From Aureococcus anophagefferens (taxonomy: Eukaryota > Sar > Pelagophyceae > Pelagomonadales > Pelagomonadaceae), in assembly GCF_000186865.1 (NCBI RefSeq), contig NW_008705590.1, positions 361,702 to 425,701 on the forward strand: a stretch of 64,000 bases of DNA, given 5' to 3'. Below the pieces are notes generated by a model. That model saw nothing but the letters and a program-made list of their open reading frames with translations, ran no database searches and was not told the origin of the DNA. A program made the position numbers and the translations under genes. Shown piece by piece: positions 1-64,000 of this stretch; position 1 is the stretch's first letter, and each line of letters begins with the position of its first letter.

Positions 1-3000
1 CAGCGCCGCGCGAGCTCGCGCCGCGCGACCTCCGCGGCGCCGGGCTCGGCCTCGCGCGCCGCGAGGACCTCGGCGGCGCCGTGGGCCCGCCGCGCCGCGG
101 CGGCGAAGGCGTCGCCGCCGGGCTCCCGCGCGCTCTTCGCGGGCGCGGCGAGCGCGGCGGCCGCGGCCGCGGACGCCGCGGCCTCGTAGAGGCGCCGGAG
201 CAGCGCCGCGGCGCCGCCGGCGGCGGGCACCGCGCCGCCGTCGCCGTCGACGGCCGCGCCCGGCGCGCCGAAGAGCACGGCCGCCGCGCGGCGCGCGGCC
301 GCGTCCGCGCGCCGCCTCGCGTCGACGCGCGCCTCGAGCGCCGCGGGCTCGCGCGGCGCGCCGTCGGCCCAGGCCGACGCGTGCTTCGCCGCCTCGCGCG
401 TCGCCCGGAGCTCGCCCAGGCCCGCGGCCGCCGACGGGGACGCGGCGAGGTCCGCCGCGAACGCGTCCGCGAGCTCGGCGCTCCTCCGGAACGCGAGCGA
501 CGCGTTGCCCGCGCGGTCGAGGCAGCGGTAGAAGAAGGCCTCCTCCTTGGAGCCCGGCCGCGGCTTTTTCGCCGCCTTGTCCGCGAGGGCGACCCAGAGG
601 CTCCCCGGCGGCAGGCCGTCGACCATGCCGCAGACGACGGAGAGGTGCGGGCACGACGCCTCGGACAGCAAATCCGACAGCGCCTCCCGGGGCCGCGCGA
701 CGACGTCGTGGAAGCTCAGCTTGCGGTCTCCCAGCGCCGCGGCGCCGCGGGCCCCGAGCTGCGTGCGCGCGTCGTCCTCGACGGCCTTGAGCCACGCCGC
801 GCAGCGGCGCCACTTGGTGAGCGTGGCCCTCGACGGCGCGGCGAACGACGGCGCGTCCGCGGCGTCGCGCGGCGCCGCGTGGACGCACGACGCCAGGAGC
901 GTCGCCTCCCTGGACGCGTTCGCGTCCACGGGCGCCAGCGGGCTGCGGCTCACGGCCTCGTCGTCGTCGCCGGCCTCGAGGAGGAGCCGCAGCGCGAGGT
1001 CGACGCGGTCGTACGCCGCGCCGTCGGCCGTCGCGAGCGCGGCGCGGAGCACGCGGCGCCGCGCGTCGTCGTCGCGCACGAGGTCCAGCGCCTCCCGCGC
1101 GGCCACGTCCAAGCTCTCGCCGCCGGCGACGCCGCGCGCGAGCACGCGCGTCGCGATCGCGGACCCCGCGACGTCGTCGGCGACGCCGTAGCGGCCGCAG
1201 AGCTCGAGCACGGCGCCGATGGTCTCGCCGTCGAGGGGCGCGCCGCCGCCGGCGTCGAGCACGGCCGGCAGCAGCTCCGTCGCGTGCGCGCGCGACCGCC
1301 TCAGTATCGCGCCGACGTCGCACGTCGTCGGCGACGCTTGCAAACACAGGCGCGCGTGGTCGAAGCGGACGCCGCGCTCCCGGAGGAACTTCCACCAGCG
1401 CGCGTCCACGGCGAGGGACCGCGACGCGTGCTCGAGGTGGCCGTCCTCGAGGCGCGCCGCGAGGGCCTCGCCGACCTCCGCGAGGTGGCCGAGCCGCGCG
1501 AGCTCGCGCGCGGACCCGCCGCACGCGCCGACGGCGTCGCGGTAGGCCTCGAAGGCCTGGGCCGGCGGCGCCGCCAGCGCCAGAGCGACGCAGAGCTCGC
1601 CGTGGCCCGCGCAGGTCTTGGGGTCGCTGTGCAGCAGACTCCGGAGCTGCTCGAGCGCGTAGGCCTGCGGCCGCGCCGAGTGCCACTGCGCCTCGCTCCC
1701 GCACGCGCCGCAGACCGCGTCGCGTAGGCACAGGCACGCCGACGCGAGGCGCCAGGCCGCGTTGGCCCGGAGCACGTCGACGACGCCGTCGGCCGCCGCC
1801 GCGACGTTCGAGGCGTCGCCGCTCCGGAGCGCGGCAGCGACGGCCGCAGCGAACGCCGCGACGGGTGTGCTCGCCTGGTCCGGCCGCAGCAGGAGGCCGT
1901 CGTCGCCGCGGCCCACGTCCCGGGCCCCGGGCGCGCCGACGCAGCGCGACCGCACGGCGCCGACGAAGGCCAGGGACTCGAGCGCGAGCGCGTCGCGCTC
2001 GACGGCCGCGCCCGGCGCGCGCTCGGCCGTCGCCGCGCGCGCGAACGCGCGCATCGCCGCCGCGCGGCGCCGGTCGCCGACGGCCGACGACAGGTCGAGG
2101 CTGCTCCGGTTCCGTTCGACGAGGCCGTAGCCCAGGTGCCGCAGCAGGTCCGGCGCGGCGCCCGCGGCCGCGGCCGCGTCCGCGGCGGCGGCCGCGCGGT
2201 CGACGTGCGCGTCGTCGCCGCAGTGCGCCAGCGCGACCTGGGCGTGGGCCCAGCCCGCGGGCGCGCCGAGGAGCGCCGCGACGCCGCCGAGGTGCGCCAG
2301 CGCCTCCGGCCCCGGGTCCGCCGCGAGCACCGGCGCCGCCGCGGCCGCGAGCAGCCGATCCCGGAGCGCGTCGTCGCGGAGCGTCGCCGGCGACGCGGCC
2401 CAGAGCCCCCAGTCGCCCTGGAGCCGCACGACGCTCTCGAGCTCGCGGAGGAGCGCGACGTCGCCCGCGCGGAACGCGCCGTCCTCGCCCGCGCCGTCGT
2501 TGTCGGCGACGACGTCCGCGGCCAATCGCGCGCCGAGCACCGCGCAGCAGCGCCGCTCGCTCCGCGGCGCCTCGGCGTCGTCGAGCGTGGCGGCGAAGTA
2601 GGCGAGCACCTCGCGGCGCGCGGACTGGCGCTCGCTGCCCATGGCCGCGTGCTTGCAGAGCGCCGCGCGCGCGGAGTCCGCCAAGCCGTCGAGGTCGCCG
2701 AGGTCCGCGTCCCCGAACTCCGGGCAGCTCAAGTTCTGCACGAAGGCGACCACGGCCCCGCGCAGGCTCAGGGTCGCCGGGTAGGCCCGCGCGAGCGTCC
2801 GCGCGTCCTCGAGCACGTCCCTCGGGTCGAGGCCCGACAGGCGCCACGACCCGTCGACGACGCGGTCCAGGAGGAAGAGCGCGTGGCCCGCGTCGCCGGC
2901 GTCGAAGTTCGCCACCCTATGCTTGTGGGCGAGGTGCGTCAGCGTCACGAGGCGCGCCGCGTCGCGGAGCCGCGTCGCGACGTCGCGCTCCGCCGGGTCG

Positions 3001-5447
3001 AGGCGGTCCTCGTCGCCGCCGTCGTCGTCGCCGACGTCCGTCGCGAGCGCGACGACGGCGGCGCCGTAGGGCGGCCGCGCCCGCTCCAGGACCTCGAGCG
3101 CGCCGAGCTGGCGCTTCGCGTCGTCGACGATCTCCTCGCGGACCGCGAGCGCGCGCGCCAGCCGCGCGTCCGTCGCGTCCGCCGCGTCGCCGCGGCCGCC
3201 CGACCGGCGCTTCTTCTCCGTCGCCCGCGCCACGGCGAAGGCCCGCGCGCAGGCCCGCGCGTAATCCAGCAGGAGCGCGTCGCAGTCGACGCCGTGCTCG
3301 CCGCAGATGGGCCGCACGTGCGCGTCGATCTCCGTTCCGAGCTCCGCCGGGTCCTCGACCCGGTCGAGGAGCGCGCGCGCGATGGCCGACTTGTCCGCGG
3401 ACTCGTAGGAGTCGAGCGTCGACGCGACGCCGTGGTCGTCCCGCAGGCTCAGCACGTGGCGCAGCGTGCCGTAGAGCGCGCGGAGCTCGTCCCGCGGGCG
3501 GTTCGGTTGCTCGTCGTCCGTCGCGACGACTCGATCCAAATCCGCGAGCCAGACGTCGCCGCGCGTGCCCGACGCCAGCGCGCCGACGGCGTGGGGCCCC
3601 TCGAGCGCGCGCAGCACGGTGCCGGCGACGCGGAGCGCGTCGTCGAGGCGGCCGCGCGCCTCCAAACCGCGCGCCGCGTCCGTCGCCCACGCGCGCAGCC
3701 GCGCGGGCGCGGCGCCCCGCAGCGTCGGCGCGACCTCGCGGGCGAGCCAGGCCACGTAAAGCTCCGGGTCCGCGTCGCCGGGCAGCGCCGCGACGCACGC
3801 GAGCACGCGGTCGTCCGCGCGCGCGCGCGCGACGGCGCCTCTGCCCGCGCGCGCGGCGTCGTCGAGCCGCGTGCGCCGCCACAGCGCCACGACGGCGTCG
3901 ACGGCGCCGGCCTCGGCGGCCTTGAGGGCGTACTCGAAGGCGTCGCCGACGCGGAAGCGGGCCCACGCGCGCGCCCACGCGCCGTCCGCGTCCTGGAGGC
4001 CCCGGCCGCGCGCGTCCATCGACGCCAGCAGCTCGCGGAACACGTCCAAACGCTCGAGCGCCGCCTCCAACGCGCGCCGCGCGTCGCGGGACCCGCCGTC
4101 GCGCAAGCCCAGGCCCCGCAGCGCCGCCCGGAGCGCCGCCTCCGCGCCCGCGTCGGACCCGAAGGGCCAGCCGCAGACGACGCCCGCGGCCGCCACCACG
4201 TCCTCCTCGCCGCAGGCCGCCTCGGCGAAGACCTTGGCGACGACGGCCGCCGCGGGGATGGCCGCCGGCCCGCCGCCGGCGAGCGCGTGCAAGGCGTTGG
4301 CGAGCGCGGCCTCGTCGTCCTCGCGGAGGTCGACGGCGTCGAACGCCTCGGAGATTCGCGCCTTCGGCGCCGCGACGCCATTTTCCAGAGTCACACGCGT
4401 CGCCGCGTCGCCGCGGAAGGCGAACCAGGTCTTCGGCGCCGCCGCGACGGCGAGGGCCGGGGGCGCCGCGTCGGGCACGGGCCCCGCGCAGACGCCGAGC
4501 GCCGCGCCGACGCCAGCGACGTCCGACACGCGCAGGCCGCCGTCCGCGTCGTAGGCGAGGCGCGCGACGCCGCCGTCCAACGCCGCGGCGAGGGCCCAGT
4601 CGTCGCCCGCGCCGCCGCGGACGATGGCGACGCCCGCGGGCGGCGAAGCCAACCGGAACGACGCGAGCGGGGAGCCCGTGGGCGCGTCCCACCACCGGAG
4701 TCCGCCTTCCGACGCGACGAAGAGCCAGTGGGCGCAGCCCGCCAGCGCCGTGACGGCGCCGGCGCCGGCGAGGGGCGGCAGGTCCATGAGCTTGGTCACG
4801 GCCGCCGTCTCCATGACGTCGCAGAACTCCGCGCGGAAGACGGCGCAGCCGCCGTCGCCGTAGCCGACGACGAAGCGGTCGCCGCCGCAGACCGCGAGCG
4901 CCGTCGCCTCGCCGCCCTCGGCGTCGCAGGCGCAGCTCAGCGCCTCGACGACGCGGCCGTGGTCGACCTTGTACGTCGCGACGCGCAGCGTGCCGTCGTC
5001 GAACGCGACGGCCAAGGACCCGTCGTCGGCGAACGCCGCGCCGACGACGCGCTTGCGGCGCCGCCCCGCGGCGCACTCGACGGCCTTCGTGTCCACGCAG
5101 AAGTAGCCGCCGCCGCTCTTGGCCACGAAGACGCAGCGGTGCCGCGGCTCGCCCTCGGCCGCGCCGTCGTCCGTGAGCGCGACGGCCGCCGCGAGGCCGT
5201 CGCCGCGCCAGCACACGGCCCAGGACGTCGCGCACCCGAGCTGCACCTCGCAGCACTCGCCGTCGTTGCTCTCCGACGTGATCACGGCCTTGACGACGCT
5301 GTAGGGGCCCGTCGCGTCGACGACGAGCACGCAGACGTCGTTCTTGCACGACGCGGCGGCGGCGACGCCGCGGCCGCCCTGCAGCGGGATCGACGACGCC
5401 TTGATGATCTCCTCCGTTCGGGGTTCATCTGGTGTCTTTGGTTTCAT
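1..5447 (-). CDS. KNTC1: KNTC1/ROD-like kinetochore protein (RZZ complex), C-terminus beyond window
   Basis: The minus-strand frame is open from an ATG at 5447 to the left edge, about 1815 codons, so the stop lies outside the window. Human KNTC1 has about 2200 residues, so most of the protein is here. The first ~330 residues read as a beta-propeller (repeated GDG, DDG and WDAP-type blades), and the rest is a leucine/alanine-rich alpha-solenoid. Around residues 655-720 the order of residues matches the conserved ROD segment: an LR-x-LYGTLR helix, then LLDRVEDPAEL, then VRP-x-CGEHGVD and LLLDYARA. In other eukaryotes ROD joins ZW10 and Zwilch at unattached kinetochores, where it supports the spindle checkpoint and dynein recruitment. 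The gene is head-to-head with PRPF6. NBAS shares the propeller-solenoid plan and is the main alternative, but the ROD segment argues against it. No intron was needed. Confidence 0.75.
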   Translation of the reverse strand, partial: MKPKTPDEPRTEEIIKASSIPLQGGRGVAAAASCKNDVCVLVVDATGPYSVVKAVITSESNDGECCEVQLGCATSWAVCWRGDGLAAAVALTDDGAAEGEPRHRCVFVAKSGGGYFCVDTKAVECAAGRRRKRVVGAAFADDGSLAVAFDDGTLRVATYKVDHGRVVEALSCACDAEGGEATALAVCGGDRFVVGYGDGGCAVFRAEFCDVMETAAVTKLMDLPPLAGAGAVTALAGCAHWLFVASEGGLRWWDAPTGSPLASFRLASPPAGVAIVRGGAGDDWALAAALDGGVARLAYDADGGLRVSDVAGVGAALGVCAGPVPDAAPPALAVAAAPKTWFAFRGDAATRVTLENGVAAPKARISEAFDAVDLREDDEAALANALHALAGGGPAAIPAAAVVAKVFAEAACGEEDVVAAAGVVCGWPFGSDAGAEAALRAALRGLGLRDGGSRDARRALEAALERLDVFRELLASMDARGRGLQDADGAWARAWARFRVGDAFEYALKAAEAGAVDAVVALWRRTRLDDAARAGRGAVARARADDRVLACVAALPGDADPELYVAWLAREVAPTLRGAAPARLRAWATDAARGLEARGRLDDALRVAGTVLRALEGPHAVGALASGTRGDVWLADLDRVVATDDEQPNRPRDELRALYGTLRHVLSLRDDHGVASTLDSYESADKSAIARALLDRVEDPAELGTEIDAHVRPICGEHGVDCDALLLDYARACARAFAVARATEKKRRSGGRGDAADATDARLARALAVREEIVDDAKRQLGALEVLERARPPYGAAVVALATDVGDDDGGDEDRLDPAERDVATRLRDAARLVTLTHLAHKHRVANFDAGDAGHALFLLDRVVDGSWRLSGLDPRDVLEDARTLARAYPATLSLRGAVVAFVQNLSCPEFGDADLGDLDGLADSARAALCKHAAMGSERQSARREVLAYFAATLDDAEAPRSERRCCAVLGARLAADVVADNDGAGEDGAFRAGDVALLRELESVVRLQGDWGLWAASPATLRDDALRDRLLAAAAAPVLAADPGPEALAHLGGVAALLGAPAGWAHAQVALAHCGDDAHVDRAAAAADAAAAAGAAPDLLRHLGYGLVERNRSSLDLSSAVGDRRRAAAMRAFARAATAERAPGAAVERDALALESLAFVGAVRSRCVGAPGARDVGRGDDGLLLRPDQASTPVAAFAAAVAAALRSGDASNVAAAADGVVDVLRANAAWRLASACLCLRDAVCGACGSEAQWHSARPQAYALEQLRSLLHSDPKTCAGHGELCVALALAAPPAQAFEAYRDAVGACGGSARELARLGHLAEVGEALAARLEDGHLEHASRSLAVDARWWKFLRERGVRFDHARLCLQASPTTCDVGAILRRSRAHATELLPAVLDAGGGAPLDGETIGAVLELCGRYGVADDVAGSAIATRVLARGVAGGESLDVAAREALDLVRDDDARRRVLRAALATADGAAYDRVDLALRLLLEAGDDDEAVSRSPLAPVDANASREATLLASCVHAAPRDAADAPSFAAPSRATLTKWRRCAAWLKAVEDDARTQLGARGAAALGDRKLSFHDVVARPREALSDLLSEASCPHLSVVCGMVDGLPPGSLWVALADKAAKKPRPGSKEEAFFYRCLDRAGNASLAFRRSAELADAFAADLAASPSAAAGLGELRATREAAKHASAWADGAPREPAALEARVDARRRADAAARRAAAVLFGAPGAAVDGDGGAVPAAGGAAALLRRLYEAAASAAAAAALAAPAKSAREPGGDAFAAAARRAHGAAEVLAAREAEPGAAEVARRELARR

Positions 5448-5634
5448 TGCAGAGGTGGTCATCGCGCTTGACGAGGCTCAACAGTCTCAAGGCGCGCCCA
5501 TACGTTCAAATGCTCTCGTTGAAGAACGGCAACTTTGACGGCATCTTTGACCCAAAATCGCGCGCCCGCGAGGTGTGGGGCCGAGCGCGAGCGAGCAGCG
5601 CGCCGACACCCCCAAAACAACCAAAAACGCAACC
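5448..5634. promoter_or_regulatory. shared spacer of KNTC1 and PRPF6 (divergent)
   Basis: These 187 bases separate the ATGs of two divergent genes and must hold both core promoters. GC content is lower than in the genes. The PRPF6 side ends in an A/C-rich leader (CCAAAACAACCAAAAACG, then CAACC before the ATG), which gives a good start context. No clear TATA box is visible. Confidence 0.4.
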
Positions 5635-8600
5635 ATGTCGTCCGGCATGCGCGTGCCGCCGACCGTCAAGCCGACGAACTACGTCGCGGGCCTGGGCCGC
5701 GGCGCCGTCGGGTTTACGACGCGGAGCGACATCGGCCCGGCGCGCGAGGCGCCCGGCCGCGGGGGCCAGCTGCCCGGCCAGCTGCCCCCGGGCCAGCAGG
5801 GCCCGCAGGCGCCCATGCCGCCGCCGGCCGCGCGGGAGATGGGCGGCGTCCACGGGTCGCACGTCGGCGCGGGCCCGGCGGCGCCCGGCGGCCTCGCCAA
5901 GGAGCGCACGGACTTCGGGTCCGCGCCCGACGGCTACGTCGCGGGCATGGGCCGGGGCATGGGCGACAAGGCCGTGGAGCAGGGCGAGACGAACCCCGTC
6001 AAGGAGAAGCTCGCGCGCGAGTCCGCGGACCTCAACGAGCGCAACTTCGACAAGTTCGAGGGCTACGGCGGCGCGCTCTTCAACGACGCGTCCTACGAGA
6101 ACGACGACGTCGAGGCCGACCGCATCTACGAGGCCATCGACGAGCGCATGGACTCGCGGCGCAAGCGCGCGCGCGAGGAGAAGCTGATCGAGACGATGAA
6201 GAAGTACCGCGAGGAGCGGCCCAAGATTAGCGACCAGTTCGCGGACCTGAAGCGCGAGCTCAAGGACGTGAGCCGCGAGGAGTGGGAGGGCATCCCGGAC
6301 ATCGGCGACCACTCGTTACGCTTAAAACAGAAGAAGCGGCCGGACAAGATCACGCCGATGACCGACAACATGCTCGACTCCATGCGGTCCGCGTCGGAGG
6401 CCGGCGGCGCCGCGGGCGCGCTCGACGCGCGCCAGCAGCAGTACGGCGGCTTCGAGACGCCCATGGGCGGCGGCGCTCGAACGCCCCACGGCGGCTGGCG
6501 CACGCCCATGCTCGCGGGCGGCATCGCGTCCGTCGCGGGCACGTCGTCGTCGCTAACCTCCGGCCTCGCGGCCGCGCGCGGCACGGTCCTCGGGCTCAAG
6601 CTCGACAAGATGAGCGACTCCGTGACGGGCCAGACCGTCGTCGACCCCAAGGGCTACCTGACGGATTTGAATTCCATCAAGGTGAACACGGCGTCCGAGG
6701 TCGGCGACATCAAGAAGGCGCGGCTGCTCTTGAAGTCCGTCACGACGACGAACCCGAAGCACGCGCCGGGCTGGATCGCCGCGGCGCGCGTCGAGGAGAT
6801 CGCGGGCAAGGCCATCGCCGCGCGCAAGCTCATCAAGCTCGGCTGCGACACGTGCCCCGAGTCCGAGGACGTCTGGCTCGAGGCCGCGCGGCTGCAGAGC
6901 GGCGACGCGAACGCGCGGTCCATGCTCGCGCTGGCCGTGGGCAAGCTGCCGACGTCGACAAAGCTCTGGCTGCGGGCCGCGGAGCTCGAGCCGGACCCGC
7001 TCCGGAAGAAGACGGTGCTGCGGAAGGCGCTCGAATTGGTGCCGTCGTCCGTGAAGCTCTGGCGCACGGCCATCGAGCTCGAGGACGTCGAGGACGCGCG
7101 CATCATGCTCGGCCGCGCCGTCGAGTGCGTGCCCCACTCCGTGGACATGTGGCTCGCGCTCGCGCGGCTCGAGACGTACGAGAACGCGCGGCGCGTGCTC
7201 AACCAGGCGCGCGAGGCCATCCCGACGGAGCCGGCGATCTGGCTCACGGCGGCGAAGCTCGAAGAGGCCCACGGCAACGGCGCCCAGCTCGTGGACCGCA
7301 TCGTCGCCAAGGCCGTCGCGTCGCTCGCGCAGTACCAGGTCGTCATCGACCGCGAGCAGTGGCTCAAGGAGGCCGAGGCCGCGGAGCTCGCGGCGGCGCC
7401 GTTGACCTGCGGCGCCATCGTGCGCCACACCATCGGCATCGGCGTCGAAAACGAGGACCGCAAGCGCACGTGGCTCGACGACGCGGACGCGTGCGCGTCG
7501 CGGTCCGCGGTCGAGACGGCGCGCGCGGTCTACGCGCACGCGCTCGCGACCTTCCCCAACAAGAAGGCCATCTGGCTCCGGGCCTGCGCGCTGGAGAAGA
7601 AGCACGGCACGCGCGAGCTCCTCGAGGCGACGCTCCGCAAGGCCGTGCAGCACTGCCCGCAGGCCGAGGTGCTGTGGCTCATGGCGGCCAAGGAGAAGTG
7701 GCTCGGCGGCGACGTCGAGGGCGCGCGGCAGACGCTCATGGACGCCTTCGCGACGAACCCGGACTCGGAGCAGGTCTGGCTCGCGGCCGTGAAGCTCGAG
7801 TGGGAGAACGACGAGCGCGACCGCGCGCGCGTGCTCCTCGCGCGCGCGCGCGACCGCGCGCCGAGCCCGCGCGTCTGGATGAAGGCGGCGCTGCTGGAGC
7901 GCGAGTGCCACGACTACGACGCGGAGCTGCGGCTCTTGGACGAGGCCCTGGACAAGTACGCGACGTTCGCGAAGTTCTACCTCATGGCCGGGCAGGCGTG
8001 CGAGCGCGATCTGTCGAAACAAGAGGAAAAAGTCGCCTCCGACGCGCGCCTCGGCGACGTCAAGGCCGCGCGCGACTTCTACGCGCGGGGCCTGCGGCGC
8101 TGCCCGAAGTCGTCGGCGCTCTGGCGCGCGGCGGCCGCGCTCGAGGAGGCGGCCATCGGCGCGACGAAGGCGCGGTCGATCCTCGAGTTGGCCCGCCTCA
8201 AGAACGGCAAGACGCCGGACCTCTGGCTCGCCGCCGTGCGCCTCGAGCGGCGCCACGGCAACCGCAAGCTCGCGGAGAACCTGTCGGCCAAGGCGCTCCA
8301 GGAGTGCCCCGAGAGCGGCGAGCTCTGGGCCGACGAGATCTTCGCGGCGCCGCGGCCCGCGCGCAAGGGCAAGTCCCTCGAGGCGCTGAAGCGCTGCGAC
8401 AACAACGCCCACGTCATCGTCGCCGTGTCCAAGCTCTTCGTCGCCGAGCAGAAGCGCGCCAAGGCGCGCAAGTGGTTCACGCGCGCGTGCGCGCTCGACC
8501 CGGATTTGGGCGACGCGTGGGCGCACTACTACGCCTTCGAGCTCGCCGACGGCGTCGAATCGGACCAGGAGGACGTGCTCCAGCGCTGCGTCGCCGCCGA

Positions 8601-8721
8601 GCCGGCCCACGGCGAGCTCTGGACGTCCATCTCCAAGGACCCGGCGCACGCGCGCGCGGACGTCGCCGCGAAGCTCCGCCTCGCGGCCGCGAAGATCCGC
8701 GCGAGCGAGGACGCGACCTAA
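5635..8721 (+). CDS. PRPF6: pre-mRNA-processing factor 6 (U5 snRNP, HAT/TPR repeats)
   Basis: Single-exon gene of 1028 residues; human PRPF6 has about 940. The N-terminus carries the PRP1_N signature, with YVAGLGRGAVGFTTRSDIGP near residues 18-37 almost identical to the family. From about residue 365 onward there is a long array of HAT/TPR helices with the repeating pattern W-x2-AA-x-LE (for example KLWLRAAELEPD and DMWLALARLE). PRPF6 bridges U5 and U4/U6 in the tri-snRNP before spliceosome activation, so the protein should be nuclear. The frame is open from 5575, but the ATG at 5635 is preferred because it follows CAACC and puts the conserved block at the usual distance from the start. The short extra insertions are Ala/Arg-rich, as in the neighbouring genes. 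Confidence 0.95.
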   Translation: MSSGMRVPPTVKPTNYVAGLGRGAVGFTTRSDIGPAREAPGRGGQLPGQLPPGQQGPQAPMPPPAAREMGGVHGSHVGAGPAAPGGLAKERTDFGSAPDGYVAGMGRGMGDKAVEQGETNPVKEKLARESADLNERNFDKFEGYGGALFNDASYENDDVEADRIYEAIDERMDSRRKRAREEKLIETMKKYREERPKISDQFADLKRELKDVSREEWEGIPDIGDHSLRLKQKKRPDKITPMTDNMLDSMRSASEAGGAAGALDARQQQYGGFETPMGGGARTPHGGWRTPMLAGGIASVAGTSSSLTSGLAAARGTVLGLKLDKMSDSVTGQTVVDPKGYLTDLNSIKVNTASEVGDIKKARLLLKSVTTTNPKHAPGWIAAARVEEIAGKAIAARKLIKLGCDTCPESEDVWLEAARLQSGDANARSMLALAVGKLPTSTKLWLRAAELEPDPLRKKTVLRKALELVPSSVKLWRTAIELEDVEDARIMLGRAVECVPHSVDMWLALARLETYENARRVLNQAREAIPTEPAIWLTAAKLEEAHGNGAQLVDRIVAKAVASLAQYQVVIDREQWLKEAEAAELAAAPLTCGAIVRHTIGIGVENEDRKRTWLDDADACASRSAVETARAVYAHALATFPNKKAIWLRACALEKKHGTRELLEATLRKAVQHCPQAEVLWLMAAKEKWLGGDVEGARQTLMDAFATNPDSEQVWLAAVKLEWENDERDRARVLLARARDRAPSPRVWMKAALLERECHDYDAELRLLDEALDKYATFAKFYLMAGQACERDLSKQEEKVASDARLGDVKAARDFYARGLRRCPKSSALWRAAAALEEAAIGATKARSILELARLKNGKTPDLWLAAVRLERRHGNRKLAENLSAKALQECPESGELWADEIFAAPRPARKGKSLEALKRCDNNAHVIVAVSKLFVAEQKRAKARKWFTRACALDPDLGDAWAHYYAFELADGVESDQEDVLQRCVAAEPAHGELWTSISKDPAHARADVAAKLRLAAAKIRASEDAT

Positions 8722-8802
8722 ACGTGGAGCGTCCGCGTACTGGTCCAGCCCGGGGAACTGGCGTCGGACGCGACGTTACGGGCCGGCGCGTCGGATCCGG
8801 GC

Positions 8803-9865
8803 TTAGACGGCCGGCAGCGCGTAGTCCCCGAGCCCGTCGTCGCGCGTGTCCGCGAAGCAGGACGTCGCGGCCGCGTAGGTGCGCGACGAGTTGCCGAAGC
8901 ACGCGAGCGTCCGCGTCACGCGCCGGCGCGCGTAGTCGTAGAGGACGCGGTCGTGCGCGTTCCTGCGCTCGAGCTCGGCGACGAGCTCCGGCGGCGCGCC
9001 GGGCGCCCGGGGCTTGTGGCCCCCGTTGTCCTTGCGGCTCACGGCGTCGGGACTGAACGTGAGCTGCCGCAGCGCGGCGGCCGGCGGCCGGTCTCTGAAG
9101 AGGAGCGTCGCGAGCCACGCCGCGAGCAGCGGGTCCCGGAAGTGCTCGAGCGTGACGATGGCGTCGAAGCGCCGCAGGTTCGCAAGCGCGCGGCGGAGCT
9201 CGTCGGCCGTCGACGCGTCGTTGTGCTTGCGCCTGTTGCAGACGCAGAGCGCGGGCGAAAAGGCCGCGCAGTCGCTGCGGTGGTTGTGGTTGCAGTCCGC
9301 CGTGACCTGCCGAGTGGTCGTTTTGTTCGTCATCTTCGCCGCGGACGCCGGCCGCGACGCCGAAGGTCCCGCCGCGGCACGAGCCGGCGAAGGCCTTGAC
9401 GTAGGGGTCGCTCTGATATTTCGAGATCGGGCTGCCTGCGCGCGGGCGCGTGGGCATGGAGCTTTTTCGGAGAGGCGCACCGATGGAGCCCTCGTCGATC
9501 CACCGCCGCCAGATGGCCGCCGTCGACGCGTTGTAGGTCTGGCCCGGCGCCTGGCTCCGCCACCAATACTCGGACACGAGCCGCGTCATCGGATCGCGGA
9601 GGTTCGTCACGAGGAACGTCGAGCTCTGCAGCTTGCAGTTCCAGGGCATGCACTTGAACTCGTCCATGCCGTACTCGAGCCGCGGCGGGCCCGGCCGCAT
9701 GGCTTCGGCGACTTTGACGAAGTCGTGGACAAACTTGGCGAGCGTGCTCGAGCCGGCCTTGCGGTTCCTTCGGATGAAGATGTGGCGGACGCCCTGGTAG
9801 CTGCCGGCGCGCGCGCTCGCGATGAAGAAGATCGGGAGCAGGTGCATCATCGACAGCGTTTGCAT
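8803..9865 (-). CDS. secretory sulfotransferase-like protein, two exons
   Basis: Exon 1 is 9865-9359 and exon 2 is 9306-8803, separated by a 52-base GT-AG intron in phase 0; together they give 336 residues. The first ~25 residues (MQTLSMMHLLPIFFIASARA) form a signal peptide or anchor. Two sulfotransferase motifs are visible: a PAPS 5'-phosphosulfate loop, HIFIRRNRKAGSSTL, near residues 30-45, and a 3'-phosphate element, LVTNLRDPMTRLVSEYWW, near 95-110. Members of this Golgi family move sulfate from PAPS to glycans. Several Cys residues in exon 2 (DCNHNHRSDC, CVCNRR) suggest a disulfide-bonded lumenal domain. The upstream frame opens with a GTG, so the first ATG is used. The acceptor glycan cannot be read from the sequence. 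Without the intron the frame breaks at about 9330; a frameshift is the less likely alternative. Confidence 0.7.
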
Positions 9866-9952
9866 GCTGCTGAAAGGGGGCACAGCTCGACCATCGTAAA
9901 GGCAAGCAGCCCCAGTGCCGTCAACAATGTCAACCTTGTTGAATCAGGCTTG

Positions 9953-10828
9953 ATGCTCACCAGCATGATTCGCAGCGCGACTCGCAGCATGACTCGCAGC
10001 ACGAGCCGCCTGCTGCTCCGCAGCGTCGCGCTCGCGGCCGCGTGCGCCGGCCTCCGGTGCGCGCCGCGCCGCGCTTTGCCGTCGCCGCGGCGCATCCGGC
10101 GAAGCAGTAGCATTACGATGCTCCGCAACCAGGACCGGCCCGAGCTGCTGCTCTTCGTCGGCGCCGAGGCCTACGCCGACGGCGCGGCGCCGCGGCCCGG
10201 CGCGGAGCGGCTCGTCGCCGAGGCCGCGGCCGCGGGGACGCCGTCCGTCTGGCTCGTCGAGGATGGCGGCGGCGCGCCGGAGTCGACGCTCCCCGCGACG
10301 CCCTGGCCCGAGGGCGCGCCGGCCGCGCCGTGCCCGCTCGCGCTGCAGCTCGCGCGCGAGGGCGTCCAGATCGCGCCCGACGCCTTCGGCGGCAGCGACG
10401 GCTTCGGCCGCGGCCGGCAGATGCCCGAGCGCGCGCCGCTGCCCGCGCGCTGCGTCGTCGTCGCCGCGGACCGCGCGTCCTGCGTCGCCGGCCGGTCCGC
10501 GGGCATGCGCGTCGTCGGCCTGTCCTACGACGACGACCTCGCCGACGCCGCGGACGTCGTCGTCGGCGAGCTCGAGGACGACTGGGACTGCGTGACCTTC
10601 GACGGGTTGCACACGCCGGGCGACTACTGGCTCAACCCGCCCACGCCCCGCAGCCCCGACGGCCTCCACACGAACCCGAACACGGGCGAGGTCGTCGAGC
10701 TCGACGCCTTCCGCGCCGTCGACGTCGCGCCCCTCGACGACGGCGACGGCCTCACGGACGACGAGCGGCGGATCTTGGCGGAGCTGAAGGTGGAGCTCGC
10801 GGCGTTCGACGAGGAGGAGCCAGCGTAA
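9953..10828 (+). CDS. HAD-like hydrolase-related protein, probably organelle-targeted
   Basis: 291 residues from the ATG at 9953, 87 bases from the start of the divergent sulfotransferase gene. The first ~55 residues are rich in Arg and Ser with few acidic residues, like a transit peptide; mature sequence probably begins near the inner Met at 10118. The core reads ELLLFVGAEAYADG, then RCVVVAADRASCVAGRSAGMRVVGL and DDDLADAADVVV. The AGMRVVGL-to-ADVVV order is typical of the C-terminal half of haloacid-dehalogenase-fold proteins. The catalytic DxD of true HAD phosphatases is not evident, so activity is doubtful. The C-terminus holds a Pro-rich DGLHTPGDYWLNPP segment. The substrate is unknown. 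Confidence 0.45.
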   Translation: MLTSMIRSATRSMTRSTSRLLLRSVALAAACAGLRCAPRRALPSPRRIRRSSSITMLRNQDRPELLLFVGAEAYADGAAPRPGAERLVAEAAAAGTPSVWLVEDGGGAPESTLPATPWPEGAPAAPCPLALQLAREGVQIAPDAFGGSDGFGRGRQMPERAPLPARCVVVAADRASCVAGRSAGMRVVGLSYDDDLADAADVVVGELEDDWDCVTFDGLHTPGDYWLNPPTPRSPDGLHTNPNTGEVVELDAFRAVDVAPLDDGDGLTDDERRILAELKVELAAFDEEEPA

Positions 10829-10846
10829 GTAGTCATCTTAGAGTGC

Positions 10847-10891
10847 GCTTATCCAGGGGGGGTCGCGGGGTACCTCGGCGAACCGAGCCAG
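10847..10891. repeat. 45-base dispersed repeat, copy A
   Basis: Starts GCTTATCCAGGGGG and ends CGAACCGAGCCAG, about 18 bases after the stop codon of the HAD-like gene. A second copy, differing at about four positions, is at 56225-56269, also downstream of a stop codon. The 3' part can form a 5-base-pair hairpin (CTCGG, loop CGAA, CCGAG). In copy B the one stem change keeps pairing as a U-G wobble. Confidence 0.65.
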
Positions 10892-11216
10892 TCTTCTTAG
10901 AGGGTCCTGTGGTGTCCTGCACTAGTGCCCTGGTCATCATGATCATGAGGTGGTTTCGAATCTCGCGCTTGCCAGTAGTTTTAAACGCCAACTGCCGGAG
11001 GGGAGTTTGAAATGTCGAGGACTGGGGGCACCGTTGGCTGGATACTAGCTCGATGGTACGCTGCGTGCAGGCGTGGGGTTAAGGGCTATGAGGGGGAAAG
11101 TCCGTGTGGGGCTGGTGAACCTCACCATCGACCCAGCGCCAGTTTGTTACCCCCCATTTTGAAGGTCGAGCAATTCAATCGACAAACGAGTACTGTCGTT
11201 GGTGGCGGCGCGTCGT

Positions 11217-11270
11217 CTCGCGACGCGCGTGACCCACACAGCTCGCGACGCGCGTGACCCACACAGCTCG
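11217..11270. repeat. 25-base tandem duplication upstream of cyclin B
   Basis: Two exact, adjacent copies of a unit beginning CTCGCGACGCGCGTGACC, plus a 4-base partial third. They end 9 bases before the cyclin ATG. Each copy contains a GCGCGTGACCC box that could be a paired regulatory site. Confidence 0.75.
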
Positions 11271-11279
11271 TACGACGCC

Positions 11280-12487
11280 ATGCCCCTCACGCGAGCCCAG
11301 CGCAACGCGGCGGCGGACCAGGACGCCAGCGCCGACGCGCCGGCGGCGTCGTCGAGCCAGGCTCCGGCGCGACGAGCGTTCGGCGCCGTCGACAACCAGC
11401 GAAAAGGCAAGCGCAAAGCGGCCGCGAAGAAGGAGCCCGCGCGCGAGGTCCACGACCGCGTCCACTATTTTTCCTCGCGCGCGCGCGCTCGCGAACCGCG
11501 TTCGAACCGCGCGCTTTGAACGGAACCGTCGCTCCCCTCTCCGCGCGAACCACGCCCCCAAACACGCCCCCAAAAACCCTCCGTCGACCATAGGCCGAGG
11601 CCCCCGCGTTGAAACGACAACGGGACGTGCGCTACGCCGTCGACAAGGACGAGTCCGACGACCCCCAGGCCGTCACGGACTACGTCGTCGACTTGTACAA
11701 ATACTACCGCGACGCCGAGGAGAAGCGGCCCATGGAGCTCTACATGGAGTTCCAGCAGGACATCAACCCGAAGATGCGGGGCATCCTCGTGGACTGGCTC
11801 GTCGAGGTGCACCTGAAGTTCAAGATGCTCCAGCCGACGATCTACCTCACGGTGCAGATCATCGACCGCTACCTGAGCGCGAAGCAGATCGACCGGAACC
11901 AGCTCCAGCTGCTGGGCGTCGCGGCGCTCTTCATCGCGAGCAAGTACGAGGAGATCTACCCGCCCGAGGTCGCCGACTGCACCTACATCACGGACCACGC
12001 GTACGACGCGCAGGACGTGCTCGACATGGAGATGACGATCCTCCGCGAGCTCGACTGGAACATCTCGTCGCCGAGCGCGCACCACTGGCTCGTGCGCCTC
12101 GCGCGCGTCGCCCGCGCGCCCAAGTCCGCGGCGGACCGCGCGGAGTACTTCGCGCAGCGCATGCTCCAGGAGTACGCGATGCTCGAGTACAAGCCGTCGC
12201 TCCTCGCGGCGGCGGCCGCGCACCTCGCGTTCGTCGCCGACGAGGGCTGCGACGACGGCTGGCCCCGGGCCTGCGAGCGGCTCACGGGCTACACGGACGT
12301 CGAGCTCTACCCCTGCTGCAAGGCCATCTCCTACCACATCAACCGCGCGGCCAAGGACGACGCGAAGCGGCAGCTCGTCGCGTGCAAGAAGAAGTTCTCG
12401 CGCCACGACTTCTCCACCGTGTCCTTCGGCAAGTGCCCCGTGCTCAAGCGACCGAAGCTCATCGACCTCCCGGACCTCGCCGACTAG
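11280..12487 (+). CDS. CCNB: mitotic B-type cyclin, two exons
   Basis: Exon 1 is 11280-11447 and exon 2 is 11594-12487, with a 146-base phase-0 GT-AG intron; the product is 353 residues. The N-terminus has RRAFGAVDN at about residue 36, a destruction-box-like R-x2-F-x4-N as in B cyclins (Phe instead of the usual Leu), followed by a Lys-rich stretch. Exon 2 gives the B-cyclin lead-in DDPQAVTDYVVDLYKYYRD and the cyclin-box core MRGILVDWLVEVHLKF near residues 117-132, with the C-terminal box after it. The role is activation of CDK1 for mitosis. Exon 2 alone lacks an ATG, which together with the phase match supports the upstream exon. Confidence 0.9.
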
Positions 12488-12677
12488 CCCCGCCTCGCCT
12501 CCGACGCTCGCCGGCGCGACGGCGGACGCGCGCGCCGCGCGCGCGGGCCCGAGCCCGGTAAGAGCCCCCGACGCTAGCACGCGAGCGACCTAGAGGAGCG
12601 GCCCAGAGTCGGCGACGTCCTCCAAAGACAGCAAAAATCCCCGCTCTTAGGAAGCGACGACCGCAAAAAAAAAAACG

Positions 12678-14003
12678 TTACAAAAACGGCCGCAGGAGCG
12701 GCCGGAGCGGGCCGAGCCACCAGGGCGGCGCCGCGGCGTCCGGCGCGCGCGCGTCCGCGGCGAGCGCGCGCCACTCCGCGGCGAGCGCGCGGCCGAGGCC
12801 CGCGTCGCGGGGCAGGAGCACGGCGCCGAGCTCGAGGTCGCGGTCCCGCGACCGCGCGTTGAAGTTCGACGACCCGAGGACCGTCGCGGCGACGCGGCCC
12901 TCCTCGAAGAGCCAGACGCCCTTGCCGTGGAACGTGCCCGGCCCGGCCCACTCCCGGAGCCGCCCCGCGGGCCCGAGGCGCGCCGCGAGGTCCCGCGCGC
13001 ACGCCGCGTGGCCGAGGGGCACGGCGCGTTTCGCGCCGGTCGCGGACCCGAAGCCGTGCGTCTCCGCCGACGGCACCAAAACGTCGACGGGCGCGTCCGA
13101 CGCCGCGAGCGCCGCGGCGACGTCCTCGGGCGGGTTCACGTAGGCCGTCGCCAGGCCCAATGCGTCGAAGCCGCGGGGCTCCAGGACGGCCGCGAGCGCC
13201 TTCGACTCCAGGTCTAAGCCCGCGCTGCCCAGCTGCATCGTCGGCACGAGGACGCTCCGGGGTTTTGCCCGCGTCCAGCGCGCGCTCCTCGGCCCGACCT
13301 TGGCGGCCCGCGGCGCGACGCGCCGCGGCGGCTCCGGGCCGGGCCGGCGGCAGTGTTTCGCGAGCCGCGCCGCGAGCGCCGCGTAGTCGGCGTCCGCGTC
13401 CGCCAGGATCGCGACGAGGTCGTGGTGCCAGGCGGCGACGCGCGCGTCGCGCACGACGACGCAGCGGTCCCGCCGCGTCGAGAAGTACTCGTCGCTCAAA
13501 TTCGCGGACGACAGCACGACGACGTCGTCGACGGCGAAGACCTTGACGTGGTGCACGCCCAGGATCTCGTTGACGAGGCCCCGCAGGGGCCGCGGCGCGC
13601 AGTCCAGCGCGCGCTGCAGCGCCGCGCCGCCGAGGCGCGGCGTCTCGAAGAGCCGCACGGCGGCGCCGCGGTCCGCGACGCGCGCGAGCGTGCTCACGGA
13701 CGTGCGGCCCGCGCCGTCGGCGCGCCGCGCGCGCGCCGCGTCGAGCACGACCGTCACTTTGGCGTCCCGCGCGGCCATGGCGCCCTCGACGGCGGCCGCG
13801 AGGTCCTGCTCCAGCGCGCCCGTGCCCCAGTAGAGCGCCGACAGCGAGATGCGCGACCGCGCGCCGCGGCACGCCGTCAGCAGCGACTCGTAGAAGTCGC
13901 GGGGCGTCGCCAGCACCTCGACCGAATTTGGCGTGATCTCGAAGCTTCGCAGGCCCTGGCGCTGCAGCGCACGGCGCAGCGATTGGGCCGCGAGACGGCT
14001 CAT
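12678..14003 (-). CDS. PGS1: CDP-diacylglycerol--glycerol-3-phosphate 3-phosphatidyltransferase (PGP synthase)
   Basis: 441 residues in one exon from an ATG. This is a phospholipase-D-superfamily enzyme that makes phosphatidylglycerophosphate from CDP-DAG and glycerol-3-phosphate, the first committed step to phosphatidylglycerol and cardiolipin, usually in mitochondria. The N-terminal SRLAAQSLRRALQRQGLRSF is an Arg-rich, acid-free targeting segment. HKD motif 1 is HHVKVFAVDD followed by SSANLSDEYF (about residues 148-172). Motif 2 is FHGKGVWLF followed by GSSNFNARSRDRDLE (about 364-400); as in other PGS1 proteins, motif 2 lacks the Asp. The gene ends 190 bases from cyclin B, tail to tail, and an 11-base A run (T on the coding strand) follows the stop. 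Confidence 0.9.
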   Translation of the reverse strand: MSRLAAQSLRRALQRQGLRSFEITPNSVEVLATPRDFYESLLTACRGARSRISLSALYWGTGALEQDLAAAVEGAMAARDAKVTVVLDAARARRADGAGRTSVSTLARVADRGAAVRLFETPRLGGAALQRALDCAPRPLRGLVNEILGVHHVKVFAVDDVVVLSSANLSDEYFSTRRDRCVVVRDARVAAWHHDLVAILADADADYAALAARLAKHCRRPGPEPPRRVAPRAAKVGPRSARWTRAKPRSVLVPTMQLGSAGLDLESKALAAVLEPRGFDALGLATAYVNPPEDVAAALAASDAPVDVLVPSAETHGFGSATGAKRAVPLGHAACARDLAARLGPAGRLREWAGPGTFHGKGVWLFEEGRVAATVLGSSNFNARSRDRDLELGAVLLPRDAGLGRALAAEWRALAADARAPDAAAPPWWLGPLRPLLRPFL

Positions 14004-14092
14004 CGCGTCGGTGCCACAGTTTGTAAAGTCAATGAGCCTTCAAGTCCTCTTCACCTGGGTGTGCGACGCTGATTTGGGAAGCTGCGGTAGAA

Positions 14093-15112
14093 TTAGGCCC
14101 AGTCCTTACTAAAGTGCAGGGCTTCGAGGACTGCTCGGCAAGAAAAGTTGTGATTGTTGGTTGGATGAACCCACTCTATCCCTATCGCCGCGAAGCGGGA
14201 GAGACGAAGGAAATTGTCGCCATAGGGGGACTCAGTGAGGACGGCTTCCTCGAAACATACCTTCGGCAAGAAATCGGTATAATCAATCACGGAAGCCCAA
14301 TCGAAACTCGGTGTGCTTGCGACTAAAAGCGCAGGGAGTGGCAAGATTGAGTCGTCCGAACGTGAATCTAGTAATACGAAAGTATCGGCTTGTTCAAGGT
14401 TTGAATAATTCACAGTGGCATCACGAGCCAGATGTAAGCATTTTCCATCGCGTTTCCGCACCCAAGATACCGACACGCTGACCTCATTAGATTTGAAACC
14501 ATCAAGGATGACGTTGTGTCCATCAAGTAAGAAGCTTCCATCAGCTTGTGGTGAGAACGCGCCGACGTCAATGAGAAACGAGTCAACGCGGAGTTCCGTC
14601 CCTAAGGTGATCTCGAAGAGCCGTCCGGGTATAATGATGTCATCGCCATACTTCATCACGACGAGCGCGACATACCCATCGATTCCCAGAGGGGGTTGCA
14701 GGAAAAGGTCCAGGGGTGGGTTCGAGAGCCGCCGCATCCGGGCGTACTCCCGCTGCCCCACGAGAGCATCGACGCCGCCCAGAGTTCGGAGCGTCGCGGC
14801 CTCCGGGTACTCCCGCGCGGTGTGCGCGTTCCACAGCGTTTCGGCGCGCGCAATTTTCTTCATCGCTCGGGAGCACGCGGCCAGAGCGCTCAGGCTCTTC
14901 GGGTCGAGGAAGGTGCTCGCCAGCGTCGCGCCCGTCTGCGTCGCGGCGCGCGAGATGCGGCGCTTCGGCCGCCCGTCGTGCTGCGCCGCCATCGCCTCGC
15001 GCGATCGATCGATCGCGGCGCCGATCACCGTCCGGACCGACTCCGGCACGTCGTCGCGCTGCGCGTCGAGGAGGCGACGTCCTTCGTCTAACCAAGCGTG
15101 CAGCGCGTCCAT
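14093..15112 (-). CDS. F-box-like protein with lower-GC C-terminal half
   Basis: 339 residues from the ATG at 15112 (an upstream TTG in frame was ignored). Residues ~60-100 resemble an F-box helix set: FLDPKSLSALAACSRAMKKIA, then ETLWNAHTAREYP. The rest reads as a beta-rich domain (GYVALVVMKYGDDIIIPGRLFEITLG and similar). Base use changes within the gene: the F-box end is GC-rich like its neighbours, while 14100-14680 uses many A/T-ending codons. It may be an SCF ubiquitin-ligase adaptor. The domain after the F-box is unrecognised. Confidence 0.6.
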   Translation of the reverse strand: MDALHAWLDEGRRLLDAQRDDVPESVRTVIGAAIDRSREAMAAQHDGRPKRRISRAATQTGATLASTFLDPKSLSALAACSRAMKKIARAETLWNAHTAREYPEAATLRTLGGVDALVGQREYARMRRLSNPPLDLFLQPPLGIDGYVALVVMKYGDDIIIPGRLFEITLGTELRVDSFLIDVGAFSPQADGSFLLDGHNVILDGFKSNEVSVSVSWVRKRDGKCLHLARDATVNYSNLEQADTFVLLDSRSDDSILPLPALLVASTPSFDWASVIDYTDFLPKVCFEEAVLTESPYGDNFLRLSRFAAIGIEWVHPTNNHNFSCRAVLEALHFSKDWA

Positions 15113-15248
15113 AGGGGTTGCTTTCAATCACCTCGAGCGCCGCAGCACCTCTGACATTGAAGTTTCAAAGTCGGGCAGCTATGGTCGCTTCGCCTCTGGA
15201 GTGACGGCAGCAGCCTAAGTACCTCGGGAGCGACGATCGATTAGCGGC

Positions 15249-17723
15249 ATGGTCGACTACTCGCGCTTCGAGCACATCGGGAGCAGCAGCGACGAGGACG
15301 AACAACCTGCGGAGCCCTGGGAAGCGCAGCAGCGACGTATTCAGGAACGAATGGCGGGGGGGGGGGGTTTCTTCGTGCCGACGACGAAAGATTTAACGGC
15401 ACCTCGACTTGATCAGACGGGCTGGCGCCTCGACCTCCATCCCGAGGACATGGGCCGGGGGCTCAGACGCGTGTTCAGGCAGAACCCGCACACGTTCGAG
15501 CCCGTGGTGCACGAGCCGACGGGCACGGCGACGATGTGGGGGCTGCCTGACGAGGACGACGAGGGCGGCGGCATGGCGACGATGATGCGGCGCATGTCGA
15601 CGCAGTTCCTCTACATGGACCGGGAGACGCCCGAGCAGCAGTTCGTGAACGTCCTCGTGGAGCGGAAGCGCGGCGCGCTCGCCCGGGGCCGGGACGAGGC
15701 CGCGCAGGGCCGGGACCTCGTCGTCCGCGTCGCGCTCGCGGAGTTCTGGCGCCGCAGCAGCTTCGAGGAGCTCGCGCCGTCCGTGTGGCGGCGCCTCCGC
15801 GTCAGCGGCGCGCTGAACCTGCAGCAGCTGCACGATCGCGTCCTCGGCCCGGCCATGGGCTGGGCGCGGAACTACCACGGCTACTTCTACACGGACTTCA
15901 CCGAGGGCGCGGTCTGGTGCCCCCTCGGCGAGTGCAACGCGGTGGACATGATGCACGCGAGCCACCTCATCGTCGGCGCGCTCGAGCCGAGCGAGACGAC
16001 GCTCGGCGAGCTCCTCCGGGAGCCGGGCGACAGGATTGGGTATACCTACGACCTAGGGGACTTCTTCGAGCACGTCATCACGTTGGAGGAGGTCGTCGAC
16101 GCGTCCGCGTCGACGGGCGCGGTCGCCGTGCTGGGCGGCGCCATGCGGTGCCCCAACGAGGACGGCGACGGCAACGCGAAGTACCAGGAGGAGGTCCTGG
16201 ACCACTGGCTCGCCTGCGAGGGCGTCGTCGGCGACGTCCCGCCGCGCTTCGCCGTCGGCGACCGCGTCTCGTTCTTCGAGTCGAAGGAATGCTTCGGGAC
16301 GCCGACGTGGAGCGCCGCCGTCGTCGTCCAAGGTCCCTTCTGGGGCGGCGACCGCGCGTGGGCCTACCGCGTCCGCAAGGACGACGACGGCGACTTCTAC
16401 TGCGTGCCGTGCGACCGCGACGACTTCGTGAAATCGCTGGACCCCGGCTGGCGTCCGCCGGACGAGTCGCGGGAGCGCGCCGCGGCCCGCGCTCTCCGCG
16501 ACGCGTGCTCGAAGCGCGTCGACGCCATGAACGTCCGCCCGGGCGCCTTCGACCCGGCGGAGTTCGACCTCGAGGCGTGCCGCGCGCGCGTCCGCGACGC
16601 CATCGGCTCCAAGGCCTCGGCCATGGAGGGCGCGAAGCAGTTCACGAGCGGCGGGGGCTCGGCGCCCTTCCCCGCCGCGCCGGGCCGCGCGACGACGCGG
16701 CAGGTCAACGGCGTCGAGGGCGGCTTCGCGCTGACCGAGACCGTGTCCACGCGGCCGGACCGGCGCGAGGAGCGCGTCTGCGCGACGTGCGGGTCCCCGA
16801 AGAACCTGAGCTCGTGCGCAAAGTGCAAAAGTATATTTTACTGCGGCGCGGCGTGCCAGCGCGAACACTGGAAAACGCACAAGGCGGACTGCGCGCGGCT
16901 CTTGGCCGAATACAGAGGTTACAAAAAGGAGAAGAAGAAAGCGGCGGCCGAGCAGGCGATCGAGCCGAACGCCTCGCCCGGGCCGGCGCGCTCGAAGGAG
17001 GAACTGGCACTACGACTCGGGCTGGATTCCAACCTGGAAAAAATGGAGGAGCCGGACGAGCGCGGCGCGGACGACGCGGACGCGCCGGACGGGCCCGGCG
17101 GCGGGAAGAAGAAGCCGCGGCGGCGCGGGGGCAAGAAGAAGAAGAAGGCCGCGGAAGCGAACGCGCCGCGCGCCGGAAAGTACCGCTTCGCCGTCGGCGA
17201 CTCCGTCCTTTGTTTGATAAGCGACGACGAAACTCGATGCCCCTGGAAGGCTGGCACCGTGATCGCGCTCGACTACAAGGAAAGCAATTGGACTGCGGGT
17301 AAAACGGTCCCTTACCAAGTCAAATTGGACGACGGCGAGCTCGTCTTCGCCCCCTTCGACAACGACACCTGCATCCGCGCGCCCCTCCGTTTTGCCGTCG
17401 GCGACATCGTGGAGTGCGACTCGACTCGCGTATTCCCGAGCCTGACCGACGTATTCCCGAGCCTGACCGACGGGAAACACCGAAAAAATTGGACGCGCGG
17501 GAGAGTCAGCTACGTGCATGTCACCCTCCAGAAAGGGGAGCTGGTTCGATGCTTTCCGTACGAAGTCGAGGTCGACAGCTCGGAATCCGCGTTCGACGCG
17601 CCGACGAGCGCGGGCATCTCCGTCGCCGCGCGGACGCGCGCGGCGCGACGATCTACGTGCACGAGGACCGCGAGGACCACGTCCGCGCCGCCGCCGGGTC
17701 GCGAGGCTAACGCCCGAGTTTAG
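15249..17723 (+). CDS. pRiA4b-ORF3-like domain + MYND zinc finger + RFAVGD repeats
   Basis: 824 residues as read. Residues ~135-290 match the plasmid pRiA4b ORF3-like fold: VWRRLRVSGALNLQQLHDRV, MGWARNYHGYFY, then YTYDLGDFFEHVITLEE. A MYND zinc finger follows near residue 515 (CATCG, CAKCKSIFYCGAACQ, HWKTHKADC). Three SH3/Tudor-like units each begin RFAVGD (about residues 335, 645 and 715). Unit 2 is complete, with PYQVKLDDGELVFAP. A Lys-rich linker precedes unit 2. Unit 3 contains a 7-residue duplication (VFPSLTD twice). After about 17610 the frame degenerates; the expected unit ending (GATIYVHEDREDHVRAA) reads in the next frame and stops at 17710, so one base is probably lost or gained. A run of 12 G lies at 15356-15367. 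The role is unknown, perhaps protein-interaction or chromatin-related. Confidence 0.7.
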   Translation: MVDYSRFEHIGSSSDEDEQPAEPWEAQQRRIQERMAGGGGFFVPTTKDLTAPRLDQTGWRLDLHPEDMGRGLRRVFRQNPHTFEPVVHEPTGTATMWGLPDEDDEGGGMATMMRRMSTQFLYMDRETPEQQFVNVLVERKRGALARGRDEAAQGRDLVVRVALAEFWRRSSFEELAPSVWRRLRVSGALNLQQLHDRVLGPAMGWARNYHGYFYTDFTEGAVWCPLGECNAVDMMHASHLIVGALEPSETTLGELLREPGDRIGYTYDLGDFFEHVITLEEVVDASASTGAVAVLGGAMRCPNEDGDGNAKYQEEVLDHWLACEGVVGDVPPRFAVGDRVSFFESKECFGTPTWSAAVVVQGPFWGGDRAWAYRVRKDDDGDFYCVPCDRDDFVKSLDPGWRPPDESRERAAARALRDACSKRVDAMNVRPGAFDPAEFDLEACRARVRDAIGSKASAMEGAKQFTSGGGSAPFPAAPGRATTRQVNGVEGGFALTETVSTRPDRREERVCATCGSPKNLSSCAKCKSIFYCGAACQREHWKTHKADCARLLAEYRGYKKEKKKAAAEQAIEPNASPGPARSKEELALRLGLDSNLEKMEEPDERGADDADAPDGPGGGKKKPRRRGGKKKKKAAEANAPRAGKYRFAVGDSVLCLISDDETRCPWKAGTVIALDYKESNWTAGKTVPYQVKLDDGELVFAPFDNDTCIRAPLRFAVGDIVECDSTRVFPSLTDVFPSLTDGKHRKNWTRGRVSYVHVTLQKGELVRCFPYEVEVDSSESAFDAPTSAGISVAARTRAARRSTCTRTARTTSAPPPGREANARV
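17430..17471 (+). repeat. 21-base in-frame tandem duplication
   Basis: Two exact copies of GTATTCCCGAGCCTGACCGA plus C, adding VFPSLTD twice inside the third RFAVGD unit of the MYND gene. Copies are identical, so the event is recent or maintained. Confidence 0.85.
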
Positions 17724-19138
17724 CCGTAGGTCCACGCCGGGTCGCCGCGGCAGTTCGCCGGCACGGGCCGGCCGCGGATGAACGAGTCGACGTCGTCGAG
17801 CCGCGGCCTGCCGTCCGCGTCGAAGACCTGGCCGACGTGCTGGAAGTCGAAGGGCCGCCGCGTCGGGAAGGGCTTCGAGCCCGGGAAGGAGTCGCAGGTG
17901 TACGCGTCGTGCGCGAGGATGTCGTGGAGCACGAGCGGCAGCACCTTGACGTCCAAAAAGTCGAGGTCCGCGCCGTAGGAGTCGTGGTCGGAGAAGTCCG
18001 CCGCGAGCGCGGCGATCGCGCCGTGGACCCTCGACCGCTTCGTCGCGCCCCACATGCCGCCGTTGAGGTAGCGCGCGTGGTTCGGGTGGTCCCGCACGCT
18101 GTGGACGGCCCAGCCGCTCTCGCACCAGGCCGCGACGGCGAACGCGTCGCGCGGGTTCAGGCGCGAGTCGCTGTCGCGGACCACGAACCGGTCGACGGCC
18201 GGGTCGTCCGCCACCGAGAAGCGGCGGAACATGCCCTCGGCGGCGCCGAACCCGAAGGGCGCGGCGCGCACGTCCGCGCCGTTGCGCTCCAGCGCGTCGA
18301 GCACGCGCCGCGGGACGGAGTCGGCGTCCGCGTAGACGCGGAGCCGCCACGTCGGAAAGTACGCGTCGACGAGCTCGCTGTTCCGCAAGGCGCCCTCGCA
18401 GTACTTGTCGTCGGCGCCGTAGAGCGCCATGGCGATGACGCGCGTCTCGCCGTTCCAACTGGCCTCGAAGCGCCGCCGCAGCTCCAGGCGCGCGGCCGCG
18501 TCGTCGGCGCGCGCCGCCGCGACCTCCGCGTCGTGCGCGTCGACGGACGCCGCGGCCTCGCCCGCGTCGACGCGGCGCGGCGCGAAGGGCGCCGACGGCG
18601 ACGCCGCCAGCAGGAGGTGGCCCCGCGACTTGTCGACGTCGACGACGTCGACGAAGCGCCGGGAGGCCGCGGCGACGAGGCCCGCGCGGCCGCGCGCCTT
18701 CGCGAACCGCCACGCGGCGCCCGCGGCCGCCTGCTCCGCGTCGTCGTCGCCGAGCGCCGGCGCGCAGACGACGCGGCCGTCGCGGGCCTCGAGGCGGACG
18801 CGCCGGCCCGCCTCGTCCGTCTGCGTCAGCGCGACGTCGCCGCGGTCGCCGCTGGGAGTACGCGCCCACGCGCGGCGGAAGAGCGGCACGGTGTCGTCGG
18901 CGACGCAGCGCGCGTCGTCGCCGGCGCAGTAGAGCGACCGCCCGTCGCGCGCGCAGACGAGCTCGAGCAGCACCTCCTCCTCGTCGCCGACCAGCGCCTG
19001 GCGCAGCCGCCAGCGCGCGGCCGGCCGCGGCGGCGGGTCGCGCGAGAAGGCGTGCTTGCGCGCGCGCTCGCCGACGAAGAAGTGGAGCACCACGATGGCG
19101 AGCAGGAGCAGCGCGATGAGCGCGCGCGGCTCGGCCAT
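17720..19138 (-). CDS. type II membrane glycosyltransferase-like protein
   Basis: 472 residues. The ATG at 19138 places a 20-residue membrane anchor (ALIALLLLAIVVLHFFVG) at the very N-terminus; an upstream TTG in frame was not used. The C-terminal half looks like a GT-A nucleotide-sugar transferase: RVIAMALYGADDKYCEGALRN, then YFPTWRLRVYADADS, then FVVRDSDSRLNPRDA with a DSD in the DxD position, and HPNHARYLNGGMWGA. A Golgi lumenal enzyme is expected; donor and acceptor are unknown. Its stop overlaps the end of the convergent MYND gene by 3-4 bases if that gene runs to 17723. Confidence 0.6.
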   Translation of the reverse strand: MAEPRALIALLLLAIVVLHFFVGERARKHAFSRDPPPRPAARWRLRQALVGDEEEVLLELVCARDGRSLYCAGDDARCVADDTVPLFRRAWARTPSGDRGDVALTQTDEAGRRVRLEARDGRVVCAPALGDDDAEQAAAGAAWRFAKARGRAGLVAAASRRFVDVVDVDKSRGHLLLAASPSAPFAPRRVDAGEAAASVDAHDAEVAAARADDAAARLELRRRFEASWNGETRVIAMALYGADDKYCEGALRNSELVDAYFPTWRLRVYADADSVPRRVLDALERNGADVRAAPFGFGAAEGMFRRFSVADDPAVDRFVVRDSDSRLNPRDAFAVAAWCESGWAVHSVRDHPNHARYLNGGMWGATKRSRVHGAIAALAADFSDHDSYGADLDFLDVKVLPLVLHDILAHDAYTCDSFPGSKPFPTRRPFDFQHVGQVFDADGRPRLDDVDSFIRGRPVPANCRGDPAWTYG

Positions 19139-19261
19139 TGCTGCTGTTTTCGAGGAGCTTGCGCGCGGGCTCACTGCCGGGCGCGAGGCACCATCACGCA
19201 GTGCTCGCTGCTCATGAGCCAAAGTTTTCCCTACCTAGGTATTGTTGCAGTCCTTACGCTC

Positions 19262-22200
19262 TCACGCGAGATCCTTGAGGTTCGTGTCCGACGCGCTCTG
19301 CGCCGTGCGGCGGAGCGCCGCGGCCGTCTCCGGCGACGTCGCGTCGACGAGGGACGAGAGGAAGCCCGCCGGGTCCTGGAGGAGGTCGTGGGGCGAGCCG
19401 AGCTCGACGCAGGCGCCGTCGTCGAGGACCGCGATGGCGTCGTAGTCGATGATGGTGTGCAGGCGGTGCGCGACGGAGATGACCGTCGTCGCCGCGAGCT
19501 GCGGCAGCTCGCGGAGCATGGCCTGGATCTCCGCGTCCGTGCCGCCGTCGACGCTCGACGTCGCCTCGTCCATCACCAAAACCTTGGGCCGGCGGAGCAG
19601 CGCGCGCGCGATGGCCAGCAGCTGGCGCTCCCCCACGGAGTAGTTCGCGCCGCCGTCGACCACCGCCGCGTCCAGCGGCGGCGCGCGGTCCCGCAGCACC
19701 AGCCCCAGCGCCGTCGCGACCTCGCCGTCGCCGTGCGTCCCAAAGGGGTCCAAGCAATTCCGCAGCGTGCCCGAGAAGAGCACGGGGTCCTGGGGTATGA
19801 TCTGCGCCGCGCGCTGCCGCGCGTCCGCGAGCTTCAGCGACGCGAGGTCGACGCCGTCGACGAGGACGCGGCCCCCGTCGAGGGGCGCGAGGCGGAAGAG
19901 CGCGACGGCCAGCGTCGACTTGCCCGCGCCCGTCCGCCCCACGACGCCGAGGTTCGCGCCCGCGTCCACGGTCAATGTCAAATGCTTGAGCGCCGGCGGC
20001 AGGCCCGGCCGGTAGCGGAGCGTCACGTCGGCGAACTCGACCTTCCCCTTCGCGGGCCAGCCCTCCGGCGGCGCGGCGACGCCGTCGTCCGCCTCCCGCG
20101 GCGTCGCTTCCGTGACGCGCTCCACGGACGTGAGCGCCATCTCCGCCTCGGCGAAGGTCGTGCACAGGTACATGAACGTGATCGCCTGGTGGAACGACCA
20201 CGACATGAGCAGCCCCGCGAACGCGGGGCTCAACCCGACGTCGTGGCGGAAGCAGATGAGCACGCCCGCGGCGACGGCGACGACGGCCGCGCACGCGTCG
20301 AAGCGCAGCCCCACCCAGCGCTGCGCCGCCGTCCAGCACAGCAGCGCCTCCGTGTTGGAGTCCACGGCCCGCTCGAAGGTGTCGACGAAGTCGGCGCCGC
20401 GGCCGAACGCGCGGATCGTCGCCGCGGCGTCGACGCCCTCGGAGACGAGCTGCTGGAGCGGCGACCGCGACACGGCGTCCAACCGCTGCAAGTCGACGGC
20501 GGACCGCCGGTAGAACTTCTGCAGCTTGTAGTAGGTGCCGAAGGCGACCACCAACCCGGGGAACAGCAGGCCCTTCGTGAGGCCCATCATGAGGACCACC
20601 CCCGTAATGGCCCAGCCCATGGAGATCATCGCCATGACGGCCTTCTGCGTGAGGACGACGTCGATCTGCTCCGTGTCGTAGGTGAAGCGGTTGACGACGC
20701 GGCCCATGGGCACCGTGTCGAAGTAGGCCATGGGCGCGCGGAGGACCCGCGCGGAGACGCCGTCGTAGAGCCTCCCCGCGGCGAGGACGCCCCCGCGGAA
20801 CCCCCACTGCGTGCGCGCGAAGCAGAAGATGACGCTGAACACGCCGAGGACGACGTAGACCTCCGCCCAGCGCCGCGCGCCCGTCAGCCCGCCGTCGTCC
20901 TGGGACGGGAACGTCGCGAGGCCGAGGACGTCGCACGAATCGTGTTTCGAGTCCGCCCAGCGCGCGAGCCACCACTCCGTGGCGACGTAGCACGCGCGGT
21001 CGAGGGCCAGCGTGGCGAACTGGGTCGCGAGGAACGGCACGCCGCCGGCGGCCTTGGCCCACGTCCACCACGTCGCCGCGGACGCGACGCCCTCCTCGCG
21101 CGCCTCCTTGGTCATCAGCGCCCGGGGCTTGCCGGCGGCCGTCGCGACGACGACCTCGTCCAGGGCCGCCGCGGGCGCGTCCTCCTCGACGGCCTCGGGC
21201 GCGTCGGCCTCCCTGGCGGCCGCGACGATGGGCGCGAGGGCCGGGTCGTCGGGCCGCTCCGCGGCCGCGGCCGCCGCCGCGGCCCACGTGCCCGCGAAGG
21301 CGACGTCGCCGTCGGCGTCGAGCACGACGACCTTGTCCGCGCGGTGGAGGAAGTGCGTGCCGTGCGTCACGAGCACCGTCGCCGCGGTCTCGCGGAGCGC
21401 GCCGGACCCGGGCTTGAACAGCGCGTCGAAGCAGCGCGCGGCCGTCGACGCGTCGAGCGCCGACAGCGGGTCGTCGAGCACGGCGACGCGGGGCCGCGCG
21501 TAGACGCAGCGCGCGATGGCCACGCGCGCCTTCTGGCCGCCGGACAGCGTCACGCCGCGCTCGCCGATCTCCGTCGCGTCGCCGTCGGGGAGCCGGGCGA
21601 CGTCCGCGTCGAGCTGCGCCGCCGTCAGCGCCGCCGCGTAGCGGCCGTCGGCGTCGTCGCCGCCGAGGACCGTCGCCTCGCGCCCGAACTTGGTCACGTT
21701 GCGCCGGAGCGTGTCGTTGAGCACGCGCGGCCGCTGCGACGCGAGCGCGAGCCGCGACCGCTCGAGCGACACGGAGACGGCGCCGTCGAGGGGCGCCGCG
21801 TCGCCGAGCAGGCCGTCGACGAGCGTCGACTTGCCGCAGCCCACGGGCCCGACGACGGCGCAGAGCTCGCCGACGTTCAAGGTCAGGTCGAGGCGCCGCG
21901 TCCCGCCGACGGCGAAGTCCGCGCCGGCGTACTTGAAGGCGCCCCGCTCCACCGCGAGCGCCTCGTCGTCGACGAGCGCGCGGCGCCCGGCGACCCTCGG
22001 CTTCTCCGACGGCGACACGAAGGCCGCGAGGCGCTCCCAGCTCTTGCGCGCGGCGGCCATCTGGCCGAGGAGCGTGCCGAGCTTGTTGATCGGGAACCGC
22101 AGCGCGCCGATCAACGCCAGCACCGTGAAGGCGTCCGCGGGCGAGAGCCGCGCGTCGCCGTCGGAGAGCATGTGCGTCGTGAAGAGCGCGATCGTCGCGA

Positions 22201-23155
22201 CGACGGGCGACGTGACCATCAGGAGCATCGCGAGCCCGTAGACGAACATCTCGCGCCGCGTGTGGCCCAGCTCCTCCCGGCGCAGCGCGCGCCACCGCTT
22301 CTCCCAGAGGCCCTCCCAGCCGTTCAGCTTCGACACGCGGATGCCGCAGAGCACCTCGCTCACCTCGGAGACGCGCCTGTCCGTCACGGGCATGCGCCTC
22401 GAGCGGATGGCGAGCATCTTCCGCTGGAGCGCCTTGCCGAGGGGCACGATGCAGGCGAGGCAGGCGACGCCGACGGCGACGGCCGCGGCGCCGCCCACAA
22501 AGTAGACGAGGAGGCAGGACACGACGACGATCTGCAGCGGCGCGGCCCAGATGAGGTGCACGTCGAGCGACGCCTCGAAGAGCTTCGTCGCGTCGACGCC
22601 CACCAGCGTCGCGACCTCGCCGCCGCTCGCGCCCGCCTCCATGGGGCGCGACACGGCGGCGCCGTAGACCTCGGCGATGGCGAGCGCGCGGAGCCGCATG
22701 CCGCAGCGCGTCGACAGGTGGAGCTGGCGCTGCTGCGCGAACATGGCGACGGTGACGAGCGCGAAGATCATGGCGACGACGCGCAGGCCCCGGGCCCGCG
22801 CCGCCGCGGGGTCCTCGGCGGACACGGCGACGACGAGCGCGCGGAGCACGAGCGGCTGGAGGATCTGGCCCGTGGACACGACGAACTGCCAGAGCCCCGC
22901 GGCGACGACGAGGCGCCGGCAGCTCGACCGCATGCGGTCCTGGAACGTCGACGCCGCGGACCGCAGGCCGTCGACGGACTCGGCGGCGGAGACGCGCGGG
23001 AGGTCCGCGGGGTTGAGCGTCGTCTTCGCGCCGCGGACGAGGAGCGGCGTCACGTAGCTAAAGGTGAGCTGCGAGAGCCACGACGAGCGCGCCTCGGCCC
23101 AGGTCGCGTCGTCGTCATTCTGCGCGAGCTTGAGCGGCGACTCGTGCTTGCACAT
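19262..23155 (-). CDS. ABCC-type (MRP-like) full ABC transporter
   Basis: 1297 residues in one exon from an ATG. Domain order is TMD1-NBD1-TMD2-NBD2, the short MRP form without the extra N-terminal TMD0. NBD1 (about residues 415-640) has Walker A GPVGCGKST, signature LSGGQKARVAIAR and Walker B VAVLDDPLSALD. NBD2 (about 1050-1270) has Walker A GRTGAGKST, a signature reduced to YSVGERQLLAIAR and Walker B VLVMDEATSSVD. The usual LSxGQ Gln is thus an Arg-Gln pair, as in many MRPs. The family exports organic anions and glutathione conjugates; the membrane (plasma or vacuolar) cannot be told from sequence. It lies 123 bases downstream of the glycosyltransferase on the same strand and 127 bases from the divergent fucosyltransferase-like gene. 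Confidence 0.9.
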   Translation of the reverse strand: MCKHESPLKLAQNDDDATWAEARSSWLSQLTFSYVTPLLVRGAKTTLNPADLPRVSAAESVDGLRSAASTFQDRMRSSCRRLVVAAGLWQFVVSTGQILQPLVLRALVVAVSAEDPAAARARGLRVVAMIFALVTVAMFAQQRQLHLSTRCGMRLRALAIAEVYGAAVSRPMEAGASGGEVATLVGVDATKLFEASLDVHLIWAAPLQIVVVSCLLVYFVGGAAAVAVGVACLACIVPLGKALQRKMLAIRSRRMPVTDRRVSEVSEVLCGIRVSKLNGWEGLWEKRWRALRREELGHTRREMFVYGLAMLLMVTSPVVATIALFTTHMLSDGDARLSPADAFTVLALIGALRFPINKLGTLLGQMAAARKSWERLAAFVSPSEKPRVAGRRALVDDEALAVERGAFKYAGADFAVGGTRRLDLTLNVGELCAVVGPVGCGKSTLVDGLLGDAAPLDGAVSVSLERSRLALASQRPRVLNDTLRRNVTKFGREATVLGGDDADGRYAAALTAAQLDADVARLPDGDATEIGERGVTLSGGQKARVAIARCVYARPRVAVLDDPLSALDASTAARCFDALFKPGSGALRETAATVLVTHGTHFLHRADKVVVLDADGDVAFAGTWAAAAAAAAERPDDPALAPIVAAAREADAPEAVEEDAPAAALDEVVVATAAGKPRALMTKEAREEGVASAATWWTWAKAAGGVPFLATQFATLALDRACYVATEWWLARWADSKHDSCDVLGLATFPSQDDGGLTGARRWAEVYVVLGVFSVIFCFARTQWGFRGGVLAAGRLYDGVSARVLRAPMAYFDTVPMGRVVNRFTYDTEQIDVVLTQKAVMAMISMGWAITGVVLMMGLTKGLLFPGLVVAFGTYYKLQKFYRRSAVDLQRLDAVSRSPLQQLVSEGVDAAATIRAFGRGADFVDTFERAVDSNTEALLCWTAAQRWVGLRFDACAAVVAVAAGVLICFRHDVGLSPAFAGLLMSWSFHQAITFMYLCTTFAEAEMALTSVERVTEATPREADDGVAAPPEGWPAKGKVEFADVTLRYRPGLPPALKHLTLTVDAGANLGVVGRTGAGKSTLAVALFRLAPLDGGRVLVDGVDLASLKLADARQRAAQIIPQDPVLFSGTLRNCLDPFGTHGDGEVATALGLVLRDRAPPLDAAVVDGGANYSVGERQLLAIARALLRRPKVLVMDEATSSVDGGTDAEIQAMLRELPQLAATTVISVAHRLHTIIDYDAIAVLDDGACVELGSPHDLLQDPAGFLSSLVDATSPETAAALRRTAQSASDTNLKDLA

Positions 23156-23282
23156 CGTTGCTGTGTGGTGCGCTGTCGTTCACTCAGACTGTCGACATCG
23201 TCATCACACTTTTTCTCGCCGCAACCATCCACCGACGCGGTTCAAGAAACTTGGTTTACCTCGAGCGGCGGCTGAGCGGAGC

Positions 23283-24584
23283 ATGGGCAGCCTCCTCGCC
23301 GCGTTGCTCGCGCTGCCCATCGTCGCATCGACGCCGCTGCTCTCGGCGACGGCCCTCGACCGCACGAAGCTCGACGCGCGCTGCCACGCGCGGTCGTCGG
23401 CGTCCTTCGCCGCCCACGCCCGCGGGGCCGGGAAGCGCTGGACCGAGGGCGCGCGCTTCGAGCGGCGCACGCAGCCGCGCCCGGCGGCGCCGCCGCGCTT
23501 CCTCGAGCTCTGGGGCAAGTTCGGCCTCTTGAACAACCGCCTGCGCTGCCTCGCGAACGCGCTGGCCTTCGCGCGGCGCGCCGACGCGACGGTCGTCCTC
23601 GCGGGCAGTTGGGAGTTGTTCGCGGACGCGGTCCTCGACGTCGACTGGCTCGCGGCCGGCGGCGCCGACGTCGTCGTCGCGCACCGCGACGCGCCCTGGC
23701 CGCCGCGGAGCGGAAACTTCGCCAACGCGACCGTGCGGCTCTCCTGCGCGGACGCGTACTACTGCGGCGGCGTCTGCGACGGCCAGGCGGACGCCGCGGA
23801 CGCCGCGTGGCCCGGTTCGTCGTGGCGCGGCGCGCGGGCCGGCGGCCAACATCGGAAAACGCGGTCGCCGGGCTTGTACGCCGTCGACGACGAGCCCGCG
23901 CTCTGCGGCTACGCGCAGCTCGCGCCGACGCCGGAGCTCCGCGCGGCCGCGGCCGCGTGGGCGCCCGCGGTGGCCGCGGCGGCCGTCGCGGGCCACCACC
24001 AGCGCCTGGAGACGACGGTGCTGGCGGAGCCCGTGTCCAAGATGTGCTTCAGCGCCGCGGCGCGCATCGCGGCCGCGTACTACGCCGACGCCCGCGGCCG
24101 CGCGGGCCGCGCGTACTACGACGCCGTGTGCCGCGGCGCGCTGCTCCCGGACGCGCTCCTCGCCGCCGACGCCGAGGCCGGCTTCGAAGCGAACCCGGCC
24201 CTGCTCCTCGCGAGCGACCGCTTCAACCGCTCCGCGTACGCGCGGTGGCGCGCGCACGGCCGCGTCGTCGCGTCCGACGCGCCGCCCTCGGAGACGGCGA
24301 CGACCTACCGCGGGCCCAGCGCCATGTTCAACACGGGCCTCGGCGAGGCGCTCTACTCGGGCGCCTTCAAAGGGGGGCGCGAGGGCCGGCGGCGCGCGCT
24401 CAGGGCCGAGGTCGCGCCCGTGCTCCTCGACATGCTCCTCCTCGCCGCGCGCGCGGCGTCCTTCTGGCCCACGCCGGGGTCGACCATGTCCCAGACCGTC
24501 TGCTTCTGGCGCGCGGCCTGGGGCCGCAGGCCCGCCGTCGCGCGGCTCGCGTCCTGCGAGGACCTCGTCTACGAGGCCGCGTAA
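23283..24584 (+). CDS. secreted fucosyltransferase-like protein
   Basis: 433 residues. The ATG at 23283 begins a signal peptide (MGSLLAALLALPIVASTPLL). Near residue 80, LWGKFGLLNNRLRCLANALAFARR resembles the GGLGNRLR donor-binding motif of O-fucosyltransferase-type GT-B enzymes (which have GNR where this protein has NNR). The C-terminus has FWPTPGSTMSQTVCFWR, recalling the late ST/SD donor-site motif of that clan. Several conserved-looking Cys residues (YYCGGVCDG, CFSAAAR, ASCEDLVY) fit a secretory protein. The acceptor is unknown, and the family match is only motif-level. The frame is open further upstream, but the signal peptide decides the start. Confidence 0.4.
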   Translation: MGSLLAALLALPIVASTPLLSATALDRTKLDARCHARSSASFAAHARGAGKRWTEGARFERRTQPRPAAPPRFLELWGKFGLLNNRLRCLANALAFARRADATVVLAGSWELFADAVLDVDWLAAGGADVVVAHRDAPWPPRSGNFANATVRLSCADAYYCGGVCDGQADAADAAWPGSSWRGARAGGQHRKTRSPGLYAVDDEPALCGYAQLAPTPELRAAAAAWAPAVAAAAVAGHHQRLETTVLAEPVSKMCFSAAARIAAAYYADARGRAGRAYYDAVCRGALLPDALLAADAEAGFEANPALLLASDRFNRSAYARWRAHGRVVASDAPPSETATTYRGPSAMFNTGLGEALYSGAFKGGREGRRRALRAEVAPVLLDMLLLAARAASFWPTPGSTMSQTVCFWRAAWGRRPAVARLASCEDLVYEAA

Positions 24585-24706
24585 GGAACCGGGGTCGATG
24601 GTGCCAACTTCACTCACGAGCGTATTCGGATGGTGAATACGCAGCCCGTTCTGCGCGCCGCCGGAGCCACACGGCCGGAGCCGCGGGGGAACTGTGATTT
24701 CTGAGC

Positions 24707-25311
24707 ATGGGCCTCTTCACGATCCTCTCCAAGCTCATCACGGCGGCGCCGGCCAGCGTCCCACGGCGATCGCACGAAGCGATCGTCGTCCGACGAATTT
24801 CCGATCGATGCCGCTCGACGGTGCGCTCGACTTCCCACATAGGCGCTCGCCGTCCCCGGCACGATGATCCTGCTGCAGACGAAGCTCGTGGACAAGGCCG
24901 AGCTCGCGCCGCTGCCCGCCGAGATGCGCTTCGCGCGCGCGTCCGGCGTCCGGGGCTGCCCCGCGCGGCGCGCGCGCCGTCGAACGCCGCGCCCGCGCCC
25001 GCAGCGAGAAGCTCGCGACGGTGAGCCCCAAGTTCATCCCCGCGGAGCACCTCGACCACTTCCTGGTCGCGTCCGGCGTGCTCATGATCATGCCGCTGCT
25101 CAACAACTTCGTCCTTCGGAGCAGCGGCATCGGCTTTCTCCTTTTCCTCGCGTCCCTGCCCGGCATGGCCCTCGTCGCCTTCGCGCACAACGAGATCGAC
25201 CCGCCGGAGATCAAGCCCGAGGAGATGGCGCCCGTCGCCCTGATTCCGCTCTGCCTCCTCATCATCGCCACGTCCGGCTTCGGCGGCGGCGGCAAGAAGA
25301 AGACGAACTGA
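24707..25311 (+). CDS. small three-exon membrane protein, unknown
   Basis: Proposed exons are 24707-24757, 24843-24940 and 25005-25311; both introns (85 and 64 bases) have GT-AG ends and preserve frame, giving 151 residues. No single frame covers the gene, so splicing is required. The reading is MGLFTILSKLITAAPAS, then ALAVPGTMILLQTKLVDKAE, then RAEKLATVSPKFIPAEHLDH and two or three hydrophobic segments (VASGVLMIMPLLNNFVL, FLLFLASLPGMALVAFA, PVALIPLCLLIIAT), ending in a GGGGKKKTN tail. The DPPEIKPEEM motif lies between the last two. I recognise no family. The Lys-rich tail suggests an ER-type membrane signal, which is weak evidence. Confidence 0.55.
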
Positions 25312-25681
25312 GCGCCCGGCGTCTTTCGGCCGGTCCGGCGCGAAGGGCGTCGCCCGCGCGTGCGAGGATGAGTGTGCTAACCACTCTGCACCCGCCCGGA
25401 TGGTCTCCCTTTAAGACCGCGGCGACGTCCTTTTCGGGATTCTTGAATCGCAAGTTGAAGCCCAGTTGACGTCGAGCTGCCGTCGCCGCAAGTCGATGAG
25501 CGCGTGGGAGATCGCAAGCCGCTGCTGCGTGAGATCGCAAACCGCTGCTGCGTGAGATCGCGCCGCTGCTGCGTGAGATCGCACGCCGTTGTTGCGTGAG
25601 ATCGCACGCCACTGCTGCGCTCGCGCGCTCTGCACCGCCGTGCCGCCGCAGAGATCGCAAGCCGCCGCAGAGATCGCGCAA
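25312..25681. other. 370-base spacer with a 23-base repeat array
   Basis: The first ~190 bases hold no recognised feature. The second part (25508-25620) is a tandem array directly before the mitochondrial-carrier gene, followed by two degenerate GCAGAGATCGC units up to 25680. No tRNA or convincing ORF is present; short Arg/Ser-rich frames across the array are repeat artefacts. Confidence 0.5.
25508..25620. repeat. five-copy 23-base tandem array upstream of carrier gene
   Basis: Five units of the form GAGATCGCAnnCCGCTGCTGC plus GT: four of 23 bases and one of 21. Units differ by one to four bases. Each contains GAGATCGC and CTGCTGC boxes. The array ends 62 bases before the ATG and so lies in the promoter or 5' UTR. 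Confidence 0.8.
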
Positions 25682-26539
25682 ATGAGCGCGAAGCCGCTGC
25701 TGCCGCGGCGCCGCAGCTGCGACGAGCGCTACGGCGCGAGCGAGGCGGCGGCGGCGGGCCTCATCGCCGGCGCCATCGGCCAGGTCATCGGCTTCCCGCT
25801 GGACACGCTGAAAGTGCGCACGCAGCTCGGCCACACGAAAGCCGCCGCGCCGCTCATGCGGGGAGTAGCCGGACCGGTGATCACCTCCGGTGCGGTCCAG
25901 TCGGTGAACTTCGCCGTCTACGACTTCGTGCGGCGGTCGCACGGCGACGCCGCGACGGACTGCGAGGCGCCGCTCGGCTCGGTCTTCCTCGCCGGCGCGC
26001 TCGGCGGCCTCGCCATCAGCCCCATGACCTGCGCCATCAGCCGCGTGAAGATCCTCCAGCAAAGCGGCTTCGCGCCGGGCGGCCGCGTGGGCCTCGCGTC
26101 CGTCGTGAGAGAGACGGTCGCGCGCGGCGGCGCGCTCAAAGGCCTCGGGCTCAACGCGACCATGGAGAGCGGCCGGGGATTCTACATGCTCTTCTTCGCG
26201 CTGATCAAGAAGCACTACGTCGGCGCGGGCTCGGAGCGCGACCTCGCGCTCTGGAAACGGACTGTCGCCGGCGGCGCGGCGGGCATCCTGAGCTGGGCGA
26301 TCATCTATCCGATGGACGTCGTGAAGACGATCGTGCAGGCGCAGCTGCCCGGCGCGCCGGACGCGCAGAACGCGCGGCAGGTCGCCGCGCGGCTCCTCCG
26401 CGAGGGCGGCGTCCGACGGCTGTACTCTGGGGTCACGTTCAACCTGCTCCGCGCGGGTCCGGTCGCGGGCGTGCTCCTGCCGCTCTACGACATCAGCCTC
26501 GCGACGCTGCGGTCCGTGCGGCACGCGGCGGGGACGTGA
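25682..26539 (+). CDS. mitochondrial carrier family (SLC25) protein
   Basis: 285 residues, the usual length. Three repeats carry the carrier signature: PLDTLKVRTQ near residue 40, the degenerate SPMTCAISRVKI near 117 and YPMDVVKTIVQ near 205, each with following Gly-rich helices. The second signature has Thr-Cys in place of the acidic residue, a departure from P-x-[DE]. The RGVAGPVITSGAVQSVNFAVYDF segment is typical of transmembrane helix 2. It should exchange metabolites across the inner mitochondrial membrane; the substrate is not evident (basic amino acid or acylcarnitine-type carriers are possible). Confidence 0.85.
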   Translation: MSAKPLLPRRRSCDERYGASEAAAAGLIAGAIGQVIGFPLDTLKVRTQLGHTKAAAPLMRGVAGPVITSGAVQSVNFAVYDFVRRSHGDAATDCEAPLGSVFLAGALGGLAISPMTCAISRVKILQQSGFAPGGRVGLASVVRETVARGGALKGLGLNATMESGRGFYMLFFALIKKHYVGAGSERDLALWKRTVAGGAAGILSWAIIYPMDVVKTIVQAQLPGAPDAQNARQVAARLLREGGVRRLYSGVTFNLLRAGPVAGVLLPLYDISLATLRSVRHAAGT

Positions 26540-26579
26540 TAAAATTCGGCGGCTTAGACTCAACGTGGATGCAACACCC

Positions 26580-28154
26580 CTAGTGCGCGCGCGTGCGACG
26601 GTAGGCGTCGACCATGGAGTCGAGCGTGCCGTGGGGGAGGAGGAGCTCCTCGCCCGCGTCGACGTCGCGGCAGAGCCAGAGGAAGGAGCAGGCCGCGTCG
26701 GGCGCGTCGAGGAAGGCGCCCGAGAGGCACGCGTTCGGCTCGCCGTCGAGGGCCGCCTCGCCGAGGTTGGCGCCGACGACGTCGGGGAGGAAGTGGGCCG
26801 CGGCCGGCGGCTCCCCGGCGGCGCCCGCGACGTAGTACGTCTGGACCTTGTCCCCCATGGCGTCGCGGATTTCGTCCGCGCCGAAGGCGCCGCGGCCGCC
26901 CGCCGCGGGCCAGAGCGTCGCGGCGACGTAGGCCGCGACGGACGCGTCCGCGGCCATCGCGGCTTCGACGAAGGCGTCGCCGCCGCCGAACGTCCACGCG
27001 TGGTCGACGCGGAAGACGTCGCCGAACGCGCCGAGGTCGCGCGTCGCGTAGACGCCGACGGCGCCGCGGGCGTCGACGCCGATCTGGAGCGAGGCGCCCG
27101 CGTCGTTGGGCGGCCACGCGCCGCCCGGCCCGCCGCCGCCGCGGATCGCCGCCCGGAGCTCGCCGTAGAGCCCACTCGGCACGCCGAGCGCGGCGAGCTG
27201 GCCCGCGTGGGCGCCGCCGACGAACGCCGCGACGGCGTCCTCGTCGCCGCCGGCGGCGGCGACGCGGTCGCGCCAGGGCGTGAGCGCGCCGGCGCGCGCC
27301 GGGCCCTCGCCGGCGTGGACGGAGTCGTCGCCGTAGTAGCTCTCGGCGGCGAACCAGGGCTTGGCCCACATGAGGCCGTAGATGGGCCGGGGCGCCGCCG
27401 ACGCGTTCCCGCGCCCCCGGTGGTAGAGGCGCGAGTCGAAGATGGCGCACGCGCCGCGCTCGAGGTACGCGTCGACGAACGCGGCGTCCGGCGGGAACGG
27501 CCGCCCCGGCCGCTTCGACTCGTGGCCGCCGGCCTCGCTCCGGTGCGTCCCCGGCGCGAAGGCCGTGTTGCCCGTGGCCGCGGTCTGGTCGACGAGCGCC
27601 AGGAAGCAGCTGTGGTGGTGCGCGGGGAGCACGCCGACGTCGGCGGGGTCGAAGAGGTGGCCGGCGTCGCAGTGGATCCGCTGGTCCCGCGACCCGGGCA
27701 GCGACACGATCGTGTTCTCGACGAAGCACGTCGCGTCGTCGCCGAGGGACCGCCGCATGACCGCGCGCAACACCCCGTTGGCCACCGTCGCCGGCGACGA
27801 GAACGTCGACATGGCCACGCGCCGCGGCCCGCGCGGCGCGAGCTCCGCGAAGCGCGGCGCGACGCCGGAGTAGCGCCCGTCGTACATGGCCGCGCACGGC
27901 TCGTAGATCTTCGCGAGCGCCGCCCAGGACGCCGCCCAGGCCTCGTGGAGCTCGTCCGCGCGGGGAACGCTCACGACGTTCTCCAGCACGCAGACGCCCT
28001 CCCGCTCGAGCGTCGCCGCGCACCACGCCACCGTCGCTTCGCTGGGATCCTCGCCGTCGCGCTCGCCGTCGCTCAGGCGCCGCGTGAACGCCGCCGCGCT
28101 CGTCGCCGCGGGCGGCAGCGACGCGGCGAACGCCGGGCCCAGCTCGACGGCCAT
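26580..28154 (-). CDS. phytanoyl-CoA dioxygenase-like (PhyH) protein with SET-like C-terminus
   Basis: 524 residues from the ATG at 28154. The N-terminal ~300 residues are a PhyH-type Fe(II)/2-oxoglutarate oxygenase: the metal-binding H-x-D is in RIHCDAGHLF near residue 163, GNTAFAPGTHR follows, and the distal His and 2-oxoglutarate Arg are in LYHRGRGN near 245. The C-terminal part (about 350-515) reads like a SET fold: GVYATRDLGAFGDVF, then NLGEAALDGEPNACL and CRDVDAGEELLLPHG, which parallel the G-x-G, N-H-x2-P-N and GEEL-x2-YG motifs, though the usual NH is altered. Substrates are unknown. The gene is convergent with the mitochondrial carrier (40 bases apart). Confidence 0.7.
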   Translation of the reverse strand: MAVELGPAFAASLPPAATSAAAFTRRLSDGERDGEDPSEATVAWCAATLEREGVCVLENVVSVPRADELHEAWAASWAALAKIYEPCAAMYDGRYSGVAPRFAELAPRGPRRVAMSTFSSPATVANGVLRAVMRRSLGDDATCFVENTIVSLPGSRDQRIHCDAGHLFDPADVGVLPAHHHSCFLALVDQTAATGNTAFAPGTHRSEAGGHESKRPGRPFPPDAAFVDAYLERGACAIFDSRLYHRGRGNASAAPRPIYGLMWAKPWFAAESYYGDDSVHAGEGPARAGALTPWRDRVAAAGGDEDAVAAFVGGAHAGQLAALGVPSGLYGELRAAIRGGGGPGGAWPPNDAGASLQIGVDARGAVGVYATRDLGAFGDVFRVDHAWTFGGGDAFVEAAMAADASVAAYVAATLWPAAGGRGAFGADEIRDAMGDKVQTYYVAGAAGEPPAAAHFLPDVVGANLGEAALDGEPNACLSGAFLDAPDAACSFLWLCRDVDAGEELLLPHGTLDSMVDAYRRTRAH

Positions 28155-28220
28155 GCGAGGCTCGCGCGCGCGCGCTGCTTGGTGGCGCTCAAAGAGACGT
28201 CGACGACGATCAATGCAGTC

Positions 28221-28284
28221 AGTTTTGCAGGCTAGCGGCACCGCGCGCCTACAGTTTTGCAGGTTACCGGCACCGCACGCCTAC
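28221..28284. repeat. 32-base tandem duplication
   Basis: Two adjacent 32-base units beginning AGTTTTGCAGG and ending CGCCTAC, with three differences. They lie 67 bases upstream of the PhyH-like ATG (in its promoter) and downstream of the GT64 stop. Confidence 0.75.
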
Positions 28285-28378
28285 TCGGCCATGACATTGT
28301 GTCCTTAGCTCGATGTGCAACAAGATCAAGGAGGCTTCAAGAAGCCTTCAATAACTTGGTCAACTACTAATAAAGCAT

Positions 28379-29560
28379 CTATGCCGGGCCCTCTTGGCCG
28401 TCCCAGGGGTCGACGTCGAGGGCGTCGCGGTCCCGCTCGGCGGCGTTCGTGTGCTTCCAGAGGCCGCGCTCGCCCGCGGCGACGCGCTGGAGCACGCGCG
28501 TGATGTTGCCGCGGACGCGGCACGCGGACTTGACGAGGGGCATGCGGGAGAAGTCGGCGGCGAGGCGGTTGAGGCAGCGCTCGCGGCGCTTGTTCCAGGC
28601 CCGGCGGCTCACGGACGTGTGCATCTGGTGGCCGCGCGCGCCCATGATCTGGTCCGGCTTGAGGTCGCTGAAGACGACGGGCGGCAGGCCGCTCCGGTTG
28701 CTGTTGAAGTAGTGCAAGGTCAGGTCCTCGCAGGTCGGCTTGTGGGAGACGATGTAGGCGAGCGCCTGCCGCGGCGCGCCCGAGAGGAAGTCGCTGAGCG
28801 TGTCGCGGCCGACGACGGACGTCTGCCCGAGCAGGAAGCTGTACTGCTTCGACTTCGTCTTCTGCGGGTGGAAGACGTAGGCGTACTCGCCCGTCTCCGC
28901 GTTGACCTGCCAGTCGCGCTCCGGGTACGTGCCGAGGACCTGCGCCGGCGCCGCCGCGTGCATCCAGCTAAAGGCCTCGAGCGTCTCGCGGTGGTGGAAG
29001 ATGTCGTCGTCCTGGAGGAGCACGGCCTCCGTCGCGCAGCGCCGCCCGTGGCGGTAGCGGTTGAGCAGCGTGTTCTTCCGCTCGACGACGACCTCGAGCT
29101 CCGCCTCGGGACCCCGCCGGCCCTCGCGCTTCGGCGACGTCAGCGACGCGTAGTGGAAGCCCTCCTGCTGGCTCCGCCAGCCGTGGGCGCAGGTCGTGTT
29201 CGGCACGTTGTCGTGGGGCCCGTTCCAGAGCAGCAGCACCTTCCGGATCATCTCGCTCTTCGCGTAGGAGCACACGAGCTTGTTCAATCGCCCGTTCTGC
29301 TCCGGCAGGTAGGCCATGACGACGACCGTGAGCCGGCCCGGCGCCTTGGCGTAGTCGACCAGGGCGCGCCGCGACACGCGGCAGCTGCCGGGCGCGAAGA
29401 GCGCCGGGCCGAGGCCCGCGCGCGCCGCGTCGCCGGCGACGCCGACCTCGGCGGACCGGCACTCGCAGTAGTTGCGCAGCTCCTGCGCGACGGCGCGCCA
29501 GTAGCCCCGCGGCCGCGCAGCCGCGTGCGCGACGAGCGCGAGCAGCGCCAGGAGGCGCAT
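28379..29560 (-). CDS. exostosin-type glycosyltransferase, GT64 domain
   Basis: 393 residues. The ATG at 29560 starts a signal peptide (MRLLALLALVAHAAA). The sequence follows GT64 (EXTL2-like C-terminal domain of exostosins) in order: LTVVVMAYLPEQ, KVLLLWNGPHDNVP, VVERKNTLLNRY, the DxD-type metal site VLLQDDDIFH near residue 210, QVLGTYPERDW, YSFLLGQTSVVGRD and SHKPTCEDLTLHYF. The family adds N-acetylhexosamine to glycan chains in the ER or Golgi. It lacks the N-terminal GT47 domain of full exostosins. It is divergent from the GH54 gene, 122 bases away. Confidence 0.85.
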   Translation of the reverse strand: MRLLALLALVAHAAARPRGYWRAVAQELRNYCECRSAEVGVAGDAARAGLGPALFAPGSCRVSRRALVDYAKAPGRLTVVVMAYLPEQNGRLNKLVCSYAKSEMIRKVLLLWNGPHDNVPNTTCAHGWRSQQEGFHYASLTSPKREGRRGPEAELEVVVERKNTLLNRYRHGRRCATEAVLLQDDDIFHHRETLEAFSWMHAAAPAQVLGTYPERDWQVNAETGEYAYVFHPQKTKSKQYSFLLGQTSVVGRDTLSDFLSGAPRQALAYIVSHKPTCEDLTLHYFNSNRSGLPPVVFSDLKPDQIMGARGHQMHTSVSRRAWNKRRERCLNRLAADFSRMPLVKSACRVRGNITRVLQRVAAGERGLWKHTNAAERDRDALDVDPWDGQEGPA

Positions 29561-29682
29561 CGCTGGGCGGCGACGCGACGCGCGCCGCGACAAAATTGCA
29601 GGGCCACCGAGACAAGCGACCTCTTTTTGTGGAGTCGTTGAAGCAGTTGAACCCAATTGGTTGAACCGATTCTTCCGGTTCG
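29561..29682. promoter_or_regulatory. shared spacer of GT64 and GH54 genes with GTTGAA boxes
   Basis: 122 bases between divergent ATGs. Three GTTGAA boxes lie at 29637, 29646 and 29660, on the GH54 side. Whether they are regulatory is an inference. Confidence 0.35.
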
Positions 29683-30729
29683 ATGGAGATGCTGCCCTCT
29701 GCGCTGCTCGCAGTGGTCGCAGCTGTGGCCCCGGGCCCGTGCGACATCACGGGCGAGGCCGGCAACCCGTGCGTCGCCGCGCACTCGACCGTGCGCGCGC
29801 TGTTCGCTGCCATGGATGGCCCGCTCTACGAAGTGACTCGCAGCTCCGATGGGGCCTCGAGCGATGTCGGCGTCCTCGCGAGCGGGTTCGCGAACGCCAC
29901 CGCTCACGACGAGTTCTGCGCCGAGCTCGACTGCGTCATCAGCAAGGTCTACGACCAGAGCCCGATGGGCAACCACCTCTACCAGCGCCACAAGCTCGTG
30001 AACGCGTCGCGCCATCCGATCCTCGTCGGCGCCGGCGTGCCCGTCTACGGCATGTGGTTCGACCAAGGGTACGGGTACCACTGCGACGACACGACGGGCG
30101 TCGCCACCGGCAACGAAGAAGAGAGTCTCTTCGCGGTCATGTCGGGCACGCGCCGCCAGAAGGGCGGCGGCGGCTGCTGCTTCGACTACGGAAATAGCGA
30201 GAACTCGGTCGTCGCGAAGAATCGCAGCGACGGCGCCGGCGCGATGGAGGCCATCTACTTTGGAGATGCCAGATGGATGGGCAACTCGGGCGACGGCGAC
30301 GGCCCCTGGGTCGGCGCGGACCTCGAAGCGGGCATGTACTACGGAGGCGGGAACGCGACGAAGACGAACCCGCGGAACAAGCCGCTCCCCTACCCGTTTG
30401 TCTCGCTCTACCTCGGCGGCCGCGAAGACGGCTTCGTCCTCAAGGGCGGCGACGCGACGCGGGGCGAGCTCGCGACGATGTACGACGGCCCGCGGCCGGA
30501 CTGCAAGATCGCCGGCACGTGCGAACGCCACAAGAACGCGACCTACACGCCATCGTATCAACCGATGCACAAGCAGGGCGCGATCATCCTCGCCACCGGC
30601 GGCGACGAGAGCAACGACGCGCTCGGCAACTTCTACGAGGGCTTCATGGTCGCGGGCGCGACGACGGCCGCGACGGACGCCGCGGTCCAGGCGAACATCG
30701 TCGCCGTGGGCTATACGACGCTCGAGTAA
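29683..30729 (+). CDS. secreted alpha-L-arabinofuranosidase, GH54 catalytic domain
   Basis: 348 residues, with a short signal peptide ending near residue 17 and mature sequence starting GPCDITGEAGNPCVAAHST, exactly as fungal AbfB enzymes begin. Further matches are CVISKVYDQSPMGNHL, CCFDYGN, GAMEAIYFGD (the nucleophile Glu of the family), DGPWVGADLE and GAIILATGGDESNDALGNFYEG (the family acid/base Asp). The adjacent Cys-Cys that forms the unusual vicinal disulfide is present (GGGCCFDYG). Known GH54 enzymes remove arabinose from arabinan or arabinoxylan. The C-terminal arabinose-binding CBM42 of fungal enzymes is absent; the protein ends right after the catalytic domain. Confidence 0.9.
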   Translation: MEMLPSALLAVVAAVAPGPCDITGEAGNPCVAAHSTVRALFAAMDGPLYEVTRSSDGASSDVGVLASGFANATAHDEFCAELDCVISKVYDQSPMGNHLYQRHKLVNASRHPILVGAGVPVYGMWFDQGYGYHCDDTTGVATGNEEESLFAVMSGTRRQKGGGGCCFDYGNSENSVVAKNRSDGAGAMEAIYFGDARWMGNSGDGDGPWVGADLEAGMYYGGGNATKTNPRNKPLPYPFVSLYLGGREDGFVLKGGDATRGELATMYDGPRPDCKIAGTCERHKNATYTPSYQPMHKQGAIILATGGDESNDALGNFYEGFMVAGATTAATDAAVQANIVAVGYTTLE

Positions 30730-30737
30730 AAAAATGG

Positions 30738-32071
30738 TTAGCGCAGATCGTCGCAGAAGAAGCCGCGCGCGCCGCCGCGGGCGGCGCGCTTCTCGCCGTG
30801 GTCCGCGATCTCGCCGAGCGCGCCCGCGGTGCCCAGGCAGACGAGGGCCGCCGTCGCCGCGACGAGGAAGGCGACGCCCGCGGCGTGGGACCCGTCGCGC
30901 GTCGCGAGCCGGTAGCAGATCGCCGGGATCGCGAAGGTCAGGGGCCCGGACGTCAGCGCGCCGATCAACGCGACGAGGTCGGAGAACACGGGCAGCGCCA
31001 GCGCGATGATCAGGCTTAGAGCCGTCAGGGCTGTGGTCAGCGCCGTCCACCTAACACCCTCGAGGTCGCCGCGGCCGAGCGCGCGCTCGACGGTCTTCGC
31101 GAGGACCTGCTGGTTCATCGCGAACGACACGGCCACGTGGCAAAACAGCAGCGCCGCCGCGAGGCGCCGGGGCCGCGGCGGCAGCGCGTCGAGCAGGAAC
31201 GGCGGCGGGTCCCGGCCCGTGCCCAGCGCGACGGCGACGTAGAGCGCCGTGAAGGCCGCGACGCCCCGCACGAGCGCGACGCGCGAGTGCTCCGGTCGCG
31301 ACATCTCGAGGCGCACGTTGAGGAAGAGCTTCGTCGTCGACATGGCGAAAGTCAGCGCCGACGCCGCCGCGAAGACCGACAGGGGCGTCGCGTCGTCGGC
31401 CGGGAGCGCCCGCGGCGGCCGCGCGGGCGTCGCGGCGACGGCGAGCGCTAGGATGGCGACGACGGCCGCGAGCGACGCCTGCGCGGCGCCCTTGCCGATG
31501 GCCGCGAGCGTCGGGAGCTGCGCCAACGCCAAAAGCACGAGGCAGCTCAGGCCCAGCGACGCGACGACGTCGCAGGAGCCCAGGTCCACGGCGAGGCGCA
31601 GCGACCGCGCCATGACGACCAGGTACTGCGCGAGCACGAGCACCAAATTGCCGTACCAGCACGCGGCGATGGCCGCGCGCGCGCCGCGGCCCGCGCCGAC
31701 GACGCCCGCGAGCTCGACGAGGTCCCGGGGGCGCTTCGTCTCCGACGGCTCGACGTCGTCCTCGGACGTCGGCGAGTTCGGCCGGTCGTCGAGGTGCAAG
31801 GCCGACGTCGTCTAGTTGCAGGCCGCGTAGCACGCGCGCCGCTCGGCCGCCTCCGCGGCCCAGGACAGCACGACCCGGCGTAGATCTGCAGCACGGCGTT
31901 GCCCGCGACGAGCAGCACGAAGAGCAGCGCTCCGACGGCGGCGCATGCGCCGGGCAGCGCGAGCACGCCCGTGCCGACGCACTCGGCGACGAGGAGCACC
32001 GTGGCGCGGCCCGTGCCGTAGCCGACGAAGGCCTTGGGTACGCGGGGCTGCTCGAGCTGGAAGGGGAGCAT
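30738..32071 (-). CDS. AAAP (amino acid/auxin permease) transporter, reading frame damaged or spliced
   Basis: The N-terminal part (32071 down to ~31880) has the family start, RATVLLVAECVGTGVLALPG, forming helix 1. The main part (31811-30738) gives about 357 residues with eight or nine further hydrophobic helices, including FAMSTTKLFLNVRLEM and FAMNQQVLAKTVERALG. Between them, the expected end of helix 2 continues as VVLSWAAEAAERRACYAAC, but one frame away and followed by an in-frame TAG at 31812-31814. A phase-0 GT-AG intron (31894-31812, 83 bases) would rescue a 416-residue protein but remove that helix-like segment. Either a pseudogene, an assembly indel or true splicing is possible. The stop is 8 bases from the convergent GH54 stop. 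Confidence 0.6.
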
Positions 32072-32181
32072 GACTGCGAGCAAGCGTTCTCAGGCCGCCA
32101 TTGCTCGAGCGGCAAAGGCAACGTTTCGGCATCTTCTGCGGTACCTTCGACGTTGAATGCGGGCTGCGGACCTGGATCACG

Positions 32182-33102
32182 ATGGCGGCGCGCGCAGGGG
32201 CCTGCACTCACAGGAATTTCTCGGACGATGAGCGCGTCCTGGCGCGCTGGCTCGTCGAGGTCTTCGAGGACAAGCGCCACCTTACCCAAGATGGGAAGTT
32301 TGTTCTTTGGCAGAAGAAGATCCAGATGATCATCGCGAGACTGCAATCGGGGGATTTTGACAATCACCTGGGCGTGGTGACGGGATCCGCCATTTACATC
32401 ATGGATGTAGCTGTTAGAGAACCTACCCATTGTCCTATGTCACGCTGCGATTGGTCACCGCTCTGCTGCGCTGCTGGTGCTGGTTGCCCCCATACCGTCG
32501 AGCTTTTCCTTCGTTGCGGCGCTAAGGTTAACCAAAGCCGTGGCAAGTGTACGGCGCTAAATATGGCCGTACTCGAGACAGGGTATCTGCGCGGCTCAAT
32601 AGGTGCGGTTGGAAGATCGCCAAAGGCCGACTACCTGGAGGTCGCTCGCGTTCTGCTCCGATACGGCGCCGACCCGACGCTCGTCTGCGAACTCGACGCG
32701 TCGACGCCGCTCGATCTGGCGCGGTCGCGGGGCGGCGACTGCGCCCATCTCGTCCAGCTCTTCGAAAATCACCCTCGCGTCCTTCGGAGGGAATGCATCC
32801 GTCGCACGTGCGCATACTGCGAAGGCGTCGCGAGCTGCGTGCAGCCTCCTTTCCAAGTCTGCGCGGGCTGCCAGTGGGTGCGTTATTGTTCGCGCGATTG
32901 CCAGAAAGCGCACTGGCGGAGTGGGCACCGCGCCGAGTGCTTGGCCGCGCGCAAGTACTCAGCCCGCTGCGCTTTACATCGGGCGGCGATTTGCGCGAGG
33001 CGGCCGACACACGCCACGTCCGACGCCGTCAAGGGCAGCCTCCGGGCCAGCTGCGAGGCCGTTGACTACCTCCTCTATGAGTTTCTCTCTGACTTTTCGT
33101 AA
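32182..33102 (+). CDS. ankyrin-repeat MYND zinc-finger protein
   Basis: 306 residues from the ATG at 32182 (earlier TTG in frame ignored). The middle has two ankyrin-like units: WSPLCCAAGAGCPHTVELFL to CGAKVN, and YLEVARVLLRYGADPTLV to STPLDLARS. The MYND finger is at about residues 210-254: CAYCEG, CAGCQWVRYCSRDCQ, HWRSGHRAEC, with all Zn ligands. The first half uses many A/T-ending codons, unlike the neighbouring genes. MYND-ankyrin proteins are a common expanded class in stramenopile algae; partners are unknown. Confidence 0.75.
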   Translation: MAARAGACTHRNFSDDERVLARWLVEVFEDKRHLTQDGKFVLWQKKIQMIIARLQSGDFDNHLGVVTGSAIYIMDVAVREPTHCPMSRCDWSPLCCAAGAGCPHTVELFLRCGAKVNQSRGKCTALNMAVLETGYLRGSIGAVGRSPKADYLEVARVLLRYGADPTLVCELDASTPLDLARSRGGDCAHLVQLFENHPRVLRRECIRRTCAYCEGVASCVQPPFQVCAGCQWVRYCSRDCQKAHWRSGHRAECLAARKYSARCALHRAAICARRPTHATSDAVKGSLRASCEAVDYLLYEFLSDFS

Positions 33103-33140
33103 GCTAACCTCGAGCGCGCATTAAAAACCCAAAACTGCCC

Positions 33141-34259
33141 TCAGAGCTCCCCGCCGTGGGCCTTGGCGGCCGTCGCGGCGACGGCGAAGGCGTTGAGGAT
33201 GTTCTTGCGCGCGGAGAAGTCCTTCCGCTTCGCCGAGGACAGGCTCGTGTCCTTGAGGAGCTTGGCGATGCGCGCGATCTCGTCCGCGAGGTACGACGGC
33301 GCCTCGCCGTCCGCCAGCTTCTTCGCGACCTTGACGTAGTAGGCGCCGTAGGCCTCCTGGTCCGCCGGGAGGTAGGCGGCGGCGGCCTCGAGCGTCGCCG
33401 CGGCGTCGTCGCCGCCGAGGAGCGCGTCGAGCTTGGCGACGCGGCCGATCTCGACCTTGCGCGTCGTCGCCAGGGGATCGAGGTCCAGCCCCGTCTCCTT
33501 GTTGACGAACTCGACGAAGCGCTCGACCTCGTCGTCGGCGCCCTCGTAGCGCACGGGCGTCGCGTCGGCCGGCGCGCCGGCCTTGAAGAGGAAGTAGCAC
33601 GGGTAGCCCTTGCAGTCGTACTTGTCGGCGACGTCGCGCTCGTAGACGCGGTCGATGCCCATCTTGACGACGTCGACGTTCGCGCCGGCCATGGACGCGA
33701 TCTTCGCGACGCCGTCGAGGGCCTCGACGACGAACTTGGACTCCGTCCAGGGCGTGTACATGGCGCAGAGCGTGTGCCTCGCGGGGTCGAGGACGACGCT
33801 CTCGAAGTCGTCGGACTTGATCTTGCGCACCTTGGACACCTCGATGTCGAGCTTCGGGTACTCGCCGCCCGTGCGCTCGCCGATCATCTTCAGGAACGTG
33901 TTCGCCATGCGGCCGCTGTAGTGCACGAAGTAGAACTTGTCGTCGGCGACGCCGCCCTTCTTGAACCAGCGGAAGATCGGGTGGCCGTCGATGGCGAAGC
34001 GCTTGCCGACCTTGGGCGATTCCTCCGTGTCGACGCGCGCGAGGATGACGTCGCTCTCGAACTCGAGGGCCTCGGCGGTCTTGTAGAACTCGGGCTCCAT
34101 GGTCTGGCAGTGGCCGCAATCCGGCTTGTAAAACTCCACGAGCACGTGCGCGGACCCGTCGACGACGCTGTCGAAGGTCTCGTCGTTCAGCTCGCGCACG
34201 TCGCCGAAGGCATGCGCGCGCTCCAGCGCCAGCGCGGCCAGCGCGAGCGCTCGCAACAT
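33141..34259 (-). CDS. protein disulfide isomerase-like protein, a-a'-D architecture
   Basis: 372 residues. A signal peptide (MLRALALAALALERAHA) is followed by a thioredoxin domain with active site KPDCGHCQTM near residue 47 and the cis-Pro in DGHPIFRWF. The second thioredoxin domain (about 145-250) has YTPWTESKFV at the active-site position, with both Cys missing, but keeps KGYPCYFLF, so it is redox-inactive. The last ~100 residues are an ERp29-type helical D domain. It ends GGEL, a weak variant of the HDEL/KDEL retrieval signal. It acts in ER folding. It is convergent with the ankyrin-MYND gene (38 bases apart). Confidence 0.85.
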   Translation of the reverse strand: MLRALALAALALERAHAFGDVRELNDETFDSVVDGSAHVLVEFYKPDCGHCQTMEPEFYKTAEALEFESDVILARVDTEESPKVGKRFAIDGHPIFRWFKKGGVADDKFYFVHYSGRMANTFLKMIGERTGGEYPKLDIEVSKVRKIKSDDFESVVLDPARHTLCAMYTPWTESKFVVEALDGVAKIASMAGANVDVVKMGIDRVYERDVADKYDCKGYPCYFLFKAGAPADATPVRYEGADDEVERFVEFVNKETGLDLDPLATTRKVEIGRVAKLDALLGGDDAAATLEAAAAYLPADQEAYGAYYVKVAKKLADGEAPSYLADEIARIAKLLKDTSLSSAKRKDFSARKNILNAFAVAATAAKAHGGEL

Positions 34260-34370
34260 TGCGTGACACGCGGCGCGAGAGCTTCACTGTCGAGCGCTGG
34301 CCGGTGTTGAGCCGCGCCGTGCAACCAAGGGCTGCTTGCTGCCCCGATGGGCGCGCGGTGAAAGACTGCG

Positions 34371-35918
34371 ATGGACGACGACGACGCGTGCGACTGTTTC
34401 GACGACGACGAGGCGCGGCGCTGGCGCGGCGTGCGGCCCCTGCTGGCGCCGTCGACGCGGCGCCTCGTCGGCGAGGGCCTCAAGGTGCGCATGGTGCGGT
34501 CGCTGCCGACGGAGCCGCTCCGGGACGTCGCCAAGGCCCTCGACACGACGGTCGCCTGGCGGCTGGAGTACGGCGTCGACGACCTGCTCTGCGACCGGGC
34601 CGAGTACTGGGAGCCGTACCACGCCGCGTGGGCCACGACCGCGCACGGCGTCGACGACCGAGGGCGCCTCATCTACGTCGAGCGCGTCAGGACCCTCGAC
34701 AGCGACGCGCTGCACCGCGACGTGCCCACGAAGGAGGGCATCCGCGCCTGCCGGGCCCAGGACATGGAGATCGTCGACGTCCTCCAGGCGCGCGCGGCCG
34801 AGCGGCGCGGCGGCTCCGGCGCCGGCGACGCGTACGCGAAGGCGCGGACGGAGCACGTCCACGTCTTCGACCTCGACGGCCTGACGCGGGGTAAGCTGAA
34901 CCGGCAGACCATCAACACGGTCGTGGACATCGTGGCCATGTCGCTGGCGCACTACCCGGGCTCTTTGGGAGCCATGTGGCTCCTGAACGCGCCGCTCGTC
35001 TTCCAGATCCTCTGGCGCCTGCTCCGGCCCATGCTCTCCGCGGAGACCATCGCCAAGATCTCCATCCTCGGCGGGCCCGACGCCTACCTGCCCCAGATGG
35101 TCGCCGCGGGCATGCCGCTTTCCGAGCTGCCGTCGTGGATGGCGAGCGAGAAGCACGGCCTCCGCGGCGGCTCGCCGGGCGTGCCGCTCGGCGACTACGT
35201 CCGCGCGCTCGGCGACGACGACGCGCCGGCCCACCTCCGGCTGCCGGCGACGAACCAGCTCCAGCTCGCGGGCACCGCGGCGCGGGGCGGCGGCGGCGAC
35301 GCGCCGTCGCCCGTCAAGGTCGGCCTCGCGCGGAAGCGCGGAAAGCACACGGCCTACCTGCGGCGGCCCCTCGAGCTCCACCTCGCGTCCGACGGCGTGC
35401 TCTCCTGGACGAAGAACAAGCGCCGCGGGTCCTGCGTCTGCGCGCGCGCCGGCGTCCCGCGGCCGCGACGACGTTTGAGAGCGTTCGACCGAGAAAAGAC
35501 GGAACAAGTCGTACCGCGGTAGGCGCGCGCGCGCCACGACGGCCCGGCGAGCCGCTACTTCACCGTCGAGTCCGTGGACCGCCACTACCGCTTCAAGGTC
35601 GCGTCGCCGGACGACGCGCGGGACTGGGTCGCGTCCATCGAGGCGAACTCGACGCTCGTCGAGGTCGAGCGCCTGCCGCCGCCGAACACGCCGCGGAAGC
35701 GCGTGTCCTTTTCCAACGCGCCCGCGCCCTCGGCGGCCGCGCCGCGCGCGAAGAAGCGCCTCCCGCCGGCGCTTGTCGGCCTCGCCGTCGTCGCCGCCGC
35801 CCTCGTCTGGCGGCTCTTCGGCCTCGTCGCCCTCGCCTCCGCCGCCGCGGTCGCCGCCGCGGCTCGGGGCCTCTCCGGCGGCTCCCCGACGGCCGCCGCG
35901 CCCGCGCCGGCCCAGTAA
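34371..35918 (+). CDS. CRAL-TRIO (SEC14-like) + PH-domain protein with C-terminal membrane tail, two exons
   Basis: Exon 1 is 34371-35435 and exon 2 is 35523-35918, with a phase-0 intron of 87 bases; a GC-AG intron from 35442 fits equally well. The product is about 486 residues. The CRAL-TRIO lipid-binding fold spans about residues 60-275 (HVHVFDLDGLTRGKLNRQ, then LLNAPLVFQILWRLLRPML, then KISILGG). A PH domain (about 325-420) is split by the intron: KHTAYLRRPLELHLASDG and LSWTKNKR before it, YFTVESVDRHYRF and DARDWVASIE after it. The final ~50 residues hold a strongly hydrophobic segment (ALVGLAVVAAALVWRLFGLV). A phosphoinositide-linked lipid-transfer role at a membrane is inferred. Confidence 0.75.
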
Positions 35919-35919
35919 C

Positions 35920-36684
35920 CTAGCGGCTACTATACGTGAAGGCGCCGTCGGACGGCGTCGCGGTCGCCGGCGCGTCGACCTCGCAGACCGACGACGGCGG
36001 CGCGTAGGCGACGGCGACGGGATTGAGCGCGCTGTCGCAGTGGACGGACAGCGTGAGCTGCGGACAGGCGCCGTCGAGGACGTCGTCGAGCGAGACGCCG
36101 GGGACGGGCTCCCTGCGCGGGTCGCGCCAGAAGAGGCTCTCGAAGAGGCCGCCCTCCGGCGGGTGCTTGATCGTCTTCAGGGGCACGTCGCGCGGCAAAC
36201 CGTCGGCCGAGTGGCCCGCGACGCACCGAGCGGTCGCCACGAGCCGCTCGTCGTAGGTCGCGGACACGCGCCAGAGGTCGACGACGACTTCGAGAGTCGA
36301 GACGTCGACGACGGCCGTGTCCGACGGCGCCTCGAGCTCGAAGACGAGGCACGAGCCCTTGAGCCCGGCCCAGACGGGCGTCGACCGCGCGTCCAGGCGC
36401 CCCGCCGCCAGCCGGGTGCCGTCGGTCTCCAGCGCGATCTCGGCGACGATGGACGAGAACATGCCGCCCGCGTCGGGCAGCCCCGCGGCGCAATGCAATT
36501 CCACGGCCAGGCGCGCCGAGATCTCGCCGGGGATGCGCGACTCGCGGACGGGGTTCTCGGCCACGGCGTGCAGCGCTCCCACCGAGCCGACGCGCTGCGC
36601 GACGGAGAGCCCCGGCTCCTTGGTCTCGCCGCAGTCGGCGTCCTTGTATTCGTAGCCTTCCTCCGCGTCCTCGCACCGAGCCAT
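35920..36684 (-). CDS. unknown protein, possibly C2-like
   Basis: 254 residues from the ATG at 36684 (the frame is open upstream, but the long extension is unlike protein). The beginning is acidic and tyrosine-rich (ARCEDAEEGYEYKDADCGE). The middle has alternating beta-strand-like segments (ARLAVELHCAAGLPDAGG, then STPVWAGLKGSCLVFELEA, then LEVVVDLWRVSATYDERLV) that could form a C2-type sandwich; this is structural guesswork. The stop codon is one base from that of the convergent CRAL-TRIO-PH gene. No catalytic motif is seen. Confidence 0.45.
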   Translation of the reverse strand: MARCEDAEEGYEYKDADCGETKEPGLSVAQRVGSVGALHAVAENPVRESRIPGEISARLAVELHCAAGLPDAGGMFSSIVAEIALETDGTRLAAGRLDARSTPVWAGLKGSCLVFELEAPSDTAVVDVSTLEVVVDLWRVSATYDERLVATARCVAGHSADGLPRDVPLKTIKHPPEGGLFESLFWRDPRREPVPGVSLDDVLDGACPQLTLSVHCDSALNPVAVAYAPPSSVCEVDAPATATPSDGAFTYSSR

Positions 36685-36844
36685 GCTGCCCCGAATTCTA
36701 GAGCGGCAAGATCTGTGCAAGAGCCCGGCAAGAGCGGTTTTATAAAGCTTCTGGATTCCGGACCTCTTCTCGACGCGGCCATGGAGATTCCCGTTCACTG
36801 CCGGGCAGCCTTCGCGCCAACCACAAACCACGCACGAAACCACG

Positions 36845-37375
36845 ATGCCTCGCCGCTCGCTCCTGCGCAAGAAGTTCGCCGCGGCCGGCGCGGCCATCGT
36901 CGACGCCGACGAGCCCCGCACCTCCGACGGCCGGCGGCCGTCCTTCTTCCGCCAGCTGAGCGCCGGGCAGACGCCGCGCTTCAACTTCCGCTACAAGAAC
37001 CCGCCGCCGTCGCCGGCCTCGACGCGGTCCAGCGCCACGTCCCTGCGGCGGATGATGGGCCGGTCCTGGTCGTTTGCGAGCAAGTCGCAGGCCTCGCCGA
37101 GCACCGCGACGTCGACGTGCTCGTCCGCGCCCAAGGCCTCGCAGTGGAGTTCGACGCGGCCCGTGGCGCACCGCTTCTCGGAGCCAACGAGCCGCCGCGG
37201 CGCGAACAAGTGGGTCCGCAAGCTCCCGGCGCTCGCGACGTGGCCCGCGGCGAAGCCCGCGGCGCGCGCGGAGCCCGGCGGCTTCGTCGAGCGCATCCGG
37301 GGCCGCACGAAGCGCGCCGCCGTCGCGCGGGAGCGCTCGTCGAGCCTCCGGAGCCTGTTCAAGAGCGTGAAGTAG
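36845..37375 (+). CDS. small basic Ser/Arg-rich protein, unknown
   Basis: 176 residues from an ATG, rich in Ser, Arg and Lys, with no hydrophobic segment. It starts MPRRSLLRKKFAAAG and ends TKRAAVARERSSSLRSLFKSVK. It is divergent from the C2-like gene (160 bases). Overlapping frames on both strands are open, as is common at this GC content, so the coding call rests on codon pattern and a sensible start and stop only. Confidence 0.4.
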   Translation: MPRRSLLRKKFAAAGAAIVDADEPRTSDGRRPSFFRQLSAGQTPRFNFRYKNPPPSPASTRSSATSLRRMMGRSWSFASKSQASPSTATSTCSSAPKASQWSSTRPVAHRFSEPTSRRGANKWVRKLPALATWPAAKPAARAEPGGFVERIRGRTKRAAVARERSSSLRSLFKSVK

Positions 37376-37465
37376 AGCGGCGCGCCGCCGCGCCCAAGAT
37401 CCAAGACTGCACCCCCGCCTCGCACGCGCCCCGTCACAAGCGACGGCGAGTCTCGCGAGTAATGA

Positions 37466-39592
37466 TTATGCCTCACACGCGGGAGCCGGAGCCGGCGCTT
37501 CCGCGACGGGAGCATCCGGCGCCGCAGCCTCCTTCACGGGCCGCGGCTTCGGGTTCGTTCGCTCCTGGTGGCCGCGGTATCGCGCCTGGAGCTTCGCCGA
37601 GGCCGCGTCCTTCTCGGCCTTGACGTGCTCGGGCTCCGACGGATTCGCTCGCTCCTGATGGCCGCGTGTGCGGGCCTGGAGCTTGGCCACGGCGGCGTCC
37701 TTCTCCGCCTGCTCCGCCTTCGCCTGTTTCACGTGCTCCGGCTCCGAGGGATTGGCCCGCTCGTTGTGGCCGCGGATGCGCGCCTGGAGCTTCGACGCGG
37801 CCGCGCTCTGGTCCGCGTCCGGCTCGGGCGCGGGCTCGGGCTTGGCCGCCTTCTCGGGCCGCGGCTTCGGGTTCGTCCGCTCGTTGTGTCCTCGGATGCG
37901 CGCCTGGAGCCTCGACGCCGCCTCGTCGTCGCCGCTCAGGAAGGAGACGCGGTCCTTGCGGCCCTGCGACGTCGCCTTCGTCGACTCCTGGCGCGTCATC
38001 TTCGCCGGCCGGGGCTTCGGGTTCGTCCGCTCGTTCTTGCCGCGGATGCGCGCCTGGAGCTTCGCGGCGGACTTGTCCTGCTTCACGTGCTCGGGCTCCG
38101 ACGGGTTCGCGCGCTCCTTGTGGCCGCGGTACCGCGCCTGGAGCTTCGCCGACGCCGCGTCCTTTTCCGCCTTGACGTGCGCCGGCTCGGAGGGGTTCGT
38201 CCGCTCGTTCTTGCCGCGGATGCGCGCCTGGAGCTTCGCGGCGGACTTGTCCTGCTTCACGTGCTCGGGCTCCGACGGGTTCGCGCGCTCCTTGTGGCCG
38301 CGGTACCGCGCCTGGAGCTTCGCCGACGCCGCGTCCTTTTCCGCCTTGACGTGCGCGGGCTCCGACGGGTTCGTCCGCCCCTGGTGGCCGCGATACCGCG
38401 CCTGGAGCTTCGCGGACGCCGCGTCCTTCTCGGCCTTGACGTGCGCGGGCTCGGAGGGGTTCGCGCGCTCGTTGTGGCCGCGGATCCTCGCCTGCAGCTT
38501 GGACGCGGCGGCGCCCTGGTCGGCGTCCGGCGCGGCGGCGGGCGCGGCGGCGGGCGCGTCGGCGGGGAAGTCGCCGCCCGCCGCGCGGCGGCTCGGCGAG
38601 AGGCTCGACGGCGGCCGGGCCTCGGCGACGCCCCCGACGACGTGCCACTTGGTCGACGACGGCACGGGCGCCTCGTCCGAGAGGCCCGGCGCGGGCGACG
38701 GCGCGCCGCCGGCCGCCGGCGCCGGCGCGGCCGCGGGCCGCGCGCGCCTCGCGGGCCGCGGCTTCGGGTTCGTCCGCTCGTTGCGGCCGCGGACGCGCGC
38801 CTGGAGCCGGCCCGCGGCCCGGTCCCGGTCCGCGGCGTCGTCCTCGGGCGCGGCGCCCGGCGCCGGCGCCGGCGCCGGCGCCGGCGCGGGTACGGCGTCG
38901 GCGGAGAGGTCGACGACGTCCGCGCCGGGCGGGATCGGCGGCGCCGGGGGCTCCGGCTCCGGCTCCGGCTCCGGCGGCGCGGGCAACACGCCGAAGGCCG
39001 TCAGCGCGTCGTCGAGGCTGCGGCACTCGGGGCCGAGGCGGTTGAAGATGAAGCGGTGGAACTCGGCCTTGGAGAAGGACGTCGAGTAGTCCTTGTCGAG
39101 GTCCGCGTACGCCTTGTTCGTGATCTGCTCGCAGGCCGCGTCGCTCGGCGGGCTGCCCTTGCCCAGGACCACGGTCAGCGCGCGGAGGCAGGACATGAGG
39201 GCGATGGTCATCTCGTCCTTGCGGATCGAATTCGAGTCCTCGATGTCGAAGGTGTCGAAGACGAGGCCGAGCTTCTCGCGGACGCCCGCGGCTAGGCCGC
39301 GGTCCGCGCAGACGCGCGGGCACCCGGCGATGACGACGAGGCCCGCGACGAAGGCGAGGCCGTTGATGACGCGGCCCCCGCCCTTGGCGGCCACCGGCGC
39401 GAAGCGGTCGACGACGGCCCTGGCCGTGGACCGGTCGCCCTCGAGGAGCGCCGCGACGACGTCGGCGTCGATGCCGAAGTCGAACTCGTTCTCCTTGAAG
39501 ACGAAGAGCAGCTCCTCGGCCCGCGCGTGGTCCCAGCGCTGGAAGTGGTCGAAGGGCGCCACGAGCTCCGGCGTCGCCCAGGCATTGCCCAT
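37466..39592 (-). CDS. 11-IQ-motif protein with EF-hand-like N-terminus
   Basis: 708 residues. The N-terminal ~200 residues (MGNAWATPELVAPF, then a helical region with VFDTFDIEDSNSIRKDE and AYADLDKDYSTSFSKAEF) resemble EF-hand pairs; MGNAW could be N-myristoylated. A Pro/Ala/Glu linker follows. From about residue 260 there are eleven IQ-type motifs of the form [KR]LQARxRGxxxR (for example KLQARIRGHNER), spaced about 29 residues apart and joined by NPSEPxHVKxxKDAAS linkers. IQ motifs bind calmodulin, centrin or similar proteins, so this could be a scaffold holding many EF-hand light chains. Part of the array is an almost exact 174-base duplication. It is head-to-head with the 8-EF-hand gene. 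Confidence 0.75.
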   Translation of the reverse strand: MGNAWATPELVAPFDHFQRWDHARAEELLFVFKENEFDFGIDADVVAALLEGDRSTARAVVDRFAPVAAKGGGRVINGLAFVAGLVVIAGCPRVCADRGLAAGVREKLGLVFDTFDIEDSNSIRKDEMTIALMSCLRALTVVLGKGSPPSDAACEQITNKAYADLDKDYSTSFSKAEFHRFIFNRLGPECRSLDDALTAFGVLPAPPEPEPEPEPPAPPIPPGADVVDLSADAVPAPAPAPAPAPGAAPEDDAADRDRAAGRLQARVRGRNERTNPKPRPARRARPAAAPAPAAGGAPSPAPGLSDEAPVPSSTKWHVVGGVAEARPPSSLSPSRRAAGGDFPADAPAAAPAAAPDADQGAAASKLQARIRGHNERANPSEPAHVKAEKDAASAKLQARYRGHQGRTNPSEPAHVKAEKDAASAKLQARYRGHKERANPSEPEHVKQDKSAAKLQARIRGKNERTNPSEPAHVKAEKDAASAKLQARYRGHKERANPSEPEHVKQDKSAAKLQARIRGKNERTNPKPRPAKMTRQESTKATSQGRKDRVSFLSGDDEAASRLQARIRGHNERTNPKPRPEKAAKPEPAPEPDADQSAAASKLQARIRGHNERANPSEPEHVKQAKAEQAEKDAAVAKLQARTRGHQERANPSEPEHVKAEKDAASAKLQARYRGHQERTNPKPRPVKEAAAPDAPVAEAPAPAPACEA
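38021..38368 (-). repeat. 174-base tandem duplication within the IQ array
   Basis: Two adjacent 174-base blocks (38021-38194 and 38195-38368), identical over about the first 160 bases. Each encodes 58 residues with two IQ motifs (one RIRGKNER, one RYRGHKER type). It is a recent in-frame expansion. Confidence 0.8.
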
Positions 39593-39720
39593 CGTCTAGC
39601 GCCGCGGGCAGCAGCCACGATGGGTTTTTAGTAGATCGTGCCGTCAACGATGTGTGCTACCCCTAACAGGGCTGCCCAAAGGCTGGGCGCTGGCTCCGGC
39701 CCGACGGGAGCGCGGCGGCC
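39593..39720. promoter_or_regulatory. 128-base shared spacer of the IQ-array and EF-hand genes
   Basis: This separates the ATGs of two divergent Ca2+-related genes. It contains an A/T-rich piece (GGGTTTTTAGTAGATCG at 39622-39638) in otherwise GC-rich DNA. No known motif was recognised. Confidence 0.4.
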
Positions 39721-42700
39721 ATGGCGTCGCCGGCGGGCCGCGTGGGCGACCCGCGGAAGGCGCTGCGGGCCGGCCTCCTCAGCCTCCAAAAGGCCGAGCG
39801 CCACGCCGACGGCGGCGGCCAGCAGGCCCTCGGGGCGGCGTCGGACGTCGCCGTGGCCGCCGTGCGCCTCATGCTCCAGGCGCCGGCCGACGGGGCGCGG
39901 CAGCGCGCGGGCCTCGAGGCCCTCAAGCTCGTCACGGCCGTCAAGGCGCGCTGCGCCGCGGCGCTCGACGCCGGGGCCGCGCCCGTCGTCCAGCGCGCCG
40001 TCGCGACGTTCGCGGACGACGCCGCGATCGTCGACCTCGGCCGCGTCGTCGCGCAGCGGCTCCTCGGCGCGGAGAACCTCGGGCCGAGCCCGCCGCCGCT
40101 GGACGTCGGCGCCCTGACCGACGACGGCGAGATGCTCTCCCTCGGCGGCGCGTCGTCGCTGTCGTCCGGCGACGCGATCAAAAGGCCGACGCGCGGGTCC
40201 TCCACGCGCCTGGAGCGGCGCGTCCAGCAGGACGCCGCCCTCTTCCGGAGCTACGCCGTCAGCGAGGACAACGCGCGGCGCCTCCTCGAGATGTTCCCCG
40301 GCGACGACGAGCCGCGCCGCTCGCGCGCGCGCGACCGCCGCGACCGCGACCCCTACGGCCGCGAGGCGCGCGCGGGCGAGCGCCGCCGGCGACACCAAAG
40401 CCCCGAGCGGCGGGCGCCGTCGCCCGGGCAGCGGCAGCACGACTTCGCCGCGTCCTTCGTCCAGTCCATGGAGCCGCCCCGGTCGCCCGAGGGGTCCTAC
40501 GCCGCGGAGCCGCGGAACCCTATGGGCGACGCGTCCGTGTCGAGCGCGGGCACCTGGTTCGAGCAGGGCGACCCGGGCGACGCGCCGAAGCTCCCGCGCG
40601 ACGCGTCGCCGCCGAGACAACGATCCAAGAGCAGCGAGCACCTGCGGTCGGGGCCGCCGGGCTCCGAGGATTCGTCGCTCTCGGGCGCCCGGTCGCTCGG
40701 CGCGCTGCGCGTCGGGTCGTCGACGCTCGTGTCGACGGTGAAGACGGCGTCCCTCGAGAGCGCGGCGCCGACCCGCGCGGCGGCGGCCGCGGGCGCGTAC
40801 GCCGAGGCGCCCGCGCCGTCCGAGGACGCGCCGCCGCCGATGATCCACACGGCGCGCACGGCGTCGCCGACGCCGGGGAGCCGCAAGCGGCCCCGGCGCG
40901 GCGACGACGCGCGGCCGCGGACCGCCGACGAGCGGCCGCGGACCGCCGACGCGGCGACGCCGCCGCCGGGCCGCCTCGCGGGCGTCGACGTCGACGAGCT
41001 GCTCGGCGCGTCGCGCGACAAGGCCATCCTCGCGGCCGACGCGTCGCGGCCCGAGCACGAGCTCGCCCTGTTGGAGAACCGGAGCGTGGGCACGCGCGTG
41101 ACCTTCGACGGCGAGTCCCTGAGCCAGTCGGCCGCGCATGAGACCGTCTCTCTGGAGGAGCAGAAGACGCTCGAGGGCTCCGAGGCGTCGCCCTTCCCCC
41201 TCACGTCCATCGAGGAGGACATGGCGGACCTCACGGAGGCCGTCGGCGGGCCCTACTGCGACATCGACGCGGAATTATTCCTCTCCGCGCACGGCCTCGC
41301 GCCGCGGATCCCCCGGAAGAAGACCGTGCGCCTGCTCGAGCGGCTCTTCGCGCCGCCCGTGGGCACGCTGACGCTGGACCAGGCGCGGTTCCTGAGCGCT
41401 TTAGACTTCACGCGGCGGGAGCGGAACATGATCGCGGCGACGCGCGCGGCCGACGGCGGCGGCGGCGGCGGCGCGGGCACGGCGCGCGGCTGGACCGCGG
41501 CGCTCTCGCGCGTGACGGGCGGCGAATTGGTAGACGACCCGGTCGTCGAGGACGAGGAGGCGCGCCTGCGGGCCCGGCGGCGGGACTTCACGGTCATGGG
41601 CACCGCGCGCAACGAGGCCGCGCTCCGCGCGGCCGACGCGGCCGTCCAGGGCCACGTGCTCCTGAAAAACGGCGACGTCCCGGGCGTCGGGCCCCTGGGC
41701 CGGTCGCCGGCGAAACAGGAGCGGCCGGGCCCGGCCCTCGACCCCATCGTCGTCAAGCCGTCGGAGGCGAACCGGCTGAACCACGCGTCCGCGGTCATCC
41801 GCGAGCAGTCCAAGGTCGCCGCGGCCGCGCGGCGCGTCATCACGGACGCGGCCGCGCGCGACGAGCCGCCGGCGCTGGCGGCCGCGGGCGCGCACCTCGT
41901 CCACGCGACGCACGACGGCACGGCGAACGGCGCGCTCAAGGTCGCGGACCCCATGCCCCTCTACGACCTGTTGCGGCTCCTCGACCCGAAGGAGCGGGGC
42001 TACTGCAAGGCGTCGGAGTTCAAAACGGCGATCCGCTGCGCCGCGGGGAACGCGCTGAGCGACAAGGAGATCGACCACCTGGCGGGCCACTACGCCATCG
42101 GCGGCGGCCACGCGGAGGACGAGGAGCCCGACGAGCGGCTCGGGCTCCGGACCGAGGGCCGCGCGCGGAGCGGCGCCGAATTCAACCACCGGTTCGGGTG
42201 GTTCTGGTCAAACTTCAGAATGCTCTAGCTCGATCACATCGAAGTCGATTCGGCTGATTTTTGGACGAATCGATTGTTCTCGTCGAGTTCTCGAAGCACA
42301 GCCGAAGAGCTTGCGTCGAAACTGTCGCATATGCGCACATTGAAGTCGAGTTGAAGATTTGACTTCGGCACAGGCGCGGAGCGGCGCGGGCTTCTACGGC
42401 GCCGAGGGCAAGGACCCCCTGGCGGAGCCCCTCGTGGACTACAACCTCTTCATCAGCTCCGCGAAGCTCGGCGCGGCCTTCGGGCAGGCGCTGCCGTCCG
42501 TGCCGTCGGCGCCGTGGTTCAACCTGCAGCGCCGCGAGCTCGGCGAGCCCGCGCCCCTGGTCGTGCGCACGCTCCGGGGCGCCGACGGCCGGCGCAAGGG
42601 CGTCCACGAGCAGCGGAGCACCGCGGGCTCCTGGGACGCCTACCTGCGCCGCGTCAAGGAGGACCGGTCCGGCGCGTTCGCGTACCTCGTCCGCCGGGGC

Positions 42701-45700
42701 TTCAAGGCGCTGCGCCACTCGCGGGCCACGCTCGCGTGCCGGCGCTGGCTCGTCCTGACGGCGCGGCGCGGCGCGGCGGTGCTGGACTTGAAGGCGCGCG
42801 CGCGCTTGGCCTACGCGCACTGGATGCGCCAGGTCGCGGCCAGGGCAGGACAAGAGAGCGAAATTCCCAACTTCAAAGGCTCCTTTCTCGGCCGTTGTCC
42901 ACTCGTTTCGGCTGATTTTTGGACGAGCGATCATCTCTCGGAACGGTCTCGAAGCGTGGATGCTTTTCCCGGAACGCGCGCGCGCGGAACACTCACGTTG
43001 AAGCGACGTTGAATCACCATTTTGCTGCCCAGGTCGCGGCGGACGCGTGGCTCAAGCGGCGCGTCGAGGGCGCGCGGCGCCTCATGGAGCGGCGCGCGGA
43101 CGCGACGCGCTTCCTCGCCATCAAGGCGCGCCTCGCGAACCAGCTCGCGGAGGCTCTAGCGCGGGGCCGCGCGAACGCGAACCGCGCGCACGAGCTCTAC
43201 TACAACCGCTGCGTCGCCTACGAGTACCTCCGGCGGCGCGGCATCAAGTCCAAGGCGTTGTCCACGGACATGCAGGCGGCCCAGGAGGACCTGAGCAGGC
43301 TCGGCACGAACGCCGTGGCGACGCAGGTCATGCGCCAGATGGCGCGCGAGTGGCTGTCCGCGCGGTCGCGCGGCGTCATGGACGCGTACAACGAGCAGTG
43401 CCGCGTCGCCGAGGAGCTGCGGGAGATGGCGAAGAAGGTCTTCGCCCAGCAGCAGCTGCGCTTCCGCGACGCGGAGCTGCTCAAGCAGACCGCCGCGAAG
43501 ACGGCCGTGCACGGGCCCAAGCGCGACGCGTGCCAGTTCCTCATGTCCAAGCTCGGCGAGGCGGCCATCGCGCGCGTCTACCGCACGCAGAACGCCTTCG
43601 AGAGTTTATTGGCGCGGGCGACGGCCTGCATCGCCCACTGCGACAACCAGGACCGCGCGAAGACATGGCTCCGGAGCCGCGTCGGCGGGCTCCGCCACGT
43701 CGACGAGAACCGCGACGAGGCCAACGGCTGGCTCGTCGCCGTGGGCAAGCACGCGAAGAAGACGGCCGTCGCCCAGGCGCGCGCGCGCACCTGGCTCGTG
43801 CTCCAGAAGGACAACCTGCAGCGGGCCCAGGTCATCCAGAAGCAGGGCCTGGCGAAGAAGGAGCTCGCGTCCGCGATCCAGCAGGCCAAGGACAAGGCTT
43901 TGGGCGACAAGCTGCGGAAGAAGTTCCCGCGGCGCTTCGCCGAGCTCGAGAAGCTCGTCCGGGCCGAGGAGAAGAAGGTCGTCAAGGACCGGCAGAAGAT
44001 GTCGCTCGAGGAGCGCGTCGAGCTCGTCGTCACGGACGTCTTCAATCAGTACGACGTCGACGCCAGCGGTGAGATCGACCGCACGGAGTTCGTCGCCATG
44101 ATGCGCAACGGCCTGCTCCTGGGCCTCTCGGAGCCGCCGAAGCGCGCCGCGCTCAAGGACGCGTTCACGCAGATCGACATCGGCCGCGACGGCACCGTCG
44201 AGTTCTCCGAGTTCTACAAGTGGTTCACGCACGCGCGGGCCAAGGGCAAGGAGGGCGCCAAGGTCGCGCCGTCCCTCGAGTCCATCGTCCCCGCCAAGGA
44301 GCGCGCGCTGACGCGCATGCTCAAGGAGTACCGGTCCGGGGCCCTCGCGCTCGACGCCGAGGACCTCAAGCCGCCGCCGCCGAAGAAGCTCGAGGGCGCC
44401 GCGTCCATCCGGCGGCCCCTGGCGGAGCTCGAGTCGACGGACAAGGACCGGGGCTCCCTCGACGACCGCCTCAAAGCCAAGCTCGAGGCCAAGGACTCCG
44501 GCCCGCAGGTCGTCGACTCGCGCGGCCGCGTCGAGGAGAAGGCCGAGAAGGAGGACACGGTGAAGAAGGCGCTCATGGAGCGGCGCGAGCAGGAGATGCG
44601 CGGCGAGAACGACCGCGCGTCCGACGCGCTCCTGAGCGACGCGAAGCGCGTCTTCGCGCTCATCGACGTCGACGGCTCCGGGAAATTGGCGACGGAGGAG
44701 ATTTTAAGGGCCATCAAGGAGGACGAGCGCGTCGCGGACTTCCTCAAGACGACGCCGAACAAGTTGCTGCAGTACTTCCTCGTGCCCGCCAAGGTCGCCG
44801 TCGCCATGGCCGAGGCCGACGCGGACGGCGACGGCGAGATCAGCGTCGACGAGTGGGACGCGCTCATCCAGAAGGCGCTCATGGCGAAGCTCGACATCAT
44901 GGGCGGCCGCCGCGTCGAGGACGACGCCTTCGCCGAGTCCTTCCTCGCGCTGGCGAACCAGATCTACGACATCATCGACGCGGATGGCGACGAGAATCTG
45001 GACAAGCAGGAGATGGTCAAGGCCGTGCAGCACGACGAGGACGTCATCGAGTTCCTGGTCATGTGCAAGGTCACGGAGCTCCAGGACCTGCTCGTGCCCT
45101 CGAAGCTGTCGCGGGCGCTCGACGACATCGACGCGGACAAGGACGGCATCATCCAGAAGCGGGAGTGGATGGAGTCCATCGACCGCGCGCTGAAGGCGTG
45201 CCTCGCGGCGCGCGCGGAGGAGCGCGAGGACGACGACCGCTTCTCCATCGAATTCCTGAGCCTGGCGCGCGAGGTCTTCCAGCTCATCGACACGGACGGC
45301 AGCGCGTCCCTCGACAAGGACGAGATCGTCCGGGGCGTCGAGGTCAACGGCGACGTGCAGAAGTTCCTCATCTCCTGCGGCAACCAGTACCTCCAGTACC
45401 TGCTCGTCCCCGCGCGCGTCAAGGCCATGCTCTGGGAGCTCGACACGGACCACGACGAGTCCATCTCCCTCGAGGAGTGGGACGCGGCCATCGACAGCGC
45501 GCTCAAGACCAAGCTCGACGCGCGGCGCGCGGGCCGCGAGCGCGACCGCAAGGCCGCGGTCGACGAGCAGCTCCAGGCGGCCCTCAAGGTCAACGCCAAG
45601 ACGCTCGAGATGGCCAAGCTCGGCAAGAAGCCCGCGGGCGGCTGGCCGACCATGGGCAAGGACGGCAACGTCCGCGGCGGCGAGTCGCGGGAGCAGCTCC

Positions 45701-45840
45701 TCGGCCTCACGCCCGAGCAGCTCGCCGAGCAGGCCCGCCTCGAGAAGGAGGCGCTCAAGGCCGCCTTCGTCGCCCGGCCGAAGAACGCCAAGGGCATCGC
45801 CATCTCCGACCGCAGGTCGCGCCTGTGCATCGTCATGTAA
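39721..45840 (+). CDS. giant 8-EF-hand helical protein, three exons (two introner-like introns)
   Basis: Exons are 39721-42162, 42374-42832 and 43033-45840, all phase 0, giving 1902 residues. Residues 1-420 are low-complexity with an N-terminal helical (armadillo-like) part. An EF-like unit near residue 750 (LYDLLRLLDPKERGYCKASEF) may be degenerate. Exon 3 begins with a long helical region of W-L/R-rich repeats. Eight canonical EF loops then follow from about residue 1308: DVDASGEIDRTE, DIGRDGTVEFSE, DVDGSGKLATEE, DADGDGEISVDE, DADGDENLDKQE, DADKDGIIQKRE, DTDGSASLDKDE and DTDHDESISLEE. They form four pairs. The protein is probably a Ca2+-responsive cytoskeletal or flagellar component, by inference. 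Reading it without splicing would give three separate ORFs. Confidence 0.75.
42171..42373 (+). mobile_element. introner-like element 1 (forms intron 1 of the EF-hand gene)
   Basis: 203 bases flanked by the 8-base duplication GCGCGGAG (42163-42170 and 42374-42381). The termini are imperfect inverted repeats: CGGCGCCGAATTC at the left and the complement of CTGTGCCGAAGTC at the right (10 of 13). The element ends in CACAG, the 3' splice site. The 5' splice site would be the GC that begins the left duplication. It shares blocks CGGCTGATTTTTGGACGA and TCTCGAAGC and a paired TTGAAG 3' block with element 2. Confidence 0.7.
42841..43032 (+). mobile_element. introner-like element 2 (forms intron 2 of the EF-hand gene)
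   Basis: 192 bases flanked by the 8-base duplication GTCGCGGC (42833-42840 and 43033-43040). The ends CAGGGCAG and CTGCCCAG form short inverted repeats. The left duplication begins with the GT donor, and the element ends in CCCAG, the acceptor. Removing element and one duplication restores the uninterrupted reading MRQ-VAADAW. It shares sequence blocks with element 1, so both descend from one family. Confidence 0.75.
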
Positions 45841-45893
45841 TTAGCATATGGACCCCAAATACCCCAGACACCTGCGGTTTACTACAAGTAGAT

Positions 45894-46440
45894 CTAGCGC
45901 AATCTGACCTCGACCTCGTCCGCGGCGAACTCCTGAAACTCCGAAAGGAGATCTCGCAAATAGCCAGGGATGTTCGGATCAAGCTCCTGAGTGAGCCAGT
46001 ACACATAGAGGGGCCTGTAGAGGCCCTCCCAGGGCTCACCGCCCGATTCGAGGCGCTCGAGAGAAGCTCCTTCAAATCACTTGCGGCCGCCTCCATCTCG
46101 CCAGATCCGAGTTTCTCGAGTTTGTCAACGTGCGCAAATAATTCCATCAGGCGTTGCACCTTGCCGGGGTCGGAACCGCTGTCGAGCCCACGCTTGAGGT
46201 GCGCCAGGAACTTGTCATTGGCGGCGAACTTGTCTCTGGCGGCGTCTGTAACGATGACATCGATCAGGTCGCTCCTTCTCGGGGTAGGGTTCGGTCCTGA
46301 TGAGATCGTGTCCGTTGAGGCGCGCCGCGAGGTCGTCCGTGGCGGCGTCGTCCTGGACGATGGCCGTGAAGCTCTTGAGCATCGTCTTAATGAGCAGGTC
46401 GAGGCACGGTTTGTACGACGTGACCGTTATAAAATNGCGG
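45894..46440 (-). pseudogene. disrupted 3' part of an unknown gene beside the assembly gap
   Basis: Three successive minus-strand frames join into one plausible protein: SYKPCLDLLIKTMLKSFTAI (46410-46290), then DLIDVIVTDAARDKFAANDK to SDLKELLSS (46270-46050), then LESGGEPWEGLYRPLYVYW to EFAADEVEVRLR with a TAG at 45894-45896. Two one-base shifts are needed. GC content is lower than in the flanking genes. The 5' part would lie in or beyond the N gap. No family was recognised. It may be real decay or errors in a poorly covered contig end. Confidence 0.45.
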
Positions 46441-46449
46441 TTCGCGGTT

Positions 46450-46499
46450 NNNNNNNNNNNNNNNNNNNNNNNNNNNNNNNNNNNNNNNNNNNNNNNNNN
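46450..46499. other. assembly gap (50 N)
   Basis: A run of 50 N, with one isolated N at 46436. The fixed length suggests a scaffold gap of unknown true size. Readings across it are meaningless. Confidence 0.99.
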
Positions 46500-46541
46500 G
46501 GGGGGTCGTTGTTCGGCGCCGTCGCCGGCGCGCGTCGCTCG

Positions 46542-49500
46542 CTAGGCCTCGAGCGTCCAGAAGACGAGCGCGGCGGTCGCGGCGAGCGCGAAGATGGCCC
46601 AGACGGCCCACGAGGCCCCGTCGCAGGGGTGGGCCGCCTCGTCGAAGTGGGCCTCGAAGGTCGCGTAGGCCGCGACGGTCCAGACGGCGCCCGCGGCGAC
46701 GCGGTGCGACGCCGCGCGCCACGCGACCGCGCGGAGGCCGTTCGTGAGCTCGAGCGCCTTGACGCAGACGGCGACGTAGATGCCCGTGACGAGGGCCATG
46801 TTCGTGTAGCCCCAGGACTCCTTGGGGATGACGTAGAGGACGAGCTGGGACTTGCGCGTGAGGAGCACGTGGAACTGGAGGAGGTAGAACTCGAGCGAGT
46901 GCATGCCGATCCACTCGACGGGCCGCGCCACGTGGTTCGTGAGCCAGGGCGTCGCGTTCCGCGCGAGGAGGTAGGCGGGGATCCACAGGGGCCCGACGTA
47001 GGCGTTGATCTTGCGGTACTCCGCGCCGCCGTCGCAGCAGTACGCGGGCCGCTTCGCGACGGAGACGGCGACGGCGAGCGCGGCGGCCGCGCAGACGCCG
47101 AGCGCGCCCTTCTTCGCCGCGGCCATGGCCGGCCAGGCGTCGCGGAAGCGCGCGTAGACCGCGGCGAAGAGGAGGCCGTGGATGGAGCTCAGGTAGTCCA
47201 TGCGCGTCCGGGACCAGAAGTAGTCCGCCGTGTGGTCGGAGATCTTCGCGAGCCACCAGTCGAAGACGTAGTAGTACGGCGTCCCCCGCGCGCCGTCGCG
47301 CTGCGCGCCCGGGAGCAGGGGCGGCACCCAGAGCACGACCGTGAGGACGACCATGAAGACCACGCCCAGCGCCTTCTCCGCGTCGCGCGCCTCGCGGCCC
47401 GCCTTGCGATCCGGCGCCGCCCAGCCGAGGCACCGGCCGCCGACGAACCGCGCGGCGCCCAGGCTCAGGAAGATGAGCCCGAAGTGGACCGTCGCGAGCG
47501 CGACGAAGTAGTAGTCGATCCACGCCGTGTTCGTCGCCATGGCGAGGAGCGCGCAGAGGAAGTTCATGCGCCAGAGCTGCTGCGCGAAGCGCTTCGGCGA
47601 AAAGTCCGCGGAGCTCCAGAAGTAGACGCCGTTGCCGAAGCCCGTGAGCCAGACGTAGGCGCTCACGGCCCAGCGGATGGGCACGTAGACGTCCTGGGCG
47701 TTCGTGTAGTGGTACGCGACGAAGGCGACCTGCATCCAGCCCTTCCACTCGTTCGCCTGCGCGCGGCTCATGAAGAGCGCGGCCTCCTTGCCGCCGTCGA
47801 CCTCGAGGGGCCGCATCTGCCAGGCGCTCGCGAGGGCCAGCGACGCCATGACGAAGGTCCAGAGGTCCACGTTCTCCGTCCGCACGGTCGTCCCCGCGGG
47901 CAGCAGCCCCGCGGGCATGCGCGAGTCGCCGATCGCGCAGGCCGCGAGGAGGAGGCCCATCTGCGCCGCGGCGGCGCACGCGGCGCGCGTCTTCGCGCCG
48001 GACGGCGGCGGCGGCGGCGGCGCCTCGGCCCGGGCCTCGACGTCGCCGGCCTCGGACTCGTCGGCGTCCGAGTCGCCGCCGTCGTAGAGCGAGAACGCGA
48101 CGGACGACATGCGGCCGTCGCGCCCGCCCGTCGCCGGCGCGTACTCGGAGAACTGCGACGCGCTCTTCCGCCCGCCGACGTAGTGCGACAGGCGCGACGC
48201 GGACGTCCGCGACGCGCGGTGGCGCCGCGACGCGCTCGCGTGGGTCACGCTCACGGAATTGCGCCCCGTCGCCGCCTCGCGCTTCTCCATGTCCCGCAGC
48301 ACGGCGAGCGCCGCGCCCGACAGCTCGACGTCGATGGGGTCGCCCCGCTTCTCCGCGGCCGGCGGCGCGCCCGTCGCGGGCCCGCGCCCGACGCGGGCCC
48401 GCGCGGCCGCGACGAGCGCCGCGGCGAGCACGGCGACGGCGACGGCGAGGAGGACGCGCTGCCCGGGCGCGGGGCAGACGCCGAGGACCTCGCTCAGCTC
48501 CGGGCCGTCGCGCGCGTAGGCGACGCCGTCCGGGCCGTCGAGGGAGCCGCAGGTCGACACGTCGCGCACGTTGCCGTCGTTCCCGTAGCCGCCCTCGTCG
48601 TCGTCCTCGCGCGGCGGCGGCGCGGGGTTCGGCGCCCGCGTCGGCCGCGGCGTCGGCGCCGGCGTCGGCGAAGGGGTGTCGCCCGGCCGGGGCGTGGGCC
48701 GCGGCGTCGGCGAGCGCGTCGGCTTCGGCGTGCCCGGGCCGCCGCCGGCGAGGCAGGACTCGCGGCCGAGCTTCCGCGCGACCTTGTTGAGGAAGAGCTG
48801 GACCCAGGCGTACTGCACGGCCGCGCGCGGGTGGCCGCCGTCGAAGGTGCGGCCGTCCGGGTCCCCCGGGTCGCCCGCGCCGACGTCGCTGAGGTCCGCC
48901 GTGTCCTGCACGTCCATGATCTCGACGCCGCGGTCGCTGAGGACCTGGGTCGCCACGGCGTTCATCGCGGAGACGGCGATGGACCCCTCGCGGAGCTCGC
49001 CCGCGTCCATCTTCGTGTCGCCGCAGCAGTTGCAGGTCCGCCAGACGGCCATCTTGCCGTCCGCCTGGAAGTGGCGCAGGAGGCCGTCGTAGAGCGCCGC
49101 GACCTCGTCGCCGTAGGCGTCGAGGCACGCGCCCTTCTCGTACATGTCCGACTCCTCGCAGTCCGTGCCGTCGTCGTCCGACGCCTTGAGCTCCCACCAC
49201 CCGCTGTTGGCCAGGAGGACGTCGTAGCCGCCCCGGAGCTCGCCGCTCAGCGTCTCGAGGTCGCCGTACCACGTGTCCTGGATGAAGAAGAAGGTCGTCG
49301 TCGCGCCGCCCTCGAAGGCCGCACTAATCTTCTGGCGGTGCGACGACTTCTCCGGCGACCGGTCCGTGCCGTCGTCGGTCCACGTCGTCCCGTCGTCGTA
49401 GTAGTCGTCCGTCGGCTCGGGGCCCCAGTGGTCACCCTCGTACTCCGGCGGGATCTCGCCCGTGTTGAGGAAGTAGTTGAGCGTGAAGGCGAAGTAGCGC

Positions 49501-50992
49501 TGGATCGAATCGCCGAGGATCGCGACGCGCGTATTTGATAAAACGCAGAGCGCCGCGTCGCGGTCGACCGTCTGGAGGCCCGCGTAGCCGTGGTGCAGGC
49601 CCTGGAGCAGGTCCGGCGTCGCCAGCGAAGCCGCGGCGCCCCAGCCGCCCGCCGGCACCCACGCCGCGTCGGGTCGACGCCCGCGTCGAACGCGAGGCGG
49701 CGCCGGTCCGCGCGCGCTTTCGCGCCCCGCGACGCGAAGCCCCCGTACCAGGCCGCGTAGCGCCGCGCCGCGGCCGCCGTCATCGCCGGGGCTTCGGCGT
49801 CGCCCGCGAGCGTGACGCGCGGGAGGCCCGCGTCGCGGTCGCCGAAGAGGTCGCCGCGGATCGCCGCCGCGTAGTCGTCCGCTCCCGCCAGCTCCGCGTC
49901 GAGGCGGTTCACGCCCGCGTAGTGCTCGCCGTCGGACCGCGCGCTCGCCGCGAAGGCGAGGGCGTTGCCCCGGACGCGCGCGTGGACGACGCCGAGGCCG
50001 CGCGCGGCGCAGAACGCGTCGAAGTGCGCCGTCCACATGCTCCCGGGCGCGCCCGCGGCGGCCGGCGCGTCGCCGCGCGCCGCGGCCAGGGACCGCCGGT
50101 ACCAGCGCGCGACGAGGGACTCGCGGTAGGTCCGCGCGTCGCGCTCCGCGTAGGGCGTGCCGTCCGCGCCGGCCGAGTACGACTTCTCGTCGTCGACGGC
50201 GTTCCCTAGTTTGCGGAACCACTTGCGGAACGCGAGCCAGACGCCCGGCTCCGGCGAGAAGCCCCAGGGCCCGACGTGGCCGAAGACGTAGAGGCCGTCG
50301 TCCGCGGGCGCCAGGGGCGCGAGCTTGTTTTGGGCCGCGGCCGCGTCGCCGAGCTCGCGCGCCGTACCGTCGAGGCGGCTCCGCTGGCGCTGGAGCGACA
50401 CGCCCGCGACGCCCGGCGCGCCGCGCGACGCCGCCACGGCGTCGGTGAGGAAGCGGAACCACGCCGGCGACGCGACGACGTCGTCCTCGAAGACGACCGC
50501 GCGCCGCCCCTCGTCGCCGAAGACCGACGGGTCGTACGCCGCCAACCACGCGCCTCGAACGCCGCGGTTCTCCTCGACGTCGACGACGATCGCCTCGCCG
50601 CGGGGCCACGTCGACGCCCAGGCGCGGGCCGTCTTGAGTACCTGGGGGGGGAGGGGGGGGGTCGCCGCGCGCGCGAGGGAGAGGGAGGCGCGGGCGCGCG
50701 CGTGCTTCCGGTCGCGGCCGAGGCCGCGGTTCCGCCCGAACCACGACGTCCGCGGCAGGCCGTCGACGAAGATCTCCACGGAGATGTCCGCCGCGTCGGG
50801 ATAGTCCGCCGCGTCGAGGGACGCGAGCAGGCGCCGCAGTTCGGGCTCGCGCCGCTGGGCGAGGACCTTGACGCCGAGCGACCGGAGCGCCGGCGCCGCG
50901 GGCGCGCCCCCGCGCCCGGCGACGGCCGCGGGGGACCCCCCGAAGACGCAACCGACCGCGGCGAGAGCGCCGACGAGCACGCGAAACACCAT
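46542..50992 (-). CDS. glycosyltransferase joined to CASD1/Cas1p-like SGNH + multi-TM O-acyltransferase (one frameshift)
   Basis: The upstream part (50992 to ~49670, about 440 residues) has a signal or anchor (MVFRVLVGALAAVGCVFG) and a GT-A-like domain: VKVLAQRREPELRRLLASLD, then RAVVFEDDVVASPAWFRFL. One base further on in frame, the reading continues to 46542 with an SGNH esterase-type domain (VAILGDSIQRYFAFTLNYF with the GDS Ser, and TFDGGHPRAA with the D-x2-H pair). A Pro/Thr linker, one TM, and the Cas1p 10-TM acyltransferase block follow (NEWKGWMQVAFVAYHYTNAQ, GFGNGVYFWSSADFSPKRF, MHSLEFYLLQFHVLL). CASD1 and Cas1p acetylate sugars in the Golgi. No stop separates the parts and the second has no good ATG, so a fusion with an indel near 49670-49690 is favoured over two genes. 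Confidence 0.7.
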
Positions 50993-51338
50993 TTGCTTGA
51001 GACAAATTTTGGTTTCGCACGGCAAACACTTGGCAAACCGCGATTTCGGGCCGAGGAGGTTCGACTTGTCGACGACAGCTCAGCCTACGCTCTACGCACG
51101 CCTACGAGGCGTCCTACGCCTCTTCCTCGGCCTCCTGGCGACGGCTGGGACATCGAATCATTCTCGCGTCGTCGTCGACGACGACTGCGCCAGGACAGGC
51201 GTGGTCACAGAAGAGTCTACAGGGGCCTCGCGGCCGTCGCGGCCTTCGACGCGTCGCGGCAGCGCGAGCGCGCGCCGGAGGTCGCCGCGAAGCGGGTGCT
51301 TCTAAAACCCGGGGTGTTGTGCCATCGACACGCCGCAG
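50993..51338. other. 346-base spacer, no gene recognised
   Basis: Between the starts and stops of two minus-strand genes. It is AT-richer near 50995-51060. Open frames on both strands are short, lack a supported ATG and match nothing; a hydrophobic piece (LYARLRGVLRLFLGLLATAG, plus strand near 51090) has no start codon. It must contain the promoter of the glycosyltransferase-CASD1 gene. Confidence 0.5.
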
Positions 51339-52961
51339 TTATTCCTTCCCCCCCGTGAGCCAGCGCGCGAGGCGCAGGCGCTGGACGCGGACCTCGGCGA
51401 GGAAAACTTTCTTCGTCGCGCTGACGGTCCCGCGGAAGTTCTGCCACGTGAGCTTCAGGGGCAGGAGCGGGTCGTCGTCGGAGCCGTCCTGGAGGCCCGC
51501 GAGCTGGTCGGCCGACGCCGCGACCGCGGCCGCGTCGCCGCGCGTGCGGGACCGGTACTTGGCCGCGCGGCGGACGGCCGCGTAGGAGATGAAGGGCAGG
51601 GGCAGCGCCAGGATCTTCGGCACGGCCTCGACGAGGAGCGCGGCGGTGCCCACGCAGAGCACGGAGATGGCGTGCGCGTAGGGCACCTGCGCGTTCGCCT
51701 TGCCCGCCTGCGCGCTGTAGGCCTCGGCGATGCCCGCGTTGCGGCTCTTGGCCGCGACGCTCTCCTCGCCCCGCGCCAAGTTGTACTCGCAGGCGACGAA
51801 GCTCACGGCGACCTGGAAGCCCCCCCAGGCCGTCGCGACGATCGACGCGAGCACGGCCGCGTCCTGGCCCGACGACTCGCTGAGGCTCGCGACGGCGCCC
51901 GCGATGAGCGGCGCGGGCAGGAAGGCGCGGACGAAGCCCGTCCAGGCGTCGGTGTCGGCCTTGGACTCGATCTCGACGATCTCCGTGACCGACTTCCACG
52001 TGCGGCCGATGTCCGCCTTCGTCGCGAATCGGCGCCGGCCGAGCGCCTGCGCGCGGAGCGCGCGCCGCGACGCGTCCTGCTCCGCGAGCACGGCCACGGA
52101 CGCCGTCAGCAGGGAGACGACGGGGCACGCCAGCAGGATCAGCGTCTTCACGGAGGCCGCGACTTCCCTTTCCATGGGCGCGCTCTCCATGGGCGAGGCC
52201 AGATCCGGGCGCGCGGGGCTGCCGAAGAGGAGCTGCCAGCCCGGCAGCGTCGCCGCGGCGGGGGCCGCCGCGGCCGCGCCGTCCGCGGCCGCCGGCGCGG
52301 CGCTCCCGGGCTCCGGGAGCGTCGGCAGGGTCCAGCTCATCACCTTCGCGAGCCCCGGCGACGCGTAGGACGCGATGCTCGCCGACTCGCCCTCCTCGGG
52401 GACCGCGAGCTCGAGGGCCTTGTCCGTCAGCAGCGACAGGTTCAGCGCCGCGACGCTCACGAGGACGCAGACCGGGAGCAGGCTCTTGACGCGCACCGCG
52501 CCGCACACGATCTCCTCGGCCTCGGCGGCCGCCCGCGTCGAGATGGCCGCGATCTCGCGGGCGTTGGCGCGCGCCGTGGAGCACTGCCACTCCTCGTAGG
52601 ACCCGATGGCGTCCGTGACGCACGTGCCCGCGACAATAGACGTCGTCGCGAGGTGGAGCGGCACGATCGACGTCGGCGCGAGCGCCATCACCGCCGCCCA
52701 GGCGACGGCCGTGTTGAGGATCGCCGCCTGCGTCGACTTGATCGGTTCGAACTGGTCCATGTCCTCGTCCACGGCCTCGATGCCCGTCGTGAACCGCTCG
52801 ATGTTGCGCTTGATCGGGTCCATGGTCGTGTCCACGCGCTGGACTTCACCGAGTTTTTCCGAGATGGAGGCGGCATGTCTCCGCGTTTCGAGGGCGCGGT
52901 GCGGCGCTGGGAGGTGGAAGGCCGACGCGACGCCCAGGCAGAATAGCGCAAGGCGCATCAT
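51339..52961 (-). CDS. plastid-targeted (ASAF) multi-pass membrane protein, unknown
   Basis: 540 residues from the double ATG at 52961. MMRLALFCLGVASAFHLPAPH is a signal peptide followed by the heterokont plastid cleavage motif ASA-F, and then a basic stretch (RALETRRHAAS), the classical bipartite signal for complex plastids. The mature part has about six to eight hydrophobic segments in two similar halves, each with a 'VACEYNLARGEES'- or 'YEEWQCSTARANAR'-like amphipathic stretch after a helix pair, suggesting an internal duplication. The function is unknown. A TATA-like element lies about 105 bases upstream. Confidence 0.65.
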   Translation of the reverse strand: MMRLALFCLGVASAFHLPAPHRALETRRHAASISEKLGEVQRVDTTMDPIKRNIERFTTGIEAVDEDMDQFEPIKSTQAAILNTAVAWAAVMALAPTSIVPLHLATTSIVAGTCVTDAIGSYEEWQCSTARANAREIAAISTRAAAEAEEIVCGAVRVKSLLPVCVLVSVAALNLSLLTDKALELAVPEEGESASIASYASPGLAKVMSWTLPTLPEPGSAAPAAADGAAAAAPAAATLPGWQLLFGSPARPDLASPMESAPMEREVAASVKTLILLACPVVSLLTASVAVLAEQDASRRALRAQALGRRRFATKADIGRTWKSVTEIVEIESKADTDAWTGFVRAFLPAPLIAGAVASLSESSGQDAAVLASIVATAWGGFQVAVSFVACEYNLARGEESVAAKSRNAGIAEAYSAQAGKANAQVPYAHAISVLCVGTAALLVEAVPKILALPLPFISYAAVRRAAKYRSRTRGDAAAVAASADQLAGLQDGSDDDPLLPLKLTWQNFRGTVSATKKVFLAEVRVQRLRLARWLTGGKE

Positions 52962-53415
52962 CGTCCTCGGCGCCACGCACGAAAGCGGCTCTTTTGGCTC
53001 AGGCCTCAACCTTGAGGCAGAAATACCGCGCGCAGCCGCTGCAACGGCTCCTCAGAGCTCGCTTTATTATATATAGCAATCTGGGCGTTCTCAAATCCAA
53101 ACTCCCTGACGCGTGCCGAAACCTAAGGACGCGTGCGTTCGGCCGGCCGATCTCACGACCTGGGGTTCGCAGCTTGCCTCAGCGGCCATGGGTGACGGTC
53201 GGCCATTGACCGTCTGGGTGATAATGTCGGAGACCCCCTTCCTCTGCTCAGTACATCTGGGCGCGCGTGCGGAGACTGCGGCCGCAGCTCTTCACCTCCG
53301 GAAACCGTGACCTCATTGAGGCTTACTTTGTCCACAGCGAGGAGAGGTCGACGCGCTTGCCCTCGACGATGACGGGCGTGATCCGGCTCTGAGAGCGACT
53401 TGGCCTAAAAAAGCC
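52962..53415. other. 454-base divergent spacer
   Basis: This separates the plastid-protein and CRAL-TRIO genes. It holds an AT-rich TATA-like element (53066-53076), a 16-base palindrome (GCCTCAA-CC-TTGAGGC at 53003-53018) and a hairpin (GACGGTC, 7-base loop, GACCGTC at 53194-53214). No tRNA or ORF with a credible product was found. Confidence 0.5.
53066..53076 (-). promoter_or_regulatory. candidate TATA element of the plastid-protein gene
   Basis: CTATATATAAT on the minus strand, about 105 bases upstream of the ATG at 52961 and within the only strongly AT-rich patch of the spacer. TATA elements are not seen in the other short spacers. Confidence 0.35.
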
Positions 53416-56112
53416 ATGAAGCCCACGACCCGCGGCCCGCTTTCCCAGCGCTGGGCGCGGTTCCTCTTGGGTCTGTCGGCCTTTAGCGTCCTGCCGCCGC
53501 TGGGCCCGCGCGTGCTCGTCGCCGGCGGCAGCGACGCCTCCGCCGCGGTGGCCTGGGGCTACGTCTGCGTGGCGTCGGGCTGCGGCCTGCGGGTCGGCGC
53601 CCTGCTGCGGCGCGGCGCGGCGGCGCTGCCGGCCTGGGCCGCGGCGCCGCGCTGGGCCGCGTGGGCGGCGGTGCTCGCGGCGCACGCGGCGCTCGGCGCG
53701 GCGCGGACGCGGCGCGGCGCGGCGTGCTGGCGCTTCGCGGCGTCCGTCGCCGCGGCGCTCGCCTGCGGCGGCGGCGGCCCCGACCGGTCGCGCGGCGCCG
53801 ACGGCTGGCGGCTGGGCGGCCGCGCGGCGGGCGCCGCGGCGCCGCTGGCGAGGTTGGTCGCGCGGTCGACGTACCGGCGGTGCCTCCGGGGCCTGCTCGT
53901 GGCCGCGGCGCCGCCGGGCGCGCCGCGGCCGCCGAAGAAGCCCGCGTTCGGGGACGTCCTGCGCGCGCTCGCCGCCGCCGCGGCGTCGGCCGCCGCGGAG
54001 TCCGCGCGCGCGCGGCCCGGCGCGTGGCTTTTAGGCGGCGGCGCGCTGGCCGCGATCTGCTGGTGCTACCGCGCGTTCCGCCGCATGCCCGCGAGCGAGC
54101 CGGAGCTCGCGCCGGCGCTGCCCATGGCGCGGGCGCCGAGCGAGGGCACGCTCCACCGGCTGGGGTCGCCGACGCGGCGCCGCGCGCCGCGGCTCTACGT
54201 CGAGTCGTGCGGCGGCGACCGGGCGGCCGCGGAGGCGCGGTGGCGCAAGACCGTGGCCTGGCGGCGGGCCAACGACGTCGCCGCCGTCGTCCGGGTCGGC
54301 CAGCCCAAGTACCACGACGTGAAGCAGATGTACCCGCACCACTTCGGCGGGCGGTCGAAGCGCGGCGAGATCATCATGTGGGAGCTGCTGGGCCAGCTCG
54401 ACACGGCCGTGCTCCGGAGCGGCCGCGTGTCCATGGAGGAGGCCTTCCGCCACTTCATCTTCATCCACGAGTACGCGGCGTTGAAGTTTGAAGGCGAGGA
54501 GACGGAGCTCGTGACCGTGCTCGACGTCGCGGGGCTCCGCTTCAGCGAGGTGAACTCGTTCCTCCTGCGCCTCGTCGCGACGGCGTCGGACGTGCTGAAC
54601 AACCTCGCGCCCTTCCGCGTGCGGCGCATCTTCATCCTCAACGCGCCGTCGTGGTTCGGCGCGGCGTGGGCGGGCGTGCGGCGCGTGCTGCCCGCGGAGA
54701 CGCGGCACAAGGTCACGATCGTCGGCGCGGACTACGCGTCGACCCTCGCGGAGCTGGCGGACCACGACGAGCTGCCGTCGACCTACGGGGGCGGCGGCCC
54801 GCCGCTGAGCCAGGCCGAGGACGAGCTCGACATGCTCGAGGCCGTCTGCGTGCTCAACTCGGGCGGCGCGGTCGACTTCCTCGAGCGGGGCTCGGACTCC
54901 GACGCGTCCCCGGCGTCGGCGTCGCCGCAGCGCGCGGCGTCGCCGGAGGTGGGATCGCCGGACGCGCCCGCGTCGCCCGCGCCGCGGCCGCGGTGGGCGC
55001 CGTGGCGAATGCCCGCCGCGCCGCGCGCGCACCTCGGCGCGGCCAACGACTTCTACTACTGCGACCAGCGCAGGCGCTGGGTGCTGCGCGGCGACGAGGA
55101 GGACGGCGCGGCGCCGGGCGGCGGCGACGCCGACGAGGACGCGCTCGTCGTCGCCATCCAGGCCGCGACGCTCCGGCGGTCGATGTCGTCGGAGAAGGCG
55201 CTCGGCTCGCTCAAGGCGCGGACGGCCGACGACCTCATGCGCACGCTGCCCGAGGCCTTCTCCGTGCCCGGCCACCAGAGGCGCGCGCCGGCGCGCCGCG
55301 GCGCGCCGCCGCCGCCGCGGACGCGCGCGGAGTCGCTCGAGCTCGACGACGACGGCGACGACGGCCGCGAGGATTTGGGCGACCCCGCGCTGGCCGTCGG
55401 CCTCTACCTGGGCCTGGGCCTGACCTGGGCCTGCCAGTCCTTCCTCTTCGCCGCCGCGCCGACGTGGCTCCTCGGGCCCGCGTCGCGCGGCGGGCTGGGC
55501 TTCCGCGCGGCGGACGCGGCGGGCGCGGCCGTCGCCGCGTGCGGCGCGCTGGGGCTGCTGCGCTGGCGCTGCTCCGAGGCCCTCGCGCGCATGCCGGAGC
55601 GCGCGCCGCTGCGGGCCTACCGCGTCGCCACGGCGCTCGGCGTCGTCGTCAACGTCGCCGCGCCGACCTACGCGAAGAGCCTCGCGGACGACCGCCTGCC
55701 CCGCGACTCGTCGGCCGTGCACGTCGCCGTCGCGCTCACGGGCGCCGCCTGGCTCCTGGGCGCGCGCTTCGCGACGGACGCGGCGGACGCGGCCGCGGCG
55801 ATGATGCTCCAGTCCCACGCGACGTCGCGCGCGGTCGCGGCCGCGGGCCTGTCGGACGCGGGCCGCGTCGCGGGCGCGCTCCTGGCGACCCTGGTCGTGC
55901 CCCGGGCGCTCGAGGCCGGCGCCCACGCGGCGACGGGCCTCTACGCGGCCGCGGGCGCCAGCGCGCTGCTCTACGCGCTCTCCGTCGCCGTCTACCGCCG
56001 CGTGCTCGGCGACGTCTCCGACGACGGCGCCGGCGGCGCCTGCGCCGTCTTCCTCGAGGTCCCCGCCCGCGACGTCCAGCGCCTCGTCGACGACTGCATC
56101 GAGAGCGGGTGA
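53416..56112 (+). CDS. CRAL-TRIO (SEC14-like) protein flanked by membrane segments
   Basis: 898 residues in one exon. The first ~220 residues have four or five hydrophobic segments. A CRAL-TRIO domain lies at about 265-460 (RRANDVAAVVRVGQPKYHDV, FIFIHEYAALKFEGEETELV, DVAGLRFSEVNSFLLRLV, FRVRRIFILNAPSWFGAAW, ADHDELPSTYGG). An acidic and Ser-rich linker with SDSDASPASASP follows (about 490-660). The C-terminal ~230 residues have about six more membrane segments (GLYLGLGLTWACQSFLF, VAVALTGAAWLLGARF, LLATLVVPRALEAG). Membrane-embedded SEC14 proteins are unusual. A lipid-handling role is inferred. Confidence 0.75.
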   Translation: MKPTTRGPLSQRWARFLLGLSAFSVLPPLGPRVLVAGGSDASAAVAWGYVCVASGCGLRVGALLRRGAAALPAWAAAPRWAAWAAVLAAHAALGAARTRRGAACWRFAASVAAALACGGGGPDRSRGADGWRLGGRAAGAAAPLARLVARSTYRRCLRGLLVAAAPPGAPRPPKKPAFGDVLRALAAAAASAAAESARARPGAWLLGGGALAAICWCYRAFRRMPASEPELAPALPMARAPSEGTLHRLGSPTRRRAPRLYVESCGGDRAAAEARWRKTVAWRRANDVAAVVRVGQPKYHDVKQMYPHHFGGRSKRGEIIMWELLGQLDTAVLRSGRVSMEEAFRHFIFIHEYAALKFEGEETELVTVLDVAGLRFSEVNSFLLRLVATASDVLNNLAPFRVRRIFILNAPSWFGAAWAGVRRVLPAETRHKVTIVGADYASTLAELADHDELPSTYGGGGPPLSQAEDELDMLEAVCVLNSGGAVDFLERGSDSDASPASASPQRAASPEVGSPDAPASPAPRPRWAPWRMPAAPRAHLGAANDFYYCDQRRRWVLRGDEEDGAAPGGGDADEDALVVAIQAATLRRSMSSEKALGSLKARTADDLMRTLPEAFSVPGHQRRAPARRGAPPPPRTRAESLELDDDGDDGREDLGDPALAVGLYLGLGLTWACQSFLFAAAPTWLLGPASRGGLGFRAADAAGAAVAACGALGLLRWRCSEALARMPERAPLRAYRVATALGVVVNVAAPTYAKSLADDRLPRDSSAVHVAVALTGAAWLLGARFATDAADAAAAMMLQSHATSRAVAAAGLSDAGRVAGALLATLVVPRALEAGAHAATGLYAAAGASALLYALSVAVYRRVLGDVSDDGAGGACAVFLEVPARDVQRLVDDCIESG

Positions 56113-56418
56113 GATGCTTTAAACACTGACTTCAAACTTGTCGGATACTAGAAGTACACACCAGTGCATGATGCAGCCGACCTTGAATTGAACCCAATGA
56201 TGAAGTGAGTGCATTTGAGGGGGGGCTTATCCAGGGGGGTTCGTGGGGTACCTTGGCGAGCCGAGCCAGGTGGCGGCCGGAGGCCGCCCCCTAGCCGTCG
56301 CAGCGGAGGTTGGTCGTGAGGGTGGCGAGGGCGGCGCGGTCCGCGAGGGCAGCCCGACTCGCGAGCGCGGCCCGCCACTGCGAGAATCCGCGCGCGCGCA
56401 CACGCACTGCACCGCACC
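56113..56418. other. 306-base spacer with dispersed repeat
   Basis: Between two plus-strand genes. It holds copy B of the 45-base repeat (56225-56269). Before that lies an AT-richer piece (56113-56220) with no feature seen; after it lies the GC-rich 5' region of the reductase-oxidase gene. Confidence 0.5.
56225..56269. repeat. 45-base dispersed repeat, copy B
   Basis: Aligns without gaps to 10847-10891, with about four differences. It lies 112 bases after the stop of the CRAL-TRIO gene. The hairpin (CTTGG, loop CGAG, CCGAG) is kept through a U-G wobble. Confidence 0.65.
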
Positions 56419-59260
56419 ATGGCGGGCAGCCTCCTCTGGATCGCGGCGGCCTGCGTCCCGCTCCTCGTCTACCGCCCGCCCGTCGAGCTGCTCCGCGAAC
56501 TCTTCACGCGGCTCTACCACGTGCAGAGCCATCTCCCGGCGGCCCTCGCGAAGCAGTGGCGCCTCGGCGCGACGCTGCTGCTGCAGCTCGTCCCGGCCAT
56601 GGACCCCGCGGCGGACCCCTACCTCACGGCCTACGACGTGCCGCCCTGCGCGGCGGGCAACGGCAAGTCCGCCGTGCTCATCACGGGCGCGACGGGCATG
56701 GTCGGCCTCCACCTCATGGACCTGCTGCTCCGAACGACGGACGCGCGCGTCTTCGCCGTCGTGCGGCGGCGATCGCTCGAGAAGCTGCGGCGCGACGCCG
56801 GGAAATACGGCCTCGCCCTCCCCCAGTTCGAGGGCCGGGTGACGATCAGCGTCCGGTGGCCGGGACGATTTCCGAGAGATTTCGGGTGGGGAAACGATGA
56901 AACATCGTGACCGACATGCTTGGTAGGTCACGATCCTCGACGGCGACTGCAAGAAGCGGCACCTGGGCCTCGGCGCGGCCGCGTGGCGCGACGTCGAGCG
57001 CGACGTCGGCTACTGCTTCCACCTCGCGGCGAACTCGTCCTTCGTCGCGACCTACGAGATTTTACGAAGCGACTGGATGCCGAGCTACGTGGACCTCCTC
57101 GAGTTCTGCGCGCGCGCGGGCGTCGCGTTCCACCTCGTCGGGTCCGTGGGCCGCTTCGCCGTCGCGGTGCCGGAGAACCGGACGCGGCGCGGCGTCTGGA
57201 CGTCGGGCTACATGCGCCAGAAGTACGTCCAGTACGAGCTCCTGCAGAAGTTCTTCGCGAGGGGCCTCGGCGGGAGCTGGACGGACTGCGCCTACATCCT
57301 GGGCACGGTCGCGGGCGGCGGCGCGAACCCGGGCTTCCACGACTCCATGTGGAAGGCCGCGGCGATCCAGCGCGCGGTCGGCGTCGCGTTCCCCGGCGAC
57401 GCGACGCTCGTCCCCGTGGACGCGCTCGTCGAGGCGCTCTGGGTCAACGCGACGGCCGGGGCCGTGGCGCCCTACATGTCCCTCCGCCTGAAGCGCGTGC
57501 TCGCGTCCGCGGACATCGGCGTCGCGACGACCGTGGGCGCCGCGGACTTTTGGCGCGCCGCGGACGCCGCGGGCTTCCCGCGCGTCGCCGTGCGCGCGTT
57601 CGTGCCGCCGGACATCGACGCGCTCGTCGCGGCCATGCACCGCCCCTTCGAGGCGCCGCCGGCCGTGCGCGCGATCTTCGACGCCGTCGACGAAGAAGCC
57701 GTCATCGCCGCGAACTTCGCGTACGCGCGGCGCGAGTTCGGCGCGCTCGAGGCCTGGCTGCCCCGCCGCGGGCCCGCCGCGCGCCACGCGTCGGCGTCCT
57801 ACCCCTACGGCGCGAACCACAACGGCACCGTCGCCCTGGGGCGCGTCGCCGCGACGCCGTCGGCGGCGGCGGACGTCGCGAAGCTCCTCCGGGCGGACGC
57901 GGCCTCCGGCGTGCGGTGCGTCGGGAGCGCGAAGAGCAACACGGCCTGCCTCGCCGCGCCCCGCGGCGCCGCGATCCTGCGCCTCGACCCGGCGCCGGGC
58001 CTCGTGGCCGTCGCCGAGGACCGCGCGACGGCGACCGTCGGCGCGGGCGTCTGCCTCCGCGACGTCGTCGCCGCGCTCGGCCGCGAGGGCCTCATGCTCT
58101 ACTCGGCCGTGGAGATCGGGAACCTGACCATGGGCGCCGCGGCGGTGTGCCACACGAAGAACCGCCACGCGCCGGGCGACAAGGGCATCCTGTCGTCCTA
58201 CGTCGCCGGCGCGACGTTCGTCGACGGCCGGGGCCGCGTCCACGAGGTGCGCACGGGCGACCACGCCGCGGGCGGCGGCCCGGGGCCCGGCGACTACCAC
58301 CGCGTCGACGGCAAGGACGCGGCGGGCCCCCGGTCGCCGGCGGCGGTCATGCGCCACCTGCGGTCGTCGCACGGCCTCCTCGGCGTCGTCGTCGACGTCG
58401 TCGTCGCCGTGCGGCCCGCGGCGGGGAGGTCCGTCGACCACGCGGTCTACGCGTCGGCGGCGGACTTCGCCGACGTCGCGCGGGACCACGCGAACAGCGG
58501 CGGCTCCGTCTTCGCCTACCTCTCGCCCTCGCTCGACCGCTACCTCGTCGAGACGCAGAAGCCGACGCTCAAGCCCCCGAAGGGCCACTGGTTCTGGGCC
58601 GCGCGCGAGGTCTTCATCACGGCGCTCTTCCCCTTTTTGTTCCGCGTCGGCGACCTGCTCCCCGCGACGGTCGCGCGCCTCTTCTACGGCCTGCTCCACG
58701 TCGCGGGCGAGGCCGCCCTCACGCGGCTCCACGCGCACGGCTCCGCGCCGCCGGGCGCGCACGTGGGCTGGCACGACCACGGCTCCTGGACCAAGTTCCA
58801 GTGGACGTTTTTGGCCTTCCCCCTGGACCGCGCCGGCCGCCTCTTCGACGAGCTCCGCGCGTTCTGCGACGCCTACGAGCGGTCGACGGGCTACGCGAAC
58901 GCCTACTTCGTGTCCTACGTCATGGAGCGCGACGCCTTCGCGACCTTCTCCTACGCGGCGGCCGGGCCCGTCGTCACCGTCGACCCCATCGCGGCCAACG
59001 CCTGCGGCCGCTTCCTCCCCTTTTGCGAGGCGCTCGCGGCGCACCTCGACGCGACCGTCGGCGGGCTCAAGGGCGCGTTCAACCAGTCCGTCGGCGTCGC
59101 GCCGCGCGCGCTCGGCGCCGCCGTGCGGGCCAACGCCGGCGCCGGCGACTTCCTCCAGCTCCGCAAGGAGTACGACCCGCAGGGCCGCTTCCTCAACGCG
59201 TTCTTCGAGGAGATCCTGGCGGGCGTCGCGTCGGACGCGCCCATCGCCGCGGGCCTCTAG
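56419..59260 (+). CDS. fusion of thioester-reductase-like (extended SDR) and FAD-linked oxidase domains, two exons
   Basis: Exons are 56419-56838 and 56927-59260, with an 88-base GT-AG phase-0 intron; 917 residues. The N-terminus is hydrophobic (membrane-associated). The extended SDR/fatty-acyl or thioester reductase part has the NAD(P) loop LITGATGMVGLHLMD near residue 97, LDGDCKKRHLGL, CFHLAANSSFVATYE and a Y-x3-K (GYMRQKYVQYELLQKF, near 245). From about 430 a VAO-type FAD-binding fold follows: TVALGRVAATPSAAADVAKL, GSAKSNTACLA, ATVGAGVCLRDVVAAL and IGNLTMGAAAVCH. The C-terminus has KEYDPQGRFLNAFFEEIL, as in aldonolactone oxidases. Reduction of a carrier-bound or CoA acyl group coupled to a flavin oxidation is possible, but the substrates are unknown. 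Confidence 0.7.
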
Positions 59261-59313
59261 GAGGGGCGGCGCGGAGGCGGGGCGCGCCGCCTCATGCGCG
59301 AGAGAGAGGCGAC

Positions 59314-61213
59314 TTAGATCCAGTCGACGCCCAACGCGACGGCCGTGAGGGCGATGGTCACGGGCAGGAAGAGGATGCGGCACAAGATGTCGAGCTGGAG
59401 GGACCGGGGCTTGGTGAAGAAGAGGGGCTCGTCGACGATGGAGCCGGAGACGATCGCGTCGGGGCCCGAGCCGACGAGGTCGACGAACTCCTTGAAGTCG
59501 AACATGGCGTCGTTCGGGTCCATGATGGGGCTGCCGTGCTTCCTCTTGTAGTAGACCATCGTGAGGTAGGCCTGGTCCGGCGTCACGTAGTAGCCGTAGT
59601 TCTGGAGCGAGGTCGCGAGCTCGCGGTGGTTGATCGTGCCGCTGTGGTCGGAGTCCGCGCGGTCGAAGACGGCGCGGAGCGCGTCGAGGAGCCGGTCCGT
59701 GAGCGCGCCCCGATGCATCTGGACGACGGACATGAGCCGCCGCGAGGACGCCTTCTTCGCGAGCTTCGGCGCCGCCGCGGCCTCCGCGGCGTACGGCCCG
59801 CCGCCGCGCTCCACGAGGACGTCGACGTGCGGGCCCGCGATGGGCACGTCGCCGAGCGTCAGCGCGCGGACGCGGGGCCGGTCGCGCGCGTACTCGAAGG
59901 GCGCGAGGCCCTCCGCGGCGGCGGGCGCGCCGCCCTCGGTGAAGACCTCGAGGTGGCTGAGCAGGAGCTTGTTGCTCTTGACCATGCAGCGGCGGCGCTC
60001 CTCCTGGATCCGCTCGCGGCCGAGGAAGTAGCAGACGGCGCCGTACTCGAGGACGCACGCGACGGAGATGACCTGGCACGTGATGAGGAACTTCGTGAGC
60101 CTCGTCACGTAGGAGAGGACCTGCATGCGCGCGTAGGACTGGGTCTGGAGCGTGAGCATGATGAGCACGGGGATGACGGCGATGGCGACGCGCGCGGGCC
60201 CGACGTGGCGGTCGACCCAGAAGCCCACGTAGTTGATGAGCAGGAACATCATCGCCGGGAGCACGGTCTGCAGGAAGTAGAAGTTGGGCTTCCGCTTGAA
60301 CCGGAAGGTCATGTGCGCCTCGCTGTAGTCCCTGGACGTGCGGATCACCGTGTCCACCGTCGCCGACGTGCCCTTGATTCTCCACGCGTTGTTCCCGTGC
60401 GTCCCGAGCGTCACCTGCGGCTCCCAGTACTGGACGCGCTGCGTGTCGTAGGGCGCGAAGCCGATGGTCACGGAGCACTCCTGCTCGTCGAAGGGCAGGT
60501 GCCGCAGGTCGAGCTGGCACCGGAACGTGTCGTCGACGCGGACGTTGTGCGTGATGCTCCCGGACGGGTAGATCGCGAGCGACAGCGTCGTCGTCGCGGG
60601 CCTCGCGGACCCGTCGACGAAGTACCAGCTGCTCTGCCAGATCCTGTCGTGGTAGGCCGGGCTCAGGATCCACTAGTACTGGTTCGTCCTCGCAGTCCGG
60701 CGTGTACGCGTACGCGAGCCGCATGTCGACCCACATGAGCCGCAGCGTGCCCACGGCGTGGAGCAGGTTCTTGTGCTCGTCGATGTCGAAGTCCGTGAGC
60801 TCGAAGAAGGGGTAGAGGAACACCGGCGTCGCCTCGACGTCGCCGAAGAGCCACTGCGTCGGCAGCATCGTGCTGTCGTAGTTCGGCGCGCGCCCGCCGC
60901 GCGTCGACCCGTCGTCGCCCAAGATGAAGGCCTCGAGCTCGGCCGTCGACAGGAACGTGTTGTTGCCGATCGTCTCCCAGATCTGGTGATCCGTCCAGTT
61001 GAAGCGCCCGTAAAAGTCCCAGGCGATGCCGTCCCAGCTGGCGTAGCGGCAGCCCGAGTCCGTCCAATTATCATAAAGGTCCTCGTAGTAGGTGTAGTAG
61101 TAGCCGTACGTGCCGAAGTTCACCTCGTAGTCACAATCCTCGTAGCCACAATCCTCGCAGAACGCGCAGCGCGCGGCGAGCGCCGCGAGCGCCGCCATGA
61201 CACACGCCCGCAT
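59314..61213 (-). CDS. Cys-loop pentameric ligand-gated ion channel with EF-hand in the M3-M4 loop (one frameshift)
   Basis: The ATG at 61213 starts a signal peptide (MRACVMAALAALAARCAFC). The extracellular domain is Tyr/Trp/Asp-rich. Near 60675 a one-base shift is needed; the reading resumes as WILSPAYHDRIWQSSWYF, then TFRCQLDLRHLPFDEQECS, the Cys-loop with 13 residues between the cysteines. M1 is NFYFLQTVLPAMMFLLINYV, M2 is PARVAIAVIPVLIMLTLQTQ, and M3 is FLITCQVISVACVLEYGAV. The M3-M4 loop carries an EF-hand (AVFDRADSDHSGTINHREL, with loop D-S-D-H-S-G-T-I-N-H-R-E) and a second degenerate one. M4 is the last 20 residues. Total length is about 632 residues. Ligand and ion selectivity are unknown. 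It is convergent with the reductase-oxidase gene and head-to-head with another channel-like gene. Confidence 0.8.
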
Positions 61214-61409
61214 CCTTGCCTGGAGGAGAGGAGAGGAGGAGAGAGAGGCTGCCTTTGATATGAGCGTTTCATCTAGGATGCTGGTAATGCAGTAATGTTG
61301 CAATTAATGTTGCTGCGATCCTCGTCGACGTCCCACGCTCTGTTATGGCCGAACCCGCGGGGCAGCGCCGCTTCGTGGCAAGGTTGTGGTCGTAAGTTAC
61401 CACCGCGGT
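61214..61409. promoter_or_regulatory. 196-base shared spacer of two channel genes, with GA tract
   Basis: Between the ATGs of the ligand-gated channel and the ion-channel-like gene. A 27-base purine tract (GGAGGAGAGGAGAGGAGGA and on, 61222-61248) lies just upstream of the ligand-gated channel. The other half is AT-richer. Confidence 0.4.
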
Positions 61410-62741
61410 ATGGCCGACGCCGAGGGGCAGCTTCGGCCGCCGAGCAAGGCCAGGGTGCAGCCCATCGCCCTGGAGGATGGCCTCCGCGACAACCTCGACC
61501 GGCCCGCGCGGCGGCGGAAGCGCGACGCGGCGCTCCACGCCGCGCGCGTCGCGCTGCCCGTCGTCGAGGCGGCCCTCGTCGGCCTCCCGCGGACGGCGAC
61601 GACGCTCGCGTGCCAGTGCGCGATCCTCGCGTGCTACAGCGCCGAGGCCTGCGGCGCCGCCCTCGGCGGCGGCGACCTCGGACCGCTCGCCGTCGCGGCC
61701 GCGTCGTGGGCGGCGCTGTTCCTCGCGCCCGGCCTCGCGGCGCTCCGGGCCGCGCGCGTCGTCGGCGTCGCCGACGCCGTCGAGGCGTCGTCGGCGAACG
61801 ACGACGTGCGGCGGACGGCCGCCGCCGTGCGCCTCATGAGCGACAACTTCGCGCGCGAGCTCACGGCGCGGGGCCACGGCGGCCTCGCGCTCTTGTTGCT
61901 CCTCGCGCTCGCTCTGTACGTCTTCGGCGCGGCGCTGCACACGAGCCTGGGCGACTCCGGCGCGGATCACTTCGCGGAGTGCTCGACGCTGGGGCGGTCC
62001 ATGTTCACGGCGCTGCGCATCCCCGTCTTCGACGACGTGGGCATGAGCTTCTTCGTCGAGACCGCGAAGGCCGGCCGGCTCGAGGCCTTCGCCATCTGCT
62101 GCCTCGCCGTCGTCGTCGTCGGCTTCGGTGTTTTGAGCGGGCTGATCGCCATCTTCGGCAACGGCTTCGTCGTCCTCGCCGACGACGACGGCGACGAGAG
62201 CGGCGACGAGACGCCCGAGGGCGGCGACGGCGGCGACGCGCCGGACGAGGCGCCGGGCGCGGCCGCGGCGACGCCGGCGCCGCCGCCGGCCGAGAAGCGG
62301 CCGTCGTCGCCGCGCGTCGACAGCTTCAACAGCCGGCGGCGGCGGCCGCCGTCCTCGCGGAACAACCTCGCGTCCGCGCGGCGCGCGTTCCCGGGCTGGG
62401 CCGAGACGGCGACGCCGCGGTTCAACGCCCGGCGGCGGAGCCGCGCGCAGACCATGGACACGAGCCCCGCGGGCCGCCGGGGCCGCCGGGGCTCCCGCGG
62501 CGACGTCGACGTGCAGATCGCCATGCTCCACGCGAAGGTCGACGCGCTCATCGCGGCGCACGCGGCGCAGACGCCCCCGCGGGATCCCCCGGGCCGGCCG
62601 CCGCCGGCGGCGCGCCGCGCGCTGCCGACGCTCCCGAGCGGCATCTCGAAGACGGCCTTCTCGCCCATCGAGGCGTCGCCCGACGTGCCGGAGCGCGCGC
62701 TCGACGAGCCGGAGACGTCGCCCGTCTACGCGATGGCGTAA
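61410..62741 (+). CDS. ion-channel-like membrane protein (S5-pore-S6-type region)
   Basis: 443 residues from the ATG at 61410 (a GTG further up was ignored). The N-terminal 45 residues are basic. Hydrophobic helices at about 50-125 are followed by an amphipathic linker, then LALLLLLALALYVFGAAL (S5-like), a pore-helix-like ECSTLGRSMFTALRIPVFDD, and an S6-like AICCLAVVVVGFGVLSGLI. This resembles one Ion_trans unit, but no charged S4 is visible, so voltage sensing is unlikely. The C-terminal ~180 residues are acidic then Arg/Pro-rich and disordered, with a short helix DVQIAMLHAKVDALIAAH that could be a coiled-coil assembly segment. Confidence 0.5.
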   Translation: MADAEGQLRPPSKARVQPIALEDGLRDNLDRPARRRKRDAALHAARVALPVVEAALVGLPRTATTLACQCAILACYSAEACGAALGGGDLGPLAVAAASWAALFLAPGLAALRAARVVGVADAVEASSANDDVRRTAAAVRLMSDNFARELTARGHGGLALLLLLALALYVFGAALHTSLGDSGADHFAECSTLGRSMFTALRIPVFDDVGMSFFVETAKAGRLEAFAICCLAVVVVGFGVLSGLIAIFGNGFVVLADDDGDESGDETPEGGDGGDAPDEAPGAAAATPAPPPAEKRPSSPRVDSFNSRRRRPPSSRNNLASARRAFPGWAETATPRFNARRRSRAQTMDTSPAGRRGRRGSRGDVDVQIAMLHAKVDALIAAHAAQTPPRDPPGRPPPAARRALPTLPSGISKTAFSPIEASPDVPERALDEPETSPVYAMA

Positions 62742-62874
62742 GCATCGGCAGTCGTGTCGGCGGATGGTGGATGCATTCAACTTTCCGGCAACACCCATGC
62801 ACCATCGACGCGCGCTGTTCACATGAGTTCACGCGCTGCCGCGGCAAAGCCTGTTGCTCGCATCCTCGTCAATC

Positions 62875-64000
62875 ATGGGCGCCTGTTCCGCTAAAAGCGC
62901 GGCCTCGGACCCGAAGAGCGTCGACGAGGTCATCGCCCGCGTGGTGAAGACCAAGGGCGCGACGCTGGACCTGAGCGCGGCGCCCGCGGGCAGCGACGCG
63001 CCCCCGGGGCTCCTGCACCGCTGCGGCCTGAGCCTCGGCGGCGAGGTGCCCGAGGCCGTCTACGGCGCTTCGTCCGTGACGACCCTGTCGCTCAAGTGCG
63101 GCGCGCTGCCGGTGCTGTCGCCGTCGGTCGCGCGGCTCTCGCGGCTCGCGGTCCTCGACGTCTCGGAGAACGGGCTCGCGTCGCTCCCCGCGGAGCTCGG
63201 CGCGCTCGCCTGCCTCGCGACGCTCGACGTCTCGGAGAACAAGCTGGCGACGCTGCCCGCGGAGGTCGGGAAGCTCGGGAAGCTGACGACGCTCGTCGCC
63301 TTCAAGAACGTCATGACGGCGCTCCCCGACGCGCTCGGCGACTGCTCGGCGCTCGCGAACCTCAACCTCTACAACAACAAGCTGACGAAGCTGCCCGCGA
63401 CGCTCGCGAACCTGGAGAACCTCGAGGACGTGAACCTCGGCGCGAACAAGCTGAAGATGACGCCCAAGCTCGACAAGTGGTCCAAGGTCCGCGAGCTCCG
63501 GCTCCACCAGAACAACCTCATCTCCCAGTTCCTGCCGTCCTTCGCGGGCCTGGCGTCCCTCGAGCTCCTGAAGATCGAGCGGAACCTCGCGCTCTCCGCC
63601 TTCCCGGCGCTCGGCGTCCACGCGAAGCTCGAGTCCATCGAGTGCAACAACTGCTCGCTCGAGGCGCTCCCCGACGCCGCGACGCTCGCCGCGGCGCTGC
63701 CCGCGCTCCAGTACCTGACGATCCACGCGAACCGCCTCGCGGAGCTCCCGGCGCTGGCGCTCCCCGAGCTCACGACGCTCAACGCGGGCTCGAACAAGGC
63801 GCTCGCGCGCGTGCCGGACCTCACCGCGTGCCCGAAGCTCCGCGTGCTCTTCGTCGACGACTGCGCCATCGTCGAGGTCGACGCCGCCAACACGCCGGCG
63901 GCCTTCCCGGGCCTCGAGCGGCTCCAGGTCGGCGGCAACAAGATGGACGAGCCGGCGAAGGTCCTCGTCGCGAGCTTCGACGGCCTCGTCCGGAGCAACG
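62875..64000 (+). CDS. leucine-rich-repeat protein, C-terminus beyond window
   Basis: Open from the ATG at 62875 to the right edge (375 codons, no stop). MGACSAKS is a strong N-myristoylation and palmitoylation signal, so the protein is probably membrane-tethered. From about residue 70 there are at least ten LRR units of the type L-x2-L-x-L-x2-N-x-L-x2-LP (for example LDVSENGLASLPAELGAL and LNLYNNKLTKLPATLANL), the SHOC2/plant intracellular ras-group LRR style. No kinase or other domain is seen within the window. Function: protein interaction, unknown partner. Confidence 0.85.
   Translation, partial: MGACSAKSAASDPKSVDEVIARVVKTKGATLDLSAAPAGSDAPPGLLHRCGLSLGGEVPEAVYGASSVTTLSLKCGALPVLSPSVARLSRLAVLDVSENGLASLPAELGALACLATLDVSENKLATLPAEVGKLGKLTTLVAFKNVMTALPDALGDCSALANLNLYNNKLTKLPATLANLENLEDVNLGANKLKMTPKLDKWSKVRELRLHQNNLISQFLPSFAGLASLELLKIERNLALSAFPALGVHAKLESIECNNCSLEALPDAATLAAALPALQYLTIHANRLAELPALALPELTTLNAGSNKALARVPDLTACPKLRVLFVDDCAIVEVDAANTPAAFPGLERLQVGGNKMDEPAKVLVASFDGLVRSN

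Follow-up and report, generated by a model that had tools for sequence, protein, structure and literature searches.

Two introns of an Aureococcus anophagefferens EF-hand gene are very probably introner elements of the DNA-transposon type

Both introns of an EF-hand gene, located in a window of 64,000 nucleotides (the whole stretch of DNA analysed), are very probably introner elements, i.e. short non-autonomous MITE-like DNA transposons inserted in Aureococcus anophagefferens coding sequence. Insertion would duplicate 8 bp of the target. The 3' splice site (..CAG) would then lie at the outer edge of the element's terminal repeat, and the 5' splice site (GT or GC) would come from the left-hand copy of the target duplication. 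With the splice sites so placed, the spliceosome would take out the element together with one duplication, leaving the reading frame unchanged. We infer both the splicing itself and mobilisation by a transposase whose gene lies elsewhere. This class had been proposed for the two introns in the initial annotation, and it is supported by the genomic copies sampled below, with their duplications, inverted repeats and restored frames. The gene thereby offers an independent, tool-checked case of introns made by transposons, in which the only two introns (as read here) would both have this origin.

Structure of the host gene and its introns

The host gene matches proteins of A. anophagefferens, in agreement with the naming of Aureococcus as one of two introner-bearing genera in the initial annotation. 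The features of the gene are listed in Table 1; its EF-hand domains were scanned on P0001, a full-length relative. Each of the three exons has a length divisible by three, and when joined they give 1902 codons with a single terminal stop, as expected from the earlier claim that removal of the element plus one duplication restores the frame. The intron spacing, put at about 460 bases beforehand, corresponds to the exon between them. Intron 1 is bordered by GC-AG and not by GT-AG. For intron 2, a gene model from strain JL722 joins the same residues.

Table 1. Features of the EF-hand gene and its two introns (window positions)
Feature	Position	Strand	Remarks
Exon 1, EF-hand gene	39721..42162	+	start codon chosen as in P0001-P0003
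Intron 1	42163..42373	+	211 nt, GC-AG, phase 0; left duplication copy plus element 1
Left copy of 8-bp target duplication GCGCGGAG	42163..42170	+	supplies putative GC 5' splice site
Element 1	42171..42373	+	203 nt, family e1; ends CGG..CAG (family consensus CTG..CAG)
Element 1 left terminal inverted repeat arm	42171..42185	+	decayed; commonest forms CTGTGTGGAATTCAA, CTGTGCCGAATTCAA
18-base core block in element 1	42251..42268	+	common to element 2
TCTCGAAGC block in element 1	42289..42297	+	common to element 2
Element 1 right terminal inverted repeat arm	42359..42373	+	its end is the putative 3' splice site CAG
Right copy of GCGCGGAG	42374..42381	+	opening bases of exon 2
Exon 2	42374..42832	+	459 nt, between both introns
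Intron 2	42833..43032	+	200 nt, GT-AG, phase 0; left duplication copy plus element 2
Left copy of 8-bp target duplication GTCGCGGC	42833..42840	+	supplies putative GT 5' splice site
Element 2	42841..43032	+	192 nt, family e2, sense subtype CAG..CAG
Element 2 left terminal inverted repeat arm	42841..42854	+	
18-base core block in element 2	42909..42926	+	common to element 1
TCTCGAAGC block in element 2	42947..42955	+	common to element 1
Element 2 right terminal inverted repeat arm	43019..43032	+	its end is the putative 3' splice site CAG
Right copy of GTCGCGGC	43033..43040	+	opening bases of exon 3
Exon 3 to stop codon	43033..45840	+	carries EF-hand domains

Most details of the initial description were recovered in the window. 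Both introns contain the identical 18-base block, which has no other window match at up to three mismatches (shuffle mean 0.02), as well as the TCTCGAAGC block, and each element is flanked by its own exact 8-bp duplication. Around element 1 the left/right identity is extended to 14 bp by the element's own first 6 bases, which agree with the right flank. Other details needed correction: the paired TTGAAG is exact in element 1 (42340, 42351), but in element 2 the second unit reads TTGAAT (42998, 43009), and the inverted-repeat ends are present but imperfect, with 9/12 end bases matching in each element. A rule-based scan of both strands of the 64 kb, with thresholds fixed after both elements had been seen (8-bp duplication beginning with GT/GC, right copy preceded by AG, spacing of 70-400 nt, GC content <=58%), returned exactly these two elements, compared with one match in the reversed-sequence control. 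When the window was instead searched for duplications whose inverted ends are nearly perfect, the 11 matches were equalled in number by the reversed control. An RNA hairpin between the intron ends is unsupported as a general feature, the z values being opposite in sign: relative to shuffles, folding is better in intron 1 (z -2.24) and worse in intron 2 (z +2.25).

Genome-wide copies and alternative explanations

The main refutation set beforehand, an absence of further genomic copies, clearly fails, as the genome contains 1855 exact occurrences of the shared 18-mer (control, 0). The e2 left end has 983 genome matches, and the whole 878-base segment has 47, the majority of them to element 2 at 93-98%. 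Among 1697 element 1 candidates 40 were scored, all at 91-100% identity. Diverged copies are under-represented, since a copy entered the sample by carrying the exact 18-mer or the exact left end, or by resembling the copies in the window. One contig 33 match with apparent similarity in the exons was rejected, as its gapped alignment looks like a GC-rich extension of another e2 copy.

The copies, duplications, inverted ends, GY donors, restored frames and strand rule were all seen directly in these sequences. The terminal inverted repeats are CTGTGTGGAATTCAA for e1 and C[A/T]GGGCAGSAMAAG at both ends for e2. The 8-bp duplication is exact in 73/94 copies (41/52 in the contig-1 set); it has at most one mismatch in 82/94 and two or more in 12/94, compared with 8/1128 exact and 63/1128 with at most one mismatch when mismatched pairs were put through the same search. 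Once the element and one duplication are taken out, the two sides share the same best coding frame (out of six) in 78/82 copies, and the frame is not restored in 4/82; these 82 include the window's own two, whose gene trained the coding score. A positive coding score is missing on one or both sides in 12/82 copies; where it is present on both, the frame is restored in 68/70. Ends and donor name a single strand in 60 of the 68 frame-restored copies, and this is the coding strand in 60/60. The donor is GY in all 70 copies with an exact duplication and an agreeing frame (GT 31, GC 39), against 19% of dinucleotides in the coding sequence of the EF-hand gene. In a second e2 set, 16/18 copies have a GY donor, and the two that lack it (L108 and L116) have doubtful right ends. 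Two further exceptions are e2 copy L031, with an AG end and no GY donor, and e1 copy L070, with no AG end as called.

Such regular frames and donors speak against elements that are mobile but inefficiently spliced, leaving the gene disrupted in this strain, an explanation we consider very improbable. The GC donor of intron 1 would fit it, as would the gene models of strains SO694 and JL721, which appear to read into element 1 at the same site (our reading of P0002 and P0004); however, failure of automatic gene models to capture a GC-AG intron is no evidence of retention. Reverse splicing has been proposed for fungal introner-like elements, and spread by this or another RNA route could account for the finding that most copies sit in apparent coding sequence (70/82 have positive coding scores left and right) and face the spliceable way. 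This route is given equally little credence here: it is at odds with the terminal inverted repeats and with duplications that keep a length of 8 bp, and e1 copies point both with and against the gene, which is unexpected for an inserted spliced RNA. Finally, both could be ordinary old spliceosomal introns that resemble each other through tandem or segmental duplication within the gene, an idea suggested by their position 459 bases apart in one gene and by the blocks they have in common. It is refuted to near certainty: the elements fall into two families that differ in their ends and are each scattered across many contigs, and the flanking duplications differ between the introns and are copy-specific.

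Element families, mobilisation and age

Families e1 and e2 have unlike terminal repeats around a colinear core, in which the 18-mer and several other blocks keep a fixed spacing. Homology of the core beyond the 18-mer rests on fixed-offset ungapped identity (41/74, above the maximum of 0.41 in 2000 shuffles), because the gapped global score (-23.5) is not above shuffles (maximum -23.0). Comparison of arms in 56 e2 and 44 e1 copies revealed that the two arms of one copy agree at variable inner bases more than either does with the same arm of the copy most similar in its interior; base 15 of e2 departs from this pattern. As CTG..CAG ends give AG on both strands, e1 would be spliceable in either orientation. 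The second terminal base of e2 is the same on both arms in 0/56 copies, so it would fix the one strand on which e2 carries AG and can be an intron. A possible reading, which we put forward tentatively and do not hold to be the likelier one, is that the introner is modular, with a conserved core, exchangeable ends and arms evolving in concert, and with the second e2 base setting the splice strand. If true, splice polarity would be a trait that can evolve through a single base of a transposon's end, and if the details hold over the whole copy set, the origins of splice polarity and of family ends would become testable.

Profile and protein searches found no transposase bounded by ends matching e1 or e2. 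The hAT (PF05699) and KDZ (PF18758) profiles gave no match in the genome or in the control genomes, and MULE (PF10551) and IS1595/Merlin (PF12762) none in the genome, with matches for both in the controls. The P-type transposase profile (PF21787) had one genome match and no control match, and two further places were found by protein; the e1/e2 end motif was not found in the surrounding parts examined of these three P-type transposase-like frames. The P superfamily makes 8-bp target duplications, and the constant 8-bp duplication of e1 and e2 copies agrees with this property. Viral carriers were rejected: two IMG/VR 18-mer matches sit in apparently ordinary bacteriophage reading frames, have no similarity to the elements beyond 18-20 bases, and are therefore taken as chance.

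The initial annotation regarded both insertions as recent gains caught in place. For element 2 a recent gain is plausible (2.6% divergence from consensus, 4/27 contig-1 copies closer). For element 1 it is doubtful (7.9% divergence from the family consensus, 8/18 copies closer), since the element appears to sit at this site in SO694 and JL721 too. An environmental protein, P0001, runs through both insertion sites at 98.6% identity. Its source is rich in entries that read into introners unspliced, so an uninterrupted protein from it suggests that intronless alleles probably exist at both sites. These read-through proteins also suggest a simple introner survey of metagenomes from protein data alone.

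Comparison with known introners

The mechanism and its host are already known. The DNA-transposon mechanism has reportedly been described for the introner elements of A. anophagefferens, which is said to be one of two species for which it has been published. In the parts of published accounts available to us, A. anophagefferens introners are short non-autonomous DNA transposons with inverted repeats and constant-length direct repeats, inserted in both orientations, with one splice site at the transposon end and the other co-opted (PMC9612004, PMC10228655, PMC7789003). The elements described here match these, as far as those parts extend, in species, non-autonomous transposon nature, repeats, splice-site scheme and occurrence in both orientations. 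The same portions of the three accounts yielded no mention of the terminal-base strand rule, of covarying arms or of one core shared by families with unlike ends.

Similar arrangements are known from other lineages, again judged from the available parts of the sources. Introners of Symbiodinium microadriaticum (Gozashti et al. 2022, PMC9860276) likewise have terminal inverted repeats, a 3' site in the element and a 5' site from the duplication, which is 4 bp long in contrast to 8 bp here. Family 4 of Aureococcus sp., in the available text of the same paper, has both splice sites inside the element and adds 12 bp to the transcript, whereas elements 1 and 2 are predicted to add nothing. Amoebophrya introner elements, in the accessible part of PMC7789003, also have inverted repeats at the intron ends, direct repeats at the borders and a possible hairpin; their introns are non-canonical with direct repeats of 3-5 nt, unlike the GT/GC-AG borders and 8-bp duplications of the two introns in the EF-hand gene.

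Introns of the EF-hand gene and their copies in the genome

The EF-hand gene product has matches among the hypothetical proteins of Aureococcus anophagefferens strains SO694, JL722 and JL721, which places the genome in this or a very close species. A domain scan of its full-length ENA relative P0001 revealed several EF-hand domains. Both introns are in phase 0, neither has a length divisible by 3, and the frame is regained on their removal. The initial annotation had claimed that excision of each element with one duplication restores the frame, which is borne out by the joined exons with their 1902 codons and single stop. Both strands of the window were scanned for low-GC candidates with an 8-bp duplication starting with GT or GC (GY) and an AG preceding the right copy. 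The scan found only introns 1 and 2, and one candidate in the reversed control, with thresholds chosen after both elements were already known. Element 1 begins with six bases (CGGCGC, 42171-42176) that match the exon immediately to its right, so that the direct repeat measures 14 bp rather than 8; related copies have CTGTGC or CTGTGT. This match could be due to chance or to conversion from the flank.

Features of the EF-hand gene and of the P-type transposase places (coordinates without prefix refer to the window)
Feature	Location	Strand	Description
EF-hand gene	39721-45840	+	3 exons; 1902 codons and one stop when joined
Intron 1	42163-42373	+	duplication copy GCGCGGAG and 203-nt element ending CACAG; donor GC
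Intron 2	42833-43032	+	duplication copy GTCGCGGC and 192-nt element ending GCCCAG; donor GT
P-type transposase, decayed copy	L093:991-2281 (G000:C25, ~178 kb)		
P-type transposase, open frame	L095 (G000:C2) and L096 (G000:C11)		563 aa; near-identical places
Putative intron in P-type transposase gene (diverged introner relative)	L093:2282-2441		160 nt; borders GTAAGCTA / GTAAACTT; decayed 8-bp duplication

The proposed genome-wide search for further copies (49 Mb, 86 contigs) yielded many: the 18-base core block shared by both elements has 934 exact matches in the forward and 921 in the reverse direction, its reversed pattern has none, and the left end of the element 2 family has 983. The collected sample comprises 94 distinct copies at 88 loci; 50 copies are nearest to element 1 (family e1) and 44 to element 2 (family e2). 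Fifty-two of them are the first 52 places in a contig-1 listing (from 30 loci and 20 stretches), and the remaining 42 come from loci picked for similarity to the window copies. Exact 8-bp flanking duplications were found for 73/94 copies (41/52 in the contig-1 set), and duplications with at most one mismatch for 82/94 (45/52). Because the ends could shift during this search, it was repeated on 1128 mismatched left/right pairs, giving 8 exact duplications and 63 with at most one mismatch. In a second e2 set of 20 copies from contig 2, the duplications are exact in 14 and have one mismatch in 4. One contig-1 stretch (L092, G000:C1:2490400-2491100) carries two e2 elements of the antisense type, 245 bases from start to start with ~50 nt between them.

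Intron design and element architecture

To judge from codon use and splice motifs, the sampled copies are built as introns. Codon use was scored separately on each side of the junction and the best of six frames compared, with a score trained on the window gene, itself the source of 2 of the 82 copies tested. The best frame is the same across the junction in 78/82 copies, and in 68/70 where both sides score positive; the four disagreements are at L004, L029, L031 and L047. The ends and donor name a single strand in 60/68 frame-agreeing copies, and this is the coding strand in all 60 (27/27 for e1, 33/33 for e2). Seventy copies combine an exact duplication with frame agreement; 31 of these have a GT donor and 39 a GC donor. 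In the window gene, 19% of all dinucleotides are GY. Exceptions outside this selection are an e2 copy that has the AG end without a GY donor, and an e1 copy that, as called, lacks the AG end. The GY donor is absent in 2/18 copies of the second e2 set, both with doubtful right ends. The length of element plus duplication is not divisible by 3 in 78/82 copies.

The 18-mer common to both consensus sequences was itself the selection criterion for most copies. Among its neighbours at the same offset, 41/74 bases are identical between e1 and e2, compared with 0.43 at the best other offset and a maximum of 0.41 in 2000 shuffles; with the 18-mer set aside, gapped global alignment scored no higher than shuffles. 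The terminal repeats differ, being CTGTGTGGAATTCAA in e1 versus C[A/T]GGGCAGSAMAAG in e2. The e1 ends, CTG..CAG, provide an outward AG on both strands; copies of this family are found in either orientation. Two mirror subtypes were found among 38 e2 copies: 27 with a right-end CAG (21 CAG..CAG, 6 with an altered left end), whose putative splice strand is that of the core, and 11 with CTG..CTG, whose putative splice strand is the opposite one.

The terminal inverted repeat ends (arms) were compared in samples of modest size, 56 copies for e2 and 44 for e1. The second e2 base is equal on both arms in 0/56 copies (0.14-0.50 in shuffles). This set includes 18 copies picked by a pattern permitting only A or T in the left arm, and two copies whose right ends are doubtful. 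Arm-to-arm agreement in e2 is 0.82 at base 9 and 0.84 at base 11, versus 0.54-0.72 and 0.51-0.63, respectively, for the same arm in the copy whose interior is most similar; by the same comparison, base 15 shows no excess (0.43 vs 0.60-0.91). The e1 arms have a smaller agreement excess than e2, and none at one of the six positions tested.

Probable empty sites and age of the insertions

P0001, whose contig measures 14.5 kb, shares 1876/1902 residues (98.6%) with the window gene product and is continuous over both junctions, as though the element and one duplication were absent at each. This protein could, less probably, be a spliced gene model rather than the product of an intronless allele. 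To see whether its source splices genes, we searched proteins with the unspliced frame running from exon 2 into intron 2, obtaining 827 matches, 120 of which were listed (P0005-P0124) and examined. The match extends into the intron-coded part in all 120 listed, each with a distinct upstream context, and in 117 it stops no more than 25 residues short of the C-terminus; since 117 of the listed matches are ENA or JGI entries, these sets contain many unspliced introner-DNA frames. For this reason P0001, as judged from the protein sequence, most likely represents an allele without both introns. The C-terminus of the read-through environmental proteins is translated introner, and most of the 120 listed terminate at, or close to, a common introner stop.

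Our reading of the SO694 and JL721 gene models (P0002 and P0004) suggests that they continue into element 1, located as in the window gene. The initial annotation had regarded both introns as recent gains; the apparent presence of element 1 in these strains counts against a very recent gain of that element. Divergence from the nearest subfamily consensus is 7.9% for element 1 (8/18 contig-1 e1 copies are closer) and 2.6% for element 2 (4/27 contig-1 e2 copies). Element 1 of P0002 and P0004 seemingly has several base differences from window positions 42171-42220, with most exon-coded sequence identical; these could reflect conversion among copies or assembly error.

Candidate mobilisers and comparison with known introners

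hAT, P and Merlin are among the transposon families that give 8-bp duplications, and the P type was the only transposase found in the genome search. Its open frames lie in two 3.4-kb stretches, 99.9% identical and in opposite contig orientation, with the contig-2 frame ~4.7 kb from the contig end. No e1 or e2 end motif was found in the sequence examined around the three P-type places, which covered the contig-25 surroundings in part. The GC-rich first part of the contig-25 gene has 430 codons with seven in-frame TAG, one TAA and no TGA, and glutamine would suit several of the TAG positions; these stops could be due to decay (CAG to TAG) or recoding. The introner relative within this gene is 84% identical to the e2 core over 68 nt, and its joined outer flanks read GLRRARKLTREHF. 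In a by-eye alignment, the 29%-identical relative is continuous across this region. We regard this insertion as a lead rather than a demonstration.

The portions consulted of the open-licence literature do not mention the strand rule, arm covariation or shared core, which does not show them to be unpublished. The introner mechanism was reportedly published for Aureococcus by Huff et al. in 2016. According to later accounts, transposons in Micromonas and Aureococcus carry one of the splice sites at their own end and co-opt the other (PMC9612004), introners insert in both orientations (PMC10228655), and both their direct repeats and their inverted repeats are constant in length (PMC7789003). A 3' site in the element with a 5' site in the duplication is one among several modes (Gozashti 2022, PMC9860276); the part of PMC11782384 consulted adds no further point. 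Because published introner accounts cover both the mechanism and the species, neither the kind of finding nor its host is new.
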